From: Flaviramulus multivorans
GTDB taxonomy: Bacteria > Bacteroidota > Bacteroidia > Flavobacteriales > Flavobacteriaceae
Assembly: GCF_021728415.1 (NCBI RefSeq)
Contig: NZ_JAKKDV010000001.1
Coordinates: forward strand, 725,977 to 789,976
DNA length: 64,000 bases
Direction: 5' to 3'
The translations under genes and the position numbers were made by a program. How positions within the stretch are numbered: the first letter of the stretch is position 1; each line of letters opens with the position of its first letter. This document shows positions 1 through 64,000 of the stretch, one piece after another. The notes beneath the pieces were generated by a model. The model worked only from the letters and a program-made list of their open reading frames with translations. It did not search any database and was not told the DNA's origin.

Positions 1-1
1 T

Positions 2-415
2 ATTATTTTGTTGGCAAATTTCTGTTTAGGCATTTACCACAACCTTTCTGTATGGTACAAAATAACAGATAAGACAAAATTTGGCGCCTATATATCAGTA
101 TTTGGCGCTATATTAACTTTAGCACTTAACTTTTGGCTCATTCCAATAATCAGCTATAAAGGGTCTGCCATTGCAACATTAAGTGCTTACGCAAGTATGA
201 TGTTATTATCTTATTATTTTGGGAGAAAATATTATCCAATTCCGTATAATTTGAAAAAAATAGCACTGTATTTAATGGGTTCAATAGCATTTTCAATGTT
301 GTCATTTTATCGATTTAGAGGGGATTATACTATAGGAATCTCAATGTTAATTGTATTTTTGGGCATCATTTATTTTTCTGAGAGACATCAAATTAAACAA
401 TTGTTAAAAAGGTAA
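2..415 (+). CDS. Polysaccharide export flippase, C-terminal part (cut by window edge)
   Basis: The reading frame is open from base 2, so the N-terminal portion lies outside the window; 137 residues are visible. They form four hydrophobic segments (about residues 25-48, 53-72, 85-101 and 110-125 of the visible part) separated by short basic loops, ending in a basic tail. This matches the C-terminal end of MATE/MviN-like lipopolysaccharide or O-antigen flippases (RfbX/Wzx type). The stop is one base from the dut start, so the two are probably cotranscribed, and a sugar nucleotidyltransferase follows, which fits a role in surface glycan assembly. The family assignment rests on hydrophobicity pattern and neighbours rather than on a diagnostic motif. 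Confidence 0.6.
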
Positions 416-416
416 T

Positions 417-851
417 ATGAAAATTAAAATCATAAATAAATCCAATCACGAATTACCGCATTATGAAACCATTGCTTCCGCAGGAATGGATTTACGTGCT
501 AACATATCAGAATCAAGGGTTTTAAAGCCACTAGAGCGCAGTATTGTAGGCACAGGACTATTTATTGAGCTTCCTGTGGGTATTGAGGCTCAAGTACGCC
601 CGAGAAGTGGCTTAGCGGCTAAAAAAGGCATTACAGTGCTAAATGCACCAGGAACTATTGATGCCGATTATAGAGGCGAAATAGGCGTGATATTAGTAAA
701 CTTGTCCAATGAAGATTTTACCATTCAAAATGGAGAGCGTATTGCGCAATTAGTAATTGCGAAGCATGAGCGCGCTGAATGGGTTGAATCTCAAGAATTA
801 TCAGAAACTTCAAGAGGAGAAGGCGGATTTGGGAGCACTGGTGTCAAATAA
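417..851 (+). CDS. dut: Deoxyuridine 5'-triphosphate nucleotidohydrolase (dUTPase)
   Basis: Hydrolyses dUTP to dUMP and pyrophosphate, keeping uracil out of DNA and supplying dUMP for thymidylate synthesis. At 144 residues it has the normal length of the trimeric bacterial enzyme. All five family motifs are visible: SAGMDLRA near residue 21, RPRSGLA near 61, the [13 protein letters not shown] block holding the catalytic Asp near 80-90, GERIAQLVI near 109, and the C-terminal glycine-rich [10 protein letters not shown] that closes over the substrate. It begins one base after the flippase stop and is followed by the nucleotidyltransferase gene after 31 bases, so it probably belongs to a longer operon. 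Confidence 0.95.
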
Positions 852-882
852 ATCAATATATAAACGAATCAACTTTTAAAAA

Positions 883-1902
883 ATGAAAATTATAGTCCCA
901 ATGGCAGGTCGTGGTTCACGTCTTCGCCCACATAGTTTAACTGTACCAAAACCTTTAATTCCAGTTGCTGGACAACCTATTGTTCACCGATTGGTAAAAG
1001 ATATTGCTAAAGTTTTAAAACAACCTATTGAAGAAATAGCTTTTGTTTTAGGTGATCCCGCATGGTTTGGTGATGAAGTTGTATCTAGTTTACAAAACTT
1101 AGCAAAAAGTTTAGGTGCTAAAGCGTCTATTTATCGTCAAGATTTGCCTTTAGGAACTGGTCATGCTATCATGTGTGCAAAACCATCACTTTCGGGTCCA
1201 GCAGTTATTGCTTATGCCGATACTTTAATTAGAGCAGAATTTGATTTAGATGATAAAGCTGATAGCGTTATTTGGACTAAAAAAGTGGATAACCCTGAAG
1301 CTTATGGAGTAGTTAAATTAAATGATAAAGAAGAAATTATTGAATTGGTTGAAAAACCTAAAACGTTTGTAAGCGATCAAGCCGTAATTGGGATTTACTA
1401 CTTTAAGGATGTGGCTGTTTTAAAAGAAAAATTACAAGAAATTCTTGACGAAAACGTTACAAATGGAGGGGAATACCAAATTAATGATGGTATTAAGCGT
1501 ATGATGGCTGATGGTAAAGTATTTAAAACAGGAACGGTTGATGAGTGGATGGACTGTGGAAATAAAGCCATTACTATTGAAACCAATCAACGCATGTTAG
1601 GCTTTTTAAAAGCAGATGGCGAGGAGCAATTAGTGGCTTCTTCGGCTAAATTAGAAAATTCAAAAATTATCGAACCTTGCTACATTGGCGAAAATGTGGT
1701 CCTAAAAAATACGACTGTTGGGCCTTTCGTTTCTATCGGGAATGATACTGTTGTTGAAAATTCAATAGTTAAAAATAGCTTAATACAAACGCATACAATC
1801 ATTAAAAATGCTAATTTAGATAATGCAATGATAGGTAATCACGTAAATTATAATGGTGATTTTAAAAGTGTTAGTATTGGTGATTATTCCGTATTGGAAT
1901 AA
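883..1902 (+). CDS. Sugar-1-phosphate nucleotidyltransferase with left-handed beta-helix tail
   Basis: Likely activates a sugar-1-phosphate with an NTP to give an NDP-sugar for cell-surface glycans. The N-terminus carries the nucleotidyltransferase signature: MAGRGSRLRP near residues 7-16 and the PKPLIPVAG block near 23-31, followed by a metal-binding YADT near 112. Residues about 250-339 show hexapeptide-like repeats (I-x-x-x-x-I/V periodicity, for example IGENVVLKNTTVG), a left-handed beta-helix as in GlmU- or GDP-mannose-type enzymes. At 339 residues it fits the glucose-1-phosphate thymidylyltransferase-like group. The sugar specificity cannot be told from the sequence. It lies between dut and a TPR gene in an arrangement common in flavobacteria. 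Confidence 0.85.
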   Translation: MKIIVPMAGRGSRLRPHSLTVPKPLIPVAGQPIVHRLVKDIAKVLKQPIEEIAFVLGDPAWFGDEVVSSLQNLAKSLGAKASIYRQDLPLGTGHAIMCAKPSLSGPAVIAYADTLIRAEFDLDDKADSVIWTKKVDNPEAYGVVKLNDKEEIIELVEKPKTFVSDQAVIGIYYFKDVAVLKEKLQEILDENVTNGGEYQINDGIKRMMADGKVFKTGTVDEWMDCGNKAITIETNQRMLGFLKADGEEQLVASSAKLENSKIIEPCYIGENVVLKNTTVGPFVSIGNDTVVENSIVKNSLIQTHTIIKNANLDNAMIGNHVNYNGDFKSVSIGDYSVLE

Positions 1903-1937
1903 TTTAAAAATTTGGAATACAATTTGAGAGTTATTTG

Positions 1938-1975
1938 TCATTCCGAACTTATTCGAAGCCTCATGGTGATATGAA
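1938..1975. repeat. Degenerate palindromic repeat at the start of the TPR gene
   Basis: TCATTCCGAACTTA-TTC-GAAGC resembles the palindrome ATTCCGAA-TTTAG-TTCGGAAT at 50429-50449, followed in both by a T-A-G-T-GAT-AAA tail. The ATG at 1971 lies within this tail. Confidence 0.5.
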
Positions 1976-3311
1976 AAAACAAACCTACATTCTACTTATT
2001 TTTATTGGAAGCTTAATATTTCCAAAGATACATCATGCTCAAAATGACGATTTAGGGAATAATGAGGATAAGTTCCAAGAGTTTTTTTATGAAGCTTTAA
2101 AACAAAAAGGGATTGAAAACTACGACCGCTCGGTTGAAGCACTTTTAAAGTGTATTGATATAGATAACTCAGTACCCGTATTATATTTTGAGCTAGGAAA
2201 AAATTATAATCAACTTAAAAATTTTGGTGCTGCTGAAGATGCCTTAAAAAAGGCAGTTGATAAAGACCCAGATAACGAATGGTTTTTGGATGAATTATAT
2301 GGATTTTATGTATCCCAAAATGATTATGACAAAGCAATAAAGGCAGTTAAACAACTTGTAAAATACCACCCTGATTATAAAGAAGATTTAGCTTCACTTT
2401 ATGTGAGAGTTGAAAAATACGATGATGCTTTGGAGATTTTAGATGAGCTAGATGATGCGTTTGGAATTTCTATTTCGCGGGATATAATGCGAAATAGAAT
2501 TTATGAAGTTACCGGTCGCAAAAAAGATCAAATTAAGAACCTTGAAGAACGTGTTGAAAATAATCCTGATAAAGAATCAAACTATTTAGCACTTATTTAT
2601 CGATATAGCGAAAACAATGAAAAAGACAAAGCCTTTGAAACCGCAAAAGAGCTTTTAAAAATAAATCCTAATTCGCAGTTGGTTCATCTGGCACTTTACA
2701 AGTTTTATTTAGATGAAGATAATGCTGAAAAAGCTATTGAGTCTATGAAAATAGTAGTTAATAGCTCAGAAATTAAACCCGAAGCAAAACTTAAAGTTTT
2801 AACCGATTTTGTTCAATTTGTTGGTAATAACCCTCAATATGAAGCCGATTTAGTTGAGGCAACCTCTATGGTAAGCGACTCTAACAACAGTAAAACTCTT
2901 ATAGAATTAGGTCAATATCATTTAGCAAAAAACAATAAGGAAAAGGCTTTAGAATATTATGAAACGGCGCATCAATTAGAACCAGATAATTTTGGCGTGT
3001 TACGAAATGTAATGCTTTTATATTTAGATTTAAAAAAGTACAATCTTGTCAATGACAAAAGCGCTGAAGTATTGGAGAAATATCCGTCTCAACCTTTATT
3101 TTATTTAATAAATGGTGTAGCATTAAACGAATTAAATCAACCAAAAAAGGCACTGGTATCGCTAGAAACAGGTTTAGATTACATCATAGAAGACCCAAAA
3201 ATGGAAGCTGATTTTTACAACCAGTTAAGTAAGGCATATACCCTATTAAACAATACTGTTAAAGCAAAAGCGTTTACAGATAAAGCAAAACAAATAGAAA
3301 CTTCAAATTAA
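1971..3311 (+). CDS. Secreted tetratricopeptide-repeat protein
   Basis: A 446-residue exported protein made almost wholly of TPR helices, so probably a periplasmic or outer-membrane-associated scaffold. I place the start at the ATG at 1971: it gives a clear signal peptide (MKK, hydrophobic core LLIFIGSLIF, end near HHAQ), whereas an upstream in-frame TTG at 1935 would add a charged stretch that lies inside a palindromic repeat. TPR-like units appear from about residue 35 onward (VLYFELGKNYNQLKNFGAAEDAL and similar, broken here at its key positions Y, N, A, L). Its stop overlaps the next gene by one base, so it is translationally linked to the DUF4292 lipoprotein and the EnvC-like protein. Exact function unknown. 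Confidence 0.85.
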   Translation: MKKQTYILLIFIGSLIFPKIHHAQNDDLGNNEDKFQEFFYEALKQKGIENYDRSVEALLKCIDIDNSVPVLYFELGKNYNQLKNFGAAEDALKKAVDKDPDNEWFLDELYGFYVSQNDYDKAIKAVKQLVKYHPDYKEDLASLYVRVEKYDDALEILDELDDAFGISISRDIMRNRIYEVTGRKKDQIKNLEERVENNPDKESNYLALIYRYSENNEKDKAFETAKELLKINPNSQLVHLALYKFYLDEDNAEKAIESMKIVVNSSEIKPEAKLKVLTDFVQFVGNNPQYEADLVEATSMVSDSNNSKTLIELGQYHLAKNNKEKALEYYETAHQLEPDNFGVLRNVMLLYLDLKKYNLVNDKSAEVLEKYPSQPLFYLINGVALNELNQPKKALVSLETGLDYIIEDPKMEADFYNQLSKAYTLLNNTVKAKAFTDKAKQIETSN

Positions 3312-4078
3312 TGAACATACGAGCCCTATTTATTTTAACCGTATTAACAGCTTTAGTATATAATTGTAAATCTGCTAAAACTATTAACAGCGGCGAAGCC
3401 AATTATAAGTTATCCACTAAGCAATTAATAAAAGAAAACGCAAAACAAACCCCAAACTATAATACGTTACAATCTAAGCTAAAAATAACATTAGAGCAAA
3501 ACGGTAAATCCCAAACACATACCGTAAACTTTAGAGCTAAGAAGGATGAAATGCTCTGGATAAACGCTTCTTTTTCAGTGATTAGAGCCCTGGTGACTCC
3601 AGAAAAGGTTAGTTTTTATAATAAGTTGGACAACACTTATTTCGATGGTGATTATAAGTATTTGAGCAACTTATTAGGAACTGAATTAGATTTTCAAAAG
3701 GTGCAAAATTTATTAATTGGCGAAGCTATTTTCAATTTAAAAGATGATGATTATAAAGCTTCAGTTGATGAAGGTTCGTATGTTGTTCAACCTAAAAAGC
3801 AACGCGAATTGTTTGAAATATTCTTTTTATTAGATCCATCACATTTTAAAGTAAAATCACAACAGATTACACAACCAAAACAACACAGACATTTGCAAGT
3901 AGACTATTTATCACATCAAAATGTTGATAAGCAAATCTTACCTGAACTAATAAAAGTAATAGCTGTTGAGAACAATGAGGAAGTTATTCTAAATTTAGAA
4001 TTTAAAAATATTTCTTTAAACGAAGATTTAAGATTTCCTTTTAAAATACCATCTGGTTTTAAAGAAATAGAACTTTAA
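3311..4078 (+). CDS. DUF4292 outer-membrane lipoprotein
   Basis: A 255-residue predicted lipoprotein: short signal peptide with a lipobox ending LVYNC, so Cys19 is the likely acylation site. The body resembles DUF4292, a Bacteroidota family with a LolA/LolB-like half-barrel flavour (MLWINASFSVIRALVTPEKV in the middle is a typical stretch of amphipathic strands). It sits between the TPR gene and the EnvC-like gene with one-base overlaps on both sides, so the three form one translational unit, perhaps a cell-envelope module. I base the family name on sequence feel and on the conserved gene order in flavobacteria. The biochemical role is not known. Confidence 0.8.
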   Translation: MNIRALFILTVLTALVYNCKSAKTINSGEANYKLSTKQLIKENAKQTPNYNTLQSKLKITLEQNGKSQTHTVNFRAKKDEMLWINASFSVIRALVTPEKVSFYNKLDNTYFDGDYKYLSNLLGTELDFQKVQNLLIGEAIFNLKDDDYKASVDEGSYVVQPKKQRELFEIFFLLDPSHFKVKSQQITQPKQHRHLQVDYLSHQNVDKQILPELIKVIAVENNEEVILNLEFKNISLNEDLRFPFKIPSGFKEIEL

Positions 4079-5307
4079 TGATTCCTTTTAAAAACGCATA
4101 TAAGATTCTTTTTCTGCTCAGTTTTTTGCTTTGCAGCACATTGATTTTTTCTCAGAATAATAAGCAAAAAGAGCTTGAAACGCGCCGTCAGGAATTGCGC
4201 AGAGAGATTCAAAAAATTAATGAATTACGAGCGGAAAATAAATCAAAGGAAAAGTCACAAGTATCGCTTATTGAAGATTTTAATTATAAAATAAGAGTAT
4301 TATCTAATTTAATAAAAGTTACTAATCAACAAGCTAATTTATTAACGCGTCAAATAAATTCTAACCAGAAAAAGATAACCAGTTTACGAGACGAGTTAAA
4401 AGAATTAAAAGAAGCTTATGCGGCAATGATTGTTAAGTCTTATAAAAGTAAAAACCAACAGAGTAGGATTATGTTTTTATTGTCGTCAAACAATTTTAAG
4501 CAAGCCTATAAGAGACTACAATATATCAAGCAATATTCCGATCATCAAAAACAACAAGGTGAAACTATAAAAGCAAAAACTTTAGAATTACAAGAAGTAA
4601 ATAGCGACTTGTTAAAGCAACAAGAATCAAAGAAAAAGTTAATTGCTGAGAATAGAGAGATTCAAAAATCATTGGAAAAAGAGCGAAGTGAACATGAGAG
4701 GTTAATGAAGTCAATCAAACAAAACTTGTCATTATATGCTTCACAAATTAAGCAGAAGCAAAGGGAAGTTGATAGAATAGATGCCGAAATAGATCGAATT
4801 ATTAAGGCAGCCATTGCAAGCTCTAATAGAAAAGCAGGAAAAAGTGAAAATTCAACCACGTTTGCATTAACTCCAGAAGAGAAAGTCCTTGCTTCCAATT
4901 TCGTTTCGAATAAAGGAAAACTACCTTGGCCTGTAGAAAAAGGAATTGTAAGGTTAGGTTATGGTACTCAAAAATCTAATATTGATAATAGCTTAATTAT
5001 AAAAAGTAATGGAGTTAGAATTGCTACTGAAAAAGGCGCTAAAGTTATGGTGGTATTTGATGGTGAGGTAAGTGAAATCATTAGAATGAAAAACACAAAT
5101 CCAATGGTAATGGTCCGTCATGGTAGTTATGTAACTTTGTATAAAAACTTATCGAAAGTTTATGTAAAAAAAGGTGACAAAATTACTACGAAGCAAATTA
5201 TAGGGGAAGTTGCAACAAATAACTATTCAGGTGAAACTATTTTAAGTTTTACCATATCTAAAGGCTCGGACTTTGAAGATCCAGCAAGTTGGATTTACAG
5301 AATGTAA
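4078..5307 (+). CDS. EnvC-like coiled-coil protein with degenerate LytM/M23 domain
   Basis: A 409-residue exported protein. After a signal peptide (hydrophobic LFLLSFLLCSTLIF, then SQN) comes a long coiled coil (about residues 25-260, rich in K/E/Q heptads), then an M23/LytM domain from LPWPVEKG near 280 to the end. In active M23 endopeptidases zinc is held by HxxxD and HxH. Here the first motif region reads SNIDNSLIIKS and the last reads ILSFTIS, so the histidines of HxH are missing; only VRHGSYVTLYKNLS is well kept. This pattern fits EnvC, which activates cell-wall amidases at division and does not cut peptidoglycan itself. It closes the TPR-DUF4292 operon. Confidence 0.85.
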   Translation: MIPFKNAYKILFLLSFLLCSTLIFSQNNKQKELETRRQELRREIQKINELRAENKSKEKSQVSLIEDFNYKIRVLSNLIKVTNQQANLLTRQINSNQKKITSLRDELKELKEAYAAMIVKSYKSKNQQSRIMFLLSSNNFKQAYKRLQYIKQYSDHQKQQGETIKAKTLELQEVNSDLLKQQESKKKLIAENREIQKSLEKERSEHERLMKSIKQNLSLYASQIKQKQREVDRIDAEIDRIIKAAIASSNRKAGKSENSTTFALTPEEKVLASNFVSNKGKLPWPVEKGIVRLGYGTQKSNIDNSLIIKSNGVRIATEKGAKVMVVFDGEVSEIIRMKNTNPMVMVRHGSYVTLYKNLSKVYVKKGDKITTKQIIGEVATNNYSGETILSFTISKGSDFEDPASWIYRM

Positions 5308-5332
5308 ATATTTTTAGATATGTTGAACTTAT

Positions 5333-5545
5333 TTACAAACGTGTAATAACGTATCCGTTTCTTGTTTTTCTGTAATGATTTCCATTCCAAAAGTAGTAAC
5401 GTTTTCCTTTTACTTTAACAATTTTGTAATTTGCAGGACGTGTTTTTACAACCGTTACAGCAGATGGTCTAGTAACAACTCTTGTTGCACATGATGACAA
5501 ACTAAGCATCATTAAAAATGCGAAAAATAAAATAATAGGTCTCAT
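5333..5545 (-). CDS. Small lipoprotein, DUF6515-like
   Basis: A 70-residue protein with a lipoprotein signal (hydrophobic LFFAFLMMLSL, lipobox SSC, acylated Cys19). The mature part is only about 50 residues, strongly basic and aromatic, with the pattern RYYFWNGNHYRKTRNGYVI that recalls the YYY-G-x-FY-x-x-GYVV repeats of DUF6515-type envelope proteins. It faces the EnvC-like gene convergently with a 25-base gap and has its own leader, so it is probably monocistronic. Reading direction and start are supported by the signal peptide. The function is unknown. Confidence 0.75.
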   Translation of the reverse strand: MRPIILFFAFLMMLSLSSCATRVVTRPSAVTVVKTRPANYKIVKVKGKRYYFWNGNHYRKTRNGYVITRL

Positions 5546-5597
5546 AGTTTTAAAATTTGGTTCTACTATAAGACTACGTGAATTAAAAAAGGTTTAA

Positions 5598-6107
5598 TTA
5601 TTCAAACAAAGCTTTTAATTCGCTAGCTTCACTTGGTTTTATTTTTCCAGCTAAAAGTAAACTCAATTGTTTTCTGCGTAAAGCAGCATCAAAGCGTTGT
5701 TTTTCTAAATCGGTTTCAGGAATTACTTCAGGCACTACAATAGGTCTCCCAGTCTCATCAACCGCCACAAACGTATAAATAGCTTCATTTGCTTTTGTTT
5801 TATTACCCGACTCGCGGTCTTCAATCCAAACATCAATAAACACTTCCATTGAGGTTTTAAAAGCACGAGACACCTTTGCCTCAACGGTTACAACACTACC
5901 TAACGGAACAGCTCTATTAAAAGCCACATGGTTAACCGAGGCTGTAACTACAATACGTCTGCTGTGGCGTCTTGCAGCAATACTAGCAGCTCTATCCATA
6001 CGAGCTAAAAGTTCGCCACCAAATAAATTATTTAAAGGATTTGTTTCACCAGGTAAGACCATATCGGTCATAATCGTTCTAGATTGTTCGGGTGTTTTTG
6101 CTTTCAT
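5598..6107 (-). CDS. Acyl-CoA thioesterase (hotdog fold, YciA/BFIT type)
   Basis: Hydrolyses acyl-CoA to free fatty acid and CoA. The 169 residues cover a single hotdog domain: the substrate-loop segment NPLNNLFGGELLARMD (residues about 21-36), with the Asp and following Ala-rich helix typical of the family, then SVNHVAFNRAVPLGSVVTVEAKV around 60-82, and the sheet ending TFVAVDETGRP near 120. The C-terminal tail is helical and charged. A TACCTTTG element at 6137-6130 on the minus strand sits 22 bases before the start, so the gene likely has its own promoter. Chain-length preference cannot be read from the sequence. Confidence 0.9.
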   Translation of the reverse strand: MKAKTPEQSRTIMTDMVLPGETNPLNNLFGGELLARMDRAASIAARRHSRRIVVTASVNHVAFNRAVPLGSVVTVEAKVSRAFKTSMEVFIDVWIEDRESGNKTKANEAIYTFVAVDETGRPIVVPEVIPETDLEKQRFDAALRRKQLSLLLAGKIKPSEASELKALFE

Positions 6108-6129
6108 CAGGTTTTGTTTAATGATGTGG

Positions 6130-6137
6130 CAAAGGTA
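6130..6137 (-). promoter_or_regulatory. -7 element of the thioesterase gene
   Basis: TACCTTTG on the minus strand, 22 bases before the start codon at 6107. Confidence 0.45.
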
Positions 6138-6177
6138 AAACGATTTTAGGATTTAGAAGGAAAAATTTACTAGCTAA

Positions 6178-7113
6178 TTAGTTTAATTTCTTAACCAACA
6201 ACCAAGCATCTTTATTATGCGTTTTCTTGATGTTTCTTAACGCCTTTAATGCTTCCAATCGGTCTTCATAACTTGCATAAACAACCTCGTGCAAACCGTA
6301 TTTATTAACACCAATTTTTCTTGCGCTAAAACCATCAGCTTTTAGTTGAGCAATTTTTTTATCACTATTTTCTTCAACTCTAAAAGCCCCAGCAACAATA
6401 TGATAATTGCCTGATTGTTTAGTAACATTTAATGTAATTGCAGGTAGCGGATTTAAATTAAAAGTAGCTTGCTGTATTTTAGTATCAAGTTGTTGAGCCG
6501 CTTCCTCTTGTGCTAATTGATTATGTTGCTCAATTTGGTTTACATAAAAATTAGAAGCAACTAATCCTCCCAAGGTTAATGCTATTAATGCCACAGCAGC
6601 ATATTTTAAATAAGGTCTTGCTTTGCGCTTTTCAGGAGTAACAGCAATTGGTATTACTTTTTCAATAGTCTCAACCGTTTCTTTATAAACTTCTCGATTA
6701 ACAGAGGGCGATACAAATTGAGACAAACCGAAAGAATCGGTTAAATAATTAAGATGGTATGAAGGCTCAAACAAGATTTTACCTTCTTTATTAAAAACAA
6801 TTTCGCCTATATTTTTAAAGGTTAGGGTTTCACCTTGGGTTAAATAAGACTTAAGTATTTTGACTCGTTTAGCAATTTTTTTATTGGCTGTTTCAAAAGG
6901 AATTTTTTCTACATCCGCTATGTAATGTGCTAATAAGCCATCATTTTTTTGAATTTGCTCATTAAATGAAACCATTTTTTTTGGCGCATAAAAAGTGTTA
7001 GAAGCTCCATCAATGGTGGCTGATGTGTTTTGTGTTAAAAAAGCACCAAAATCAGGTATGGTAACACATTCATATCGGTATAATAAATCGCTTATATAGG
7101 TTTCTAATTGCAT
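6178..7113 (-). CDS. HU-CCDC81-type and SPOR-domain membrane protein
   Basis: A 311-residue protein with three parts. Residues about 1-135 resemble two HU-like CCDC81 domains found in Bacteroidota (opening LETYISDLLYRYECVTIPDFGAF). A single membrane segment follows near 172-190 (YAAVALIALTLGGLVASNF). A C-terminal SPOR domain spans about 235-311 (YHIVAGAFRVEENSDKKIAQ, ending in a typical K-x-x-LVKKL tail). SPOR domains bind denuded glycan strands at the division septum, so a link between a DNA-like or cytoplasmic partner and septal peptidoglycan is likely. A TAACTTTG box ends five bases before the ATG, which suggests a very short or absent leader. Confidence 0.85.
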   Translation of the reverse strand: MQLETYISDLLYRYECVTIPDFGAFLTQNTSATIDGASNTFYAPKKMVSFNEQIQKNDGLLAHYIADVEKIPFETANKKIAKRVKILKSYLTQGETLTFKNIGEIVFNKEGKILFEPSYHLNYLTDSFGLSQFVSPSVNREVYKETVETIEKVIPIAVTPEKRKARPYLKYAAVALIALTLGGLVASNFYVNQIEQHNQLAQEEAAQQLDTKIQQATFNLNPLPAITLNVTKQSGNYHIVAGAFRVEENSDKKIAQLKADGFSARKIGVNKYGLHEVVYASYEDRLEALKALRNIKKTHNKDAWLLVKKLN

Positions 7114-7118
7114 AAAAA

Positions 7119-7126
7119 CAAAGTTA
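7119..7126 (-). promoter_or_regulatory. -7 element of the SPOR-domain gene
   Basis: TAACTTTG on the minus strand, five bases before the ATG at 7113, so the mRNA would have almost no leader. Confidence 0.45.
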
Positions 7127-7217
7127 AAATTTTTTGCTGTTAGATAAAATTTAACCTCAAGTATTTATTAACAGTGTAAAAATTCTTTTATTGCGGTTTC
7201 AAAATCAAACATTTAAG

Positions 7218-8321
7218 ATGACAGAAAACGATTTGCTTTATACTTTGGCATTGCAGCATGTACCAAATATTGGAGATATTATTGCAAAAAGACTTATTTC
7301 TCATTGTGGTTCTGCTGAGGCGGTTTTAAAAGAAAAAAAGCAAAACCTACTTAAAATAAATGGTATTGGAACAGTGGTTTTAAGCGATTTGTATGAATCA
7401 CATCATTTAAAAGAAGCTGAAAAGGAAATCGAATTTATAAAGACTAATAACATAAAAGTTACCTATTTTAAGGGTAATAGTTATCCAGAGAAGCTAAAAC
7501 ATTGTATTGATGCACCTATTTTATTGTTTGAAACGGGAAATGTTAACTTAGAAAACCAGCATATTATTAGCATTGTAGGAGCTAGAAAAATTACAACAAG
7601 TGGTATGGCGTTTTGTGAAGATGTGGTTGAGAAATTAGCACCTTATAACCCTATAATTGTTTCTGGGTTTGCTTACGGAACCGATATTACAGCTCATAAA
7701 GCGGCGATTAAAAATAATTTGCAAACTATAGGTTGTTTAGCACATGGATTAAATACTATTTATCCTAAAGTTCATAAAAAGTATATGGTTGATGTAGAAA
7801 AAAACGGTGGATTTTTATCTGATTTTTGGAGTACAGACACCTTTGATAAAAACAATTTTTTAAAGCGAAATAGAATTATAGCAGGATTGAGTGAGGCAAC
7901 AATTGTGATTGAGTCTGCCGAAAAAGGCGGAAGTTTAGTTACTGCAGACATTGCAAATTCTTATAACAGAGATGTTTTTGCAGTTCCAGGTAGAACAACT
8001 GATAGCCAGAGTGTTGGGTGTAATAATTTAATTAAACATCAAAAAGCTCATATGCTTACTACACCTTTAGATGTGCCTTATATTTTAAATTGGAAGTTAG
8101 AGGACGATAAAAAACCGGCGATTCAAAAAAAGCTATTTGTTGAGTTAGATACTACTGAAAAGGCGATTTATAATTATCTGAAAGAAAACGAAAAGCAACA
8201 GTTGGACGTAATTGCTATTAATTGCAGTCTACCTATTTTTAAGGTCAGTAGTACACTATTAAATATGGAATTAAAGGGTATAATTAGACCTTTACCTGGG
8301 AAGTTATTCGAGGTGGTTTAA
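7218..8321 (+). CDS. dprA: DNA-processing protein DprA
   Basis: Loads RecA onto incoming single-stranded DNA during natural transformation. The 367-residue frame shows an N-terminal helix-hairpin-helix region (LQHVPNIGDIIAKRLISHCGS), a Rossmann-like DNA_processg_A core from about 75 to 290 with ISIVGARKITTSG, VSGFAYGTDITAHKAA, FLKRNRIIAGLSEATIVIE and FAVPGRTTDSQSVGCNNLI, and a C-terminal winged-helix-like domain. I use the ATG at 7218; an in-frame TTG at 7191 is possible but adds nine residues that do not look like the family start. The stop overlaps the convergent trpS stop by four bases. Confidence 0.93.
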   Translation: MTENDLLYTLALQHVPNIGDIIAKRLISHCGSAEAVLKEKKQNLLKINGIGTVVLSDLYESHHLKEAEKEIEFIKTNNIKVTYFKGNSYPEKLKHCIDAPILLFETGNVNLENQHIISIVGARKITTSGMAFCEDVVEKLAPYNPIIVSGFAYGTDITAHKAAIKNNLQTIGCLAHGLNTIYPKVHKKYMVDVEKNGGFLSDFWSTDTFDKNNFLKRNRIIAGLSEATIVIESAEKGGSLVTADIANSYNRDVFAVPGRTTDSQSVGCNNLIKHQKAHMLTTPLDVPYILNWKLEDDKKPAIQKKLFVELDTTEKAIYNYLKENEKQQLDVIAINCSLPIFKVSSTLLNMELKGIIRPLPGKLFEVV

Positions 8322-9286
8322 TACCCAACCTTTTCCCTAACTCTATTTAAAACAGTGTCTGCTACTAATTTTGCCTTTTCTGCTCCAACGGCCAGTGCTT
8401 TATCAATTTCGTTGAGGTTATTCATGTAGTAATTGTAACGCTCACGTTCTTTAGCAAATTTTTCAATAATTAACTCAAACAAAGCCTGTTTTGCATGTCC
8501 GTAACCATAATTTCCGTTTTCGTAATTAGCTTTCATAGTTGCAATTTGCTCATCAGAAGCTAGTAAACTATAAATAGCAAAACAGTTACAAGTTTTCCAA
8601 TCTTTAGGTGCTTCAAGCGGGGTGCTATCGGTTTCAATAGACATGATTTGCTTTCGTAGTTTTTTATCATCTAAAAAGATATTGATGATGTTATTTCTAC
8701 TTTTGCTCATTTTCTCACCATCGATTCCAGGAATAAGCATGGTGTTTTTTTGTACTTCAGCTCGAGGTAAAACAAAAGTTTCTCCAACTTTGGCATGAAA
8801 TCTTGATGCCACATCACGGGTCATTTCAATATGTTGTTCTTGGTCTTTTCCAACAGGAATAATTTCTGCATCATAAAGCAAAATATCGGCAGCCATAAGC
8901 ATCGGGTAAGTAAATAAACCAGAGTTTACATCTTCTAGTCTATCGGCTTTATCTTTAAAACTGTGCGCCAATGTTAACCGTTGATATGGAAAAAAGCAAC
9001 TTAAATACCAAGACAATTCAGTTACTTGTGGCACGTCGCTCTGTCTGTAAAATACCGTTTTTTGTATGTCTAAACCAAAAGCTAACCACACTGCAGCCGT
9101 TGAATAGGTATTCATTCTTAATGTGTCAGCATCCTTAATCTGAGTTAAGGTATGCAGATTTGCAATAAATAAATACGAATCGTTTTCTGGCTTTTCTGCC
9201 ATTTGTATCGCTGGAATAATGGCACCTAAAATATTTCCTAAATGCGGTGTTCCGGTGCTTTGTATACCTGTAAGTATTCTTGCCAT
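8318..9286 (-). CDS. trpS: Tryptophanyl-tRNA synthetase
   Basis: Class I synthetase that charges tRNA-Trp. Length (322 residues) is normal. The HIGH-type signature is PHLGN at residues 14-18 and the KMSKS loop is exact at 192-196 (GEKMSKSRNN). The tryptophan-pocket segments SGLFTYPMLMAADILLYDA and VPVGKDQEQH-like (IPVGKDQEQHIEMTRD) are present. The gene overlaps the end of dprA tail to tail. Its leader carries a hairpin with arms 9292-9298 and 9327-9333 that ends six bases before the start codon and looks like a dispersed repeat, not a T-box. Confidence 0.96.
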   Translation of the reverse strand: MARILTGIQSTGTPHLGNILGAIIPAIQMAEKPENDSYLFIANLHTLTQIKDADTLRMNTYSTAAVWLAFGLDIQKTVFYRQSDVPQVTELSWYLSCFFPYQRLTLAHSFKDKADRLEDVNSGLFTYPMLMAADILLYDAEIIPVGKDQEQHIEMTRDVASRFHAKVGETFVLPRAEVQKNTMLIPGIDGEKMSKSRNNIINIFLDDKKLRKQIMSIETDSTPLEAPKDWKTCNCFAIYSLLASDEQIATMKANYENGNYGYGHAKQALFELIIEKFAKERERYNYYMNNLNEIDKALAVGAEKAKLVADTVLNRVREKVGY

Positions 9287-9291
9287 AATAC

Positions 9292-9333
9292 TTCCTGCCT
9301 TTCGGCTCCGCTCAAGATAAACTTCAGCAGGAA
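9292..9333. repeat. Palindromic repeat in the trpS leader
   Basis: Seven-base arms TTCCTGC and GCAGGAA enclose 28 bases. The minus-strand interior (TTGAGCGGAGCCGAAAGG) has the look of short dispersed repeats common in flavobacterial genomes. It lies 5 bases upstream of the trpS start codon and would form a hairpin in that mRNA. Copy number must be counted genome-wide. Confidence 0.55.
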
Positions 9334-9397
9334 TTTTTTAAGAGTTAAACAAAAGGCAAAGGTAATTTTTTTAATAGAATAGCTCAATACAAATATG

Positions 9398-9405
9398 TAT
9401 TTTTG
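9398..9405 (+). promoter_or_regulatory. Bacteroidota -7 promoter element of plsC
   Basis: TATTTTTG matches the TAnnTTTG consensus. It ends six bases before the ATG at 9412, so the transcript would be leaderless or almost so. No clear -33 TTG is seen at the usual distance. Confidence 0.5.
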
Positions 9406-9411
9406 GTCTTT

Positions 9412-10149
9412 ATGAAGATTTTTAAATATATTTTCTGGGTATTATACCGTATTTGGTTTTACATTCTTGTAGCCTTACCAATAATCGTTATGTTCCCCGT
9501 TCTTTTAATTTCTATTTCTAAAGAATCATGGTATCCCTTCTTTTTTAAACTCGCGCGTTTTTGGGCGAAGTTTATTTTAGTTGGAATGGGTTTTAGATGG
9601 ATTGTTGAAAGCGAGCAAACTCCAAACCCATCAAAAAGCTATATGTTTATTGCTAATCATACCTCGATGGCTGATATAATGCTCATGCTGGTTTCAGTTA
9701 AAAATCCATTTGTATTTGTTGGAAAAAAAGAGCTGGCTAAAATTCCACTTTTTGGGTTTTTCTATAAACGAACCTGCATTCTAGTAGATAGAAGTTCACC
9801 TAAAAGTAGGCAAGGAGTATTTTTAAGAGCCCAAAAACGATTAAAAACAGGAGTTAGTATTTGTATTTTTCCTGAAGGAGGTGTACCTGAAGAGCATATT
9901 TTGTTAGATGAATTTAAAGATGGCGCTTTTAGGTTAGCCATAAACCATCAAATTCCTGTTGTACCATTGACATTTGCCGATAATAAAAAGCGTTTTTCTT
10001 ATACTTTTTTTAGTGGCGGTCCAGGGAACATGCGTGTGAAAATACACAAGTTTTTATCTACAAAGGGTTTAACTATTGAGGGCACAAAGAGATTAAATGA
10101 AGAGGCAAGAGCTATTATTTTAAACCAGCTGCAAGCTTACAATAAATAA
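9412..10149 (+). CDS. plsC: 1-acyl-sn-glycerol-3-phosphate acyltransferase (PlsC family)
   Basis: Transfers an acyl chain to the sn-2 position of lysophosphatidic acid during phospholipid synthesis. The 245-residue protein opens with one or two membrane segments (IFWVLYRIWFYILVALPIIV) and carries the acyltransferase motifs: NHTSMADIM near 80 (the catalytic H and D spaced by four), the VDRSSPKSRQG arginine block near 120, and FPEGG near 146. The ATG at 9412 is preferred to a TTG three codons upstream. A second paralogue of equal length lies at 49062-49799. A strong terminator follows at once. Substrate range is inferred from the family. Confidence 0.88.
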   Translation: MKIFKYIFWVLYRIWFYILVALPIIVMFPVLLISISKESWYPFFFKLARFWAKFILVGMGFRWIVESEQTPNPSKSYMFIANHTSMADIMLMLVSVKNPFVFVGKKELAKIPLFGFFYKRTCILVDRSSPKSRQGVFLRAQKRLKTGVSICIFPEGGVPEEHILLDEFKDGAFRLAINHQIPVVPLTFADNKKRFSYTFFSGGPGNMRVKIHKFLSTKGLTIEGTKRLNEEARAIILNQLQAYNK

Positions 10150-10181
10150 AAAACCGTCTCGGGGAAGAGACGGTTTTTTTT
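10149..10181. terminator. Intrinsic terminator between plsC and the anti-sigma gene
   Basis: Perfect 12-base stem (10149-10160 with 10167-10178), six-base loop GGGGAA, flanked by A-tract and T-tract, so it can end transcription from both converging genes. Confidence 0.9.
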
Positions 10182-10235
10182 CGATATGCATTTCCGAGCT
10201 TAAATGAAAATGTATATCCAGATCTAACCAAAAAC

Positions 10236-11768
10236 CTAAAATTTAATAGCAAATCCGGTATAAACACCTATAAAAAATGGTGTAAAATTACCTGATGTAT
10301 TTTTAAATGTGTTAATTTGATATTTAAACATAGGCTCTAAATTCAAGTCTATTTTTTTAGAAACCTGATAGTTAAAACCTAAACCAAAATTAGCACTATA
10401 ACTTACTTTGTTAATATTATTAGCCTCACCTAAAAAAGTTCTATTTCCATTTTCTGCCTCAGAATATATTTCATTATCATTTAAAAAGAATGAACTAAAC
10501 CCACCAATAACATTTACGCCTAATTTTTTATCAGAAAGTGTGTATTGAATTTCTAAAGGAATTTCTATATAGCCTAATGCCTGATTTAGAGAGGTGTTAG
10601 TAGTAGCAAAATCTTCAGGGATAGTATTGTTATTTAAACTTTCGGCGCTTATCACTGAAACAGCATCACTAGAACTATTATTACCAGTTGAATTAACATT
10701 TTGCAATGCACCACTACTAGAATTTAAGCCTGCAGATTGAAAAATAATAACATCATTAGTATTGTAACCTAAATTAACTTTATTAATACCTGAACGCACG
10801 CTTAATTTATTGTTTATAGCATAACTTGCAGATATACCATAACTCATGTTTACTTCACCGCTTTTGGCATTTTTATTAAACTGCGGATCAATGGAGGACC
10901 CTTCACCAAGCGAATTAAAATAAACAGGCGCAGCATTTGGGGCAATACTCCACCTGTTTTGTTTTAGTTCCTCTTCTTCACTAAGATCTTTGTTTTTATC
11001 TAAAGCCTCTTCAATGGAAAGGGCATTTTTTTCAGTTTCATTTTCAGTTGCACTTTCAGACTGTTCGTCTTTGTTTTGGGCAATATTATTACTGTTATCT
11101 GAAAGTTTATTTAAAAGTTCACGAGCCTTTTCTTTATCAATTAAAGATTCATTACTTGTATTATTTTCGTCATTTGAAGATGTAACAAGCGCATTGCCCT
11201 TTTCTTCCTTTTCTGAAAGGTCTGCTATAGCATTATTACTAGCGGGATTCACCAGTTTGTTTTTTATGTTATCTTTTGAAACATTATTAACACTATTATT
11301 ACTTTTTCTTGTTGATTTAGAAGATTCAACTATCGAAGACTCGTTTATTGAATTTAACTTATTTTGAGATTTTTCAAGAGACGTTTTTTCATTGGAAGTA
11401 TTTAAACCTTCTTTTGATTCTTCATTATCAATAACAGCGGTTTTAATGTCAGTAGTATTATCTGAATTTTTTAAAGAGGAATTAGTTTCCTCGTTTAATT
11501 GCTCTAAAGAGGCATCGTTATCAGTTTCCACCACTTGATTTGTTGGTGTTTTGCTATTGTCATTAAAAAATGTGTAACCAACAGTAAAAAGCAAAAGCAA
11601 TAAGGCTGCTACACCGGCATATCGCCACCAAATAGGAATTACACGACGTTTCTTCTTTTTCTCGTTAAGAGATGCTTCAATGTTTTTCCAAACAGCATCA
11701 CTAGGAGTCGCTTCAAAGTCTTTAAAACCCTCTTGAAAAAGTCTGTCTATATGTTTTTTTTCACTCAT
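10236..11768 (-). CDS. Anti-sigma factor fused to an outer-membrane beta-barrel
   Basis: A 510-residue protein with an unusual layout. Residues 1-46 are cytoplasmic-like and basic at the end (KKKKRR), containing the anti-sigma-like stretch FEATPSDAVWKNIEASL. One membrane helix follows at about 49-68. Residues 70-270 are a 200-residue low-complexity linker of S, N, E, K and D. Residues about 271-510 look like an eight-stranded outer-membrane barrel of the PorT/OmpW class, ending in the aromatic terminus GVYTGFAIKF expected for BAM substrates. The start overlaps the stop of the ECF sigma gene by one base, so it is very probably its regulator. If both ends fold as they appear, the chain spans both membranes. 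The barrel and anti-sigma roles are inferred. Confidence 0.78.
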   Translation of the reverse strand: MSEKKHIDRLFQEGFKDFEATPSDAVWKNIEASLNEKKKKRRVIPIWWRYAGVAALLLLLFTVGYTFFNDNSKTPTNQVVETDNDASLEQLNEETNSSLKNSDNTTDIKTAVIDNEESKEGLNTSNEKTSLEKSQNKLNSINESSIVESSKSTRKSNNSVNNVSKDNIKNKLVNPASNNAIADLSEKEEKGNALVTSSNDENNTSNESLIDKEKARELLNKLSDNSNNIAQNKDEQSESATENETEKNALSIEEALDKNKDLSEEEELKQNRWSIAPNAAPVYFNSLGEGSSIDPQFNKNAKSGEVNMSYGISASYAINNKLSVRSGINKVNLGYNTNDVIIFQSAGLNSSSGALQNVNSTGNNSSSDAVSVISAESLNNNTIPEDFATTNTSLNQALGYIEIPLEIQYTLSDKKLGVNVIGGFSSFFLNDNEIYSEAENGNRTFLGEANNINKVSYSANFGLGFNYQVSKKIDLNLEPMFKYQINTFKNTSGNFTPFFIGVYTGFAIKF

Positions 11769-12319
11769 TATTGCGATTGTGAATGTTGTTTTGTTTTGTA
11801 ATGCTCAATCGTTTGCTTCAAAATTTGTCTTGCTCGTGCTAAATTAGATTTTGATGTTCCTATATTAATATCAAGCATACTTGCTATGTCTTTATGCGAA
11901 TAACCATCCAATACATAAAGGTTAAAAACCAAGCGGTATCTGTCCGGTAATTCTTGAATGATTTGTAATAGATAATCGATTGAAAGAGAATCTTCATCAA
12001 CTTCTAATTCAACATCTTCAATAGTATTTTCATTAATTATATCAAAAACCTTTTCTTTTCGGTATCGTTGTAACGCAGTGTTTACCGTAATGCGTTTTAA
12101 CCAACCTTCAAAAGAGCCTTTGCCTTTATACTGTTCAATTTTTTTAAAAACTGTAATAAAAGTGTCTTGCAGATTATCTTCAGCTTCTGCATAATTGCGT
12201 GAATACTTTAAGCAAACTGCGAATAATTTGCTCGAAAAGAGTTTATATAATTCGCTTTGTGCTTTAGTATCATCTTTTTTACAATTTTCTATGAGTTGAT
12301 CTAAACTCAAATTAAACAT
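11768..12319 (-). CDS. ECF-type RNA polymerase sigma factor
   Basis: A 183-residue group 4 sigma factor. Region 2 is clear at about residues 24-95 (YAEAEDNLQDTFITVFKKI, then GSFEGWLKRITVNTALQRYR), and region 4 at about 120-172 (LPDRYRLVFNLYVLDGYSHK then DIASMLDINIGTSKSNLARA), with a short acidic spacer between. It would direct polymerase to a dedicated promoter set. The upstream lipoprotein gene is 21 bases away and the downstream anti-sigma/barrel gene overlaps by one base, so the three form an operon. A candidate self-recognised promoter lies ahead of the operon at 12817-12790. Confidence 0.95.
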   Translation of the reverse strand: MFNLSLDQLIENCKKDDTKAQSELYKLFSSKLFAVCLKYSRNYAEAEDNLQDTFITVFKKIEQYKGKGSFEGWLKRITVNTALQRYRKEKVFDIINENTIEDVELEVDEDSLSIDYLLQIIQELPDRYRLVFNLYVLDGYSHKDIASMLDINIGTSKSNLARARQILKQTIEHYKTKQHSQSQ

Positions 12320-12340
12320 GTATTAATTAATACTTAAACT

Positions 12341-12751
12341 TTAGTCTATTACTGGTACTTCAATAATTAAATATATTGGCTCGCCTTGAGAATCTTCTCC
12401 TTGCCAAAACTTAAAAATATAAGAACCATTGCTAGTAACTATAAAGTTAAACGTTGCTTCTACCAATTCATTTTCTAGTGTGCTGCAACTGTTATCTTCA
12501 AAAACATAAGTAATTGGAGCCACAGTACGTTCATTATTTTCTTTTAAATAATAAAACTCTTTAAAACTGTGGCAAGTTGAAGGCTTAAAATACGAAACAG
12601 TAATTGGATATGTTTCTCCTAATTGAAACTCACTAGGAATATCTACGCTCTCAACAGGCAAAATTTCAAAACTATAACTTACAGTATCATCATTAAGGCT
12701 ACACGAAACAAATAATACTAAAGTTAAACTCAGGGCAAGTAACTTTTTCAT
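12341..12751 (-). CDS. Predicted lipoprotein at the head of the ECF operon
   Basis: A 136-residue protein with a clear lipoprotein signal (KKLLALSLTLVLFVSC, acylated Cys17). The rest looks beta-rich and Ig-like, with three cysteines (near 77, 109 and further) that could form a disulfide in the periplasm. I do not recognise a named family. It is the first gene behind the candidate ECF promoter, and the sigma and anti-sigma genes follow, so it may be an envelope sensor, a client or a target of the response. Its own function cannot be stated. Confidence 0.8.
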   Translation of the reverse strand: MKKLLALSLTLVLFVSCSLNDDTVSYSFEILPVESVDIPSEFQLGETYPITVSYFKPSTCHSFKEFYYLKENNERTVAPITYVFEDNSCSTLENELVEATFNFIVTSNGSYIFKFWQGEDSQGEPIYLIIEVPVID

Positions 12752-12789
12752 AAAAATTAAAATTATTAACTAACATGTTTATATAGCTA

Positions 12790-12817
12790 TAGATGCTTAG
12801 ATAATAAAAAGGTTGCG
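12790..12817 (-). promoter_or_regulatory. Candidate ECF promoter of the lipoprotein-sigma-anti-sigma operon
   Basis: On the minus strand CGCAACC (12817-12811), 14 bases, then GCATCTA (12796-12790). The AAC-containing upstream box and short downstream box resemble an ECF -35/-10 pair. The same two boxes at the same distance recur at 13924-13951 and 50914-50941. The start of transcription would be near 12783, giving a leader of about 32 bases. Autoregulation by the operon's own sigma factor is inferred. Confidence 0.72.
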
Positions 12818-12826
12818 CGTAAAACC

Positions 12827-12853
12827 AAAAAAATCCCGAATTAACGGGATTTT
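12827..12853 (-). terminator. Intrinsic terminator of recA
   Basis: Stem AAAATCCCG (12830-12838) with CGGGATTTT (12845-12853), loop AATTAA, and a run of seven T on the minus strand directly after it. It lies just past the recA stop and abuts the ECF promoter. Confidence 0.88.
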
Positions 12854-12855
12854 AA

Positions 12856-13857
12856 TTATTTTTCTGAGACTATTTTTCTAACCTTGGCTTCAAGTTCATC
12901 CATCAGTTCTGGGTTATCCTTTATCAATGCTTTAACAGCATCTCTTCCTTGTCCAAGCTTAGTTTCGTCATAGCTAAACCACGAGCCACTTTTCTTAACA
13001 ATTTCGTGTTCAACAGCCAAATCTAATATTTCACCTACTTTGCTAACACCTTCGCCATACATAATATCGAATTCTGCCATTTTAAAAGGTGGTGCTACTT
13101 TATTTTTAACAACTTTTACGCGTGTTTTATTACCAGTTACATTACCATCCGTCTCTTTTATTTGGGTAGAACGACGAATGTCTAGCCTAACAGACGCGTA
13201 GAATTTTAAAGCATTTCCACCTGTTGTAGTTTCTGGGTTACCAAACATAACACCAATTTTTTCGCGCAATTGGTTAATAAATATAACAGTACAGTTGGTT
13301 TTGCTAATTGATGCAGTTAGTTTTCTTAAGGCCTGAGACATTAATCTTGCATGCAAGCCCATTTTAGAATCGCCCATTTCGCCTTCAATTTCACTTTTCG
13401 GAGTCAATGCAGCAACGGAGTCTATCACTACAATATCAATGGCGCCAGAGCGAATTAAATTATCAGCTATTTCTAAAGCCTGCTCTCCATTATCTGGTTG
13501 AGAAATTATTAAGTTATCAATATCTACACCTAATTTTTCAGCATAAAACCTGTCAAAAGCATGTTCAGCATCAATAAATGCTGCAATACCACCTGCTTTT
13601 TGCGCTTCAGCAATAGCGTGTAAAGTTAATGTTGTTTTTCCTGAAGATTCCGGACCATAAATTTCTATAACACGTCCACGAGGATATCCGCCAACGCCTA
13701 ATGCAATATCTAAACCTAAAGAACCAGAAGGAATAGCATCAACATCTACAATAGCAGAGTCGCTCATTTTCATTACGGTTCCTTTTCCGTAGGCTTTATC
13801 AAGTTTGTCTAGTGTAAGTTTTAGTGCTTTTAATTTCGCTTCTTTTTCGCTGCTCAT
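12856..13857 (-). CDS. recA: Recombinase RecA
   Basis: ATP-dependent strand-exchange protein and SOS co-protease. The 333 residues align along the whole family: Walker [10 protein letters not shown] at 68-76, the [25 protein letters not shown] Walker B/L1 region (broken here into its known parts IDSVAAL and GEMGD), the L2 segment with [17 protein letters not shown], and a short acidic C-terminus. It begins [15 protein letters not shown] as expected in flavobacteria. It has its own terminator and stands between the ECF operon and a divergent intergenic region that holds the candidate small RNA. No LexA-type operator was recognised. Confidence 0.98.
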
Positions 13858-13923
13858 TTCTATATATTTCTAAAAAATTGTATGCTAAAATACTATAAGT
13901 TTTGTCAGAATACAATTTTATAA

Positions 13924-13951
13924 CGCAACCTTTTTCAACATTCTGCATCTA
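13924..13951 (+). promoter_or_regulatory. Candidate ECF promoter of a small RNA
   Basis: CGCAACC at 13924-13930 and GCATCTA at 13945-13951, spaced by 14 bases, identical in both boxes to the site ahead of the ECF operon. Transcription would start near 13957. There is no gene for nearly 200 bases downstream, but a terminator lies at 14029-14063. Confidence 0.68.
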
Positions 13952-13956
13952 CTATA

Positions 13957-14063
13957 AAAGATGGAAAAATTTTGCTATGAGATTTATCCAAAAACGGTTT
14001 GAATTTTAGACTAACTCGAACTTTACTAAAAGCACTTTAAGGTTATTAAAGTGCTTTTTTTAT
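13957..14063 (+). ncRNA. Candidate ECF-dependent small RNA of about 105 nt
   Basis: The unit begins at the predicted start of the ECF-like promoter and ends in a perfect 12-base stem with a T-tract. It carries no substantial ORF; the only one is a 13-codon frame from 13961 to 14002 that opens three or four bases after the expected start and could be a leaderless micro-ORF or chance. The next gene, trhO, has its own housekeeping promoter starting at 14072, beyond the terminator, so read-through is not needed to express it. By analogy with sigma-E-dependent RNAs of enterobacteria it might repress envelope-protein mRNAs. That role is inference. Confidence 0.55.
14029..14063 (+). terminator. Intrinsic terminator of the candidate small RNA
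   Basis: Perfect 12-base stem AAAGCACTTTAA (14029-14040) with TTAAAGTGCTTT (14046-14057), five-base loop, then a T-rich tail. No annotated gene upstream on this strand needs it, which is the main sign of an independent short transcript. Confidence 0.88.
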
Positions 14064-14071
14064 GCTTTACA

Positions 14072-14101
14072 TTGTGACATTCCCTTAAAATTGTACTTTT
14101 G
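14072..14101 (+). promoter_or_regulatory. Housekeeping promoter of trhO
   Basis: TTG at 14072-14074 and TACTTTTG at 14094-14101 with a 19-base spacer match the Bacteroidota -33/-7 consensus. The leader to the ATG at 14142 is about 36 bases. Confidence 0.75.
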
Positions 14102-14141
14102 CACTTTAAAATATTTCTTTAACCTTATAAATTAGTATAGC

Positions 14142-15215
14142 ATGCAACTGTACAATAAACTAAGCGCAAAAGAAAGAGCAGAATTAATCGATAAGGCAGG
14201 GAAAAATCGATTAACACTTTCTTTTTATAAGTATGCCAAAATAGGCAATCCACAAATTTTTAGAGATCATTTATTTGTTACTTGGGATGCACTTGATGTT
14301 CTGGGCAGAATTTATGTAGCACACGAAGGTATTAATGGGCAGCTTTCGCTTCCAGCAGATCGTTTTAAAGAATTTAAAAAGCACTTAGATTCTATTGTTT
14401 TTTTAAAGGGAATACGACTTAATATTGCTAGAGAGCAAGACAATAAATCCTTTTTAAAACTAAAAATTAAAGTTCGAAACAAAATTGTTGCCGATGGCTT
14501 AAACGATGATACTTTTGATGTAACTAACAAAGGAATTCATGTTGATGCTAAAAAATTTAATGAGCTTATTGAAGATGAAAAAACAGTGCTGGTTGATATG
14601 CGTAATCATTATGAAAGCGAAATAGGGCATTTTAAAAATGCTGTTACGCCTGATGTTGATACATTTAGAGAATCTCTCGATATTATTGAAGAAGATTTAA
14701 AAGACCATAAGGAAGATAAAAATTTGGTGATGTATTGTACTGGCGGTATACGTTGTGAAAAAGCTAGCGCATACTTTAAGCATAAAGGATTTAAAAATGT
14801 GTATCAATTAGAAGGTGGAATTATTGAATATGCAAGACAAGTCAATGAAAAAAAACTAGATAATAAGTTTTTAGGGCAGAACTTCGTGTTTGACGATAGA
14901 AGAGCAGAACGCATTTCCGAGGATGTGATTGCTTATTGCCACCAATGCGGAAAACCTTTTGATGTACACACTAACTGTGCTAACGAAGCATGTCATTTGT
15001 TATTTATTCAATGTGATGAATGTAAGGAAGAAATGAATAATTGCTGTTCTACAACTTGCAAAGAGATTCATGCGTTACCATACGAAGAGCAAAAAGCCTT
15101 ACGCAAAGGGCAAGGAAATAGTAACGATATCTTCAAAAAAGGGCGCGCAGACCATCTTCCTTATAAAAAAGATTTGAGAAATATTTTTGATGTTTTAAAG
15201 AATAAGCAATTATAG
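14142..15215 (+). CDS. trhO: tRNA uridine-34 hydroxylase, rhodanese family
   Basis: Oxygen-dependent enzyme that makes 5-hydroxyuridine at the wobble position of certain tRNAs. The 357 residues show an N-terminal ferredoxin-like part (about 10-115), a rhodanese domain with the active-site loop YCTGGIRCEKAS near 197-208, and a C-terminal cysteine-rich stretch (CHQCGKPFDVHTNCANEACH, then CDECKEEMNNCCSTTC) that probably binds zinc. This order is that of YceA/TrhO proteins. The gene follows its own promoter and stands alone, 119 bases ahead of the ricT-like gene. Confidence 0.9.
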   Translation: MQLYNKLSAKERAELIDKAGKNRLTLSFYKYAKIGNPQIFRDHLFVTWDALDVLGRIYVAHEGINGQLSLPADRFKEFKKHLDSIVFLKGIRLNIAREQDNKSFLKLKIKVRNKIVADGLNDDTFDVTNKGIHVDAKKFNELIEDEKTVLVDMRNHYESEIGHFKNAVTPDVDTFRESLDIIEEDLKDHKEDKNLVMYCTGGIRCEKASAYFKHKGFKNVYQLEGGIIEYARQVNEKKLDNKFLGQNFVFDDRRAERISEDVIAYCHQCGKPFDVHTNCANEACHLLFIQCDECKEEMNNCCSTTCKEIHALPYEEQKALRKGQGNSNDIFKKGRADHLPYKKDLRNIFDVLKNKQL

Positions 15216-15334
15216 TACTGATTTAGAAATTCTTCCTTCTTAAGTAAGTAAATAATCATATCTTTACAATTCAAATTATTTATGAACCATCTTCCAATAA
15301 AACTTTGGTTTTAGTTGGAATCAATATATAAAAT

Positions 15335-16519
15335 ATGGCTTGTGCAAGTTGCTCAACAAAAGACGGTCAACCTAAAGGCTGCAAAAATAATGGTACTTGT
15401 GGAACAGACAGTTGTAATAAATTAACTGTTTTTGATTGGTTATCCAATATGTCGCTACCTAATGGAGAAAAACCATTTAACTGGGTAGAAGTACGTTATA
15501 AAAATGGTAGAAAAGAATACTACCATAATACCGAAAATTTAACATTAAGTATAGGAGACATTGTAGCTACACAAGCGCAATCTGGTCATGATATTGGTAT
15601 GGTTACCCTTACAGGGGAATTGGTGCGTGTTCAAATGAAACGCAAAAGTGTGCCAGAGAATATTGAAGAAGCCTTAAAAATATATAGAAAAGCAAGTCAA
15701 AAAGATATTGATATTTGGTCGGCAGCACGCGACAAAGAAGAACCTATGAAGGTTAAAGCGCGCCAGTTTGCAATTGATTTAAACTTGCAAATGAAAATTT
15801 CAGACATCGAATTTCAAGGCGATGCTAGCAAAGCGACCTTTTATTACACAGCTGAAGATCGCGTAGATTTCAGAGAACTTATTAAAGTATTTGCGAGAGA
15901 GTTTAGAACCCGTATTGAAATGAAACAGGTTGGGTTTCGTCAAGAAGCGGCACGACTTGGAGGCATTGGTTCTTGCGGACGTGAGTTATGTTGCTCCACA
16001 TGGTTAACCGATTTTCGTTCGGTAAGCACGTCGGCAGCGCGTTATCAGCAATTATCACTAAATCCACAAAAGTTGGCAGGTCAATGTGGTAAGCTTAAAT
16101 GCTGCTTAAATTATGAGCTAGATACTTATATGGATGCTTTAAAAAGCTTTCCAAAAACAGATATAAAATTACAAACTGAAAAAGGCACAGCGGTGTGTCA
16201 AAAAACAGATATTTTTAAAGGACATCTTTGGTATGCTTACGAGGGTGAATGGATGAATTGGCATAAAATAACAACGGAGCAAGCCAATGAAATTATTGAA
16301 CTAAATAATAAAAATAAAAAAGTAGCTAGTCTTGAAGAGTTTGCTTCAAATGTTATTGAAGATACTAAAGCAGAGTTTGAAAACGTTGTAGGTCAAGATA
16401 GTTTAACACGTTTCGATGGTCCAAAACGTTCTAAAAAACGTAAAACTAATAAGAACCGAAACAATAGAAATAAAAATAGAAAAAGAAAACCTCAAAAAAC
16501 GAATAATGACCCGAAGTAA
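15335..16519 (+). CDS. PSP1/RicT-like regulatory protein
   Basis: A 394-residue PSP1-domain protein related to RicT (YaaT), which in Bacillus joins RicA and RicF in an iron-sulfur complex that guides RNase Y. The N-terminus is cysteine-rich (MACASCSTKD, then GCKNNGTCGTDSC), and the PSP1 core has the expected ARLGGIGSCGRELCCSTWL and GQCGKLKCCLNYE motifs near 210 and 248, with several cysteine pairs. The C-terminus ends in a strongly basic K/R/N tail. It overlaps gldH by 14 bases and is followed by a class A PBP, so it is coupled to envelope genes. Its target in Bacteroidota is unknown. Confidence 0.88.
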   Translation: MACASCSTKDGQPKGCKNNGTCGTDSCNKLTVFDWLSNMSLPNGEKPFNWVEVRYKNGRKEYYHNTENLTLSIGDIVATQAQSGHDIGMVTLTGELVRVQMKRKSVPENIEEALKIYRKASQKDIDIWSAARDKEEPMKVKARQFAIDLNLQMKISDIEFQGDASKATFYYTAEDRVDFRELIKVFAREFRTRIEMKQVGFRQEAARLGGIGSCGRELCCSTWLTDFRSVSTSAARYQQLSLNPQKLAGQCGKLKCCLNYELDTYMDALKSFPKTDIKLQTEKGTAVCQKTDIFKGHLWYAYEGEWMNWHKITTEQANEIIELNNKNKKVASLEEFASNVIEDTKAEFENVVGQDSLTRFDGPKRSKKRKTNKNRNNRNKNRKRKPQKTNNDPK

Positions 16520-17003
16520 TGTAAAGTTATTTCTTCTTGTTTTTTCTTTTGTAAGCATTGTGTCTTGCGATTCTAATCGTGTTTTCGATTCCTATAAATC
16601 GGTTCCAAATAAATGGCATAAAGATTCTATCGTAAGTTTTAAAATAAACCCACCAGACTCTACAAATGCTTACAATTTGTTTGTTAACCTAAGAAATACA
16701 AATTCTTATAAGTACAACAACCTGTTTTTAATAGTTGAAATGGCATTTCCTCATGGAAAAACTATAAAAGACACTTTAGAATATAAAATGGCTGAACCTA
16801 GCGGGAAATTGTTGGGCACTGGACTTACCGATGTTAAAGAAAATAAGCTTTGGTATAAAGAACAAGTTGTTTTTAATGAAGCTGGTGAGTATACTGTTAA
16901 TATTCAACATGCCATGAGAGAAAATGGAAAAGTAAACGGTGTTGTAGAGCTTGAAGGCGTTACAGATGTTGGCTTTAGAGTAGAAAAAATAAATAATAAT
17001 TAA
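16506..17003 (+). CDS. gldH: Gliding motility lipoprotein GldH
   Basis: A 165-residue lipoprotein needed for gliding in Flavobacterium johnsoniae. The ATG at 16506, inside the end of the ricT-like gene, gives a proper lipoprotein signal with Cys21 in SIVSC. An open frame reaches back to 16416 but its first 30 residues only reflect the basic tail of the upstream gene. The body contains DSNRVFDSYKSVPNKW, FVNLRNTNSYKYNNLFLIVE, EPSGKLLGTGLTDVKENKLW and AMRENGKVNGV, which agree with GldH as I remember it. Together with the type IX domain at 44 kb it points to a gliding organism. Confidence 0.92.
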   Translation: MTRSNVKLFLLVFSFVSIVSCDSNRVFDSYKSVPNKWHKDSIVSFKINPPDSTNAYNLFVNLRNTNSYKYNNLFLIVEMAFPHGKTIKDTLEYKMAEPSGKLLGTGLTDVKENKLWYKEQVVFNEAGEYTVNIQHAMRENGKVNGVVELEGVTDVGFRVEKINNN

Positions 17004-17005
17004 AT

Positions 17006-17054
17006 GTCACTTCGAGTGATTCTGATTTTTTTTATCTGAATTGTATCGAGAAGT
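17006..17054. repeat. Palindromic dispersed repeat, same family as the copy inside metG
   Basis: The arms ACTTCGAGTGATTC and GAATTGTATCGAGAAGT form an imperfect inverted repeat around a T-rich centre. Its outer parts (GTC-A-TTCGAGTGATTC and GTATCGAGAA) match the 42-base element at 54981-55022. It fills the gap between gldH and the PBP gene, 18 bases before the latter's start. Confidence 0.75.
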
Positions 17055-17072
17055 ATTTATTAAGCAAAGTAC

Positions 17073-19406
17073 ATGGCAAAAACAAAAAAGGGACAAAAAG
17101 AAACACAGGACTTTTCAAAGCACATTCGGTGGTTTTGGAAGTTGTTTATAGGTGGCATATTAGCAATTTTATTAATTTTCTTATTAGCATCTTGGGGCGT
17201 ATTTGGTGAAATGCCAGACCATACAGTTTTAGAAAACCCTAAAACCAATTTAGCTACAGAAATTATTTCTTCAGATGGTAAAACCCTAGGAAAATTTTAT
17301 TTTAACGATAACAGAACACCTGTTAGTTATGATGATTTACCACAACATTTGGTAGATGCTTTAATTGCTACTGAAGATGCAAGATTTCACAAACACTCAG
17401 GTATTGATGCAATCGGGACTTTAAGAGCCGCAGTTTTTCTTGGAAGTAAAGGAGGTGCAAGTACTATTTCTCAACAGCTAGCAAAACAATTATTTCATAG
17501 AAGAGAAAATGCTAATGTTATCCAAAAACTTTCTCAAAAAGTCAGAGAGTGGATAATTGCTACACGTTTAGAACGTCAATACACTAAAGAAGAAATTATA
17601 TCGCAGTATTTTAATATTTATGATTTTGGTAATAACGCTGACGGAATCCGAAGTGCTTCCAGAATTTATTTTAATAAGGAACCGAAAGATTTAGATGTAA
17701 AAGAGTCTGCTATGTTAGTAGGGATGTTTAAAAATTCATCATTATACAATCCAAGACGTAATCCTGTAGGAGTAAAAAATAGACGGAATGTGGTTTTAGC
17801 ACAAATGTATAAATATGATTATATAGATAAGAAGCTAAAAGACTCTCTTCAAAACACCGAATTAGATTTAGACTATTCTCCAGAATCTCATCGTGAGGGT
17901 ATAGCCACTTATTTTAGAGGATATTTAGATGGGTTTATGAAAGAATGGATAAAAAATAACCCGAAACCAGATGGTACAAAATGGAATTTATATAATGATG
18001 GGTTAAAAATTTACACCACTATTGATTCTCGAATGCAAAAATATGCTGAAGACGCTGTGCAACAACATATGCCAAGGTTGCAAGCAGAGTTTTTTCATCA
18101 AAATACACCAGACAGAAATCCTACTGCTCCTTTCTTAGAGTTAGACCAAAGTGAAATTAAAGATTTGCTTAATCGCTCTATGAAGCAATCAGAACGTTGG
18201 AGACACATGAAATATGATTTAAAAAAGTCTGATAAAGAAATTGAGGAATCGTTCAATAAACCAGTGCAAATGTCAGTTTTCGCTTGGGTAGACGGGCAGG
18301 CTTCAGAGATTGACACCATCATGAAACCTATCGATTCTATGCGTTATTACAAATCGTTTTTAAGACCAGGTATGATGTCAATGGATCCACAAACGGGTCA
18401 CGTGAAAGCTTGGGTAGGCGGTATGAATTATCGTCACTTTCAGTACGATATGGTGAAACAAGGGAAACGACAAATAGGATCTACTTTTAAGCCTTTTGTT
18501 TATACTGCGGCTATTGATCAGCTACATTATTCTCCTTGTGATGAGTTTCCAGACACCCCATTTTGTATTGAAGCAGGTAAATTTGGAAACCCCGAAGAAT
18601 GGTGCCCTAAGAATTCTGGAGGAAGTTATGGAGGACAAAGAACTTTAAAAAATGCTTTAGCCAATTCTGTTAATACTATTACAGCAAGATTAATTGATAA
18701 AGTAGGCCCGCAAACGGTGGTGGATTTGGCGCAAAAATTAGGTGTAGAATCTGAGATGCTACCTGTACCATCTATAGCACTAGGAACACCAGATATCAGT
18801 GTTTACGAAATGGTAGGGGCGTATTCTGCCTTTGCAAACCAAGGGGTCTATACCAAACCAGTAATGGTTACGAATATTGAAGATAAAAATGGTACAATTT
18901 TATATCAATTTAAACCGGAAACTCGTGATGTATTAAGTGAAGAAACAGCTTATGTAACGGTCAAATTAATGCAGGGAGTTACAGAGGGCGGATCTGGTAC
19001 ACGGTTAAAACATACATGGGCTGTTAATCAACCAGACTATAAAGAAGTCGTAACTGGTTACCCTTACGGGTTTACAAATCCAATTGCAGGAAAAACTGGA
19101 ACTACACAAAACCAAAGTGATGGTTGGTTTATGGGTATGGTACCTAATTTAGTTACAGGTGTTTGGGTTGGTGCAGAAGATAGAGCTGTGCATTTTAGAA
19201 CCATAACTTATGGACAAGGAGCAGCCATGGCATTACCAATTTGGGGGTTATATATGAAGAGTTGTTATGCAGATGAAACTTTAAATATCTCTAAAGAAGA
19301 CTTTGTGGCTCCAGAAAACCTTTCAATAAATATCGATTGTTCTAAAGAGACAAATGATACTGGTGATGATTCAGACAAAAAAACTCCAGATGACTTAAAT
19401 TTTTAA
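17073..19406 (+). CDS. mrcA: Class A penicillin-binding protein (PBP1A-like)
   Basis: Bifunctional peptidoglycan synthase of 777 residues: a short cytoplasmic head, one membrane helix near 24-48, a GT51 glycosyltransferase domain (EDARFHKHSGID near 105, STISQQLAKQLF near 133), then a transpeptidase domain with the catalytic STFK (GSTFKPFVY near 470), NSVNT near 530 and KTGTT near 677. The C-terminus is acidic. It follows gldH after 69 bases that carry a repeat, and is closed by a strong terminator, so it may be cotranscribed with ricT and gldH. Confidence 0.95.
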   Translation: MAKTKKGQKETQDFSKHIRWFWKLFIGGILAILLIFLLASWGVFGEMPDHTVLENPKTNLATEIISSDGKTLGKFYFNDNRTPVSYDDLPQHLVDALIATEDARFHKHSGIDAIGTLRAAVFLGSKGGASTISQQLAKQLFHRRENANVIQKLSQKVREWIIATRLERQYTKEEIISQYFNIYDFGNNADGIRSASRIYFNKEPKDLDVKESAMLVGMFKNSSLYNPRRNPVGVKNRRNVVLAQMYKYDYIDKKLKDSLQNTELDLDYSPESHREGIATYFRGYLDGFMKEWIKNNPKPDGTKWNLYNDGLKIYTTIDSRMQKYAEDAVQQHMPRLQAEFFHQNTPDRNPTAPFLELDQSEIKDLLNRSMKQSERWRHMKYDLKKSDKEIEESFNKPVQMSVFAWVDGQASEIDTIMKPIDSMRYYKSFLRPGMMSMDPQTGHVKAWVGGMNYRHFQYDMVKQGKRQIGSTFKPFVYTAAIDQLHYSPCDEFPDTPFCIEAGKFGNPEEWCPKNSGGSYGGQRTLKNALANSVNTITARLIDKVGPQTVVDLAQKLGVESEMLPVPSIALGTPDISVYEMVGAYSAFANQGVYTKPVMVTNIEDKNGTILYQFKPETRDVLSEETAYVTVKLMQGVTEGGSGTRLKHTWAVNQPDYKEVVTGYPYGFTNPIAGKTGTTQNQSDGWFMGMVPNLVTGVWVGAEDRAVHFRTITYGQGAAMALPIWGLYMKSCYADETLNISKEDFVAPENLSINIDCSKETNDTGDDSDKKTPDDLNF

Positions 19407-19431
19407 AAGATTATTTAAATAGGTAATATAG

Positions 19432-19460
19432 AAACCATCCTTATCAGGGATGGTTTTTTT
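19432..19460 (+). terminator. Intrinsic terminator after the PBP gene
   Basis: Nine-base stem AAACCATCC (19432-19440) with GGATGGTTT (19448-19456), seven-base loop, then a T-run to 19460. Confidence 0.9.
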
Positions 19461-19526
19461 ATTTGTTTATATTTTCGGGAAATCATTCAATTATTCGTAA
19501 TTTTATGCAGCTAAAACTGAATAATA

Positions 19527-20228
19527 ATGATTAATAAACAAGTAGCCAATGTTCAAGAAGCCTTAAAAGGCGTAGCTAATAACATGACTTTTATGTTAGG
19601 TGGGTTTGGACTTAGTGGTATTCCTGAAAATGCCATAGCCGAATTAGTCAAACTTGGAGTAAATGGATTAACATGTATTTCTAATAATGCAGGAGTTGAC
19701 GATTTTGGATTAGGATTACTTCTTCAACAAAAGCAAATCAAAAAAATGATATCGTCGTATGTGGGCGAAAATGATGAGTTTGAACGTCAAATGCTTTCAG
19801 GCGAGTTAGATGTTGAGCTTATTCCACAAGGAACATTAGCAGAACGCTGTAGAGCAGCGCAAGCAGGTTTCCCAGCAATTTATACGCCAGCAGGTTATGG
19901 AACTGAAGTGGCTGAAGGAAAAGAAACCCGCGAGTTTGATGGTAAAATGTATGTTTTGGAGCATGCTTTTAAGGCAGACTTTGCTTTCATAAAAGCTTGG
20001 AAAGGTGATGCCGCAGGAAACTTAATATTTAAAGGAACTGCTCGAAACTTTAATCCTAATATGTGTGGCGCTGCAAAAATAACGGTTGCCGAAGTGGAAG
20101 AACTTGTCCCGCTTGGGAGTTTAGACCCTAACCAAATTCATATTCCAGGTATTTTTGTACAACGTATTTTTCAGGGTGAGAAATATGAAAAGCGTATTGA
20201 ACAACGAACTGTAAGACAAAGAAGTTAA
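19527..20228 (+). CDS. scoA: 3-oxoacid CoA-transferase, subunit A
   Basis: With subunit B transfers CoA from succinyl-CoA to a 3-oxo acid such as acetoacetate, feeding ketone-type carbon into acetyl-CoA. The 233 residues include the glycine-rich [13 protein letters not shown] near 25-37, [15 protein letters not shown] near 52 and [20 protein letters not shown] near 105-124, all typical of the alpha chain. The B subunit starts ten bases after the stop. A putative shared promoter lies in the gap behind the PBP terminator. Confidence 0.93.
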
Positions 20229-20238
20229 AACTGATAAA

Positions 20239-20892
20239 ATGTTAGACAAAACAGGTATAGCAAAGCGTATAGCAAAGGAAGTCAAAGATGGTTATTATGT
20301 AAATCTAGGAATAGGCATTCCTACTTTGGTTGCTAATTACGTAAGAGAAGATATTGAAGTTGAATTTCAAAGTGAAAACGGTGTTTTGGGAATGGGCCCA
20401 TTTCCATTTGAAGGTGAAGAAGATGCTGATGTAATTAATGCTGGAAAACAAACAATTACAACGCTTCCAGGGGCTAGTTTTTTCGACTCTGCTTTAAGCT
20501 TCTCTATGATTCGAGGTAAACATGTCGACTTAACTATTTTAGGCGCTATGGAAGTGGCAGAAAATGGTGATATAGCTAATTGGAAAATACCAGGTAAAAT
20601 GGTAAAAGGTATGGGTGGTGCTATGGATTTGGTTGCAAGTGCGGAAAATATAATTGTAGCTATGATGCATACTAACAAAGCAGGTGAGTCTAAATTATTA
20701 AAACGTTGTTCTTTACCTCTTACAGGAGTTGGTTGCGTTAAAAAAATTGTGACTAATTTAGCTGTTGTTGAGGTGACTAATCAAGGGTTTAAGTTATTAG
20801 AACGTGCTCCAGGAGTTTCAGTAGATGACATAAAAAAAGCTACAGAAGGACATTTAATTGTTGAAGGTAATATACCAGAAATGAACCTCTAA
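20239..20892 (+). CDS. scoB: 3-oxoacid CoA-transferase, subunit B
   Basis: Catalytic partner of scoA, 217 residues. The active-site glutamate lies in SENGVLGMGPFPF near residues 45-57, and the family blocks YVNLGIGIPTLVANYV (14-31), GGAMDLVASAENIIVAM (128-145) and LTGVGCVKKIVTNLAV (158-175) are all present. Order and spacing relative to subunit A are as in other bacteria. The pair stands apart from other catabolic genes in this window. Confidence 0.94.
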   Translation: MLDKTGIAKRIAKEVKDGYYVNLGIGIPTLVANYVREDIEVEFQSENGVLGMGPFPFEGEEDADVINAGKQTITTLPGASFFDSALSFSMIRGKHVDLTILGAMEVAENGDIANWKIPGKMVKGMGGAMDLVASAENIIVAMMHTNKAGESKLLKRCSLPLTGVGCVKKIVTNLAVVEVTNQGFKLLERAPGVSVDDIKKATEGHLIVEGNIPEMNL

Positions 20893-21196
20893 ATTTTACA
20901 GAAAGTATAAAAAGGATATTTTTAATTCGATAAAATGTTAAATAAAAAAGCATTTCGTCGAATTTTTTTGATTTTAAACCGATTTATTAAAAATATATTA
21001 CATATTAGCAGTCCTCAAATTAACCAAAGTAAAATTTTAGATTTCCCCAAATCTACCATAAACTTAGAGACTTATGAATATTGCAAAAAATCTACCTGAA
21101 CTACCTACTAATGATGAAAGCAAATTCAAAGAAACTGTTAAAGAGAATTTACAATTTTTAAGGAGTTTGTTTTATTTAACCAAAAAAATATTCATG
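20893..21196. other. 304-base gap with two weak overlapping small frames
   Basis: The gap holds two plus-strand frames: 20935-21099 (54 codons, basic and hydrophobic, MLNKKAFRRIFLILNRF) and 21074-21202 (42 codons, MNIAKNLPELPTNDESKF), which overlap in different frames. The second runs six bases into the 3' end of the convergent ABC gene. Neither resembles a family I know, and no terminator follows. One of them may be a real small protein, but composition does not decide. No RNA gene or repeat was seen. Confidence 0.25.
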
Positions 21197-22876
21197 CTAT
21201 AATTCTTTTGGTATAGCATGAATTAATTTTTTTGTGTATTCCCTTTTGGGATTCTTATATATAACATCTGCATCATCTAATTCTTCAATTCTACCTTCAT
21301 TCATAACGAGTAGTTGGTCGCTCATATATTTTACAACAGCCAAATCGTGCGATATAAAAATGTAAGTAAAACCAAAGTCTTCTTTCAACTCATTGAGAAG
21401 ATTTAAAACCTGAGCTTGCACAGAAATATCTAAGGCAGATACCGATTCATCACATACTATAAGCTTCGGTTGTAGCGCAATAGTTCTAGCAATTCCAATA
21501 CGTTGTCTCTGTCCGCCCGAAAATTCGTGTGGGTATCTATTGAAATACGCTTCACTCAACCCAACTTTATTTAAAATATCAATTACTTTTTCTTTACGCT
21601 CTTTATCAGAAATATATAGTTTATGAACCTTCATGGGTTCCATAATAGCTTCGCCAACGGGAATCCTTGGATTTAAAGATGAATAAGGATCTTGAAATAT
21701 AATTTGAATGTCTTTACGTAACTTTTTAATTTCAGAATTAGGAAGCTTTGTAATATCTATGCCCTGATACAAAATAGAACCTGAAGTTGCTTTATCTAGC
21801 TGAAGAATAGCATTTCCAAGAGTACTTTTTCCACAACCAGACTCACCAACTAAACCTAAAGTTTCACCTTCATATAACTTGAAACTTACATTATTAACAG
21901 CTTTGAATGAGGTAGGTTTATTAAACCAACCGCTTTTAGAAATATATTCTTTTTCAATATTTTTAACTTCTAATAAAGGAGGCTTACTGTATAATATTTT
22001 ATGTTTCTGTTTACGATCCGCTTCAGAAATAATCTTGTGATTCGTAGTATTGTTTAGGTAATCTTGTATAGTTGGTAATACCTTAAGTCTAGTCTCTAAG
22101 GAAGGTCGAGAGTTTATTAACGCTTTTGTGTATATATGTTGCGGGTCTTTAAAAATACTTGCAGTTTCACCTTGTTCAACAATATCTCCTTTATACATAA
22201 CAAGCACCCTGTCTGCAATTTCAGAAATTAATGATAAATCATGCGTAATAAAAATTACGCTCATTTTGGTTTCAGCCTGCAAAGTTTTTAATAGCTTGAT
22301 GATTTCGTTTTGAACCGTAACATCAAGAGCTGTTGTGGGTTCGTCAGCGATTAAAATATCGGGCTTACAAGCAATTGCCATGGCAATCATGACACGCTGT
22401 TTTTGACCACCTGAAATTTCATGTGGGTATGCATTATAAACCCTTTCAGGGTTTGGGAGTTTTACTTTTTCAAAGAGCAAAATAGTTTCCTGTTTTGCTC
22501 TTTGTTTTGATAAGTTGGTATGCTGTAATAAAATTTCTTGAACTTGTTTTCCACACCTCATAGACGGGTTCAAAGAACTCATAGGTTCTTGAAAAATCAT
22601 GGATATTTTTTTTCCACGGATACTTTGAAACGATTTACTAGATAGTGTTGTTAAATCTGTATTATTAAAAATAATAGAACCAGTGGTAATTTTTGATATT
22701 TTCTTAGGAAGTAGTCCTAAAATTGCCAAAGAAGACACAGATTTACCAGAACCCGATTCGCCAACAATTCCTAAGATTTCATTTTTATTTAAGTGATATG
22801 AAATATTATGAATCACTTCATTTTCACCAAAGGAAATAGATAAATTTTTAAAAGATAAAATATTGTTATTCGACAT
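21197..22876 (-). CDS. Dipeptide-type ABC transporter, two fused ATP-binding domains
   Basis: A 559-residue protein holding both ATPases of an oligopeptide/dipeptide importer in one chain, like YejF or a DppD-DppF fusion. Domain 1 has Walker A GESGSGKS near 37-44, signature ISGGQKQRVMIA and Walker B ILIADEPT. Domain 2 has GESGCGKST near 343, FSGGQRQRIGIA and LIVCDESVSALD. Each is followed by the oligopeptide C-terminal extension (for example DPQHIYTKALI). No permease or binding-protein gene lies nearby, so the partners must be encoded elsewhere. It abuts the exonuclease gene directly. Confidence 0.93.
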   Translation of the reverse strand: MSNNNILSFKNLSISFGENEVIHNISYHLNKNEILGIVGESGSGKSVSSLAILGLLPKKISKITTGSIIFNNTDLTTLSSKSFQSIRGKKISMIFQEPMSSLNPSMRCGKQVQEILLQHTNLSKQRAKQETILLFEKVKLPNPERVYNAYPHEISGGQKQRVMIAMAIACKPDILIADEPTTALDVTVQNEIIKLLKTLQAETKMSVIFITHDLSLISEIADRVLVMYKGDIVEQGETASIFKDPQHIYTKALINSRPSLETRLKVLPTIQDYLNNTTNHKIISEADRKQKHKILYSKPPLLEVKNIEKEYISKSGWFNKPTSFKAVNNVSFKLYEGETLGLVGESGCGKSTLGNAILQLDKATSGSILYQGIDITKLPNSEIKKLRKDIQIIFQDPYSSLNPRIPVGEAIMEPMKVHKLYISDKERKEKVIDILNKVGLSEAYFNRYPHEFSGGQRQRIGIARTIALQPKLIVCDESVSALDISVQAQVLNLLNELKEDFGFTYIFISHDLAVVKYMSDQLLVMNEGRIEELDDADVIYKNPKREYTKKLIHAIPKEL

Positions 22877-23590
22877 TTAGATATGAATAATTTCGTCGTC
22901 AATTAAAATGTCATCGCCACGTAAACGCAAAAATATTTGTGCCACAGCAATAGTGTCTTTTTCGCAATAATTTATAATTCGGTCTATATCATTTTCTTCG
23001 TAAAAAACCCGATAAACTTCGCTACCATCTATATCGCCTTTTGGCGAAGGGATTCCTAGTACATTGGTAAGGAGTTTTAAGGAAGTGTAGGTTTTATAGT
23101 CGCCAAATTTCCAGAGTTCTAAAGTATCTAAATGAGGAACTTCCCAAGGTTTTTTGCCGAAAAGATTCAATTTATATGGCAATTCAATATCATTAATAAT
23201 CATTCTACGCGCTATATATGGAAAGTCAAATTCTTTGCCGTTGTGTGCACAAAGTAAATGTTTTGCTTCACTGAAATGAGAAATGAGTAAGTTTTTAAAA
23301 TCTTTAAGAATTTTAACTTCATCACCATAAAAAGAAGTAACCCTAAAATGTCTTAAATCCCCTCGAAAAGTAAAGTAACCAACTGAGATACATATTATTT
23401 TACCAAATTCTGCCCAGATACCAGCACGCTCATAAAAAGCTTCAGCGGTTTCATCATCTTTTCTCTGATATTGAGATTTATGCTCCCATAGCACTTGCTT
23501 GTCTTCATCCAAACCAGAAAAATATTGAACTTCTGGAACGGTTTCAATATCTAAAAATAATATGTTTTCTAAATTGAGTTTTGAAATCAT
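22877..23590 (-). CDS. 3'-5' exonuclease of the DnaQ/PolB-like DEDD superfamily
   Basis: A 237-residue single-domain nuclease. Motif ExoI is ILFLDIETVPE near 11-21 (the paired D and E), ExoII lies in LLCAHNGKEFDFPYIARRM near 111-129, and ExoIII in INYCEKDTIAVAQIF near 208-222 with the Y/C-x3-D spacing. This is the PolB-associated exonuclease-like group (PF10108-like) common in Bacteroidota. Whether it acts on DNA or RNA cannot be told. It lies one base upstream of the ABC ATPase gene and 11 bases downstream of a small membrane-protein gene, so the minus-strand genes from 26.4 kb down may be one operon. Confidence 0.85.
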   Translation of the reverse strand: MISKLNLENILFLDIETVPEVQYFSGLDEDKQVLWEHKSQYQRKDDETAEAFYERAGIWAEFGKIICISVGYFTFRGDLRHFRVTSFYGDEVKILKDFKNLLISHFSEAKHLLCAHNGKEFDFPYIARRMIINDIELPYKLNLFGKKPWEVPHLDTLELWKFGDYKTYTSLKLLTNVLGIPSPKGDIDGSEVYRVFYEENDIDRIINYCEKDTIAVAQIFLRLRGDDILIDDEIIHI

Positions 23591-23601
23591 AGTAAATACT
23601 A

Positions 23602-23961
23602 TTAATTACTTTTATTCAATAATAAACTACATTGTTTTCCAAATATACCAGAAACCCCCGCAGCTAAGCCTCCAATTATTCCTGTAATTAGTATTAAGAA
23701 ATAAGGGTTTCCTTTTAAAGGTAGTAAAACAGCAATTTTTTTGGCTAAAATAAAATCGTTGCCATTGCTTAACCAAAACGAATAAACCATCCAAAAAACA
23801 GCAATGGCTAAAAATGGAACAAATAAAACAGCTACTCTTTTTAAACTTAAAAATAAACCTGTAATAAATGAGGCCAGCATAACGGACCACCAAGGCAAAA
23901 ATTGAGACAAAATAACGGCTATAATTATTGTTGCTATAAAATTGACAATATTTTTTCTCAT
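23602..23961 (-). CDS. Small integral membrane protein
   Basis: A 119-residue protein with four likely membrane helices (about 7-22, 24-41, 45-66 and 90-108) joined by short basic loops. I do not recognise a named family, although similar short genes accompany penicillin acylases in flavobacteria. Its ATG overlaps the stop of the penicillin acylase gene by four bases (ATGA), so the two are translationally coupled. A second frame inside it is only a shadow. Confidence 0.75.
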   Translation of the reverse strand: MRKNIVNFIATIIIAVILSQFLPWWSVMLASFITGLFLSLKRVAVLFVPFLAIAVFWMVYSFWLSNGNDFILAKKIAVLLPLKGNPYFLILITGIIGGLAAGVSGIFGKQCSLLLNKSN

Positions 23962-26372
23962 GGTGATGGTGTTAATATTTGAGTGGCAATAATACCTTCT
24001 GTTTTGTTTTGATCTTGCATAAATAAGGCTTTAAAATAATCGCCATTGGCCCAAGGGTCTATAAAATTATCGTAATATTTACTTCCGGGGTTTCCTGATT
24101 GTCCCCCAGGATAAATACCTAAGGCCTGTGGAGGCGAACTCATTTCAACAATCATTCTCCACGATGGACCATGATTTTTGTCGGCTGCATTTACGGTGTT
24201 TCTATCTCCACCTATTGGAAGATTAAATCTTGAAAAAGCAGGTAAAGCTTGTAATAAATGACCAACGTAAGCACCTTTATACATCTGCCAATTATAATCA
24301 CCATTTTCAGACTTCCAATCATTGAGTTCTTTTACAGTTTCTTTAAAGGCTATTAAAAATAAATCATGCGAGTTTTCCTTTTTTTCTGTGTTTATTATAT
24401 CCATGAATGGGTCATCCGGGGAGTTTTTAAGTATATTAATTGCTTGGTAGGTATAAGGTTTTTGTAAGGCAACCTCTTCTACATCAAATTCATCCCAAGT
24501 AAGGTTATACAGTTTTTTCCACCATAAATCCCAAATACTTGGGGCTAATTGGTCTGTTTCACTGTTAAAATCCCATGCCTTAATCGTCTTTAAAACTTCT
24601 TGCTCTTCATTTGATAGTGAAGATGTATCCATATGCTCAAACATATAAGGCAAAAGCTCTGATGCTTTTTTATTGAAGTTGTTATTTTGAAGATCTTTAA
24701 AATCTTGAATATTAAAAGTGTTTTTAGATCTAAAAAAATCATTTATCACACGATTTCTGTAGGTATCATAACCATCATTAAACACATAATAAGGATATAA
24801 TGAATCTGTAGGATGCTGATTTGAAGAACTCACAAAACCGCGTTCAGGGTTTTTAGTATGGGCGTTAAATTCTTTAGGAATAAACCCTTGCCAATCGTGG
24901 TCAGGGTTGCTACCGTCCATTAAAAACTTACCTTGACCTTCCCATTTGTTTGGAAATTTTCCTTGAATCCAAAGTGCAATATCACCATCGGATGATGCAA
25001 ATACAAAGTTTTGAGCAGGTGCCACATGATTAGAGATAGCTTTTAAATAATCATCATAGTTTTTTCCTTTGTTTAACTCGGTAAACAATCGTGCAAAATT
25101 ATGCCCCATATGTCCTGCCCATTTCATGGCATAACCTTGTTTTTGGGTATTTCCTTTAAAACTATGGTCGTAACTAACGGGTCCATGGTGTGTGTAAATG
25201 ACTGAGTCTATAAAGGTTTCTTTGCCTTTAATTTTAATTTCTTCAAGCCTTAAACTCGTTTTTTTCCATGCTCCATCGTATTTGTATTCAGATCTAGAAT
25301 TGTCTTTAAATTCAATTTTATACCAATCTTTCACATCACGTGTTGCGTTGGTTTCTCCCCAAGCAATATGTGTATTGAAACCTGATATAATACCTAAAGT
25401 ACCTGGAAGTGTGGCACCATACGAATTATGATCTGGAGTTGCTAGCTGCATTACGAACCAAATGGATGGTAAATTAAGTCCTAAATGGGGGTCGTTTGCT
25501 AAAATAGGGTTTCCTGAATACGATTTTTCTGATCCAACAGCCCAATTATTACTTCCATTAGCTGGATTTGGTTTCTCCATTATTTCTGAAATAGAGTCCA
25601 GAAGCACCTCACTTGCTGGTTTTTCAGTTTGTGGTACATCAATAAAACTCCAATCTGTACCTGCTGGAATTACAGGTTCATTAAAATCGAAAAAATCAGG
25701 ATATAAAAAATCAAAACGGTTTTTGCCTAATTGGCGTAGTAGGTTTGTATATTCTAAATCTTCGTCACCACCACATAACATATCGGTCATATACATTAAT
25801 AAATGCATTATTTTATCAACTGTCCAAGGCTCGGGTTTATAATCTAGAAGTTTATATTCAACGGGATAATTTTCTGGATTAAGCTCGTTTATATAAGTAT
25901 TAACACCATCGGTATAAGCTTTTAAAAAGGATAAAGATTCTGCATCTTTTTTAATAACTTCCAAACTGTTTTCGGCACCGAATAACATCCCTTTTCGGCG
26001 TTGCGCTCTATCATAATTAAGAGCTTTTTCACCTATAATTTCTGATAATCGTCCTGCAGCTGCATAGGTTTGAAACTCCATTTGCCAAAGCCTGTGTTTT
26101 GCTGTTATATAGCCTTGGGCGCGATATAAATCAGCGTCGTTATTTGCAAAAATATGTGGAATTAGATTTTCATCATAATGCACAGTTACCATTTCAGATA
26201 AACCGTCAATTTGAATATTGCCATTAACAGATTCGTCTTTTTCGTTTTGCCAAATCCCTGTTGAAGGGCTTAAAAACTTTCCTATTGGAGGAATAGCCCC
26301 TAATTTAGTATTAAAAATGTAGAAAACTGCTATTGTAACTAATAGGGATAATAAAAATTTAAATGATTTCAT
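23958..26372 (-). CDS. Penicillin acylase family N-terminal nucleophile hydrolase
   Basis: An 804-residue exported Ntn-hydrolase that cleaves amide bonds, such as those of acyl-homoserine lactones, penicillins or N-acyl amino acids. A signal segment (FKFLLSLLVTIAVFYIF) leads to the alpha-chain region. The autoproteolytic junction is in ANGSNNWAVG, so Ser274 should become the free N-terminal nucleophile of the beta chain. Downstream residues N, HLGL, NGHNFAR-like and GGDRNTVNAA blocks fit the beta chain. The natural substrate is unknown; quorum-signal quenching is one possibility. It is coupled to the small membrane protein gene. Confidence 0.92.
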   Translation of the reverse strand: MKSFKFLLSLLVTIAVFYIFNTKLGAIPPIGKFLSPSTGIWQNEKDESVNGNIQIDGLSEMVTVHYDENLIPHIFANNDADLYRAQGYITAKHRLWQMEFQTYAAAGRLSEIIGEKALNYDRAQRRKGMLFGAENSLEVIKKDAESLSFLKAYTDGVNTYINELNPENYPVEYKLLDYKPEPWTVDKIMHLLMYMTDMLCGGDEDLEYTNLLRQLGKNRFDFLYPDFFDFNEPVIPAGTDWSFIDVPQTEKPASEVLLDSISEIMEKPNPANGSNNWAVGSEKSYSGNPILANDPHLGLNLPSIWFVMQLATPDHNSYGATLPGTLGIISGFNTHIAWGETNATRDVKDWYKIEFKDNSRSEYKYDGAWKKTSLRLEEIKIKGKETFIDSVIYTHHGPVSYDHSFKGNTQKQGYAMKWAGHMGHNFARLFTELNKGKNYDDYLKAISNHVAPAQNFVFASSDGDIALWIQGKFPNKWEGQGKFLMDGSNPDHDWQGFIPKEFNAHTKNPERGFVSSSNQHPTDSLYPYYVFNDGYDTYRNRVINDFFRSKNTFNIQDFKDLQNNNFNKKASELLPYMFEHMDTSSLSNEEQEVLKTIKAWDFNSETDQLAPSIWDLWWKKLYNLTWDEFDVEEVALQKPYTYQAINILKNSPDDPFMDIINTEKKENSHDLFLIAFKETVKELNDWKSENGDYNWQMYKGAYVGHLLQALPAFSRFNLPIGGDRNTVNAADKNHGPSWRMIVEMSSPPQALGIYPGGQSGNPGSKYYDNFIDPWANGDYFKALFMQDQNKTEGIIATQILTPSP

Positions 26373-26474
26373 TTAAGAAAGATTTGTAAAAAATAAATAT
26401 AGTTAAATAAATTTATCCTTCATGTTTCAGCTTTATAAAATTGAAACGAAATGAATTCCAGAAAATTAAGATCT

Positions 26475-26948
26475 TTAAAACAAAGATTGTTGTTTGTATG
26501 GGCTTTCATGGTTTAATAGCCATTGCTTACGATGCAAACCACCTGCATACCCCGTTAAACTACCATCACTACCAATAACGCGGTGACATGGAATAACAAT
26601 CCACAAAGGGTTTTTACCATTAGCATTGGCAACGGCTCGTATAGCTTTTATATCACCTAATTGTTTAGAAAGTTCTAGATATGAAAGTGTTTTACCGTAA
26701 GGGATTTGCACAAGAAGTTTCCAAATTTGTTTTTGAAAATCAGTGCCTTCAGGATTTAATTTTAAGTCGAACCGCTTTCTGGAACCTTCAAAATATTCAT
26801 TGAGTTGAATGACGCAATCTTCAAGCTCAACAGGAATAATATCTGTTATTTTTTCTTCGGAATTAAGAACGGTAATAGCACTAATTCCTTCTTCATCACC
26901 AACAATTTTGGTAAAACCTAAAGGTGAATTGATGATGCAAGTTTCCAT
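26475..26948 (-). CDS. ogt: Methylated-DNA-protein-cysteine methyltransferase
   Basis: Removes O6-alkyl groups from guanine by a suicidal transfer to its own cysteine. The 157-residue protein has the C-terminal DNA-binding domain with RAVANANGKNP near 104-114 and the active-site VIPCHRVIGSDG, so Cys121 is the acceptor. The N-terminal part is short and lacks the zinc-binding Ada module, so this is the Ogt/MGMT form. Its start overlaps the stop of the CNNM/CBS gene by one base, suggesting joint translation. Confidence 0.95.
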   Translation of the reverse strand: METCIINSPLGFTKIVGDEEGISAITVLNSEEKITDIIPVELEDCVIQLNEYFEGSRKRFDLKLNPEGTDFQKQIWKLLVQIPYGKTLSYLELSKQLGDIKAIRAVANANGKNPLWIVIPCHRVIGSDGSLTGYAGGLHRKQWLLNHESPYKQQSLF

Positions 26949-28033
26949 TATTCTGAAGCGTTATCTTCTTCAATTATACCTAATTTTTTGGCTCGAGCTT
27001 CCCAACTTTTTCTGGCTAAATGTTGAAGATCAGAAACGTTATCGCTTTCATCCATAATTTCTAAACCTAAAAGTGTTTCAATAACATCTTCCATAGTCAC
27101 TAAACCACTTACCGAACCGTATTCATCTACAACTAATGCCATGTGATTTCGACTTTCAACCAGTTTTTCAAATAAAGTAGGAATAGGTAAGCTCCTGTTT
27201 ACCACAATGATATTTCGTATTAAATCGGATAGTTTTTTTGAGCCATTATCAAGTGCCATTTCTTTAAAAACCTCATCTTTTAAAACGAGCCCTTTTATAT
27301 CATCTGGATTGTCGTCATAAATAGGAATTCTGGAAAAACGAAGGTTCATATTTCTATTAAAAAAATCTTCAATAGTTGTGTTTTGATCTTCGGTTTGCAT
27401 AACAGTACGAGGTGTCATTATATCTTTTGCAAACACATCTTTAAAGGTTAGCAAATTCTTTATTATTTTACTTTCGTTTTCGTGAAACACCCCATCTTTA
27501 TGCGCCATATCGGTCATAGCCATAAAAGTTTCTCTGCTAAAAACACTACCATGACCCTTACCACCAATAAGTTTAGTAGTAAGTTGTAATAGCCATAAAA
27601 TACCAGACCATTTAAGTGGAAATATTAAAGCTGTTAAGGCTTTTGAGGAAAAGTTAGCCAAGTTTTTCCAGTAAGTTGCACCAATGGTTTTAGGAATAAT
27701 TTCAGAAGCTACCAAAATTAAAAACGTCATAATAGCCGATACAACACCCACTGTATTAATTCCAAAAAACTCTACTTTATAAGGCAAGCTTTCAGCTTCA
27801 ATACCAACCATCATAGCACCTAAAGTGTGAGCAATAGTGTTTAGTGTGAGTATGGCAATCAAAGGTTTGTCTACATCTTTTTTTAAAGCCTCTAAAGTTG
27901 ATGCATACTCTTTGCCCTCTTGTTTTTTAACGTTGATGAATGTTGGTGTAACACTTAACAAAACAGCTTCGAGGATGGAACATAAAAAGGAAAAGAAAAT
28001 GGAGATGGTTGCCCAAAAAATTAATGCGCTCAT
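26948..28033 (-). CDS. CNNM (DUF21) transporter-like protein with CBS pair
   Basis: A 361-residue membrane protein with a DUF21/CNNM domain of three to four helices (about 1-160, starting FWATISIFFSFLCSILEAV) followed by two CBS domains (about 195-330; DIMTPRTVMQTEDQNTTIED and LVVDEYGSVSGLVTMEDVIE). Relatives such as CorC, MpfA and GldE handle magnesium or cobalt efflux. It lacks the CorC_HlyC C-terminal domain that many members have. The gene precedes ogt with a one-base overlap and is divergent-free from hemB, 26 bases away on the same strand. Confidence 0.88.
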   Translation of the reverse strand: MSALIFWATISIFFSFLCSILEAVLLSVTPTFINVKKQEGKEYASTLEALKKDVDKPLIAILTLNTIAHTLGAMMVGIEAESLPYKVEFFGINTVGVVSAIMTFLILVASEIIPKTIGATYWKNLANFSSKALTALIFPLKWSGILWLLQLTTKLIGGKGHGSVFSRETFMAMTDMAHKDGVFHENESKIIKNLLTFKDVFAKDIMTPRTVMQTEDQNTTIEDFFNRNMNLRFSRIPIYDDNPDDIKGLVLKDEVFKEMALDNGSKKLSDLIRNIIVVNRSLPIPTLFEKLVESRNHMALVVDEYGSVSGLVTMEDVIETLLGLEIMDESDNVSDLQHLARKSWEARAKKLGIIEEDNASE

Positions 28034-28059
28034 TAAAATGGTTTTTGTTAATGGCTAAT

Positions 28060-29049
28060 TTACGAAATCAATTTCACAACATCTTTAGCAAAATAGGAAG
28101 CAATGATATCTGCCCCCGCTCTTTTTATGGCAGTTACTTGTTCCATCATAACCGCGTCGTGCTCTAACCAACCTTTTTCAGCCGCAGCTTTTAACATGGC
28201 ATATTCGCCAGAAACCTGGTATACAGCCACAGGAACATCTACGGCGTTTTTTATTTCACGCACAATATCTAAATAGCACAATCCTGGTTTTACCATTACA
28301 ATGTCTGCACCTTCGTCTATATCCATTTCGGTTTCACGAATGGCTTCAAAGCGGTTGGCATAATCCATTTGATAGGTTTTTTTGTCTTTCGGAATGTCAA
28401 TCATATCAACAGGAGCAGAATCTAAAGCATCACGAAATGGACCGTAAAATGCTGAGGCGTATTTTGCCGAATAACTCATTATTCCGGTATTGATAAAGCC
28501 CTGGTATTCCAGAGCTTCACGAATGGTAAGAATGCGTCCATCCATCATATCACTAGGCGCCACAAAATCGGCACCTGCTTTGGCATGAGAAACACTCATT
28601 TCTGCTAAAACTTCTGCAGTTTCATCGTTGATTATTTGTCCGTTTTCAATAATACCATCATGTCCGTAAGCTGAATATGGGTCTAATGCCACATCGGTCA
28701 TCACTAACATTTCCGGACATGCATTTTTAACAGTTTTAATAGCACGTTGCATCAATCCGTTTGGATTTAAGGCTTCGGTACCTTTATTATCTTTTAAATT
28801 ATCGGGTACTTTCACGAAAAGTAACACCGATTTTAAACCAAGTTTCCAAAGTTCCTTCACTTCTTTTTCAAGTAAATCTAAACTGTAACGGTAGTAATTC
28901 GGCATCGATGGAATTTCATCTTTAACACCTTTCCCTTCAACCACAAATAATGGTACTAAAAAATCGTTAGGGGTTATTATGGTTTCTCGAACTAAACTAC
29001 GAATAGCTTCAGTGGTTCTTAATCTTCTATTTCTTCTAAGTGGATACAT
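28060..29049 (-). CDS. hemB: Porphobilinogen synthase (delta-aminolevulinate dehydratase)
   Basis: Condenses two 5-aminolevulinate molecules into porphobilinogen. The 329 residues starting at the ATG at 29049 (MYPLRRNRRLR) show FVAPSDMMDGR with its active-site region, the Schiff-base lysine in MVKPGLCYLDI near 255, and SYSAKYASAFYGPFRDA near 200. An upstream frame start at 29091 would overlap the methyltransferase gene and adds residues absent from the family, so I reject it. The gap to the preceding gene is four bases. It is the last gene of the heme operon. Confidence 0.96.
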   Translation of the reverse strand: MYPLRRNRRLRTTEAIRSLVRETIITPNDFLVPLFVVEGKGVKDEIPSMPNYYRYSLDLLEKEVKELWKLGLKSVLLFVKVPDNLKDNKGTEALNPNGLMQRAIKTVKNACPEMLVMTDVALDPYSAYGHDGIIENGQIINDETAEVLAEMSVSHAKAGADFVAPSDMMDGRILTIREALEYQGFINTGIMSYSAKYASAFYGPFRDALDSAPVDMIDIPKDKKTYQMDYANRFEAIRETEMDIDEGADIVMVKPGLCYLDIVREIKNAVDVPVAVYQVSGEYAMLKAAAEKGWLEHDAVMMEQVTAIKRAGADIIASYFAKDVVKLIS

Positions 29050-29053
29050 AATG

Positions 29054-29764
29054 TTACAATTTTTGACCTTTAATGCCTGTTGCACAACCATAAAAGTAAT
29101 TTAAATACTCAACTTTAAACCCGTTCATTTCAAAGACTTCTTTTGTATTTATAGAGCTATTAAACCTTGATGTATATACTCCAAGCATTTTATAGGTTTC
29201 AGGATTTCCTAAAAATAAAAAGCCCAAAAATGGGATACAATATTTTAAGTATAAAAGGTAAAAAAACTTTAGTATCCTATTTTGAGGAATAGATACTTCA
29301 ATAAAAGAAAATGAACCTTTTGATTTTAATAATCTATTTACTTCTAACGCAAAATCATTTAGTTGTTTTTCTGAAAATGTTTTCAGTCCAAAACCAGAAA
29401 TAATACAATCCACAGAACCGCTTCTTATAGAGTTTTTAAAAACATTTTCTTGTAGTAAGTTAATCTTATGCTTTGAATATTTTTCTTTTCTTTTTTTTGC
29501 CATTTTCAGCATACCTGACGAAAAATCAAGACCAATCAATTCTCCATTATGGTCTAATACTTTTAGTATAGGTTTCCAGCATTCACCCATACCAGTCATC
29601 AAATCTAAAACGACAGAATCCTTTTTGATATCAATTGAATTCACGCATTGCCTTCTCCAGCGTTCACTAAATCCAAAAGATGATATATAATTCATTCTTT
29701 CATATGAAGAGCTCATTTTGTCAAAGAGCGTTTCTACGTATTTAGGATGGTATAAATCTTTCAT
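29054..29764 (-). CDS. Class I SAM-dependent methyltransferase inserted in the heme operon
   Basis: A 236-residue UbiE/COQ5-like methyltransferase. The start at 29764 overlaps the hemF stop by one base (TAATG). SAM-binding motif I reads VVLDLMTGMGECW near 47-59, motif II GLDFSSGMLKMAKKR near 74-88, and motif III CIISGFGLKTFSE near 117. The C-terminus has a hydrophobic stretch FFYLLYLKYCIPFLGFLFL unusual for a soluble enzyme, which suggests a membrane-lipid or quinone substrate. It sits between hemF and hemB where flavobacteria usually have no gene, so it looks like a lineage-specific addition. Substrate unknown. Confidence 0.85.
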   Translation of the reverse strand: MKDLYHPKYVETLFDKMSSSYERMNYISSFGFSERWRRQCVNSIDIKKDSVVLDLMTGMGECWKPILKVLDHNGELIGLDFSSGMLKMAKKRKEKYSKHKINLLQENVFKNSIRSGSVDCIISGFGLKTFSEKQLNDFALEVNRLLKSKGSFSFIEVSIPQNRILKFFYLLYLKYCIPFLGFLFLGNPETYKMLGVYTSRFNSSINTKEVFEMNGFKVEYLNYFYGCATGIKGQKL

Positions 29765-30669
29765 TATTGAACCCAATCAACAGGATTTTTTAATACTTCT
29801 AAAAGCTTATCTTCGTCACTTCCAGCTTCAGGATGATGGTCATAAACCCATTGTACATGCGGTGGTAAACTCATTAAAATACTTTCAATACGCCCGTTAG
29901 TTTTTAGCCCGAAAAGAGTGCCTTTATCATGAACCAAATTAAATTCTACGTAACGTCCGCGACGAATTTCTTGCCAATTACGTTGTGCTTTGGTGTATGG
30001 TAAATCTTTACGTTTTTCAACAATAGGCACATAGGCTTCAAGAAAACTATCACCAACTTCGGTTACAAAGTTATACCAATTTTCCATAGACATCTGTTCT
30101 GAAGCTTTACAATAATCGAAAAACAAACCGCCAATACCTCTGCCTTCATTTCTGTGAGCGTTGTAAAAATATTTATCGCAACGTTTTTTGTAAGTTGGAT
30201 AAAACTCCAGGTTATGCTTATCACATGTTGTTTTACAGGTTTTGTGAAAGTGAATTGCATCTTCTTCAAACAAATAATAAGGTGTTAAATCTTGCCCACC
30301 ACCAAACCAACTATCTATAATATCTCCCGCTTCATTATACATTTCAAAATAGCGCCAATTAGCATGAACGGTTGGCACCATTGGGTTTTTCGGATGCAAT
30401 ACTAAACTTAGTCCGCATGCGAAAAAATCAACATCACCAACCTTAAAATAAGTTTGCATCGATTTTGGCAATTTCCCGTGAACTCCCGAAATGTTTACAC
30501 CACCTTTTTCGAACACATTACCATTTTGGATAACGCGTGTTCTTCCGCCACCACCTTCAGGTCGTTCCCAAATATCTTCTTGAAATTTGGCTTTACCATC
30601 AATAGCTTCTAGCTTAGAAGTAATCGTGTTTTGTAAATCTTGTATGTACTGATAGAACTTATCTTTCAT
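29764..30669 (-). CDS. hemF: Oxygen-dependent coproporphyrinogen III oxidase
   Basis: Decarboxylates two propionates of coproporphyrinogen III to give protoporphyrinogen IX, using O2. The 301 residues contain the family blocks: EDIWERPEGGGGRTRVI at 27-43, VHANWRYFEMY near 100-110, SWFGGGQDLTPYYLFEED near 120-137, and HRNEGRGIGGLFFDY near 172-186. It is the aerobic HemF type rather than HemN. It overlaps the methyltransferase start by one base and lies three bases after the GNAT gene. Confidence 0.97.
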   Translation of the reverse strand: MKDKFYQYIQDLQNTITSKLEAIDGKAKFQEDIWERPEGGGGRTRVIQNGNVFEKGGVNISGVHGKLPKSMQTYFKVGDVDFFACGLSLVLHPKNPMVPTVHANWRYFEMYNEAGDIIDSWFGGGQDLTPYYLFEEDAIHFHKTCKTTCDKHNLEFYPTYKKRCDKYFYNAHRNEGRGIGGLFFDYCKASEQMSMENWYNFVTEVGDSFLEAYVPIVEKRKDLPYTKAQRNWQEIRRGRYVEFNLVHDKGTLFGLKTNGRIESILMSLPPHVQWVYDHHPEAGSDEDKLLEVLKNPVDWVQ

Positions 30670-30672
30670 TCG

Positions 30673-31215
30673 TTACTCTATTTCATTATACAATTCATAT
30701 AATTCCATATCTAAAGGGTTTTCACCTGGAGGGGTATGCTCCTTTTTAAGTGTTTTTATCCAAATAAAATTACAATTTTCGGCTACTTTGATGCTTGCTA
30801 TGTTAGTTTTATGAACTATAATTTCAAGTGTTTTTAAGCCTATATTGTTAAAAGTATAATCAGACAATATTGTAACAGCATTGGTAGTAATGCCTTTACC
30901 TTCAAATTCATATCCAATGCAATATGCAAGTTCACCTCTTTTTTTAACCCAATCGAGTTTTTTTAAATAAATCAAGCCTACTAAGGCCTTTGTTTCTTTT
31001 TCCTTTATTAGGAACAAAAACTCTTCTTTAGCTTCAAATTCTTTTACTTTTATTTCAGTAAAAAGCTTTGATAAGTCAGGGGTTAAATTTTCTTTTAAGG
31101 TTAAAGGGAAATAGCGTTTTAATCTGTCTTCATTAGCAACTACAAAATTGCAGATATTCCAAGCATCTTGTGTTTGAATGGGTTCTATGAAATATGAGTC
31201 AAAACTAAGATGCAT
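30673..31215 (-). CDS. GNAT family N-acetyltransferase (RimJ/RimL type)
   Basis: A 180-residue acetyltransferase of the ribosomal-protein or small-molecule type. The GNAT fold can be followed from the N-terminal DSYFIEPIQTQDAWNICNFV through ALVGLIYLKKLDW (motif D/A strand) to the acetyl-CoA loop ELAYCIGYEFEGKGITTNAV near 95-114 and the C-terminal ASIKVAENCNFIWI. It is embedded in the heme operon, overlapping the EI24-family gene by 11 bases and three bases before hemF. A direct role in heme synthesis is not known; it travels with the operon in many flavobacteria. Confidence 0.88.
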   Translation of the reverse strand: MHLSFDSYFIEPIQTQDAWNICNFVVANEDRLKRYFPLTLKENLTPDLSKLFTEIKVKEFEAKEEFLFLIKEKETKALVGLIYLKKLDWVKKRGELAYCIGYEFEGKGITTNAVTILSDYTFNNIGLKTLEIIVHKTNIASIKVAENCNFIWIKTLKKEHTPPGENPLDMELYELYNEIE

Positions 31216-31963
31216 TAGGTAAATGGTTTTTTAATTTTAATGCTTCAACTGTTTTTAGCGATGCTGCTGTAACGGAAAGAGGCAACACTAAAATGACACC
31301 GATAAGCGGAATTAGCAAAAACAAAATAAATACAATACCATTACCAATGGCTAACCCTCTATGATTCCTTACGAACCGAACACTTTCTTTATATTGAAAG
31401 TGACGCTCTAAAGTATAATCCATATTACCAAAGCCAGCATAATACGCTTGGACTAAAAACAAAAGAATGGTTGAAAATATATTGACTACTGGGATAAATT
31501 TTAAAAGCAAAATAGGAATAGTTAAAAGTAATTCCATGATTAAGTTTCTCCCGTTTATTCGGATACCTCTCCAAAGTTGCTGTAAAAAAGATGTGTTTCT
31601 GTGAGAATGTGATGGAGCACCTGTTAAATGTGCTTCAATTTTCTCGGAAACAGGACTCATAAATGGCGCAGATAATGCCATTATAATGTGTTTATATAGA
31701 ATAAGCCCAATAACCAAAATAATAAGCCCTCCAATGAAATTGCTGATGGTAGAAAAGGTTTCTTTGCCCCAATCCCAAATCCAGACTTTCGAAATAAAAG
31801 CACCAACATTATCGGATAATGCATATGCAGAACCAAAAATTATGACCGCTGTTACAAAACTAATTAACATAGGAATTGCAAAAAATTTCCAGAGTTTTAG
31901 TTTAGAGATTAAACTAAAAGCACCAAAATATGCTTTGATTCCTATGACAATATTGTTAAGCAT
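31205..31963 (-). CDS. EI24/CysZ-like integral membrane protein
   Basis: A 252-residue protein with about five or six membrane spans (around 23-45, 75-97, 140-165 with [18 protein letters not shown] between them, and 205-230), matching the EI24/CysZ family, whose E. coli member imports sulfate. Conserved [16 protein letters not shown] lies near 173-188. It overlaps hemE by eight bases and the GNAT gene by eleven bases, so it is translated with the heme genes. The function in this operon is unknown; sulfate import is not supported by the context. Confidence 0.85.
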
Positions 31964-32984
31964 TGTATTCTTTTACAGCATCTATAAAGGCTTTGGCATG
32001 ATCTAACGGAATGTTAGGTAAAATACCATGACCCAAATTTACAATGTATTTATCTTTACCAAATTCGTTAATCATTTGGTGTACCATTTTTTTGATTTCT
32101 GAAGGTGGCGAAAACAAACGTGTTGGATCGAAATTACCTTGTAGCGTAATGTTTCCACCAGTTAAATAACGCGCATTTCTTGCAGAACATGTCCAATCTA
32201 CACCTAAGGCGGAAGCACCAGATTTTGCCATTTCGCCCAGTGCAAACCAACAGCCTTTTCCAAACGCGATTACAGGAGCATCGTCTTTTAACGCATCAAT
32301 AATTTGCTGAATATATTGCCATGAAAATTCTTGATAATCTACTGGTGACAACATACCTCCCCAAGAATCAAAAACTTGTACAGCGTTACATCCTGCTTTC
32401 ACTTTCTCTTTTAGATAGGCTATAGTTGTATCTGTTATTTTTTGAAGTAATTGATGCGCCGCAACAGGGTTTGTAAAGCAAAATTCTTTGGCCTTATCAA
32501 AATTTTTACTGCCTTGACCTTGAACGCAATAGCATAAAATAGTCCAAGGGGAACCCGCAAAACCTATTAAAGGAATTTCATCATTAAGCTTCTCTTTAGT
32601 AGCTTTTATGGCTTGATACACATAATCTAATGCTTGAGTAACATCTGGAACAATTACATTGTCAACATCTTTTTGTGAACGAATAGGATTTGGCAAATAC
32701 GGACCAAAATTAGGCTTCATCTGCACCTCGATATTCATGGCTTGAGGAATTACCAATATATCACTGAATAAAATAGCAGCATCCATGCCGTATCTACGTA
32801 TTGGTTGTACCGTAATTTCACTTGCTAATTCAGGAGTTTGACAACGAGTAAAGAAGTCGTACTTAGCCTTTATCTCCATAAATTCTGGTAGGTAGCGCCC
32901 TGCTTGACGCATCATCCAAACTGGCGGGCGATTAACGGTTTCTCCTTTTAAAGCTCTTAAAAATAAATCGTTTTTTATGTTCAT
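31956..32984 (-). CDS. hemE: Uroporphyrinogen decarboxylase
   Basis: Removes four carboxyls from uroporphyrinogen III to give coproporphyrinogen III. The 342 residues start [21 protein letters not shown] (its key part [16 protein letters not shown] near 18-33 is the substrate signature), followed by [14 protein letters not shown] near 91-104 and [12 protein letters not shown] near 142-153, and [15 protein letters not shown] near 315-329. It lies between hemC/D (six-base gap) and the EI24 gene (overlap), as in most flavobacterial heme operons. Confidence 0.97.
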
Positions 32985-32989
32985 ATATT

Positions 32990-34567
32990 TTAAACGTAAT
33001 GTTCGTTTACTAATTCAATTACACTTTCTACAGTTGGTACTTTTGCAACTCTCACATCCTTAAAATGTTTTTTTGCTTCGGAAGCCGTAGTTTCTCCAAT
33101 ACAAAATGCTATCACTTCATTATGATTACTTCTCACAAAACTTTCAACTGTTGACGGACTATAAAACATAACACTTTCAACAGAATCACCTACTTTAATG
33201 CCATCATACTTAGTTTCATAAGCTACAACTTCATTAACTTTAATATGGTTTTCGGTCAATATATAAGGAAGTGCATCTAGCCTTATATCGCTACAAAAAT
33301 ACGTCACCTCAGTTCCATCAATATAATCAACTAAATATTCCGCCAAGGCTTTCGCATTTTTTTCAGCGTGTTTTACTTTTCCTATTTTTTGCTCGACCAG
33401 TCGTTTTGTTCTTCTACCTACGCAATAAATATTTTTAAATTGTAATTCGATGGCTGAATAGTTTGTAACTAAAGATTCAACGGCATTTTTACTGGTAATA
33501 ATAACATTCTGAATTTCATTTTTAAGAAAACGAGGATGAATTCTATTAAGGCTTATTTTTATAAAGTCTGAACTTTCAGCAACCACCTTTTCGTGAAATA
33601 ATAAGCGTTGACTTTCTGTTAATGATTTGGTAGAATATACATTTGTTTTCTTTGTTTGATTTTTAATAGTATCCATCAAGCGTTTGCCACCTCTCTCAAT
33701 AACAAAATTTGCACAATATTGAGCCATATCTGTATGTTCACCAAGTTTTTTTACTCTGGTAACATCAATTCTTTTAGAACCATCAGTACTTAATAAAACA
33801 CCTTTAAAATGTATTTCCTCGTTTTTTATGTAAGCAAGAGCACCAATAGGAGCCGTACATCCACCTTCTAGCTTATTTAAAAACTCGCGCTCAATAGTAG
33901 TGCAGATTTCGGTTTCTTCATGATTTAATTCTTTACAAATGGCTCTAGTTTCTTCGTCTTCTTCTAAAGCTGTAATCATAATAGCACCTTGTGCTGGGGA
34001 AGGAATCATCCAATCTAAATTAATGGCTTCTTCAGGTCTTAACCCAATACGACCAATGCCAGCAGCTGCAAAAATAGCACCATTCCAATTGTCGTTATCT
34101 TCGAGTTTTTGTAAGCGCGAATTAACATTACCACGTAAATCTACAACGGTATGCGTTGGATATCTGTTTAACCATTGTGCGCGTCTTCGTAAACTTCCAG
34201 TAGCAATTACCGCTTTTTTGGCACTTAAAAACTCCTCATTATTTTTATAAACCAAAGTATCATTTACGTTTCCACGTTTTAAAACGGCAGCTTGTACAAT
34301 ACCCTTTGGTAAAATGGTTGGAACATCTTTAAGTGAATGAACTGCAATATCAATATCATAGTTTAACATGGCAATATCCAGGGTTCTGGTAAAAATGCCC
34401 GTTATTCCTAGCTCATAAAGGGGTTTATCTAAAACTAAATCTCCAGTGGATTTTACAGGAACAAGTTCCGTTTTATGCCCTAAATTTTCAAGTTGACTTT
34501 GTACTATTTTGGCTTGCCATAGTGCTAGTTCACTATCGCGAGTACCAATTCTTATAGGTTTAGACAT
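32990..34567 (-). CDS. hemC: Hydroxymethylbilane synthase fused to uroporphyrinogen-III synthase
   Basis: One 525-residue chain seems to carry two consecutive pathway enzymes. Residues 1-305 are Hem[16 protein letters not shown] at the start, HSLKDVPT near 77-84, the RGNVNSRL loop near 145 and GGCTAPIGA with Cys237, which should hold the dipyrromethane cofactor. Residues about 310-525 are HemD-like: weak in sequence but with the family landmarks [28 protein letters not shown] and [11 protein letters not shown]. The fusion would hand the unstable hydroxymethylbilane directly to the cyclising domain. It overlaps hemA by eight bases. Confidence 0.93.
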
Positions 34568-35819
34568 TTGTTTTTGGTTCTAACTGAAACACTTTTTTTA
34601 TTAGTTCCAGACTATCATCTGTGGAAACACTTTCATCTTTTAAATGATGTGCAAAATGATTTGTTATCTTTTGAATGATTTTGTTGCTAATTATTTCCGC
34701 TTGAGCTTCATTAAAATCAGCATTTTTCTTGCGTTGAGTTTCTAATTCGGCCGAAGCAAAATCAGCAAGTTTATGTTTTAAAGCTTTTATGGTAGGCGCG
34801 AACTTTCTGGTTTCTAACCACTGATTAAACTCGGCTTTTACTTCCTCTATAATCGATTCTGCTAAAGGAATATGTGCTTTTCGAGCTTCTAAAGTTTCAT
34901 CGGTAATTTTAGATAAGTGGTCAAGGTGCAAAAGCGAAACATTGTCTAGTTCCTCTACATCTTCATTTACATTTTTAGGAATGGATAAATCTAAAATTAA
35001 AAGGGGCTTTTTTGTTTGGATAATATGTTTATCAATAGTAGGTCTGTGAGCACCTGTAGCTACAATTAAAATATCCGAATGGCTTATTTCTTCTTGTAAA
35101 TTAGCATAATCTTTAACCAATAAATTAAACTTTCCAGCAATTTGCTCCGCTTTATCTTTAGTTCTATTTATCAAAGTGATGTGTTCATTTTTAGTATGTT
35201 TCACTAAATTTTCACAAGTATTTCGGCCTATTTTACCAGTTCCAAACAGTAAAATATTTTTATTGGTAACATCCTGTACAGTATTTAAGATGTATTGAAC
35301 GGATGCAAACGATACAGATGTTGCGCCAGAAGAAATTTCGGTTTCATTTTTAATACGTTTACTGGCTTGAATTACTACATTTACTAAGCGTTCAGTAAAA
35401 TGATTAAGTAAACCATGCTTTTTTGAAATACGAGCACTTGTTTTTAACTGGCTTATAATTTCAAAATCACCAAGAATTTGACTGTCTAAACCCGAACCTA
35501 CACGAAACATATGAGCGATGGCGTCGTTGTTTTTATAAATGTAAGCTACCTCTTGAAACTCTTCAACAGTACCGGTGGTATTATCGCATAGTAGTTGAAT
35601 AAGCTGAAAAGGGTGTTGGGCAAATCCATAGATTTCAGTACGGTTACAAGTAGAAGTTACCACCAAGCTTTCAATACCATTTTCTTTGGCTTGATTTAAT
35701 AGATTTAACTTAGAAGCATCATCTAAACTAAAATGCCCACGTATATCTGCATCGGCTTTTTTATAACTTAAACCAATGGCGTAAAAGTAGTTACTACGTG
35801 ATATATTGTACTTCTGCAT
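34560..35819 (-). CDS. hemA: Glutamyl-tRNA reductase
   Basis: First committed step of C5-pathway heme synthesis, reducing glutamyl-tRNA to glutamate-1-semialdehyde. I start at the ATG at 35819 (MQKYNISRSNYFYAIGLSY), because this matches the family start; an in-frame ATG at 35861 would add 14 hydrophobic residues. The 419-residue protein has the nucleophilic cysteine in TSTCNRTEIYG (Cys58), the NADPH domain with FGTGKIGRNTCENL near 178, and a C-terminal dimerisation helix. hemL, the next enzyme, is not in the window. It heads the minus-strand heme operon. Confidence 0.94.
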   Translation of the reverse strand: MQKYNISRSNYFYAIGLSYKKADADIRGHFSLDDASKLNLLNQAKENGIESLVVTSTCNRTEIYGFAQHPFQLIQLLCDNTTGTVEEFQEVAYIYKNNDAIAHMFRVGSGLDSQILGDFEIISQLKTSARISKKHGLLNHFTERLVNVVIQASKRIKNETEISSGATSVSFASVQYILNTVQDVTNKNILLFGTGKIGRNTCENLVKHTKNEHITLINRTKDKAEQIAGKFNLLVKDYANLQEEISHSDILIVATGAHRPTIDKHIIQTKKPLLILDLSIPKNVNEDVEELDNVSLLHLDHLSKITDETLEARKAHIPLAESIIEEVKAEFNQWLETRKFAPTIKALKHKLADFASAELETQRKKNADFNEAQAEIISNKIIQKITNHFAHHLKDESVSTDDSLELIKKVFQLEPKTNV

Positions 35820-35942
35820 TCTGATATCTGAAATGTTGAACAAAAATATAGGGATACTCATAAAAAAAATAACGCTGAAAGAACTTTTAGTATCGTTTTA
35901 AGTTTTTTAATTAGTTTTTATTTAAATCAATGATAAATGTCA

Positions 35943-35950
35943 TATTTTTG
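35943..35950 (+). promoter_or_regulatory. -7 element of the PchR-like regulator gene
   Basis: TATTTTTG matches TAnnTTTG. A start near 35955 would leave a leader of about 50 bases that contains the dyad at 35980-35998. The -33 position reads TTTA rather than TTTG. Confidence 0.5.
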
Positions 35951-35979
35951 CACTAAAATCAACGGGTTTGGTAAAATCT

Positions 35980-35998
35980 ATTTAGAACGAATCTAAAT
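35980..35998. promoter_or_regulatory. 19-base dyad, candidate iron-type operator
   Basis: ATTTAGA and TCTAAAT surround five bases (ACGAA). Size and symmetry resemble a Fur-type box, and the context (PchR-like regulator, heme genes) would suit iron control. It ends nine bases before the regulator's ATG and lies downstream of its -7 element, a road-block position. The binding protein is not established. Confidence 0.45.
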
Positions 35999-36007
35999 AA
36001 ATGACAT

Positions 36008-36907
36008 ATGAACAACTCTGAAAGCTTACAAAAAAATATCGCTCAAAGTTCTTTTAATGAATCAAAAATAGATGATGGTTTTTTGGTTTTGACTTATAAG
36101 AATGATGAAAGTGTGTCACAAAGTATTGTAAAAGAAATAAATAGCGATTACATTCAATTTCATTTTTGTGTAAAAGGATGTTGTAAATTTATTTTTAACG
36201 AAGGGCGTTACACTCTTAATATTCTTGAAGAAAACTCACTTTTACTTTATAATCCGCAGCGCGATTTACCTATAAATCTTCAAATAGACCCTAATTCATG
36301 GATAGTTTCCATTTTAATTTCCATTAAAAAATTTCATGGTTTATTTTCTAACGAAGCTGGTTACATTTCATTTTTAAGTGACGATAATAAAGACAAAAAA
36401 TATTATAAAGATGGTGTTATATCGCCATCTATGGCTATTGTACTTAATCAAGTTATCAATTACAATTTAAATCAGTCTATTAAAAACTTATATTTTAAAG
36501 GAAAAGCATACGAGCTGTTAAGTTTATATTTTAATAGAAGTGAAGATGCCGATATTGAACAATGTCCTTTTTTGGTTGATGAAACCAATGTTATTAAAAT
36601 TAGGAAAGCAAAAGACATTATAATTAATCGGATGGCTGAACCACCAAGTTTACAAGAACTGGCTGATGAAATTGGATTAAATTTAAAAAAGCTAAAAGAA
36701 GGCTTTAAGCAAATTTATGGCGATTCGGTTTTTAGTTTTTTATTTGATTACAAAATGGAAGTTGCCAGAAAGTTATTGGAAGCGGGTAATGATAATGTAA
36801 ACGAAGTAGGGCTTAAAGTTGGTTACAGTACTTCAAGTCATTTTATTGCAGCATTTAAAAAGAAATATGGCACGACACCAAAGAAATATATTATGTCATT
36901 AAATTAA
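36008..36907 (+). CDS. AraC-family regulator, PchR-like
   Basis: A 299-residue transcription factor. Residues about 1-190 form an effector-binding part without a clear cupin motif; residues 195-299 form the double helix-turn-helix domain (PPSLQELADEIGLNLKKLKE, then NEVGLKVGYSTSSHFIAAFK and the KKYGTTPKKYI end). The KKLKEGFKQIYG segment is that of PchR-like activators, which in Pseudomonas respond to ferric siderophore. It is divergent from hemA across 188 bases (to the chosen hemA start) and precedes the peptide gene and hemH, so it may adjust heme or iron genes. Confidence 0.88.
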   Translation: MNNSESLQKNIAQSSFNESKIDDGFLVLTYKNDESVSQSIVKEINSDYIQFHFCVKGCCKFIFNEGRYTLNILEENSLLLYNPQRDLPINLQIDPNSWIVSILISIKKFHGLFSNEAGYISFLSDDNKDKKYYKDGVISPSMAIVLNQVINYNLNQSIKNLYFKGKAYELLSLYFNRSEDADIEQCPFLVDETNVIKIRKAKDIIINRMAEPPSLQELADEIGLNLKKLKEGFKQIYGDSVFSFLFDYKMEVARKLLEAGNDNVNEVGLKVGYSTSSHFIAAFKKKYGTTPKKYIMSLN

Positions 36908-36926
36908 TATTTTTAGTCTTAAAAAC

Positions 36927-37097
36927 ATGAAATATTTAACTCCAGAAATTGAAGCTTTATCTAAAAACATCAACACTAAATCGTTGGCTCGTACGAATGT
37001 TTCTTGTGGCATTTTTCAAGATTGTGATTACAATGAAGAACGCCCTAAATTATTTCAAGAACTTCAAGAGGAGAAAGCAACTGAATCTGAAGATTGA
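36927..37097 (+). CDS. Small 56-residue protein between the regulator and hemH
   Basis: A frame not covered by larger ORFs: ATG at 36927, TGA ending at 37097, beginning MKYLTPEIEALSKNINTKSL and continuing with VSCGIFQDCDYNEERPKLFQ. It has two cysteines six residues apart, an acidic C-terminus and no membrane segment. It is 19 bases behind the regulator stop and 24 bases ahead of the hemH start, on the same strand, so it would be translated from the same mRNA. I do not recognise the family. The non-random composition and tight spacing favour a real gene, perhaps a heme- or iron-binding peptide, which is a guess from context. Confidence 0.6.
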   Translation: MKYLTPEIEALSKNINTKSLARTNVSCGIFQDCDYNEERPKLFQELQEEKATESED

Positions 37098-37121
37098 TTA
37101 AAAAAATTGTTCAAATTGAAT

Positions 37122-38156
37122 ATGAAAAAAGGAATTTTACTAGTAAATCTTGGGTCACCAGATAGTCCAGAACCCAAAGATGTAAAAAAGTATTTAGGGG
37201 AGTTTTTAATGGACGAGCGTGTTATCGATATCCCGTTGGCAGCCAGAACAGCGCTTGTAAAAGGCATTATTTTAAATACGCGCCCAAAGCAATCGGCAAA
37301 AGCCTATAAAAAAATATGGTGGGACGAAGGGTCTCCTTTAATTGTACTATCAGAACGATTACAAAATAAAATACAAAAGGAAGTTGAATACCCTGTGGCT
37401 TTAGCCATGCGTTATGGAAGTATGACCATAAAAAAAGGACTTGAAGAATTGGTAGATAAAGGGGTTGAAGAGGTTTTATTATTTCCGCTATATCCACAAT
37501 TTGCTATGGCGACTACTGAAACCATTACGGTGTTAACCGAAGAATTACGCCAGCAACATTTCCCAAACTTAAAGATTGAATCGGTTCCTGCGTTTTATAA
37601 CAAACCTGACTATATTGAAGTACTTTCAAACTCCATAAAAAATCATCTGAAAGACAAAAACTATGAGCATTTATTGTTCTCATATCATGGTATTCCTGAG
37701 CGTCATATTCGAAAAAGTGATATTACTAAATCACATTGCAAAATAAATAACAGTTGTTGTGTTACCCCAAGTAAAGCACACGAGTTTTGTTATAGGCATC
37801 AATGTTTAGAAGTTACTAGATTGGTTGCTGAAAAACTTCAACTTAAAGAAGGGACATATTCAACATCTTTTCAATCACGATTAGGTTTCGATCCATGGTT
37901 GTTGCCTTATACCGATAGAACTATTGAGCGTTTAGGAAAACAAGGCATAAAAAACATGGCTATAGTTACACCTGCTTTTGTGAGCGATTGTTTAGAAACA
38001 TTAGAAGAAATTGCCATGGAAGGCGCAGAGCTTTTCCATGAAGTAGGCGGAAAAGAATTCACAACCGTTCCTTGTTTAAATGATGATGATGCCTTTGTGA
38101 ATTTATTATCAAAATGGATTAATACTTGGGCAAAAGAATCAGTTGAAATAAGTTAG
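37122..38156 (+). CDS. hemH: Ferrochelatase
   Basis: Inserts ferrous iron into protoporphyrin or coproporphyrin IX. The ATG at 37122 gives MKKGILLVNLGSPDSPEP, the family start; a TTG at 37107 is rejected. The 344 residues include LLFSYHGIPERHIRKSD with the metal-binding histidine near 183-199, the CCVTPSKAHEFCYRHQC cysteine-rich stretch near 210-226 and FQSRLGFDPWLLPYTD near 246-261, and EIAMEGAELFHEVGG near 296-310. It is followed three bases later by hemJ, which supplies its substrate. Confidence 0.97.
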   Translation: MKKGILLVNLGSPDSPEPKDVKKYLGEFLMDERVIDIPLAARTALVKGIILNTRPKQSAKAYKKIWWDEGSPLIVLSERLQNKIQKEVEYPVALAMRYGSMTIKKGLEELVDKGVEEVLLFPLYPQFAMATTETITVLTEELRQQHFPNLKIESVPAFYNKPDYIEVLSNSIKNHLKDKNYEHLLFSYHGIPERHIRKSDITKSHCKINNSCCVTPSKAHEFCYRHQCLEVTRLVAEKLQLKEGTYSTSFQSRLGFDPWLLPYTDRTIERLGKQGIKNMAIVTPAFVSDCLETLEEIAMEGAELFHEVGGKEFTTVPCLNDDDAFVNLLSKWINTWAKESVEIS

Positions 38157-38159
38157 CTT

Positions 38160-38708
38160 ATGGAATTTTACCCTTATATAAAGTCGTTTCACCTTATTTT
38201 TGTCATTACCTGGTTTGCCGGCTTATTTTATATTCCAAGACTATTTGTGTATCAAATTGAAGCATTTCATAAACCATCTCCAGAAAAAGAAATTTTAGGA
38301 AAGCAACTTAAATTAATGGCTAAACGGTTGTGGTATATTATTACATGGCCATCAGCCATTTTAGCAACTGGGTTTGCTATTTGGTTGCTTGTTTTACAAC
38401 CTTATTGGTTGCAACAACCTTGGATGCATGTAAAATTAACCTTTGTAGTTTTATTAATTATTTATCACTTAAAAACCCATCAATATTTTAAGCAGTTACA
38501 AAACGATGTGGTTGTAAAATCATCAAATTTTATGCGTATTTGGAATGAAGGCGCCACTTTTATTCTTTTTGCCGTGGTGTTTTTGGTAGTTTTAAAAAGC
38601 GCTATTAATTGGGTTTGGGGGATTGTAGGTATTTTGATTCTAGGAATTTTGCTCATGTTAGGATTTAAAATTTATAAAAACATCCGAAATAAAAACCCTG
38701 AAGCTTAA
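38160..38708 (+). CDS. hemJ: Protoporphyrinogen oxidase HemJ
   Basis: A 182-residue membrane protein with four helices that oxidises protoporphyrinogen IX to protoporphyrin IX in bacteria lacking HemG and HemY. The N-terminal signature KSFHLIFVITWFAGLFYIPR holds the conserved histidine and the W-x-AG-x-FY-x-PR block, and HVKLTFVVLLIIYHLKT lies in the middle. The gene begins three bases after hemH, as expected for the last two steps of the pathway. The C-terminus is less conserved and basic. Confidence 0.92.
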   Translation: MEFYPYIKSFHLIFVITWFAGLFYIPRLFVYQIEAFHKPSPEKEILGKQLKLMAKRLWYIITWPSAILATGFAIWLLVLQPYWLQQPWMHVKLTFVVLLIIYHLKTHQYFKQLQNDVVVKSSNFMRIWNEGATFILFAVVFLVVLKSAINWVWGIVGILILGILLMLGFKIYKNIRNKNPEA

Positions 38709-38759
38709 TCCATAAAAATTGGTTTGATTATTGCTATATTTAAGGCATTAATCGTTTAA

Positions 38760-40217
38760 ATGAAAATAAAGAAACTTTCTTTACGAACGCGCATTTTTCT
38801 TGCCATGATACTTTTGGTGTTACTGGGTTCTGTACTAATTTCGGCTGTAGCAATCTATCAGTATAAAGAACAAAGTGAAGACTACCACAGAGGGCGATTA
38901 GAACGTAAGGAGGAAAATATTCAAACCCACCTAAAGCGTGTTTTAAATGGCAGACAAAATACTTGGGAAGTAAAAACCGAGAATATTCCATTAATTTTCA
39001 AGGAGGAAATTTATAATATAGCCGACATTCATAAACTGCAAATAAATTTATACGATTTAGAAGGGAATTTACTTATTTCTTCCAAAGCAGGATTACAAAA
39101 TTATGCGGCTGAAAAGTGTTTAACGCCAACGGTTTTAAATGCCATTACCAATACAGCAATACATCGATATGTAGATAAACACCAAGAAAATGGTGAAATT
39201 TTCCAGTCTTCATACACTATTATTACCGACCAAAAATCGAAAGCTTTAGCCATACTAAATTTACCTTATTTAGAAAAGGATGATTTTCTTGAAAAAGAGC
39301 TAGAAGAATTTTTAACTCGGATGGGTTATGCATTTATGTTGGTTTTACTCATGGCAATTGCCATTGCATTTTGGCTTTCAAAATACATTACAAAATCGTT
39401 AAAAACCATAAGCGATAAAATGAACACAACACGTTTAGAAAAGCGTAATGAAAAAATTGACATAGATGATACCAGTGAAGAGATTTCGGCTTTAGTAAAT
39501 TCATATAATAGTATGATTGACGAGCTTGAAGAAAGTGCAGTACAATTAGCTAAAAGCGAGCGTGAGCAAGCTTGGAGAGAAATGGCAAAACAAGTGGCAC
39601 ACGAAATTAAAAACCCGCTAACACCTATGCGTTTGACTGTGCAAAACTTCCAACGAAAGTTTAATCCTGAAGACGAAAATATCCATACCAAAGTTAATGA
39701 GTATAGTAAAACACTCATTCAACAAATAGATACTATGAGCTCTATTGCTTCGGCATTTTCAAATTTCGCAAAAATGCCTGCGCAACAAAACGAAACCTTA
39801 AATGTGGTTAAAATTGTAAAATTGGCATTGGATATTTTTAATGAAGATTATATCATATTTAAAGCCGACGCTGACGAAATAATTGCAAAGTTTGACAGAA
39901 CACAGCTTATACGCGTAGTGACAAACTTGGTTAAAAATGGTATTCAATCCATACCCGATGATAGAATACCAAAAATTACGGTTAATGTTGAAACCTTTGA
40001 AAACAATGTGGTAATAACAGTGGCTGATAACGGTTCTGGAATTTTAGAAGAAAACTTCAATAAAGTATTCGAGCCTAAATTTACTACAAAAACAAGTGGT
40101 ATGGGACTCGGCTTAGCTATGGTAAAAAACATTGTAGAAACGCATAAGGGGAGCATTACTTTTACATCGATAAAAAATAAAGGCACATCCTTTAAAGTTG
40201 TTTTTCCTAAGCAATAG
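38760..40217 (+). CDS. Membrane sensor histidine kinase (NtrY-like)
   Basis: A 485-residue kinase with two membrane segments at about 11-33 and 190-206, a periplasmic sensor domain between them, a HAMP linker, then HisKA with the phosphoacceptor His281 in VAHEIKNPLTPMRL and a HATPase domain with NLVKNGIQSIP (N box), VADNGSGI (G1) and TSGMGLGLAMV (G2). The partner response regulator is not adjacent. It follows hemJ by 51 bases, and a link to heme or redox status is possible but not shown. Confidence 0.93.
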   Translation: MKIKKLSLRTRIFLAMILLVLLGSVLISAVAIYQYKEQSEDYHRGRLERKEENIQTHLKRVLNGRQNTWEVKTENIPLIFKEEIYNIADIHKLQINLYDLEGNLLISSKAGLQNYAAEKCLTPTVLNAITNTAIHRYVDKHQENGEIFQSSYTIITDQKSKALAILNLPYLEKDDFLEKELEEFLTRMGYAFMLVLLMAIAIAFWLSKYITKSLKTISDKMNTTRLEKRNEKIDIDDTSEEISALVNSYNSMIDELEESAVQLAKSEREQAWREMAKQVAHEIKNPLTPMRLTVQNFQRKFNPEDENIHTKVNEYSKTLIQQIDTMSSIASAFSNFAKMPAQQNETLNVVKIVKLALDIFNEDYIIFKADADEIIAKFDRTQLIRVVTNLVKNGIQSIPDDRIPKITVNVETFENNVVITVADNGSGILEENFNKVFEPKFTTKTSGMGLGLAMVKNIVETHKGSITFTSIKNKGTSFKVVFPKQ

Positions 40218-40293
40218 TAATTAACGAGTTAATAATCTTTTAATTTTTTATAAATTTAAGAGTTAAACGCTATTCCCATTAAGTTTAGGAACG

Positions 40294-41427
40294 ATGAAAA
40301 TTAGCAGAAGAACATTCAACACAAAATTAGCTGGTGGATTGCTTGGAGTATCTTTATTATCTAAGTCTGCTTTGGCATATAATTTTGATAAAAAAAATCA
40401 AAGAAAATTAGGAGTTGCTCTCGTTGGTTTAGGAGGTTATAGCAAATGGCAATTAGCTCCGGCACTATTAGATACTAAATATTGTTATTTAGCAGGTATT
40501 GTTACTGGTACACCATCAAAAGGAAAAGAATGGATGCGAACCTATAACATCCCAAAAGAAAATGTCTATAATTACGATAATTTTGATGAGATTGCTAAAA
40601 ACAGTGCTATAGATATAGTTTATGTGGTGTTACCCAACAGTATGCATGCCGATTTTAGCATTCGAGCAGCAAAGGCAGGTAAGCATGTAATTTGTGAAAA
40701 ACCAATGGCGGTTAGTGTTGCAGAATGTGATGCTATTATAAATGCTTGTAATAAGGCAGGTGTAAAATTAAGTGTTGGATATCGTATGCAGTCCGATCCT
40801 TATACGAATGAGGTTAAACGTTTAGTAAAAGAAAAGCCATTTGGCACCGTGCAGTACGTGTCTTCCGATGCTGGGTATTATTCTGGTGGTAATCCCAACC
40901 AGTGGCGGTTAAACAAAAAACTGTCTGGTGGTGGAGCTTTAGTAAACATGGGTGTTTATGCCATTCAAAGTAATATTTATGGTACAGGAACAAACCCTAT
41001 ATCCGTGTCTGCTCAAGAGTTTAGTACTAGACCAGAGTATTTTAAAGACACCGATGAGACTATAACAGCACAAATGCAATTTCCTAATGGAGCCGTTGGC
41101 AATTTATTTACTTCTCATAACGCTAACGCAAATAGGCTTTTTGTAAGTTTTAAAAGTGGTTGGGTAGAGCTGAATCCGTGTCATAGTTATGGACCTCTAG
41201 CAGGACGAACTTCTGAGGGCAGAGGCATTAGCTTTCCACATCGAAGTCAGCAATTGATTCAAATGGACGATTTTGCGAAACATATTTTAACAGGAAGCAC
41301 TAACTTTGCTCCAGGTGAAATGGGTAAACGTGATATGATTATTGTTGAAGCCATTTACAAATCGATAAAAGAAGGCGGAAAAACAATTCCATTAAATTTA
41401 GGCAACATGGGTATTGTTAGCATATAG
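40294..41427 (+). CDS. Gfo/Idh/MocA family oxidoreductase with Tat-like signal
   Basis: A 377-residue NAD(P)-dependent sugar or polyol dehydrogenase-like protein. The N-terminus ISRRTFNTKLAGGLLGVSL has the twin-arginine motif and a hydrophobic core, so the protein is probably exported folded to the periplasm. The Rossmann motif VALVGLGGYSKWQLAPAL lies near 40-58, the EKPMAV hinge near 132 and the GG-ALVNMGVYAIQ segment near 211. It is similar to glucose-fructose oxidoreductase-like secreted members. Substrate unknown. It stands alone between the kinase and the crotonase gene. Confidence 0.9.
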   Translation: MKISRRTFNTKLAGGLLGVSLLSKSALAYNFDKKNQRKLGVALVGLGGYSKWQLAPALLDTKYCYLAGIVTGTPSKGKEWMRTYNIPKENVYNYDNFDEIAKNSAIDIVYVVLPNSMHADFSIRAAKAGKHVICEKPMAVSVAECDAIINACNKAGVKLSVGYRMQSDPYTNEVKRLVKEKPFGTVQYVSSDAGYYSGGNPNQWRLNKKLSGGGALVNMGVYAIQSNIYGTGTNPISVSAQEFSTRPEYFKDTDETITAQMQFPNGAVGNLFTSHNANANRLFVSFKSGWVELNPCHSYGPLAGRTSEGRGISFPHRSQQLIQMDDFAKHILTGSTNFAPGEMGKRDMIIVEAIYKSIKEGGKTIPLNLGNMGIVSI

Positions 41428-41474
41428 TTTTCAAAAAAACATTTAACTAAAAAAGGATTTTATTAAACTAAACT

Positions 41475-42257
41475 ATGAATTACAATAACATTCTATCAGA
41501 AGCAAACAACGGTATTACTACTATTACTATCAATCGACCAAACAAATTAAACGCTTTAAATAAAGAGACCATTGAAGAATTGCACGATGCTTTTGATGAA
41601 GCCAATGCTGATAAAAACACGAAGGTTATTATAGTAACCGGAAGAGGCGAAAAGGCTTTTGTTGCAGGGGCAGACATAAGTGAGTTTGCAGATTTTGATG
41701 TAAAAGAAGGCGCTCGATTAGCTGCAAAAGGACAAGAATTGTTGTTTGATTTTGTTGAAAATTTATCTACACCTGTTATGGCGGCAGTAAATGGATTTGC
41801 TTTAGGTGGCGGACTCGAATTAGCCATGGCTTGCCATTTTAGAGTAGCCAGCGATAATGCAAAACTAGGTCTTCCTGAGGTATCGTTAGGGGTTATTCCT
41901 GGGTATGGCGGTACGCAGCGTTTACCACAATTAGTTGGTAAAGGGCGTGCTATGGAAATGATTATGACAGCAGGCATGATTGATGCTACAACCGCTTTAA
42001 ACTACGGGTTAGTAAACCATGTAACCACGCAAGACGAGTTACTACCACTTTGCGAAAAAATAGCCTATAAAATTTCTAATAACTCTTCGGTTGCAATACG
42101 TGGTGCTATTAAAGCCATAAATGCCAATTATAAAGATGGTGTAGATGGTTTTAAAGTTGAGATTAAACAATTTGGAAAGTGCTTTGGTACTGAAGATTTT
42201 AAAGAAGGTACAACGGCGTTTTTACAAAAAAGAAAAGCTGATTTTCCTGGAAAATAA
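41475..42257 (+). CDS. Enoyl-CoA hydratase/isomerase (crotonase family)
   Basis: A 260-residue crotonase-fold enzyme. The oxyanion-hole segments are VAGADISEFADFD near 63-75 (A-G-A-D-I) and NGFALGGGLELAMACHFRVA near 103-122, and PEVSLGVIPGYGGTQRLPQL near 131-150 carries both catalytic glutamates' region (E in GLELAM and E in LPEVSLGV). It probably hydrates short or medium enoyl-CoA in beta-oxidation or fermentation-type metabolism. It is monocistronic in this window, closing against a convergent gene ten bases away. Confidence 0.93.
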   Translation: MNYNNILSEANNGITTITINRPNKLNALNKETIEELHDAFDEANADKNTKVIIVTGRGEKAFVAGADISEFADFDVKEGARLAAKGQELLFDFVENLSTPVMAAVNGFALGGGLELAMACHFRVASDNAKLGLPEVSLGVIPGYGGTQRLPQLVGKGRAMEMIMTAGMIDATTALNYGLVNHVTTQDELLPLCEKIAYKISNNSSVAIRGAIKAINANYKDGVDGFKVEIKQFGKCFGTEDFKEGTTAFLQKRKADFPGK

Positions 42258-42266
42258 GGGATGTTT

Positions 42267-42743
42267 TTAAAGACGTTGTTTTACGCTGGCTTTTATTTTG
42301 TTTACTAATATTATAATACTTGGAACTATTGATAATATTGAGCTTAATCCAATTGTGAGTCCGAAATTTATATTGTTCCAATGAATTTTTACAATTCCGT
42401 TTTCGCAAGCCGTACATTGAACTACTTTTAAATTTGCATTAATAGCTGAAATTAGGAAAATAGAGATTCCAAAAATCAGTAAGCAAAGTATAATATTTTT
42501 AAAAATCTGCTTTGTTTTAAGTCCGATGTTTGCTAATAAAAGAGTCATTAAAGCAAATCCGAGTATATATTCGAATGTTCTGTCCGAAAAGATGGAAATA
42601 TTTTTTCCCACAAACTGAATTTTATCAGAAGTTGTAAATCGCATAATATCTTGAATTAATTCTCGAAAGAAACCTTCGGAATAGAATCCGAAACTCATAC
42701 CAAGAATATATCCTATTATTCCAATCAGTACTTTTTTTATCAA
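42267..42743 (-). CDS. Membrane protein of unknown family
   Basis: A 158-residue protein with four likely membrane helices (about 5-21, 57-75, 82-103 and 127-150). A CxxC pair (CTACENG near 115-121) lies in the third loop. I do not recognise the family. The gene stands between convergent crotonase and divergent alginate lyase genes, behind a nested inverted repeat at 42780-42830, and its neighbourhood differs from the usual core blocks, so it may be a recent acquisition. That is inference. Confidence 0.65.
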   Translation of the reverse strand: MIKKVLIGIIGYILGMSFGFYSEGFFRELIQDIMRFTTSDKIQFVGKNISIFSDRTFEYILGFALMTLLLANIGLKTKQIFKNIILCLLIFGISIFLISAINANLKVVQCTACENGIVKIHWNNINFGLTIGLSSILSIVPSIIILVNKIKASVKQRL

Positions 42744-42779
42744 TTTGAGTGAGTTTTTCAGCTTGCGTACAATGTTCTT

Positions 42780-42830
42780 GATATAAACTTTTTTAATACT
42801 GAAACAAGTTCAGTACAAGTAGTTTATATC
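42780..42830. repeat. Nested inverted repeats in front of the membrane-protein gene
   Basis: Outer arms GATATAAACT (42780-42789) and AGTTTATATC (42821-42830) are perfect ten-base inverted repeats. Inside, TACTGAA (42797-42803) and TTCAGTA (42809-42815) are perfect seven-base arms around ACAAG. The pair could fold as a double hairpin or serve as an operator or a recombination site. It lies 37 bases before the minus-strand ATG at 42743. Confidence 0.6.
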
Positions 42831-43047
42831 AGCAGTTATTGAAATAAATTCAGCACTGGTAAACGAAGTTAGTCAATTTTTCGTGCAAGGTCAAATACCA
42901 TTCAAAACAAGATTTGTCATTAATCCATTTTCGTTTTTTTACAGTTTTCAGTAATAATTATAAATGCTCAAATTTTAATAGGATTATTCAATAATTTTTG
43001 TGAAATTGGTCAACCAATTATTTGGCACCACGAATACTGCTTCTAAA

Positions 43048-44067
43048 ATGATGAATTTCAAATTAATACAATCAAAATTATCGAAAAATTATTGTGGTTT
43101 TTTTACACTTAAATCAAGTTTAAAAATAGCTTTTATTTTTAGTTTCATGCTAAGCATTACAGGAGTATTTGCTCAGGCGCCTTCAGATATAACTAAATTT
43201 CAAGCTTTTTTATCACATTGTAAATTGCAAGCTCCTGGTAGTAATACAGCGGCATCAAATACGGTTCTAAACAATGGTTATACACACGGCACTTGGTTTC
43301 ATGTGGTTGATGGGGATAAAATTCTTTTTAATCAAACCGGTGATAGTAATCGCACTGAATTGAGAGATGAAGTGAACTGGAATCTTAATTCAGCAGATCG
43401 CTCATTACATGCAACCATAGATGTGGTTTCTCAGACACCTGATAACTATCAGGTAACGATATTGCAAATTCATGATGACGCCAATGCTGGAAGTGGACCA
43501 AATAAGCCATTGCTAAGAATTTACAAGCATAATAACAAGACACCAAACAACCACATTTGGGCGGTTTACAAGACAGATATTACAGGGGATATTAATGCGC
43601 ATGTAGATTTAGGAGCTGATCCGGGTGGATACTTTAACGTAGATATCCGATTGGTAAATGGAAATATGATTATTGATTTTGAAGGCGTGGAAAAAGTAAA
43701 TGTAGATGTTTCATATTGGACATTTCCAAGCTATTGGAAAGCAGGTGTATATCTTCAGGATCCTGGAACAGCAACTGCTCATTTCGATCAGCTATTTACT
43801 GGCGACGGTTCTACCCTGAGTAAAAAAAAATTAGAAATTGAAAACATCAAAATTTATCCTAATCCGTTCGTTGATGGGGTAAATATTGACACTAAATCTC
43901 AAATACAATCTTTAGAGTTATATAACCTATTAGGTAAAGTAATTTACAAGTCTACAAAGGTTTCCGATTTTGAATATTTTTCCAGATCGTTACAAAGTGG
44001 CGTGTACATTTTAAAATTAATTAGCGAACAAGATAGAACCTCTACCATGAAACTGGTTAAACAGTAA
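43048..44067 (+). CDS. Alginate lyase, polysaccharide lyase family 7, with type IX sorting domain
   Basis: Secreted beta-elimination enzyme for alginate. I use the ATG at 43048; the frame extends to a GTG at 43000 but the signal peptide (IAFIFSFMLSITGVFAQ) begins later. The PL7 triad of motifs is present: RTELRDE, QIHDDANAG and YWKAGVYLQ; QIH in place of QVH is usually linked to activity on guluronate-containing alginate. A C-terminal region of about 75 residues starting KIYPNPFVDG and ending MKLVKQ is a type IX secretion sorting domain (por family). No SusC/D pair or other polysaccharide-use gene is nearby. Confidence 0.93.
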   Translation: MMNFKLIQSKLSKNYCGFFTLKSSLKIAFIFSFMLSITGVFAQAPSDITKFQAFLSHCKLQAPGSNTAASNTVLNNGYTHGTWFHVVDGDKILFNQTGDSNRTELRDEVNWNLNSADRSLHATIDVVSQTPDNYQVTILQIHDDANAGSGPNKPLLRIYKHNNKTPNNHIWAVYKTDITGDINAHVDLGADPGGYFNVDIRLVNGNMIIDFEGVEKVNVDVSYWTFPSYWKAGVYLQDPGTATAHFDQLFTGDGSTLSKKKLEIENIKIYPNPFVDGVNIDTKSQIQSLELYNLLGKVIYKSTKVSDFEYFSRSLQSGVYILKLISEQDRTSTMKLVKQ

Positions 44068-44179
44068 GGTTACTACTATTTTGTTAATAATCACTTTTCA
44101 CTTTAACATTTTCCAAAACAAATAATAAGTAATTTTAAGGAGCTACTCAAAACAGCAACAAACCTTAAATTTTACTTTA

Positions 44180-45253
44180 ATGAACCCCAAAGCTACTTTA
44201 AAAGGTCGTGGTGCACAGCTTAATGTACCCAATCGTTTCTTCGAATTAAGCCACGAAATACGTGATGATTTTCTTGAATTTTGCCATAAAGAAGGTGAAG
44301 CAAGCGATAAAAACAAAACACTTTACTTACCTGTTTTCCCTAAAACTATAGTAAATAAAGTAGAAAGTCCTGATGTTGGTATGTTATATTCCATGAATGC
44401 TTACCAAGGTTGCGAACATGGGTGTATTTATTGTTACGCCAGAAACTCACATGAATATTGGGGTTACAGTGCAGGGTTAGATTTTGAGCGACGTATTTTA
44501 GTAAAAAAAGACGCGCCTAAACTATTAGAAAACCTACTAAAAAAGAAAAGTTGGAAAGCCTACCCTATTGTTATGTCTGGTAACACAGATTGCTACCAAC
44601 CAGCTGAAAAGGAATTTGAAATTACACGACAGTGTCTGGAGGTATTTTTAAAGTACAAACATCCAGTTTCTATTATTACAAAAAACGCCTTAATTCTAAG
44701 AGATTTAGATCTTTTAAAAGCATTAACAGCCGATGGTTTAATAAGTGTGAATGTGTCGATTACTTCTTTATCAGAAGAAACGCGCCGTGTTTTAGAACCT
44801 AGAACAGCCACCACAAAGCGGCGTTTGGAAACCGTAAAAATATTGAGTAATAATAATATTCCGGTAGATGTGATGTTGGCACCTATAATTCCTTCCATAA
44901 ACAGTCATGAAATTTTACCATTAGCCAAAGCAGTAAGTGAACATGGGGCACTATCAATAGCGCATACTATTGTACGACTGAATGGTGCTATTGGACAGAT
45001 TTTTACAGATTGGATTAATAAAACCATGCCTGATAAAGCTGACAAAGTATTGCATCAGATAGAAAGTTGCCATGGTGGTACTTTAAACGATTCGCGGTAC
45101 AAAACAAGAATGCGTGGTGAAGGTAAAATAGCGGAGCAAATTAATAATCTGGTTAAGCTGGCAAGACATAAGTATTTTAAAGATAAAGCAATGCCTAAAT
45201 TGAATTGTGATTTACATGAGTCTTTTAAAGATGGACAATTAAAGTTATTTTAA
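44180..45253 (+). CDS. Radical SAM protein, PA0069/Rv2578c family
   Basis: A 357-residue radical SAM enzyme. The cluster motif is CEHGCIYCYARNSHEYWG near 75-92, with the C-x3-C-x2-C spacing that binds a 4Fe-4S cluster and SAM. VMSGNTDCYQPAEKEFEITR near 130-149 and SVNVSITSLSEETRRVLEPR near 188-207 are family blocks shared with spore photoproduct lyase-like proteins. The reaction is unknown. It stands alone, facing a convergent gene across a terminator. Confidence 0.9.
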   Translation: MNPKATLKGRGAQLNVPNRFFELSHEIRDDFLEFCHKEGEASDKNKTLYLPVFPKTIVNKVESPDVGMLYSMNAYQGCEHGCIYCYARNSHEYWGYSAGLDFERRILVKKDAPKLLENLLKKKSWKAYPIVMSGNTDCYQPAEKEFEITRQCLEVFLKYKHPVSIITKNALILRDLDLLKALTADGLISVNVSITSLSEETRRVLEPRTATTKRRLETVKILSNNNIPVDVMLAPIIPSINSHEILPLAKAVSEHGALSIAHTIVRLNGAIGQIFTDWINKTMPDKADKVLHQIESCHGGTLNDSRYKTRMRGEGKIAEQINNLVKLARHKYFKDKAMPKLNCDLHESFKDGQLKLF

Positions 45254-45256
45254 ACA

Positions 45257-45286
45257 AAAAAAGTGGGTTGTTACACCCACTTTTAC
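45257..45286. terminator. Intrinsic terminator between radical SAM gene and secreted-protein gene
   Basis: Ten-base stem AAAAGTGGGT (45259-45268) with ACCCACTTTT (45275-45284). The longer T-run is on the minus strand, so it mainly serves the gene ending at 45309. A similar terminator sits at 46097-46126. Confidence 0.85.
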
Positions 45287-45308
45287 CATTAATGTTGAAA
45301 ATTTTTAA

Positions 45309-45908
45309 TTAAATATTTGATGTAAATGTTCTGCCGTCAGTGTAATACACAATTTTGTAATTACTTTTTGCCAAATTAGGTAATCTGAAAGCCTTTTGAA
45401 TGTTTTTTGTGTTTTCAATTTTTTCAGAGAAAACAAGCTCTTTACCATTAGAACCTCTAGAGTAAATCTCAATTTTCAATGGCTCTTCGTTTAAAGCAAG
45501 TTTTGTAACATAAACTACATTCCCTTTAACTCTAGTATAAGGTTTAAAAATTGTTTTTTCTCCAGTTTTATTGAATTCCACCTTATTAGATGTTACTGTA
45601 AATGGTATTTTATTAATTTCTAAATCTTTGTCTAATTCAAAAATATAACTACCATCAGGAAGCGATGTTAAATCAAATCCTTTCGTGTAAATACCAGATC
45701 GTTCAATAAGTTCTTTGTATAATACTACACCGTGATTATCTATAATAGATAATTGGTTTCCTTTCTTTACATTTCTTAAAGTAAGTGAGGTTCTTTTAGC
45801 ATCATTTTTAATTCTGTAGAATGAAGCTTCATTTGCGAAACTTAACAAGGTAGCAAACAATGTTACCATTAAGATTCCTTTTTTTGAGTGTTTAATTACG
45901 TTTTTCAT
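45309..45908 (-). CDS. Secreted protein of unknown function
   Basis: A 199-residue exported protein: signal peptide with KKGILMVTLFATLLSFANE, cut near residue 26. The rest looks like two tandem beta-sandwich units (SLTLRNVKKGNQLSIIDNHG then LPDGSYIFELDKDLEI, and again ALNEEPLKIEIYSRG), of the kind seen in extracellular or type IX substrates that lack the C-terminal signal. I do not recognise a named family. Its promoter and terminator are duplicated, without the coding body, just upstream at 46097-46300. Confidence 0.75.
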   Translation of the reverse strand: MKNVIKHSKKGILMVTLFATLLSFANEASFYRIKNDAKRTSLTLRNVKKGNQLSIIDNHGVVLYKELIERSGIYTKGFDLTSLPDGSYIFELDKDLEINKIPFTVTSNKVEFNKTGEKTIFKPYTRVKGNVVYVTKLALNEEPLKIEIYSRGSNGKELVFSEKIENTKNIQKAFRLPNLAKSNYKIVYYTDGRTFTSNI

Positions 45909-45936
45909 GATTTGGTTTTTTTAACGTTCAACACTG

Positions 45937-45944
45937 CAAAGATA
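45937..45944 (-). promoter_or_regulatory. -7 element of the secreted-protein gene
   Basis: TATCTTTG on the minus strand, 28 bases ahead of the start codon, with ATGTTTT 19 bases further upstream. The same arrangement recurs at 46285-46292. Confidence 0.6.
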
Positions 45945-46096
45945 TAGGGGAATTAAAGTTTATAAAACATGGATTTTAATGAGTTTATATGCTATTTTAT
46001 CTGTTATTATTAAGTTAAGTTTTTGTAAAGTTAATTTAGTATATATTTTTGTTAAAAGAGTACAGTTTAAAAATATTCAATTTTAATTATATGTAT

Positions 46097-46126
46097 AAAA
46101 AAAGTGAGCCACCACAGCTCACTTTT
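46097..46126 (-). terminator. Intrinsic terminator of the decayed duplicate unit
   Basis: Ten-base stem AAAAGTGAGC (46100-46109) with GCTCACTTTT (46117-46126), seven-base loop, seven T on the minus strand. Confidence 0.85.
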
Positions 46127-46284
46127 ACCAACTAAACTAAATAAGACATTAAACTAATTATTAATGAATTCTGTTACTCTATTAGGATAGAGTTTATCTG
46201 TTTTCATGTTACCTAAACTTAACTAAATATTAAGGATTGAAGATTAGGTTATTCATGATTTGGGATTCATAATGTTTAACACTA

Positions 46285-46292
46285 CAAAGATA
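46285..46292 (-). promoter_or_regulatory. -7 element of the duplicate unit, overlapped by a dyad
   Basis: TATCTTTG on the minus strand. Just upstream of it lies ACACGT (46292-46297) and ACGTGT (46303-46308), an inverted repeat inside the promoter spacer that is absent from the parent copy and could be an operator. Confidence 0.5.
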
Positions 46293-46457
46293 CACGTGAT
46301 ATACGTGTTAGAAAACATCAATTTTGACTATTTTATATGGTATTTTATCCATTAAATTAGTGTTAAGAGAATGTTAAGGTAAAATAACATATAATTATGG
46401 CAATTAAACATATAATGTATGCATAATATATAGTAAATTTGTTTTAAAATAGTTTAC

Positions 46458-47330
46458 ATGATTAATAAGAAACCTACATTAGAAAAACTTAGCCCTAGTT
46501 TTGGTAGTTCTATATTAGTGAGACAGCATGCAGAAAAAGTAGACAAAAACAATGCTTTTTGGCATTTTCACCCAGAGTTAGAACTCGTTTACGTAAACAA
46601 AGGACAAGGAAAAACACATATTGGAAACCATCTATCATATTTTAATAACAGTCAGCTTATACTTATAGGCGAAAATTTACCACATAATGGATTTGCAGAT
46701 CGCCTTACAGCGAACGGAACTGAAACTACCATACAATTTAAAGCAGATTTTTTAGGAAATGATTTTATAAATATCCCAGAAATGGCAAATGTTTCAGCAT
46801 TATTTGATCGCGCTAAAAAAGGTATTAAATTCGGGATAGATATTAAAGCTGTTGTAGGTCCTAAAATAATGAAGCTGGTACAATATGGTGGTTTAGAACA
46901 ATTATTAAAGTTGCTGAATATTTTAAATTTACTAGCTAATACCGAAAATTACACGGTTTTAAATGCAGATGGGTTAGCACTCGAAACAAATCCACAAGAC
47001 AGTGCTAAGATTAGCACCATTTATAAGTATGTAAATGCTAATTTTCAAAGCCATATCACGCTCGATGAAATAGCTGATAAAGTAAGCATGACGGTGCCTG
47101 CATTTTGTAGATATTTTAAGAAAACCACTGGAAAAACCTTTACACAACTGGTAAATGAGCATCGTGTGGTGCATGCCACTAAACTTTTAAATGAAAGCCA
47201 GATGAGTATTGCTGATATTTGTTTTGAATGCGGATTTAATAATTTCTCGCATTTTAATAAGCAGTTTAATGAGATTACAGGCAAAAGTGCATCAAGCTAC
47301 CGAAAGGAGATTAAACATATTATTCAGTAA
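46458..47330 (+). CDS. AraC-family regulator with cupin sensor domain
   Basis: A 290-residue transcription factor. The N-terminal part carries a cupin-like fold (AFWHFHPELELVYVNKGQGK near 33-52, then GENLPHNGF near 74-82), where sugars usually bind. The C-terminal domain from about 185 has the two helix-turn-helix units (ITLDEIADKVSMTVPAFCRY and MSIADICFECGFNNFSHFNK) with the FNEITGKSASSYRKE end. Such proteins commonly govern carbohydrate use. No target can be named from its neighbours, the closest carbohydrate gene being the alginate lyase 2.4 kb away. Confidence 0.9.
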   Translation: MINKKPTLEKLSPSFGSSILVRQHAEKVDKNNAFWHFHPELELVYVNKGQGKTHIGNHLSYFNNSQLILIGENLPHNGFADRLTANGTETTIQFKADFLGNDFINIPEMANVSALFDRAKKGIKFGIDIKAVVGPKIMKLVQYGGLEQLLKLLNILNLLANTENYTVLNADGLALETNPQDSAKISTIYKYVNANFQSHITLDEIADKVSMTVPAFCRYFKKTTGKTFTQLVNEHRVVHATKLLNESQMSIADICFECGFNNFSHFNKQFNEITGKSASSYRKEIKHIIQ

Positions 47331-47351
47331 TCTAAAGCATTAAAATAGATA

Positions 47352-48005
47352 TTACTTTAGGCCTTTCCATTCGGAATAGAATTGTTTTAAGTATAGTTCC
47401 ATAAACTTATGACGCTCTTCGGCAATGCGTTTCCCCGTATTGGTATTCATACGGTCTTTTAATAGCAATAGTTTTTCATAAAAATGATTTATGGTAGGCG
47501 CGTTAGACGCTTTGTATGCTTCTTTCGTCATATTTAAGTTAGGCTTTATATCAGGATTGTAAAGTGGCCTATTTTTAAAACCACCATAGTTAAAACAGCG
47601 TGCAATACCAATGGCTCCTATGGCATCCAAACGGTCGGCATCTTGTACAACGTCTAACTCGGGCGATTTAAATGTTTGAGTTTCATTGCCGCCTTTAAAT
47701 GAAATATTTTCAATAATATTAACCACGTGCTCTATTACAGAAGAATCTACATTCATTTTAAATAAAAATTCACGTGCTACTTTAGGACCAATAGTTTCAT
47801 CACCATTATGAAATTTACTATCGGCAATGTCATGAAGTAAGGCTCCAAGTGAAACAACGAAGGTTTCCACGGGTTCCGATTTAGCAATTAACAAGGCATT
47901 TTTATAAACCCGCTCAATATGAAACCAATCGTGTCCACCTTCAGCATCAGCCAAAGTATGTTTTACAAATGAAATGGTTTTGTTGATTATATCTTCTGAA
48001 GTCAT
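47352..48005 (-). CDS. HD-domain phosphohydrolase (YedJ-like)
   Basis: A 217-residue metal-dependent phosphohydrolase. The HD signature is spread as usual: H in GGHDWFHIERVYKNA near 19-33, HD in LGALLHDIADSKFH near 51-64, H in VIEHVVNIIENISF near 88-101 and D in VVQDADRLDAIGAIGIARCF near 116-135. The length and order fit YedJ/YpgQ-type nucleotide phosphatases. It converges with the AraC gene at a 21-base gap and has no operon partner. Confidence 0.92.
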   Translation of the reverse strand: MTSEDIINKTISFVKHTLADAEGGHDWFHIERVYKNALLIAKSEPVETFVVSLGALLHDIADSKFHNGDETIGPKVAREFLFKMNVDSSVIEHVVNIIENISFKGGNETQTFKSPELDVVQDADRLDAIGAIGIARCFNYGGFKNRPLYNPDIKPNLNMTKEAYKASNAPTINHFYEKLLLLKDRMNTNTGKRIAEERHKFMELYLKQFYSEWKGLK

Positions 48006-48021
48006 AATTGCATAAAAATAA

Positions 48022-48049
48022 AAATTCCTCTCGGTTTGGAAAGGAATTT
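48022..48049 (-). terminator. Probable terminator of the desaturase gene
   Basis: Eight-base stem AAATTCCT (48022-48029) with AGGAATTT (48042-48049), twelve-base loop, interrupted T-tract on the minus strand. Weaker than the other terminators here. Confidence 0.5.
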
Positions 48050-48059
48050 ATAATAACAA

Positions 48060-49052
48060 TTATTTTATTATCGCCGGTTCTACCCATTTAAACTGAAATG
48101 AGTTTTCAGGGATTTTAATTCGTTCGGATAAACGATACATTCTTGTGGGCAGATTCATTAAATAATCTCTAGCTTTTTCAGCCTCATCGGTTAAGTTCGT
48201 AATTTTATCAATTTCCCAACGTTTGATAAGCTTGTCTAAAATATCAACATAGTCTGTTGAGGTGTAAACCCCAATTCGTTGTGCCGTATTTGAAAACTCT
48301 TCGAAAGCTGTACTAATTTTATTCCCAGACTCTCTTAAAAAATGAGCAGGCATTGCTATTTTAAGCTTCATCATATCATAAAACGCCATCATCATTTGGC
48401 TAGGGTCTACCTGAAAAATGCGTTCTACAAATTCTGAATATGCATTGTGATGTCTCATTTCATCACCCGAAATAATCTGACACATTTTCCCTAGTTGTTT
48501 ATTCCCATTTTTTTTAGCAATTTTTGCAACCCGATTATGGGAAATGTAAGTGGCTAACTCCTGAAAACTGGTGTAAACAAAGTTTTTATAAGGATCTCTA
48601 TCGGTACCGATATCAAAACCATCAGCAATTAAATATTGTGTGGTTTTTTCAATTTCGCGCATGTTTACGCGCCCAGAAAGGTATAAGTATTTGTTAAGTA
48701 CATCACCATGGCGGTTTTCTTCTCCGGTCCAGTGGCGTACCCATTTTGCCCAAGGGTTTTCTCGGTCTTGTTGTTTTACACCTTCTACATCCATTAACCA
48801 CGATTCGTAGGTGGGTAAGGCTTCTTCAGTAATCATATCGCCCACCAGAACTACCCAAAAATCATATGATAATTCTTTTGATAGCTCACGTATTTCTCTA
48901 ACCTCTTCAAAAAAGTTATCACCTTCTGAATTTGGAAGAAAATCTGTTGGTTGCCAAATTTTCTCTATAGGAATTAGATATTTTTCAATAAGAGATTCTA
49001 CGTCTTTTTCCAAAAACTGCATCACTTCTAACCGCACATTTTTTAACGACAT
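48060..49052 (-). CDS. Acyl-[acyl-carrier-protein] desaturase
   Basis: Soluble di-iron enzyme that introduces a cis double bond into acyl-ACP, a way to adjust membrane fluidity. The two E-x2-H iron motifs are EENRHGD near 112-118 and DEMRHHN near 203-209, with the supporting helices WVVLVGDMITEEALPTYE and FQELATYISHNRVAKIAKK. At 330 residues it is of normal length for the stearoyl-ACP 9-desaturase type. It lies next to a plsC paralogue, so both may take part in phospholipid composition. Confidence 0.94.
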   Translation of the reverse strand: MSLKNVRLEVMQFLEKDVESLIEKYLIPIEKIWQPTDFLPNSEGDNFFEEVREIRELSKELSYDFWVVLVGDMITEEALPTYESWLMDVEGVKQQDRENPWAKWVRHWTGEENRHGDVLNKYLYLSGRVNMREIEKTTQYLIADGFDIGTDRDPYKNFVYTSFQELATYISHNRVAKIAKKNGNKQLGKMCQIISGDEMRHHNAYSEFVERIFQVDPSQMMMAFYDMMKLKIAMPAHFLRESGNKISTAFEEFSNTAQRIGVYTSTDYVDILDKLIKRWEIDKITNLTDEAEKARDYLMNLPTRMYRLSERIKIPENSFQFKWVEPAIIK

Positions 49053-49061
49053 CTGAATGTT

Positions 49062-49799
49062 TTAAGGGTGTATATGTTCTTTTATAGTAGTTTCAATACT
49101 ATTAATAAGTTCCTGCTTATTATCAAAGGTAGCTAAATTTATAGGTTTATGTACAGTAAAAGTAATATGAGTGCCTAAACCCATTGGGAATTTACCATAT
49201 TTTAACGTTTTCCATGAATTATTTATGGAAATAGGAACAATTAAGGCCGAAGGTATTTTTTTTAATAATATCTCTAAGCCTTTAGTTTGAAAAGGTTTTG
49301 GTGTGCCATTTTTACTTCGTGTACCTTCAGGGAAAATAACAGCAGCCCGTTTAGTCTCTTCAATGTATTCCCCAAATTTCATAATAGCAGGTAGGGATTG
49401 CCTCGGATTTTTTCTATCAATTAAAACCGAACCGCCATGACGCAAATTATATGACACACTAGGAATCCCTTTACCCAATTCAATTTTGCTAATAAATTTT
49501 GGATGATGTTTTCGCATATACCACATAATAGGTGATATATCATACATACTTTGATGATTAGCAACTATTATAAGGGGTTGAGTTGTATCGATTTTATGTG
49601 GATTATTGAAAGTAAAACGAGTTCCTAAAACATTCATACAACGCATCAGGAAAAACTGTAACCAATCTACACTTATTTTATGAGCCTTATAACCTAAAAC
49701 ATTAAAGCAAAACCATTGTATAGGGTGGAATATTACTAAGGTTAGTAAAAAGAGTATGTAATAAATTACGGTTAATGGATATGCCAATATTTTAATCAT
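49062..49799 (-). CDS. 1-acyl-sn-glycerol-3-phosphate acyltransferase, second paralogue
   Basis: A 245-residue PlsC-family protein. The start is the ATG at 49799; a TTG at 49817 overlaps the promoter. Membrane segment at about 5-27 (AYPLTVIYYILFLLTLVIF), acyltransferase motif NHQSMYDISP near 80-89, arginine block RHGGSVLIDRKNPRQSL near 117, and FPEGTRSKNG near 143. A TACCTTTG element ends four bases before the start, as for the paralogue at 9412, suggesting a leaderless mRNA. The desaturase gene follows after nine bases. Confidence 0.88.
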   Translation of the reverse strand: MIKILAYPLTVIYYILFLLTLVIFHPIQWFCFNVLGYKAHKISVDWLQFFLMRCMNVLGTRFTFNNPHKIDTTQPLIIVANHQSMYDISPIMWYMRKHHPKFISKIELGKGIPSVSYNLRHGGSVLIDRKNPRQSLPAIMKFGEYIEETKRAAVIFPEGTRSKNGTPKPFQTKGLEILLKKIPSALIVPISINNSWKTLKYGKFPMGLGTHITFTVHKPINLATFDNKQELINSIETTIKEHIHP

Positions 49800-49803
49800 A
49801 AAA

Positions 49804-49834
49804 CAAAGGTAATTCAATGAGTTTTAAGCACAAA
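49804..49834 (-). promoter_or_regulatory. Promoter of the second plsC overlapping a terminator tail
   Basis: TTTG (49834-49831), 19 bases, TACCTTTG (49811-49804): a good Bacteroidota -33/-7 pair. The TTTG is the end of the T-run of the bacilliredoxin terminator. Only four bases separate the -7 box from the ATG. Confidence 0.75.
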
Positions 49835-49860
49835 AAAACCACGAACAAATCGTGGTTTTT
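49832..49860 (-). terminator. Intrinsic terminator of the bacilliredoxin gene
   Basis: Eleven-base stem AAAAACCACGA (49834-49844) with TCGTGGTTTTT (49850-49860), five-base loop, seven T on the minus strand. Confidence 0.9.
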
Positions 49861-49890
49861 AATATTTTAATTTTTATACTTCCGTATGTC

Positions 49891-50301
49891 TTAACAATGC
49901 TCGTTATAAGCATCAACAAGGTTTTCTGCTATCAATTCTGCAGGACGTCCTTCAATATGATGACGCTCTAACATGTGCACTAATTCGCCATTTTTAAACA
50001 ATGCCATACTCGGAGAACTTGGTGGGAATGGCACCATATAACCTCTTGCAGCATCAACAGCTTCTCTATCAACACCCGCAAAAACCGTTACAATATGGTC
50101 AGGTTTTTTTGCATTTTGCAAACTCATTCTAGCTCCTGGACGCGCATTGGCTGCAGCACACCCACAAACTGAATTTACCACTACCAATGTAGTTCCTTCT
50201 TTTGCTAAAGCAGCATCAACCGCTTCAGCAGTATGCAATTCTTCGAAACCAACTTTGGTTAAATCTTCACGCATTGGTTTTACTAATTCTGCTGGATACA
50301 T
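49891..50301 (-). CDS. brxA: Bacilliredoxin, BrxA/YphP family
   Basis: A 136-residue thiol-disulfide protein that removes bacillithiol from proteins. The family signature NSVCGCAAANARPGA lies near 43-57 with the CGC motif, followed by FAGVDREAVDAAR near 74-86 and PFPPSSPSMALFKNGELVHM near 95-114. A TAACTTTG element at 50343-50336 on the minus strand is a likely -7 box, 35 bases before the start. Its presence implies that bacillithiol or a similar thiol is in use. Its terminator overlaps the next promoter. Confidence 0.93.
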   Translation of the reverse strand: MYPAELVKPMREDLTKVGFEELHTAEAVDAALAKEGTTLVVVNSVCGCAAANARPGARMSLQNAKKPDHIVTVFAGVDREAVDAARGYMVPFPPSSPSMALFKNGELVHMLERHHIEGRPAELIAENLVDAYNEHC

Positions 50302-50335
50302 ATTTTTAAATTTTTATTTCATAATTAATACTGTG

Positions 50336-50343
50336 CAAAGTTA
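50336..50343 (-). promoter_or_regulatory. -7 element of the bacilliredoxin gene
   Basis: TAACTTTG on the minus strand, 34 bases before the ATG at 50301. It lies just downstream of the composite repeat at 50368-50515. Confidence 0.5.
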
Positions 50344-50367
50344 ATCAAAAATCATACAATTTTTGTT

Positions 50368-50515
50368 TGGGCGTTCCCTTAAAACGCTTATGGCGTTATA
50401 AGGTCAGGCTATACGCTATATCTTTTTTATTCCGAATTTAGTTCGGAATCTTAAGATGATGAAACGTGTCGAACATAAAAAAGGATGTCGCTCCTATCCT
50501 TAACGAAAAAGCAGC
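50368..50515. repeat. Composite dispersed repeat with a nested palindrome
   Basis: The outer parts (TTGGGCGTTCC, then GGTCAGGCT and TACGCT at the left; TCCTATCCTTAACGAAAAAG at the right) match, part for part, an element at 60163-60273. Between them lies a perfect eight-base palindrome ATTCCGAA/TTCGGAAT (50429-50449) of a different repeat family, related to 1938-1975. Elements of this kind are, as I recall, common between flavobacterial genes. Copy number must be checked. Confidence 0.65.
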
Positions 50516-50519
50516 GGCT

Positions 50520-50900
50520 TTAATTTGATTGCAGCAAAATTTCAATAGTCTCAGTAATTACATGACATTCATCACGAGAGACTTCAATGGGATCACTTAC
50601 ATAGGTTTGGTAATCAAGAGACGTTATAGTTAACGTATAAGTTCCAGCTCGTTCCCCTGCTCCATAAAAAGAATTTGAAGATTCACTAAGCACTAATGTT
50701 TCTTGATGGGGTCCATCAATAGCTTCAATAGTTACTCCCTCAGTAATTATAGCATCTGTATCAATATCTTTCAACGTAATCTTTAGTCCATAAACATATT
50801 CTGTTGTACAAATTACAGGATTAAAATCATCATCTGTTTTACAACTTGAAGCACCTATGATTAAAGTAGATATTACTATTATAAAAAGTTTTGTTTTCAT
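50520..50900 (-). CDS. Lipoprotein under a candidate ECF promoter
   Basis: A 126-residue protein with a lipoprotein signal (FIIVISTLIIGASSC, Cys20). The mature part is a single beta-sandwich of the carboxypeptidase-regulatory or Ig-like kind (GLKITLKDIDTDAIITEGVT then AGERAGTYTLTITSLDYQTY) with three further cysteines. No named family. The promoter-like pair at 50941-50914 is identical in both boxes to the one ahead of the ECF sigma operon, so the gene is a candidate member of that regulon. It is isolated from its neighbours by a repeat and a divergent gene. Confidence 0.8.
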   Translation of the reverse strand: MKTKLFIIVISTLIIGASSCKTDDDFNPVICTTEYVYGLKITLKDIDTDAIITEGVTIEAIDGPHQETLVLSESSNSFYGAGERAGTYTLTITSLDYQTYVSDPIEVSRDECHVITETIEILLQSN

Positions 50901-50913
50901 TTATTTTTTAAAA

Positions 50914-50941
50914 TAGATGCAAAATATTGAAATAGGTTGCG
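50914..50941 (-). promoter_or_regulatory. Candidate ECF promoter of the lipoprotein gene
   Basis: Minus strand CGCAACC (50941-50935), 14 bases, GCATCTA (50920-50914). The expected start near 50907 leaves a leader of only about seven bases. Confidence 0.7.
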
Positions 50942-51006
50942 TAACAAAAGCATTAAAAACTCAACTAACAATAGTATATTTGAACATATAAAAACAATAA
51001 AGTTAC

Positions 51007-51786
51007 ATGAGTTTTTCAAAATGGATAGGAGGTGCTTTAGGATGGTCGTTTGGAGGTCCCATCGGTGCGATAATAGGGCTTGCAATTGGCAGTATGGTAG
51101 ACGCCATGACTAATGGAAATGACCGCCCTTTTTTAGAGGAAGGCCGACGCACGCAAAGAAAAAGAGGAACAACTTATAGAACACAACCAAGACAACGTCC
51201 GCAAACCCAATCGGGCGATTTTGAGGTAAGTCTTCTCATTTTAGCCTCCGTAGTTATAAAAGCCGATGGTAAACAAGACCAACGTGAGTTGGATTTTGTG
51301 CGCCAACAGTTTTTAAACATGTATGGTAAAGAACGAGCAAACCACGCTTTCAAGCTGTTTAAAGGTATTAGCAAACAAAATGTATCGGTCAGACCTGTGT
51401 GTTTGCAAATTCGTCAAATGATGGATCATCCATCACGTTTGCAACTTATGCATTTTTTGTTTGGTATAGCAAAAGCTGATGGCACTGTAACCAGTGATGA
51501 AGAACGCCAAATTTATACTATAGCGGGTTATTTAGGCATTAGTACTCGCGATTATGAGAGTATAAAAGCCATGTTTTATAACAGTAGTGATAATGCTTAT
51601 AAAGTATTAGAGATTGATAAAAACGCGTCAGTTGATGAAATTAAACAGGCTTACAGAAAGATGGCTAAAAAATATCATCCTGATAAAGTAATTCATTTAG
51701 GAAAAGAGCATCAAGTGGGCGCAGAAGAAAAATTTAGACAAGTACAAGCGGCCTACGAGCAGTTGCAAAAGGAGCGTGGGTTTTAA
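51007..51786 (+). CDS. TerB and DnaJ-domain membrane protein (DjlA-like)
   Basis: A 259-residue protein with a glycine-rich N-terminal segment ([20 protein letters not shown] near 8-27) that probably inserts in the membrane, a TerB domain at about 72-185 ([20 protein letters not shown] and [20 protein letters not shown], each with acidic metal-binding residues) and a C-terminal J domain at about 195-259 with the HPD motif in KKYHPDKV. This is the layout of DjlA. It would recruit DnaK to the membrane. A second TerB-only protein lies at 59665-60096. Confidence 0.92.
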
Positions 51787-51893
51787 CTATCAAAAATTTG
51801 AATCATGAAATGCCATTCACAATTTTTGTAAACCCACCGAAATAGTAATTTGGGCATTACATATGACCATTGAAAACGAATAAATATTAACAG

Positions 51894-52346
51894 ATGAAAA
51901 ACATCTTCGATTTAAGTGAAACTAATGCTATTATTGAAAGAATTAATAAGTTGGATGCTTATGCAAAACCTTTATGGGGTAAAATGAGTGTTGACCAGAT
52001 GTTAGCGCATTGTAATGTGACTTATGAGATGATTTATGACACCAAACACCAAAAGCCTAATGCATTTAAAAAATTCATGCTAAAAGCTGTTGTGAAGCCT
52101 TTTGTAGTTAGCGAAAAACCCTATAAGAAAAACAGTAGGACGGCACCAGAGTTTGTCATTTCTAATGCCAAAAATTTTGTTGAGGAAAAAGCTAGGTTAA
52201 TTGATTTTTTAAAAAAGACACAAAGTTTAGGAAGTGCGTATTTTGATAATAAACCATCACATTCTTTTGGAAAATTAACAGCGAGCGAATGGAATAATTT
52301 ATTTTACAAGCATTTAGACCATCATTTAAAGCAATTTGGGGTCTAA
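51894..52346 (+). CDS. DUF1569/DinB-like protein
   Basis: A 150-residue helical protein. Its histidine pattern (MLAHCNVTYEM near 38-48, PSHSFGKLTASEWNNLFYKH near 124-143 and HLDHHLKQFG at the end) suits the three-histidine metal site of DinB/YfiT-like folds, which transfer thiols such as bacillithiol to substrates. DUF1569 is the closest family I can name. The presence of bacilliredoxin 1.6 kb away fits a bacillithiol economy, but this is inference. It is single and has no obvious partner. Confidence 0.75.
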   Translation: MKNIFDLSETNAIIERINKLDAYAKPLWGKMSVDQMLAHCNVTYEMIYDTKHQKPNAFKKFMLKAVVKPFVVSEKPYKKNSRTAPEFVISNAKNFVEEKARLIDFLKKTQSLGSAYFDNKPSHSFGKLTASEWNNLFYKHLDHHLKQFGV

Positions 52347-52358
52347 TTAAGACACTAA

Positions 52359-53372
52359 CTACTCAAAAATAACTGTTGACTGCTCACTGCCAACAGTTAA
52401 TTGTATTGTTCTTCCCAAAATCATAGCCCGATTATCTTTTTCATGACCAGCAGGCATATTAAAAGCAATTGGGAAATCAAAATCGGCTAGTGCATCTAAA
52501 ATTAGTTGTTCAACAGATGTTCCCCAAAGGGTTGTGTTTTTTCTAAGTTTACTCATATCGCCAACAATCAGTCCTTTACAATCATCAAAATAACCAGCAC
52601 GTTTTAAGCTTTGTAGCATACGATCGATATGGTATTTATACTCCCCAATTTCTTCAATAAATAATATTTTTCCAGAAACATCAATACTAGTTTTTGAACC
52701 CAACATAGTATGCAACATAGTTAAATTACCACCAACTAATTCACCTGATGCTTGCCCTGTTTTATTATGTTTTGAACCTTTTAAAGTGTAGCTTAAAGAC
52801 TTACCAAAAATGGCATCTTTAAAAGTTGAAACGGTTTCAGCGATGCTACTTAAATCGTCCTGTAAACTGGTACACATCATAGCGTGAATGCTTTCAACAC
52901 CCACATTATGTATTTGATTATGAAGTGCTGTAATATCGGAATACCCAATTACCCACTTAGGTTTCTTTTTGAATATTGAAAAATCTAACTTATCTAAAAT
53001 TCTAACTGTTCCGTAACCACCTCGTGCACACCAAATAGCACTAACTGTTGGATCGTTTAAAGCGTTCTGAAAATCTTCACAACGCTCGTCATCTGTTCCT
53101 GCAAAATGATTGGCTTTACTAAAGACGTGTTTCCCAACAACTACATTTAGTCCCCAACTTTTAAGTAAATCTTTGGCTTGGTCAATTTCTTTGGTTCTAT
53201 TCTTTAAAATTCCAGAAGGCGCAACAATAGCAACGGTATCGCCTATTTTTAGGTATGGTGGCTGTATCAATTCTTTAGTGTTTTGAGATAAGCTACTTTG
53301 TGCTAAAACAAGATTTTTCCCGAAGAAAAAAGCAATACAAAATAAACTTAAAATTAGTAGGTTTTTTGACAT
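52359..53372 (-). CDS. LD-carboxypeptidase (peptidase family S66)
   Basis: Cleaves the L-D bond between meso-diaminopimelate and D-alanine in murein tetrapeptides for recycling. The ATG at 53372 gives a signal peptide ([22 protein letters not shown]), while an earlier in-frame ATG at 53387 adds residues without sense. The 337-residue protein has [11 protein letters not shown] near 45, [16 protein letters not shown] near 115, the nucleophile serine in [12 protein letters not shown] near 140, the catalytic Glu in [16 protein letters not shown] near 240 and the His in [11 protein letters not shown] near 305. Most LdcA proteins are cytoplasmic, so export is noteworthy. Confidence 0.9.
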
Positions 53373-53441
53373 AATGTAAATGTACATTTTTTTTCTAAAT
53401 CGAACTCAAAATGTGTACTTTTACGGCTTAATTTTAGATTG

Positions 53442-55529
53442 ATGAGCACACCAAAACGATATACCATTACCACAGCGTTACCTTATACCAATGGCCCCAT
53501 TCATATTGGGCATTTAGCAGGAGTTTATGTGCCAGCAGATATTTATGCACGCTATTTGCGATTAACTGGAAACGATGTAGCACTGATAGGTGGTAGTGAT
53601 GAACATGGAGTTCCTATCACCATTAAAGCAAAGAATGAAGGCATTTCTCCGCAAGATGTGGTGGATAAATACCATGCTATTATTAAAAAATCGTTTGAAG
53701 AATTTGGGATTACCTATGATAATTATTCACGAACATCAGCGCCAATTCATCACGAAACGGCTTCGGAGTTTTTCAAAACCTTAAATGTAAAAGGCGAGTT
53801 TATTGAAGAGGTTACAGAACAATTGTATGATGAAGAAGCTAAACAGTTTTTAGCCGATAGATTTGTTACGGGAACTTGCCCTAAATGTGGTAACGAAGAA
53901 GCTTACGGCGACCAATGCGAAAATTGTGGGAGCAGTTTGAATGCTACCGATTTAATTAATCCTAAGTCTGCTTTAACGGGTAATGTCCCTACTTTAAAAG
54001 AAACAAAGCATTGGTTTTTACCATTAGACCGATATGAAGGTTTTTTAAAAGACTGGATTTTAAAAGGGCATAAAAAAGATTGGAAACCTAATGTATACGG
54101 GCAAGTAAAATCGTGGATAGATGATGGTTTGCGTCCGCGTGCCGTAACGCGCGATTTAGATTGGGGAATTCCTGTTCCAGCAGAAGGAGGCGAAGGAAAA
54201 GTACTTTATGTTTGGTTTGATGCACCTATTGGTTACATCTCTTCAACCAAAGAATGGGCTGCACGCGAAGGAAAAGATTGGGAACCCTATTGGAAAGACA
54301 AAGACACTAAACTGGTGCATTTTATTGGGAAAGACAACATCGTTTTTCATTGCATTATTTTTCCGGCCATGTTAAAAGCGGAAGGCAGTTATATCCTACC
54401 AGAGAATGTGCCAGCAAATGAGTTTTTGAATTTAGAAGGCAATAAATTGTCTACTTCAAAAAACTGGGCTGTGTGGTTACCTGATTATTTGAAAGAGTTC
54501 CCAGGTCAGCAAGATGTATTACGCTACGCTTTAAATGCGAGTGCTCCTGAAACAAAGGATAACGACTTTACATGGAAAGAGTTTCAAGCGAGAAATAATA
54601 ATGAATTAGTGGCTATTTTTGGGAATTTTATAAACCGGGTGGTGGTTTTAACCAATAAATACTATGATGGTATTGTACCACAGCCTTCTGAGTTCTCGCA
54701 AGTTGATGAAGAAACGTTGGCTGCTGTAAAAGCGTATCCAGATGTGATAGCAAGCTCTATTGAGCGTTATCGTTTTAGAGAAGCGGGACAAGAAATGATG
54801 AATTTAGCACGTCTTGGAAATAAATACTTAGCCGATGCTGAACCTTGGAAAGTGGTAAAAGTAGATGAAGAACGTACCAAAACTATCATGTTTGTGGCGC
54901 TTCAAATCGCTTCCGCTTTAGCAACGTTAAGCGAACCGTTTTTGCCATTTACTTCTGCGAAGTTAAAATCAATTTTGAATGTCAGTTCGAGTGATTCGAC
55001 AGCGGAGAATCGTATCGAGAACACCTGGAATCAAATAAGTACCAAAAAAGTATTACTCCCTGCGGGTCACCAGATAGGGAAAGCCGAATTATTATTTTCT
55101 AAAATTGAAGACGAGACCATTCAATTTCAACTTGATAAATTAGCAGCTAGCAAAAAAGCAAACGAAGTAGCTAAAAAAACCGTTGAGCCCCAAAAAGAGA
55201 CTATTACGTTTGACGATTTCACCAAATTAGATATACGTGTCGGGACTATTTTAGAGGCTGAAAAAATGACAAAAACCAAAAAACTGTTGGTTTTAAAAGT
55301 AGATACAGGTATTGATGTAAGAACTATCGTGTCAGGGATTGCTGAAAGTTTTACACCGGAAGAAGTGGTAGGTAAAAAAGTAACCGTTTTAGTGAATCTA
55401 GCACCTAGAGCGTTGCGAGGAGTTGAAAGTGAAGGCATGATTTTAATGACAGAAACTCCAGAAGGGAAGTTGGTGTTTGTAAATCCGGATGCTGGTACAA
55501 ATGTTAAAAACGGATTACAAATTAGCTAG
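53442..55529 (+). CDS. metG: Methionyl-tRNA synthetase with in-frame repeat insertion
   Basis: Charges tRNA-Met. The start is the ATG at 53442. HIGH is exact at residues 21-24, the zinc knuckle is [18 protein letters not shown] near 147-164, the KMSKS equivalent is NKLSTSKNW near 338, and a C-terminal tRNA-binding (EMAP II-like) domain runs from about 590 to 695 ([20 protein letters not shown]). Residues 514-527 ([14 protein letters not shown]) come from a 42-base dispersed palindromic repeat in frame, in the linker after the anticodon-binding domain. The rest of the 695 residues looks normal, so the gene should remain functional. Confidence 0.97.
54981..55022 (+). repeat. 42-base palindromic repeat inside metG
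   Basis: GTTCGAGTGATTC and GAATCGTATCGAGAAC form imperfect inverted arms. It shares GTCA-TTCGAGTGATTC and GTATCGAGAA with the intergenic element at 17006-17054. Its length is 14 codons, so the reading frame is kept. Confidence 0.8.
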
Positions 55530-55540
55530 ACATTCTATTT

Positions 55541-57097
55541 ATGAAGAAAAAAATATTTTATGTTGCACTGATTGTTTCATCTTTTTGTGGAATTGCTCAA
55601 GAAGAAGTTTTAAGAATTAAAAACACGCTTAAAACAAGTGATCGGGAAATAGAAAAAACATTTACGATTGTCGACTATTATTCAGATGATTTAGCTGTTT
55701 TTTTAAAGGATAAAGATTTTATTTACGCCTACTTGTACAATAATAAATTTGAGCTACTTAATACTGTAACGTCAGAAACTTTAGCTAAAAAGTATAAGGA
55801 GTTTTTAGGAACCAGTATTAGTAATGGGAGTTATAATCTTTTCATATGTAATGACAAGTATACAGCTTTCGGAATGATTAGTTTTTCATTTGACCTTCAA
55901 GTGACAAAACTGGTAGAAATTGATTTTGAGTATAAAAAAGAGTCTTTTTTGCAATCTATTTCACATAAAAATAACTTCTATATACTCACTGCAATAGAAA
56001 ATGGTTTCAACCTTTATACGTTTGATAGTGATGGTAAGTATGAAAAAACGTACTTCGATTTAAGTAAAGAAAAATTTCTAAGTAAAAAAAACGGTGTTAG
56101 CTCATTGAATTTTGCATTATCTGATGATCGAATTATTAGAAAAACAATTGAAGTTCATAAAATTCAAAGTTCGAATCCGAATGCCATAGAATTGACATCT
56201 GAGAATATTAAAATGTATGTTATAGAAGATGACATTATAATTTCTGTGGACAATACAACATCGTATACACAACTTATAAAAATCAACTTAAAAAACCATA
56301 ATGCCACTGTTGAGAATTTTGAGAAGCCATTCATTCATGCTGAAAATGAATATTTTAGAAGTAATTCGTTTTTATATGATGATAAATTGTTTCAATTGGT
56401 TTCAACAAGAAATGAATTAGCTTTTAGTATAAAAGATTTACAAGCAAAAACAACTATTAAAGAGTACAGAGTAGAGAAAAATGACTCTATCACTTTCAAA
56501 AATTCACCTATTATACAAGAAAAAGGTTCTGATAAAGCCGAAGATGTAAATTCATTGAGTTTAACCTTTGGAAAATATAGAGAACTGGAAAAAACCAAGA
56601 AGTTTTTAAGAAAAATTACAGCTCAAAAAATAGGGATATCAGCTTACAATATAAATGGCATTCACCAAATTACGCTTGGGGGAATAAGAGATGCTCTCAA
56701 TATTTCTACATTAAATCGTATGGGTAATAATAATATGTTTAATAATGGGTTCAACCAATATGAATTTAAGATTACAAAAGGCCCTTCAAATTCTGGATTC
56801 CCTTCAGCACCCCAAGTAGAATTTATAAGTGTAAACCCTTCTTTTGAGCCTATCACTTTTTCCTACCTCACTTACAATAATACAACCTGTACATTTATAA
56901 ACTGCCTTTTTAATGAAAATTTCGAGCACATTGAAGGGGAAATTCAAGAAAACGTATTCGATAAAATTTCCGATTTTAAATCTGATAAAGAAAAATTTAT
57001 AAACGCTGAAACTATTTTTAAATATAATGACAGCTTATTTTTTGGTTCTTGCTTAGGTGATTGCAAGGAGTACACAATCATGAAATTTGAAGACTAA
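55541..57097 (+). CDS. Exported protein of unknown function
   Basis: A 518-residue protein with a signal peptide (IFYVALIVSSFCGIAQ) and no further membrane segment. The body alternates short beta strands, with IVDYYSDDLAVFLKDKDFIY and similar repeats, and might be a beta-propeller or long beta-sandwich; I cannot assign a family. The ATG lies 11 bases past the metG stop, but the function is unlikely to be tied to aminoacylation. There is no type IX sorting domain and no lipobox. It is followed by a 205-base gap. Confidence 0.7.
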   Translation: MKKKIFYVALIVSSFCGIAQEEVLRIKNTLKTSDREIEKTFTIVDYYSDDLAVFLKDKDFIYAYLYNNKFELLNTVTSETLAKKYKEFLGTSISNGSYNLFICNDKYTAFGMISFSFDLQVTKLVEIDFEYKKESFLQSISHKNNFYILTAIENGFNLYTFDSDGKYEKTYFDLSKEKFLSKKNGVSSLNFALSDDRIIRKTIEVHKIQSSNPNAIELTSENIKMYVIEDDIIISVDNTTSYTQLIKINLKNHNATVENFEKPFIHAENEYFRSNSFLYDDKLFQLVSTRNELAFSIKDLQAKTTIKEYRVEKNDSITFKNSPIIQEKGSDKAEDVNSLSLTFGKYRELEKTKKFLRKITAQKIGISAYNINGIHQITLGGIRDALNISTLNRMGNNNMFNNGFNQYEFKITKGPSNSGFPSAPQVEFISVNPSFEPITFSYLTYNNTTCTFINCLFNENFEHIEGEIQENVFDKISDFKSDKEKFINAETIFKYNDSLFFGSCLGDCKEYTIMKFED

Positions 57098-57302
57098 GGA
57101 GTATTGAATATTAGTTAATTCCTTGTTAAAAAACTTTTAAAATCAATTCAGATATAAGTACATATCATCCTGAAAACTAACACAATACTTGCTTTTTTGT
57201 TGAGGTTTAAAATCTTATAAATTATTTGAAGCTCAAAAACAAACATCTACTAGGTATACCAAATTCGTATGTATAGTATAGCCATTAATTAAAATAAACT
57301 AT

Positions 57303-57770
57303 ATGAAACGAATTATTTTATTACTAATAACCGTAACATTAATGTCCTGTGGGGCATCCAAAACGGTAAGAGATTCAAAAAAAACTATTAAAGGAGATTG
57401 GACTTTAAACACTATTGATTATAGTGCTTTAGGAACTTTTAACGTTACTTTATTAAACGATGTTTCTAAAGAATGCTTTGAAGGCAGTACTTGGAAATTT
57501 ATACCTAATAATAATACTGGCATTTACACGATTAATAATTCAAACTGTTTAACAGGGGAAAGACATTTTGTGTTCACAATTCAAGAAGTCGATGCTCAAA
57601 CAGGGCTTTATGATTTTCTTCTTAAACCAACGAATGAAAAAGGTAAATCGGAAACCAATCAAGGGTTTAGACTAAAGTTAAAAGCCTTATCAGAAACGCA
57701 AATGCAATGGCAACAAACGGTTTATGTAGATGGAAAACCATTTATAATAAACTTGAATTTCACTAAATAA
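57303..57770 (+). CDS. Lipocalin-like lipoprotein
   Basis: A 155-residue protein with a lipoprotein signal (ILLLITVTLMSC, acylated Cys16). The mature part opens with KGDWTLNTIDYS, the G-x-W of lipocalin-like domains, and shows alternating strands with a pair of cysteines (CFEGSTWKF and NNSNCLTGE) that may bond. It stands nine bases before the OmpA-like gene on the same strand, so the two are likely cotranscribed outer-membrane lipoproteins. Its ligand is unknown. Confidence 0.8.
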   Translation: MKRIILLLITVTLMSCGASKTVRDSKKTIKGDWTLNTIDYSALGTFNVTLLNDVSKECFEGSTWKFIPNNNTGIYTINNSNCLTGERHFVFTIQEVDAQTGLYDFLLKPTNEKGKSETNQGFRLKLKALSETQMQWQQTVYVDGKPFIINLNFTK

Positions 57771-57779
57771 TAATCAAAC

Positions 57780-58484
57780 ATGAAAACATTTATAAAAAAA
57801 ACAGGCATAGTATTATTTGTATTCACTTTAGTTATGAGTTTTACAAACTGTAAAGCTGTACAAAACGCAAATAACAAACAAAAAGGAGCCGTAATAGGAG
57901 CAACAAGTGGCGCTATAATAGGTGCCATCATTGGAAACAATGTTGGTAAAGGAGGTAATGGTGAATTAGGAGCTGTTATTGGTGGTGTTGTAGGTGGTAC
58001 AGCAGGTGTACTCATAGGAAATAAAATGGATAAGCAAGCTCAAAAAATTGAAGAAGAAATCCCTGGTGCTCAGGTAGAGCGTGTTGAAAACGGTATTGTT
58101 GTAACTTTTGATGAAGGTAGTGGTGTTTATTTTGCAACAAATAAATACAATATTAACAGCAATTCTCAAACAACGCTTAATAAGCTTATTGGAGTTTTTA
58201 AAGAATTCCCAGATACCAATATTCTTGTAGTGGGACATACCGATAGCGTTGGAGATGCCGATTATAATATGACACTATCTAAAAACAGAGCCTATGCTGT
58301 AACTAACTATCTTACAAGCAGTGGGGTAAGTTCAGGGCGTTTAACAACTAATTGGTTTGGTGAAACACAACCAATGCACGATAATTCAACCGCTGAAGGT
58401 CGAGCTAAAAACAGACGTGTAAATGTGGTTATTTTACCTAACGATAAAATGATTGAAGACGCCAAACAACAAGCGGGGGGATAA
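57780..58484 (+). CDS. OmpA-family lipoprotein with glycine zipper
   Basis: A 234-residue protein. The N-terminus ends in MSFTNC, a probable lipobox with Cys24. A glycine-zipper region (GAVIGATSGAIIGAIIGNN, then GGVVGGTAGVLIGNKMD) at about 38-82 could insert in a membrane or oligomerise. Residues about 120-230 are an OmpA C-terminal peptidoglycan-binding domain: NILVVGHTDSVGDADYNMTL and the end AEGRAKNRRVNVVI. It would tie the outer membrane to murein, as Pal or YiaD do. A strong terminator follows. Confidence 0.92.
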   Translation: MKTFIKKTGIVLFVFTLVMSFTNCKAVQNANNKQKGAVIGATSGAIIGAIIGNNVGKGGNGELGAVIGGVVGGTAGVLIGNKMDKQAQKIEEEIPGAQVERVENGIVVTFDEGSGVYFATNKYNINSNSQTTLNKLIGVFKEFPDTNILVVGHTDSVGDADYNMTLSKNRAYAVTNYLTSSGVSSGRLTTNWFGETQPMHDNSTAEGRAKNRRVNVVILPNDKMIEDAKQQAGG

Positions 58485-58505
58485 ACTCTCATAAATATAA
58501 AACAT

Positions 58506-58539
58506 AAAAAAAAGCGAACCAAATGGTTCGCTTTTTTTT
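58506..58539. terminator. Bidirectional terminator after the OmpA-like gene
   Basis: Stem with GCGAACCA and TGGTTCGC in its core and A- and T-tracts on either side, serving the converging genes ending at 58484 and 58554. Confidence 0.9.
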
Positions 58540-58553
58540 ATGGATACTAATAT

Positions 58554-59054
58554 TTAAGAAGCCAATTTTATATTTGATTGTTTGGTAATGATATCAAAAA
58601 TTAATTTATGCCATTTTTCAATGCGCTCTATCTCATAATCTTCACTCAAATCATCGTCAATGTTGAAAAAAGGAATTGTTATGTTTTGTTTGGCAGAGGA
58701 TTTAAAAACGAGTTCTAAACTTGAACTTTTTAATCTAACTATTTTGTCTCGATCCTTATGATAACTTTTAAGGATATTGCACTGTTTTATATCCTCTAAA
58801 TTAATGTTTTTAATAATGGATTTTGTTTGGTTCGAATTTAAGTACGTTAGTATTTTTTTATCATTACTAATGCCTAAAAAGTTTTTGCGCCATATTTCTT
58901 TAGCGCTATAAACTACCCCATTATCTTTTAGCAAGTAATTAATATGTTTTTTGGTATTAGAAGTATTATGAGTTCCATTAATAATGAATAAGAAAAATGG
59001 AACGAAAACGCTTAAAGTTAAAATGCTTGAAACAATAATTAATGAAATTTTCAT
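58554..59054 (-). CDS. Membrane-anchored protein of unknown function
   Basis: A 166-residue protein with one N-terminal hydrophobic helix (LIIVSSILTLSVFVPFFLFII) and then a soluble, lysine-rich domain (KHINYLLKDNGVVYSAKEIW and later strands ending in KLIFDIITKQSNIKL). The helix could be an uncleaved anchor. I do not recognise a family. It ends against a shared terminator and starts 99 bases from the next minus-strand gene. Real coding is supported by length and by the regular leader, but not by any motif. Confidence 0.6.
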   Translation of the reverse strand: MKISLIIVSSILTLSVFVPFFLFIINGTHNTSNTKKHINYLLKDNGVVYSAKEIWRKNFLGISNDKKILTYLNSNQTKSIIKNINLEDIKQCNILKSYHKDRDKIVRLKSSSLELVFKSSAKQNITIPFFNIDDDLSEDYEIERIEKWHKLIFDIITKQSNIKLAS

Positions 59055-59153
59055 TTTGTATATATTTTAAATTATTTTTTTGAATAGTTAAAACCCACTA
59101 AGTCATTATTTTGAAATAACTAGAGTTTTAAAAGGCCTAAAAAATATAGAATG

Positions 59154-59498
59154 CTACAAGAAAGAATGAAAGGGGTAGATTTTTTCCCTAGCAGTGAAAG
59201 TTAGATTAATGAAACCACAAGTTTTTAAATAAAGCTCGTTGTTATTAAAAAACAGCTTGTTTAAAGCAACGTATGATTCTAAATATAGAAGGGGTTTATT
59301 GTTTTTTTGATCATTAAAACTAAATAATTCTAGAAGTAAATTATTAGCTGAAATTGCTATCGCATTAAACGTATGATCAAATTTTATGTCATGGCTGTGA
59401 TTAACTGATTTAATAGAAACTTGGTTCTCTGTGCTTAAGAGAACTACCGAAAAGACGCTTAGCGTTACTGTTAAAAGAAAACAGTTAAACCTTATCAT
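59154..59498 (-). CDS. Small exported protein of unknown function
   Basis: A 114-residue frame with a signal-peptide-like start (CFLLTVTLSVFSVVLLSTENQ). The rest is rich in N, L and F (SANNLLLELFSFNDQKNNKP) and shows no known motif. Many flavobacterial genomes carry short genes like this, but I cannot confirm that it is translated. No clear promoter or terminator flanks it. Confidence 0.4.
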   Translation of the reverse strand: MIRFNCFLLTVTLSVFSVVLLSTENQVSIKSVNHSHDIKFDHTFNAIAISANNLLLELFSFNDQKNNKPLLYLESYVALNKLFFNNNELYLKTCGFINLTFTAREKIYPFHSFL

Positions 59499-59613
59499 TA
59501 ATCATAAAATAACTATGTAAATGTATAACAAAGTTTGTTAATAAAAATATAAAGTTTCAGTGTGTCTTTTCTGATTGAGGTTAGCCCTCAATTGCGTCTA
59601 TAAACCCTATTTA

Positions 59614-59649
59614 AAAAAAAAGCGAACCTATTGAGTTCGCTTTTTTTTT
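59614..59649. terminator. Intrinsic terminator after the TerB gene
   Basis: Core stem AGCGAAC (59621-59627) with GTTCGCT (59635-59641) and long A- and T-tracts extending it. The minus-strand T-run serves the gene ending at 59665. Confidence 0.85.
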
Positions 59650-59664
59650 AATAAACAACAAAGG

Positions 59665-60096
59665 TTATTTATTCATATTTTTTATTTCATGTATAAAGGT
59701 ATCTAAGTCAACTCCATTACTAACTAATGTTAAAGCCTTATCAACTACATACTTTACATTATCAGGATGAAACCCTAATCCAATACCAATTTTTCTAAGT
59801 AAAACCTCTTCATGGTCGCCTTTTATATGGTCAACATATACCATTCTCGATAAATCATATAAACGTTCTAAACGATTGTCATAAGATAAAGGCGGATTAA
59901 TTGGATGCGACTTGTAATCTTTTAAAATTACTTTATAGTCAGCTTCGCTAATGTCTAAATTACGAGCCAATCTATCTAAAAACGCTTTTTCTTCTTCACT
60001 TATAATCCCGTCATCCATGGCAACACGAACAATGGCCGCAAAATGATCTTCATTTCGCTTTTTAAATCCACTATCAAACAAATCTGAAAACGACAT
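59665..60096 (-). CDS. TerB-domain protein
   Basis: A 143-residue protein that is all TerB-like helices: AIVRVAMDDGIISEEEKAFL near 22-41 with its acidic DDG-x2-x-EE pattern, followed by ISEADYKVILKDYKSHPINP and VYVDHIKGDHEEVLLRKIGI. Such domains occur in tellurite-resistance proteins and in many stress proteins, possibly binding metal. No other ter gene is near, so a tellurite role is not supported. It is divergent from mfd across a 268-base gap with a composite repeat. Confidence 0.85.
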   Translation of the reverse strand: MSFSDLFDSGFKKRNEDHFAAIVRVAMDDGIISEEEKAFLDRLARNLDISEADYKVILKDYKSHPINPPLSYDNRLERLYDLSRMVYVDHIKGDHEEVLLRKIGIGLGFHPDNVKYVVDKALTLVSNGVDLDTFIHEIKNMNK

Positions 60097-60162
60097 AATT
60101 TCTTATTTTTTGTGGTGCAAACCTACATATTTTTTTTATAAAATGTAACTCAAAACTTCTTT

Positions 60163-60273
60163 TTTTTGGGCATTCCTGCGCTTCGGCTTGGGCGGGCTTT
60201 TACTACTCGCTTCCCGATTAAAAAAATCGGGAGTGCTCAAACAAATAGCTCAATCCCTAATGCAAAAACAAGG
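60163..60273. repeat. Composite dispersed repeat between TerB gene and mfd
   Basis: Starts TTTTGGGCATTCCTGCG, contains GGCGGGCTTTTACTACTCGC, a hairpin TCCCGATT/AATCGGGA (60212-60232) and ends CTCAATCCCTAATGCAAAAAC-like. Order and ends match the element at 50368-50515. Confidence 0.65.
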
Positions 60274-60331
60274 TACAAAAATGCTAATAAATTCTCTGAT
60301 AGAATATACGTTAAAAATTAACTGTAAAATG

Positions 60332-60339
60332 TATCTTTG
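60332..60339 (+). promoter_or_regulatory. -7 element of mfd
   Basis: TATCTTTG matches TAnnTTTG, 25 bases before the GTG start. No exact -33 TTG at the normal distance. Confidence 0.5.
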
Positions 60340-60364
60340 CAATCGTTAAAAACACAAAGATTAG

Positions 60365-63300
60365 GTGAGTAAATCCATCCTCTCGCAAACCTATGCACAG
60401 ACTTTGCAAACGCAAAATCTGCAAAATCTTATTGCCCAAACTCAAAATAAGATTCATTTAAAAGGACTTGTAGGATCCTCTTTTTCATTTGTAATATCAA
60501 ATATTTTTAAGGTTTCCGAAAAACCCTTTTTAATAGTTTTTAACGACAAGGAAGAAGCGGCGTTTTATTTAAACGATTTAGAACAACTTTGTGGCGATAA
60601 AGATGTGCTTTTTTATCCAGGAAGTTATCGCAGACCTTATGAAATTGAAGAAACTGATAATGCCAATGTACTTCTTAGGGCAGAGGTTTTAAACCGTATT
60701 AATTCGCAAAAAAAACCTGCCATAATAGTAAGCTATCCAGATGCTCTTTTTGAGCAGGTAGTTACAAGAAAAGAGTTAGAGCGTAATACCTTAAAAGTTT
60801 CAGTTAATGATAATTTATCTATCGATTTTGTAAACGAAGTACTGTTTGAGTATCAATTTAAACGGGTCGATTTTGTTACTGAGCCAGGAGAGTTTTCAGT
60901 ACGTGGCGGCATTGTAGATGTATTTTCGTTTTCGCACGACGAACCTTATCGTATTGAATTTTTTGGTGACGAGGTTGATAGTATCAGAACGTTTGATGTA
61001 GAAACGCAATTGTCTATCGAGCAAATAAAAAAGATAAATATTATTCCTAATGTTGCTAATAAATTGTTGCAAGAAAGTCGACAAAGTTTTCTAAAATATA
61101 TAGCGCAAAAAACGGTGGTTTGTTTAAAGGATGCCGACTTGATGTTTTCACGAATAGACGAATTTTACAACAAAGCAGAGGAAGCTTTTAAAACCCTTTC
61201 TACAGATATTAAGCATGCAAAACCTAATGAATTATTTTGCAGTTCAACAGTATTAAAAAAACAATTACTAGATTTTTCAATTATTGAGTTTGGAAGTGTT
61301 TCGGTCATGTCGAGCGCAGTCGAGACATCTCATCATATTGAATTCAACACGACGCCTCAGCCTTCATTCAACAAACAGTTTGATTTGTTAATTGAAGATT
61401 TAAACACTAATCATAACAAGGGTTATACCAATTACATTGCATGTGTAAGCGAGCAACAAGCAAAACGCTTTCATGATATTTTTGACGATTCGCATTTAGA
61501 TGTAAAACAATACACAACGCTTATTCTTTCGTTGCATAATGGATTCATAGACCACGATAATAAAATAGTCTGCTATACTGATCATCAAATTTTTGAACGC
61601 TATCATAAGTTTCATCTTAAAAATGGCTATGCAAAAAAGCAGGCCATAACTTTAAAAGAGCTTACAAATTTAGATATTGGCGATTATGTTACGCACATCG
61701 ACCATGGGATAGGGCGCTTTGGTGGACTTCAAAAAATTGATGTGGAAGGCAAAAAACAAGAAGCTATTAAATTAGTGTATGGCGAGCGTGATATACTTTA
61801 TTTAAGCATTCATTCTTTACATAAAATAACCAAGTTTAATGGAAAAGATGGGAAGCCTCCAAAAATATATAAGCTTGGTAGCAATGCTTGGAAAGCATTA
61901 AAAGAGAAAACAAAAACTCGAGTTAAACATATTGCGTTTAATTTAATTAAACTGTACGCTAAACGTAAAACTAAAAAAGGGTATCAGTATAATCCAGATA
62001 GTTACATGCAACACGAGCTGGAAGCCTCTTTTTTATATGAAGACACTCCAGATCAAAGTACTGCAACGGCTGATATTAAAGCTGATATGGAAAGCGAGCG
62101 CCCTATGGACAGACTTGTTTGTGGTGATGTAGGTTTTGGTAAAACCGAGGTTGCTATTCGTGCTGCTTTTAAAGCAGTTGATAACGGAAAACAGGTAGCG
62201 GTTTTAGTTCCAACCACTATTTTGGCATATCAGCATTCCAGAACATTTAAAGAGCGGTTAAAAGAATTTCCTGTAACGGTAGATTATTTAAATAGGTTTA
62301 GAACTACCAAGGAAAAGCGTGAAACTTTGGAAGGTTTGGAACAAGGTAAGGTTGATATTATTATAGGCACACATCAATTAGTGAATAAAAATGTAAAATT
62401 TAAAGATTTAGGGTTGCTTATTGTTGATGAAGAACAAAAATTTGGTGTTGCTGTAAAAGAGAAATTAAAAACGATTAAAGAAAATGTAGATGTTTTAACC
62501 TTAACCGCTACACCAATACCTCGAACTTTACAGTTTAGTTTAATGGCTGCGCGAGATTTATCGGTTATTACAACGCCACCACCAAACCGTTATCCTATTG
62601 AAAGCCATGTAATTCGTTTTAATGAAGAAACCATTCGCGATGCCGTGAGTTACGAAATTCAACGTGGCGGGCAAATATTCTTTATTCATAACCGTATTGA
62701 GAATATTAAGGAAGTTGCTGGCATGATACAACGTTTGGTGCCAGATGCTAAAATAGGTATTGGTCATGGGCAATTGGACGGGAAAAAACTTGAACAATTG
62801 ATGCTCGCATTTATGAATGGTGAATTTGATGTTTTAGTAAGTACAACGATTGTTGAAAGTGGACTCGATGTACCAAATGCAAACACGATATTTATAAATA
62901 ACGCCAACAATTTTGGGTTGAGTGATTTACATCAGATGCGAGGTAGAGTGGGACGAAGTAACAAAAAAGCCTTTTGCTATTTTATAACCCCTGAATATTC
63001 GGCAATGACTGATGATGCTAGAAAACGTATTACCGCACTTGAACAATTTACCGAGTTAGGAAGTGGCTTCAATATAGCCATGAAAGATTTAGAAATACGT
63101 GGAGCAGGGGACTTATTAGGTGGCGAACAAAGTGGATTTATAAATGAAATAGGGTTTGATACTTACCAGAAAATTTTAAATGAAGCGATTGAAGAGCTTA
63201 AAGAAAATGAGTTTAAAGATTTGTATAATGAAGATGAAGCCAATAAGGTTTATGTAAAAGATGTAACCATTGACAGTGACTTTGAATTACTTTTTCCAGA

Positions 63301-63718
63301 TAGTTATATAAACAATATTACCGAACGCTTAAATTTGTACACGCAATTAAATAATTTAAAAACGGAGGCAGAATTGCATACTTTTGAAAATGAATTAGTT
63401 GACCGTTTTGGAGAATTACCAAAAGAAGTGACCGATTTGCTAAACAGCGTCCAAATAAAGTGGTTGGCTACTAAAATAGGATTTGAAAAAGTAGTAATGA
63501 AACAAGGAAAGTTAATCGGATATTTTATTAACGACCAACAAAGTAGCTTTTATCAAAGCAATAACTTTACAAAAGTGTTGCAGTTTGTACAAACGCACCC
63601 AACCGATTGCGTAATGAAAGAAAAACAAACTCGTAATGGTCTGCGATTAATGTTAACTTTCAACAATATAAAGTCTGTAAAACAGGCGTTACATGTTTTG
63701 CAACCTATTGTGGCTTAA
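60365..63718 (+). CDS. mfd: Transcription-repair coupling factor Mfd, GTG start
   Basis: Displaces stalled RNA polymerase at lesions and recruits UvrA. The 1117 residues include the UvrB-like N-terminal part (SVRGGIVDVFSFSHDEPYRI near 178-197), the polymerase-interaction domain (GDYVTHIDHGIGRFGGLQKI near 440), helicase Walker A GDVGFGKTE near 579, DEEQ box VDEEQKFGV and TATPIPRTLQFS, RNA-helicase motif VI QMRGRVGRSNKKAF and a C-terminal TRCF domain. The start is GTG, with an in-frame stop just upstream and no early ATG. Residues 314-322 (VMSSAVETS) come from an in-frame palindromic repeat. Confidence 0.96.
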   Translation: MSKSILSQTYAQTLQTQNLQNLIAQTQNKIHLKGLVGSSFSFVISNIFKVSEKPFLIVFNDKEEAAFYLNDLEQLCGDKDVLFYPGSYRRPYEIEETDNANVLLRAEVLNRINSQKKPAIIVSYPDALFEQVVTRKELERNTLKVSVNDNLSIDFVNEVLFEYQFKRVDFVTEPGEFSVRGGIVDVFSFSHDEPYRIEFFGDEVDSIRTFDVETQLSIEQIKKINIIPNVANKLLQESRQSFLKYIAQKTVVCLKDADLMFSRIDEFYNKAEEAFKTLSTDIKHAKPNELFCSSTVLKKQLLDFSIIEFGSVSVMSSAVETSHHIEFNTTPQPSFNKQFDLLIEDLNTNHNKGYTNYIACVSEQQAKRFHDIFDDSHLDVKQYTTLILSLHNGFIDHDNKIVCYTDHQIFERYHKFHLKNGYAKKQAITLKELTNLDIGDYVTHIDHGIGRFGGLQKIDVEGKKQEAIKLVYGERDILYLSIHSLHKITKFNGKDGKPPKIYKLGSNAWKALKEKTKTRVKHIAFNLIKLYAKRKTKKGYQYNPDSYMQHELEASFLYEDTPDQSTATADIKADMESERPMDRLVCGDVGFGKTEVAIRAAFKAVDNGKQVAVLVPTTILAYQHSRTFKERLKEFPVTVDYLNRFRTTKEKRETLEGLEQGKVDIIIGTHQLVNKNVKFKDLGLLIVDEEQKFGVAVKEKLKTIKENVDVLTLTATPIPRTLQFSLMAARDLSVITTPPPNRYPIESHVIRFNEETIRDAVSYEIQRGGQIFFIHNRIENIKEVAGMIQRLVPDAKIGIGHGQLDGKKLEQLMLAFMNGEFDVLVSTTIVESGLDVPNANTIFINNANNFGLSDLHQMRGRVGRSNKKAFCYFITPEYSAMTDDARKRITALEQFTELGSGFNIAMKDLEIRGAGDLLGGEQSGFINEIGFDTYQKILNEAIEELKENEFKDLYNEDEANKVYVKDVTIDSDFELLFPDSYINNITERLNLYTQLNNLKTEAELHTFENELVDRFGELPKEVTDLLNSVQIKWLATKIGFEKVVMKQGKLIGYFINDQQSSFYQSNNFTKVLQFVQTHPTDCVMKEKQTRNGLRLMLTFNNIKSVKQALHVLQPIVA
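61304..61330 (+). repeat. 27-base palindromic repeat inside mfd
   Basis: ATGTC (61307-61311) and GACAT (61324-61328) frame a core GAGCGCAGTCGA. Length is nine codons and the frame is kept. It resembles short dispersed repeats that I recall from flavobacterial intergenic DNA, and belongs to another family than the one in metG. Confidence 0.6.
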
Positions 63719-63769
63719 TTATTGTATTAAAATAAATGAAGATCAACTAAAAACAGTGCACACACATCA

Positions 63770-64000
63770 ATGAAACGTATTCTTTTTTTAACGCTTTTAT
63801 TACCGAGTTTTTTGCTAGCTCAACATACCATAAAAGGTAAATTTTCACCACCTGAAAATTATAACGTGGCGTTATTGTATAAAGTAACTCCAACCATATC
63901 AGAATATATAAAAAATGCTGACGTAAAAAAGGACGGTAGTTTTGAATTCAAATTAGATTCTACAGCAACCAAAGGAATGTATAGAGTGGTTTATGCTATT
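63770..64000 (+). CDS. Exported DUF4369-like protein, N-terminal part (cut by window edge)
   Basis: A frame open to the end of the window: ATG at 63770, 77 codons visible. A signal peptide (ILFLTLLLPSFLLAQ) is followed by HTIKGKFSPPENYNVALLYK and KKDGSFEFKLDSTATKG, the pattern of DUF4369 domains that precede thioredoxin-like TlpA domains in Bacteroidota. It begins 51 bases after mfd. The remainder lies outside the window, so the presence of the thioredoxin part cannot be tested here. Confidence 0.7.
   Translation, partial: MKRILFLTLLLPSFLLAQHTIKGKFSPPENYNVALLYKVTPTISEYIKNADVKKDGSFEFKLDSTATKGMYRVVYAI

Follow-up and report, generated by a model that had tools for sequence, protein, structure and literature searches.

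The short intergenic region between the divergent genes recA and trhO raises the question of whether it holds a gene of its own and, if so, what the RNA made from it would do. The region lies in the 64,000-nucleotide stretch of Flaviramulus multivorans DNA analysed here, referred to as the window, and an earlier note on it had proposed a small RNA dependent on an ECF sigma factor, on the model of MicA and RybB, the sigma-E-dependent small RNAs of enterobacteria. To our knowledge, post-transcriptional control has been little studied in Flavobacteriaceae, and many members of the phylum appear to be without Hfq. The reading to which we give roughly even chances is that the unit is an ECF-driven decoy (sponge) for a second conserved small RNA, called S below, and that it has a dual function in those relatives in which it also encodes a peptide.

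The unit, from promoter to terminator, occupies positions 13924-14061 of the plus strand. Its divergent upstream neighbour (12856-13857, minus strand), which we take from its sequence to be recA, is found in synteny in the family loci, and its downstream neighbour is trhO, a UPF0176/rhodanese gene (14142-15215, plus strand). The promoter-like pair that had been noticed upstream of the unit can be read directly as a promoter of ECF type, with CGCAACC at 13924-13930 and ATCTA at 13947-13951 (13924-13951 in all, plus strand) separated by a spacer of 16 nt. From this promoter and the terminator, a transcript of about 105 nt is predicted (13957-14061, plus strand), and direct reading bears out that no substantial ORF lies between the two. 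The intrinsic terminator, recovered by a terminator scan, spans 14028-14061 on the plus strand, with arms at 14028-14040 and 14046-14058, a loop of 5 and a T-run to 14061; it is perfect, as had been stated, with a stem of 13 rather than 12 base pairs. In the 3-kb region scanned, there are five terminator-like sites, including that of the unit, against 1.6 in shuffled sequences. The 105-nt RNA folds better than each of 200 shuffled versions (z -3.9), an effect due largely to the terminator. No Rfam family scored above its gathering threshold in the window region, even at permissive thresholds, or in seven of the loci searched at the gathering threshold.

About 1.1 kb from the unit lies an operon on the minus strand whose first gene (12341-12751) encodes a lipoprotein, recognised by eye from a signal peptide with FVSC and without a match in a Pfam search. 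It is followed by the gene of an ECF sigma factor (11768-12319; Pfam Sigma70_r2/r4_2 and TIGR02937) and by that of a candidate anti-sigma factor (10236-11768), so called from its position 3' of the ECF gene; the latter has no Pfam match, and its NCBIfam antisigma match (E 0.024) falls below the cut-off. The operon is preceded by an ECF-type promoter with the same motif as that of the RNA unit (12790-12816, minus strand). In the whole genome, GCAACC-N14-17-RTCTA has 17 matches and the reversed control 10, which makes for only mild enrichment of the bare pattern. Ten of the 17 contexts were examined, and seven of them share an extended form, ACGCAACC in six and GCGCAACC at the ECF operon; these seven are the RNA unit, four lipoprotein genes (that of the window's ECF operon included), a gene for an outer-membrane-type protein and a 28-codon membrane-type frame. 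No such gene start accompanies the other three, which lie within coding sequence or next to it, and CGCAACC also occurs in two of the seven matches outside the examined ten. Because the promoter is common to the ECF operon and to envelope genes, the RNA unit probably belongs, on this indirect ground, to the regulon of the neighbouring ECF sigma factor. A second promoter of the same kind is present in the window at 50914-50940 on the minus strand, where it precedes a lipoprotein-like frame of 126 aa.

Of 395 family genomes, 354 have a TrhO match. The 130 loci examined upstream of trhO belong to the best of the matches listed, a sample weighted towards proteins resembling the window's TrhO. In 120 of them, recA is the immediate, divergent neighbour of trhO; among the 100 long loci, 88 have an ECF homologue within reach. 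The ECF-type promoter of the unit is kept in 109 of the 120 recA-adjacent loci, and a terminator precedes trhO in 96 of those 109 (1.7 expected after shuffling), counts that are not independent, given the relatedness of the loci and their selection for a similar TrhO. Moreover, trhO has a separate promoter of its own 3' of the terminator, as had been claimed, and it can be read directly as a sigma-A-type promoter at 14072-14101 of the plus strand, with TTG at 14072-14074, N19 and TACTTTTG at 14094-14101. The Bacteroidetes sigma-A consensus is given as TAnnTTTG in PMC9723704, and a box of this form is located at most 110 nt from trhO in 119 of the 120 family loci, with 11.4 expected from mononucleotide shuffling. 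An independent, terminated RNA unit of ECF type is well supported by these comparisons, and the concern that homologous intergenic regions might be without both promoter and terminator is not borne out by them.

Within the unit, the most strongly conserved part is a 5' segment, E1 (GGGAAAA..TTGCTATGAAA, 13960-13983, plus strand), which is defined by alignment, complementarity and fold. A strict E1 pattern is present in 87 of the 109 promoter-bearing loci and absent from 22, namely 10 class A loci and 12 others including the window, some of them narrow misses; the window carries a GAGA variant that the pattern does not take in, and its copy (L077) was put in class B by hand for the tree analysis. 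Three layouts can be distinguished. In class A (40 loci, 30 with strict E1), a frame of 30 aa lies mostly 3' of E1, its stop codon opens a hairpin, and the terminator follows. Class B (49 loci and the window) consists of E1 and the terminator, with a second segment, E2, placed between them in many loci, about 30 nt after E1, while in class C (8 loci by the strict pattern) E1 comes late in the RNA. In seven class C loci, some found with a looser pattern, E2 precedes E1 (L146, L171, L177, L186, L193, L198 and L205). This swap of the E2/E1 order belongs to one lineage, and E1 there is in or near the loop of a 3' hairpin, as judged by eye from single-sequence folds.

Covariation across the family's recA-trhO intergenic regions, suggested in the earlier note as a check, is seen in the terminator: RNAalifold finds compensatory change in 8 of its 11 predicted pairs in alignment A2, which comprises 28 class B loci passing a terminator-requiring filter and the window. 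Of 10 class C candidates, 8 make up a further alignment, A3. Two more stem-loops on the plus strand are predicted from single-sequence folds, which differ among loci: stem-loop 1 (13962-13990) contains E1, and stem-loop 2 (13996-14022) has on its 3' side E2 (GACTAACTCGAAC, 14009-14021), which is conserved in A2. Stem-loop 2 is absent from the RNAalifold prediction on A2, and on class B the terminator alone is recovered. In the window, the start triplet of a 10-codon frame, MRFIQKRFEF (13977-14009, plus strand), lies inside E1, and this frame is judged to be non-functional here. Nor is conservation limited to a short frame, as might have been feared, given that frames from the ATG position of E1 vary from 2 to 44 codons in the 49 class B loci. 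At this position, ATG is found in 70 of the 87 strict E1 copies and GTG in 8; 9 have neither, namely three with TATAA, five with TATCA and L197, which is probably a chance match. Because eight copies are without a start codon and eight have GTG, E1 is not simply a start site, and these comparisons show conservation at the level of the RNA.

A scan of named genomes for promoter plus E1 returned at least 119 stretches, from genera of Flavobacteriaceae and some unclassified Bacteroidota assemblies. Among the 81 matches listed, in 80 loci, 74 are at recA and/or trhO, and the other seven are ECF-type promoters of lipoprotein-like genes (by eye) whose start region is TTGCTATGA. TTGCTATGAAA is a real start region of ECF-driven lipoproteins in 7 of the 81 matches listed, and also at L037 in the window's own genome, so that an origin in a shared start context is possible.

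The partner proposed for E1 came from its core. TTGCTATGARA has 7 sites in the window's own genome, against 12 for the reversed control, and one of them, near dnaJ, resembles class A E1 over more than 20 bases. Of 395 family genomes, 348 contain the 16-mer TGCTATGAARAAGAAA and 6 its reversed control; some of the matches may be decoy loci rather than S, 30 places having been read. In all 31 loci, these 30 and that of the own genome, the matching site is near dnaJ and an ABC ATP-binding gene, and on the opposite strand the same compact layout is found: a TATATTTG/TATCTTTG box, a hairpin, a linker and a terminator hairpin. The linker TTTTCTTTTTCATAGCAA is invariant, and the terminator hairpin is followed by TTTTGTTTTT or close variants. 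The own copy of this RNA gene, S, is at G000:C10:81802-81900 (L332 1456-1554) on the minus strand; its RNA would be about 85-90 nt long, and its fold has a z of -8.6. Compensatory change is seen in 10 of 24 predicted pairs of S, whose alignments A4 and A5 hold 28 and 25 of the 31 loci with near-duplicates left out. Searched under stricter filters against 196 genomes of the order, a covariance model of S gave matches in 22, every one of them from the same family; in the large genus g129, just 4 of the 22 genomes listed had a match. As many as seven copies are present in G290 and eight in G396. In Rfam, nothing scored above a gathering threshold against the S locus L332 at permissive thresholds.

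The complement of the S linker and first terminator bases is GGGAAAAAAATTGCTATGAAAAAG, and E1 of class B is GGGAAAAWTTTTGCTATGAAA. Among the roughly 128,000 positions of the window, E1 is the second best for the complement of the S linker. Across the family, the intergenic region on the trhO strand holds the best S-complement match in 91 of 120 loci, as compared with a mean of 13.5 and a maximum of 74 for 150 shuffled motifs (a maximum that possibly comes from a shuffle keeping the core), 13 for the reversed motif and 1 for the sense of S. Likewise, 78 of 109 RNAs reach an S-complement score of at least 15, while the shuffles have a mean of 1.2 and a maximum of 41. Complementarity to the presumed pairing region of S is thus conserved, as would be expected of a sponge or decoy, with duplex energies that are weak: for 17 same-genome pairs against shuffled decoys, z ranges from +1.1 to -3.8, and in G228, G160 and G246 the predicted duplex lies outside E1. 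Duplex energy was accordingly set aside as proof of E1:S pairing, being too noisy. In the five class B loci with TATCA, the mismatch to S falls within the seed. In G189, whose locus L200 has lost E1, the best S match has an E of 0.05, compared with 1e-10 to 1e-14 in seven strong matches, a single case. Some genomes with the S 16-mer have no unit at the recA-trhO locus, for example those to which L106, L140, L149 and L159 belong.

As the most conserved part of the unit is antisense to another conserved small RNA, the finding points to a decoy, which we regard as the most economical reading. The ECF sigma factor encoded nearby would drive a short RNA from the unit, and the 5' stem-loop of this RNA would present E1 for pairing with the unpaired linker of S. 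S itself would be driven by sigma-A downstream of dnaJ and would consist of a 5' hairpin, AAUUUUUCUUUUUCAUAGCAAUUUUUUU and a terminator hairpin. Under an active envelope-stress sigma factor, the RNA of the unit would titrate S and alter the expression of S-controlled genes, and a peptide of 30 residues would be encoded on this transcript in about one in three of the relatives examined. Since the S linker (CUUUUUCAUAGCAA) is antisense to starts of UUGCUAUGAAAAAG form, S may repress some exported MKK-type proteins. The start regions of lipoproteins are not supported as general S targets, scoring no better than those of recA: the median S-complement scores are 10 for ECF-lipoprotein starts (n=82), 11 for recA (n=118) and 6 for trhO (n=120), and a few ECF-lipoprotein start regions, at L125, L130 and L133, pair well with S.

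Among known systems, RbsZ is a sponge of RybB in Escherichia coli, and the unit resembles it in carrying a stretch whose sequence complements another small RNA's pairing region; it differs in that it is a stand-alone gene of ECF type, that its presumed partner is S, and that sponging is here a prediction from sequence. The unit goes beyond a generic small RNA candidate in that E1 is antisense to the single-stranded linker of S. If the pairing is real, an ECF envelope response would be tied to a widespread antisense RNA by way of a decoy, and the two conserved RNA genes able to pair, together with the small peptide, are all testable in cultivable species. A wider proposal, that of a family-wide two-RNA envelope circuit in which S is antisense to MKK-type starts, an ECF decoy counters it, a micropeptide varies with lineage and motifs were swapped in one lineage, is held tentatively, and we would put it at less than even chances.

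The main rival starts from the peptide. In 40 of the 120 loci, the class A ones, the unit also encodes a 30-aa peptide ending in CKADGG, with a consensus close to MKFFKKTIxNxALGVSVxVxxNSNCKADGG, and it has been considered that the unit is in fact the S-regulated mRNA of this ECF-induced peptide, or a relic of it, E1 being the regulatory site at which S represses that mRNA and the window copy having lost the frame. The peptide evolves under purifying selection, with an omega-like ratio of 0.35 overall and 0.08 over residues 22-30 in 33 frames, only frames of exactly 30 aa having been taken; judged by this estimate, it is real and under selection. Of 395 genomes, 88 have the peptide at E<=0.01, and 64 of those at E<=1e-8. 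In the class A loci L117, L134, L145 and L183, moreover, E1 is the peptide's own start region, as the mRNA reading would have it. In the other class A loci listed, however, the peptide's ATG follows E1 at a distance of about 15 to 200 bases, and class C as well as about 50 class B loci keep E1, promoter and terminator without a peptide. On a RecA tree that is weakly resolved, with stars on 9 of its 113 inner branches, the peptide is gained or lost 18 times, at least four of these changes being forced by starred branches, and E1 and the promoter mostly stay while the peptide comes and goes. In the window's genome, the peptide was found neither in a search at E<=10, run without a positive control, nor in the 395-genome search. 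Taken together, we consider it unlikely that the unit is primarily the mRNA of the peptide.

For the decoy reading, class A would recall SgrS/SgrT, a dual-function RNA, in that a regulatory segment and a selected small ORF are on one RNA; the class A peptide differs in being lineage-variable, absent from the window's genome and without a match in NCBIfam (two members) or in the PDB (a six-member profile). Its end is N(S/G)(N/S)CK(A/T)DGG in L010 (1285-1377) and the 40 class A loci, and its stop codon opens the hairpin, for example TAACTCGT..ACGAGTTAGTC. One might guess at a lipopeptide or a RiPP-like product.

The conventional alternative, which is the one drawn in the earlier note, is a trans-acting ECF-dependent small RNA of the RybB/MicA kind, with E1 or E2 as the seed against envelope mRNAs. 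The ECF promoter, the terminator and the conserved segments are what such an RNA would have, and the unit is like MicA and RybB in being a short terminated RNA with an ECF-type promoter directly upstream. In five of the seven E2-first class C loci, furthermore, E2 is 7-9 bases 3' of the promoter and would form the RNA 5' end. Against this, it is with S that the strongest conserved complementarity was found, and unlike MicA and RybB the unit has no Rfam match above threshold, carries a conserved segment antisense to S and encodes a peptide in many relatives. The part of the original proposal that stands by comparison is therefore an independent, terminated unit of ECF type, whereas a repressor of outer-membrane-protein mRNAs analogous to RybB or MicA is not favoured, and its being so is improbable in our estimation. 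A second partner, for E2, was also sought and rejected: 72 of 199 family genomes contain the E2-like ACTAACTCRAACT, with up to 8 copies (G198), and the 30 places read have no common partner locus, several of them lying 3' of hairpins.

Flavobacterial small RNAs offer a further comparison. In PMC9723704, the ECF-type promoter class SM6 of F. psychrophilum covers the trhO homologue, an ECF/anti-sigma pair and the small RNA Rfp11. The unit is like the Rfp RNAs (Rfp11, Rfp18) in being flavobacterial, and like Rfp11 in that the latter is listed under the ECF-type SM6 motif; Rfp11 (182564) is located away from the trhO promoter (49622) in F. psychrophilum, as compared by position and description (PMC9723704). 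The main text of PMC9723704 has no mention of recA, and in the open-licence literature on flavobacterial and Bacteroidetes small RNAs, ECF sigma factors and sponges no description of the unit or of S was found.

That the unit is instead a cis leader or attenuator of trhO, with ECF transcription passing the terminator under some conditions, would accord with the shared strand and synteny and with the SM6 entry for a YceA rhodanese gene of F. psychrophilum (PMC9723704), but the conserved terminator and the nearly universal sigma-A box at trhO argue against it and make it very unlikely. The start region of trhO (window 14130-14144, AGTATAGCATG) is strongly conserved in the loci read, and this conservation holds in several loci where the RNA unit is absent. 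A complementarity of 7 bp between E1 and this start region was spotted after the fact.
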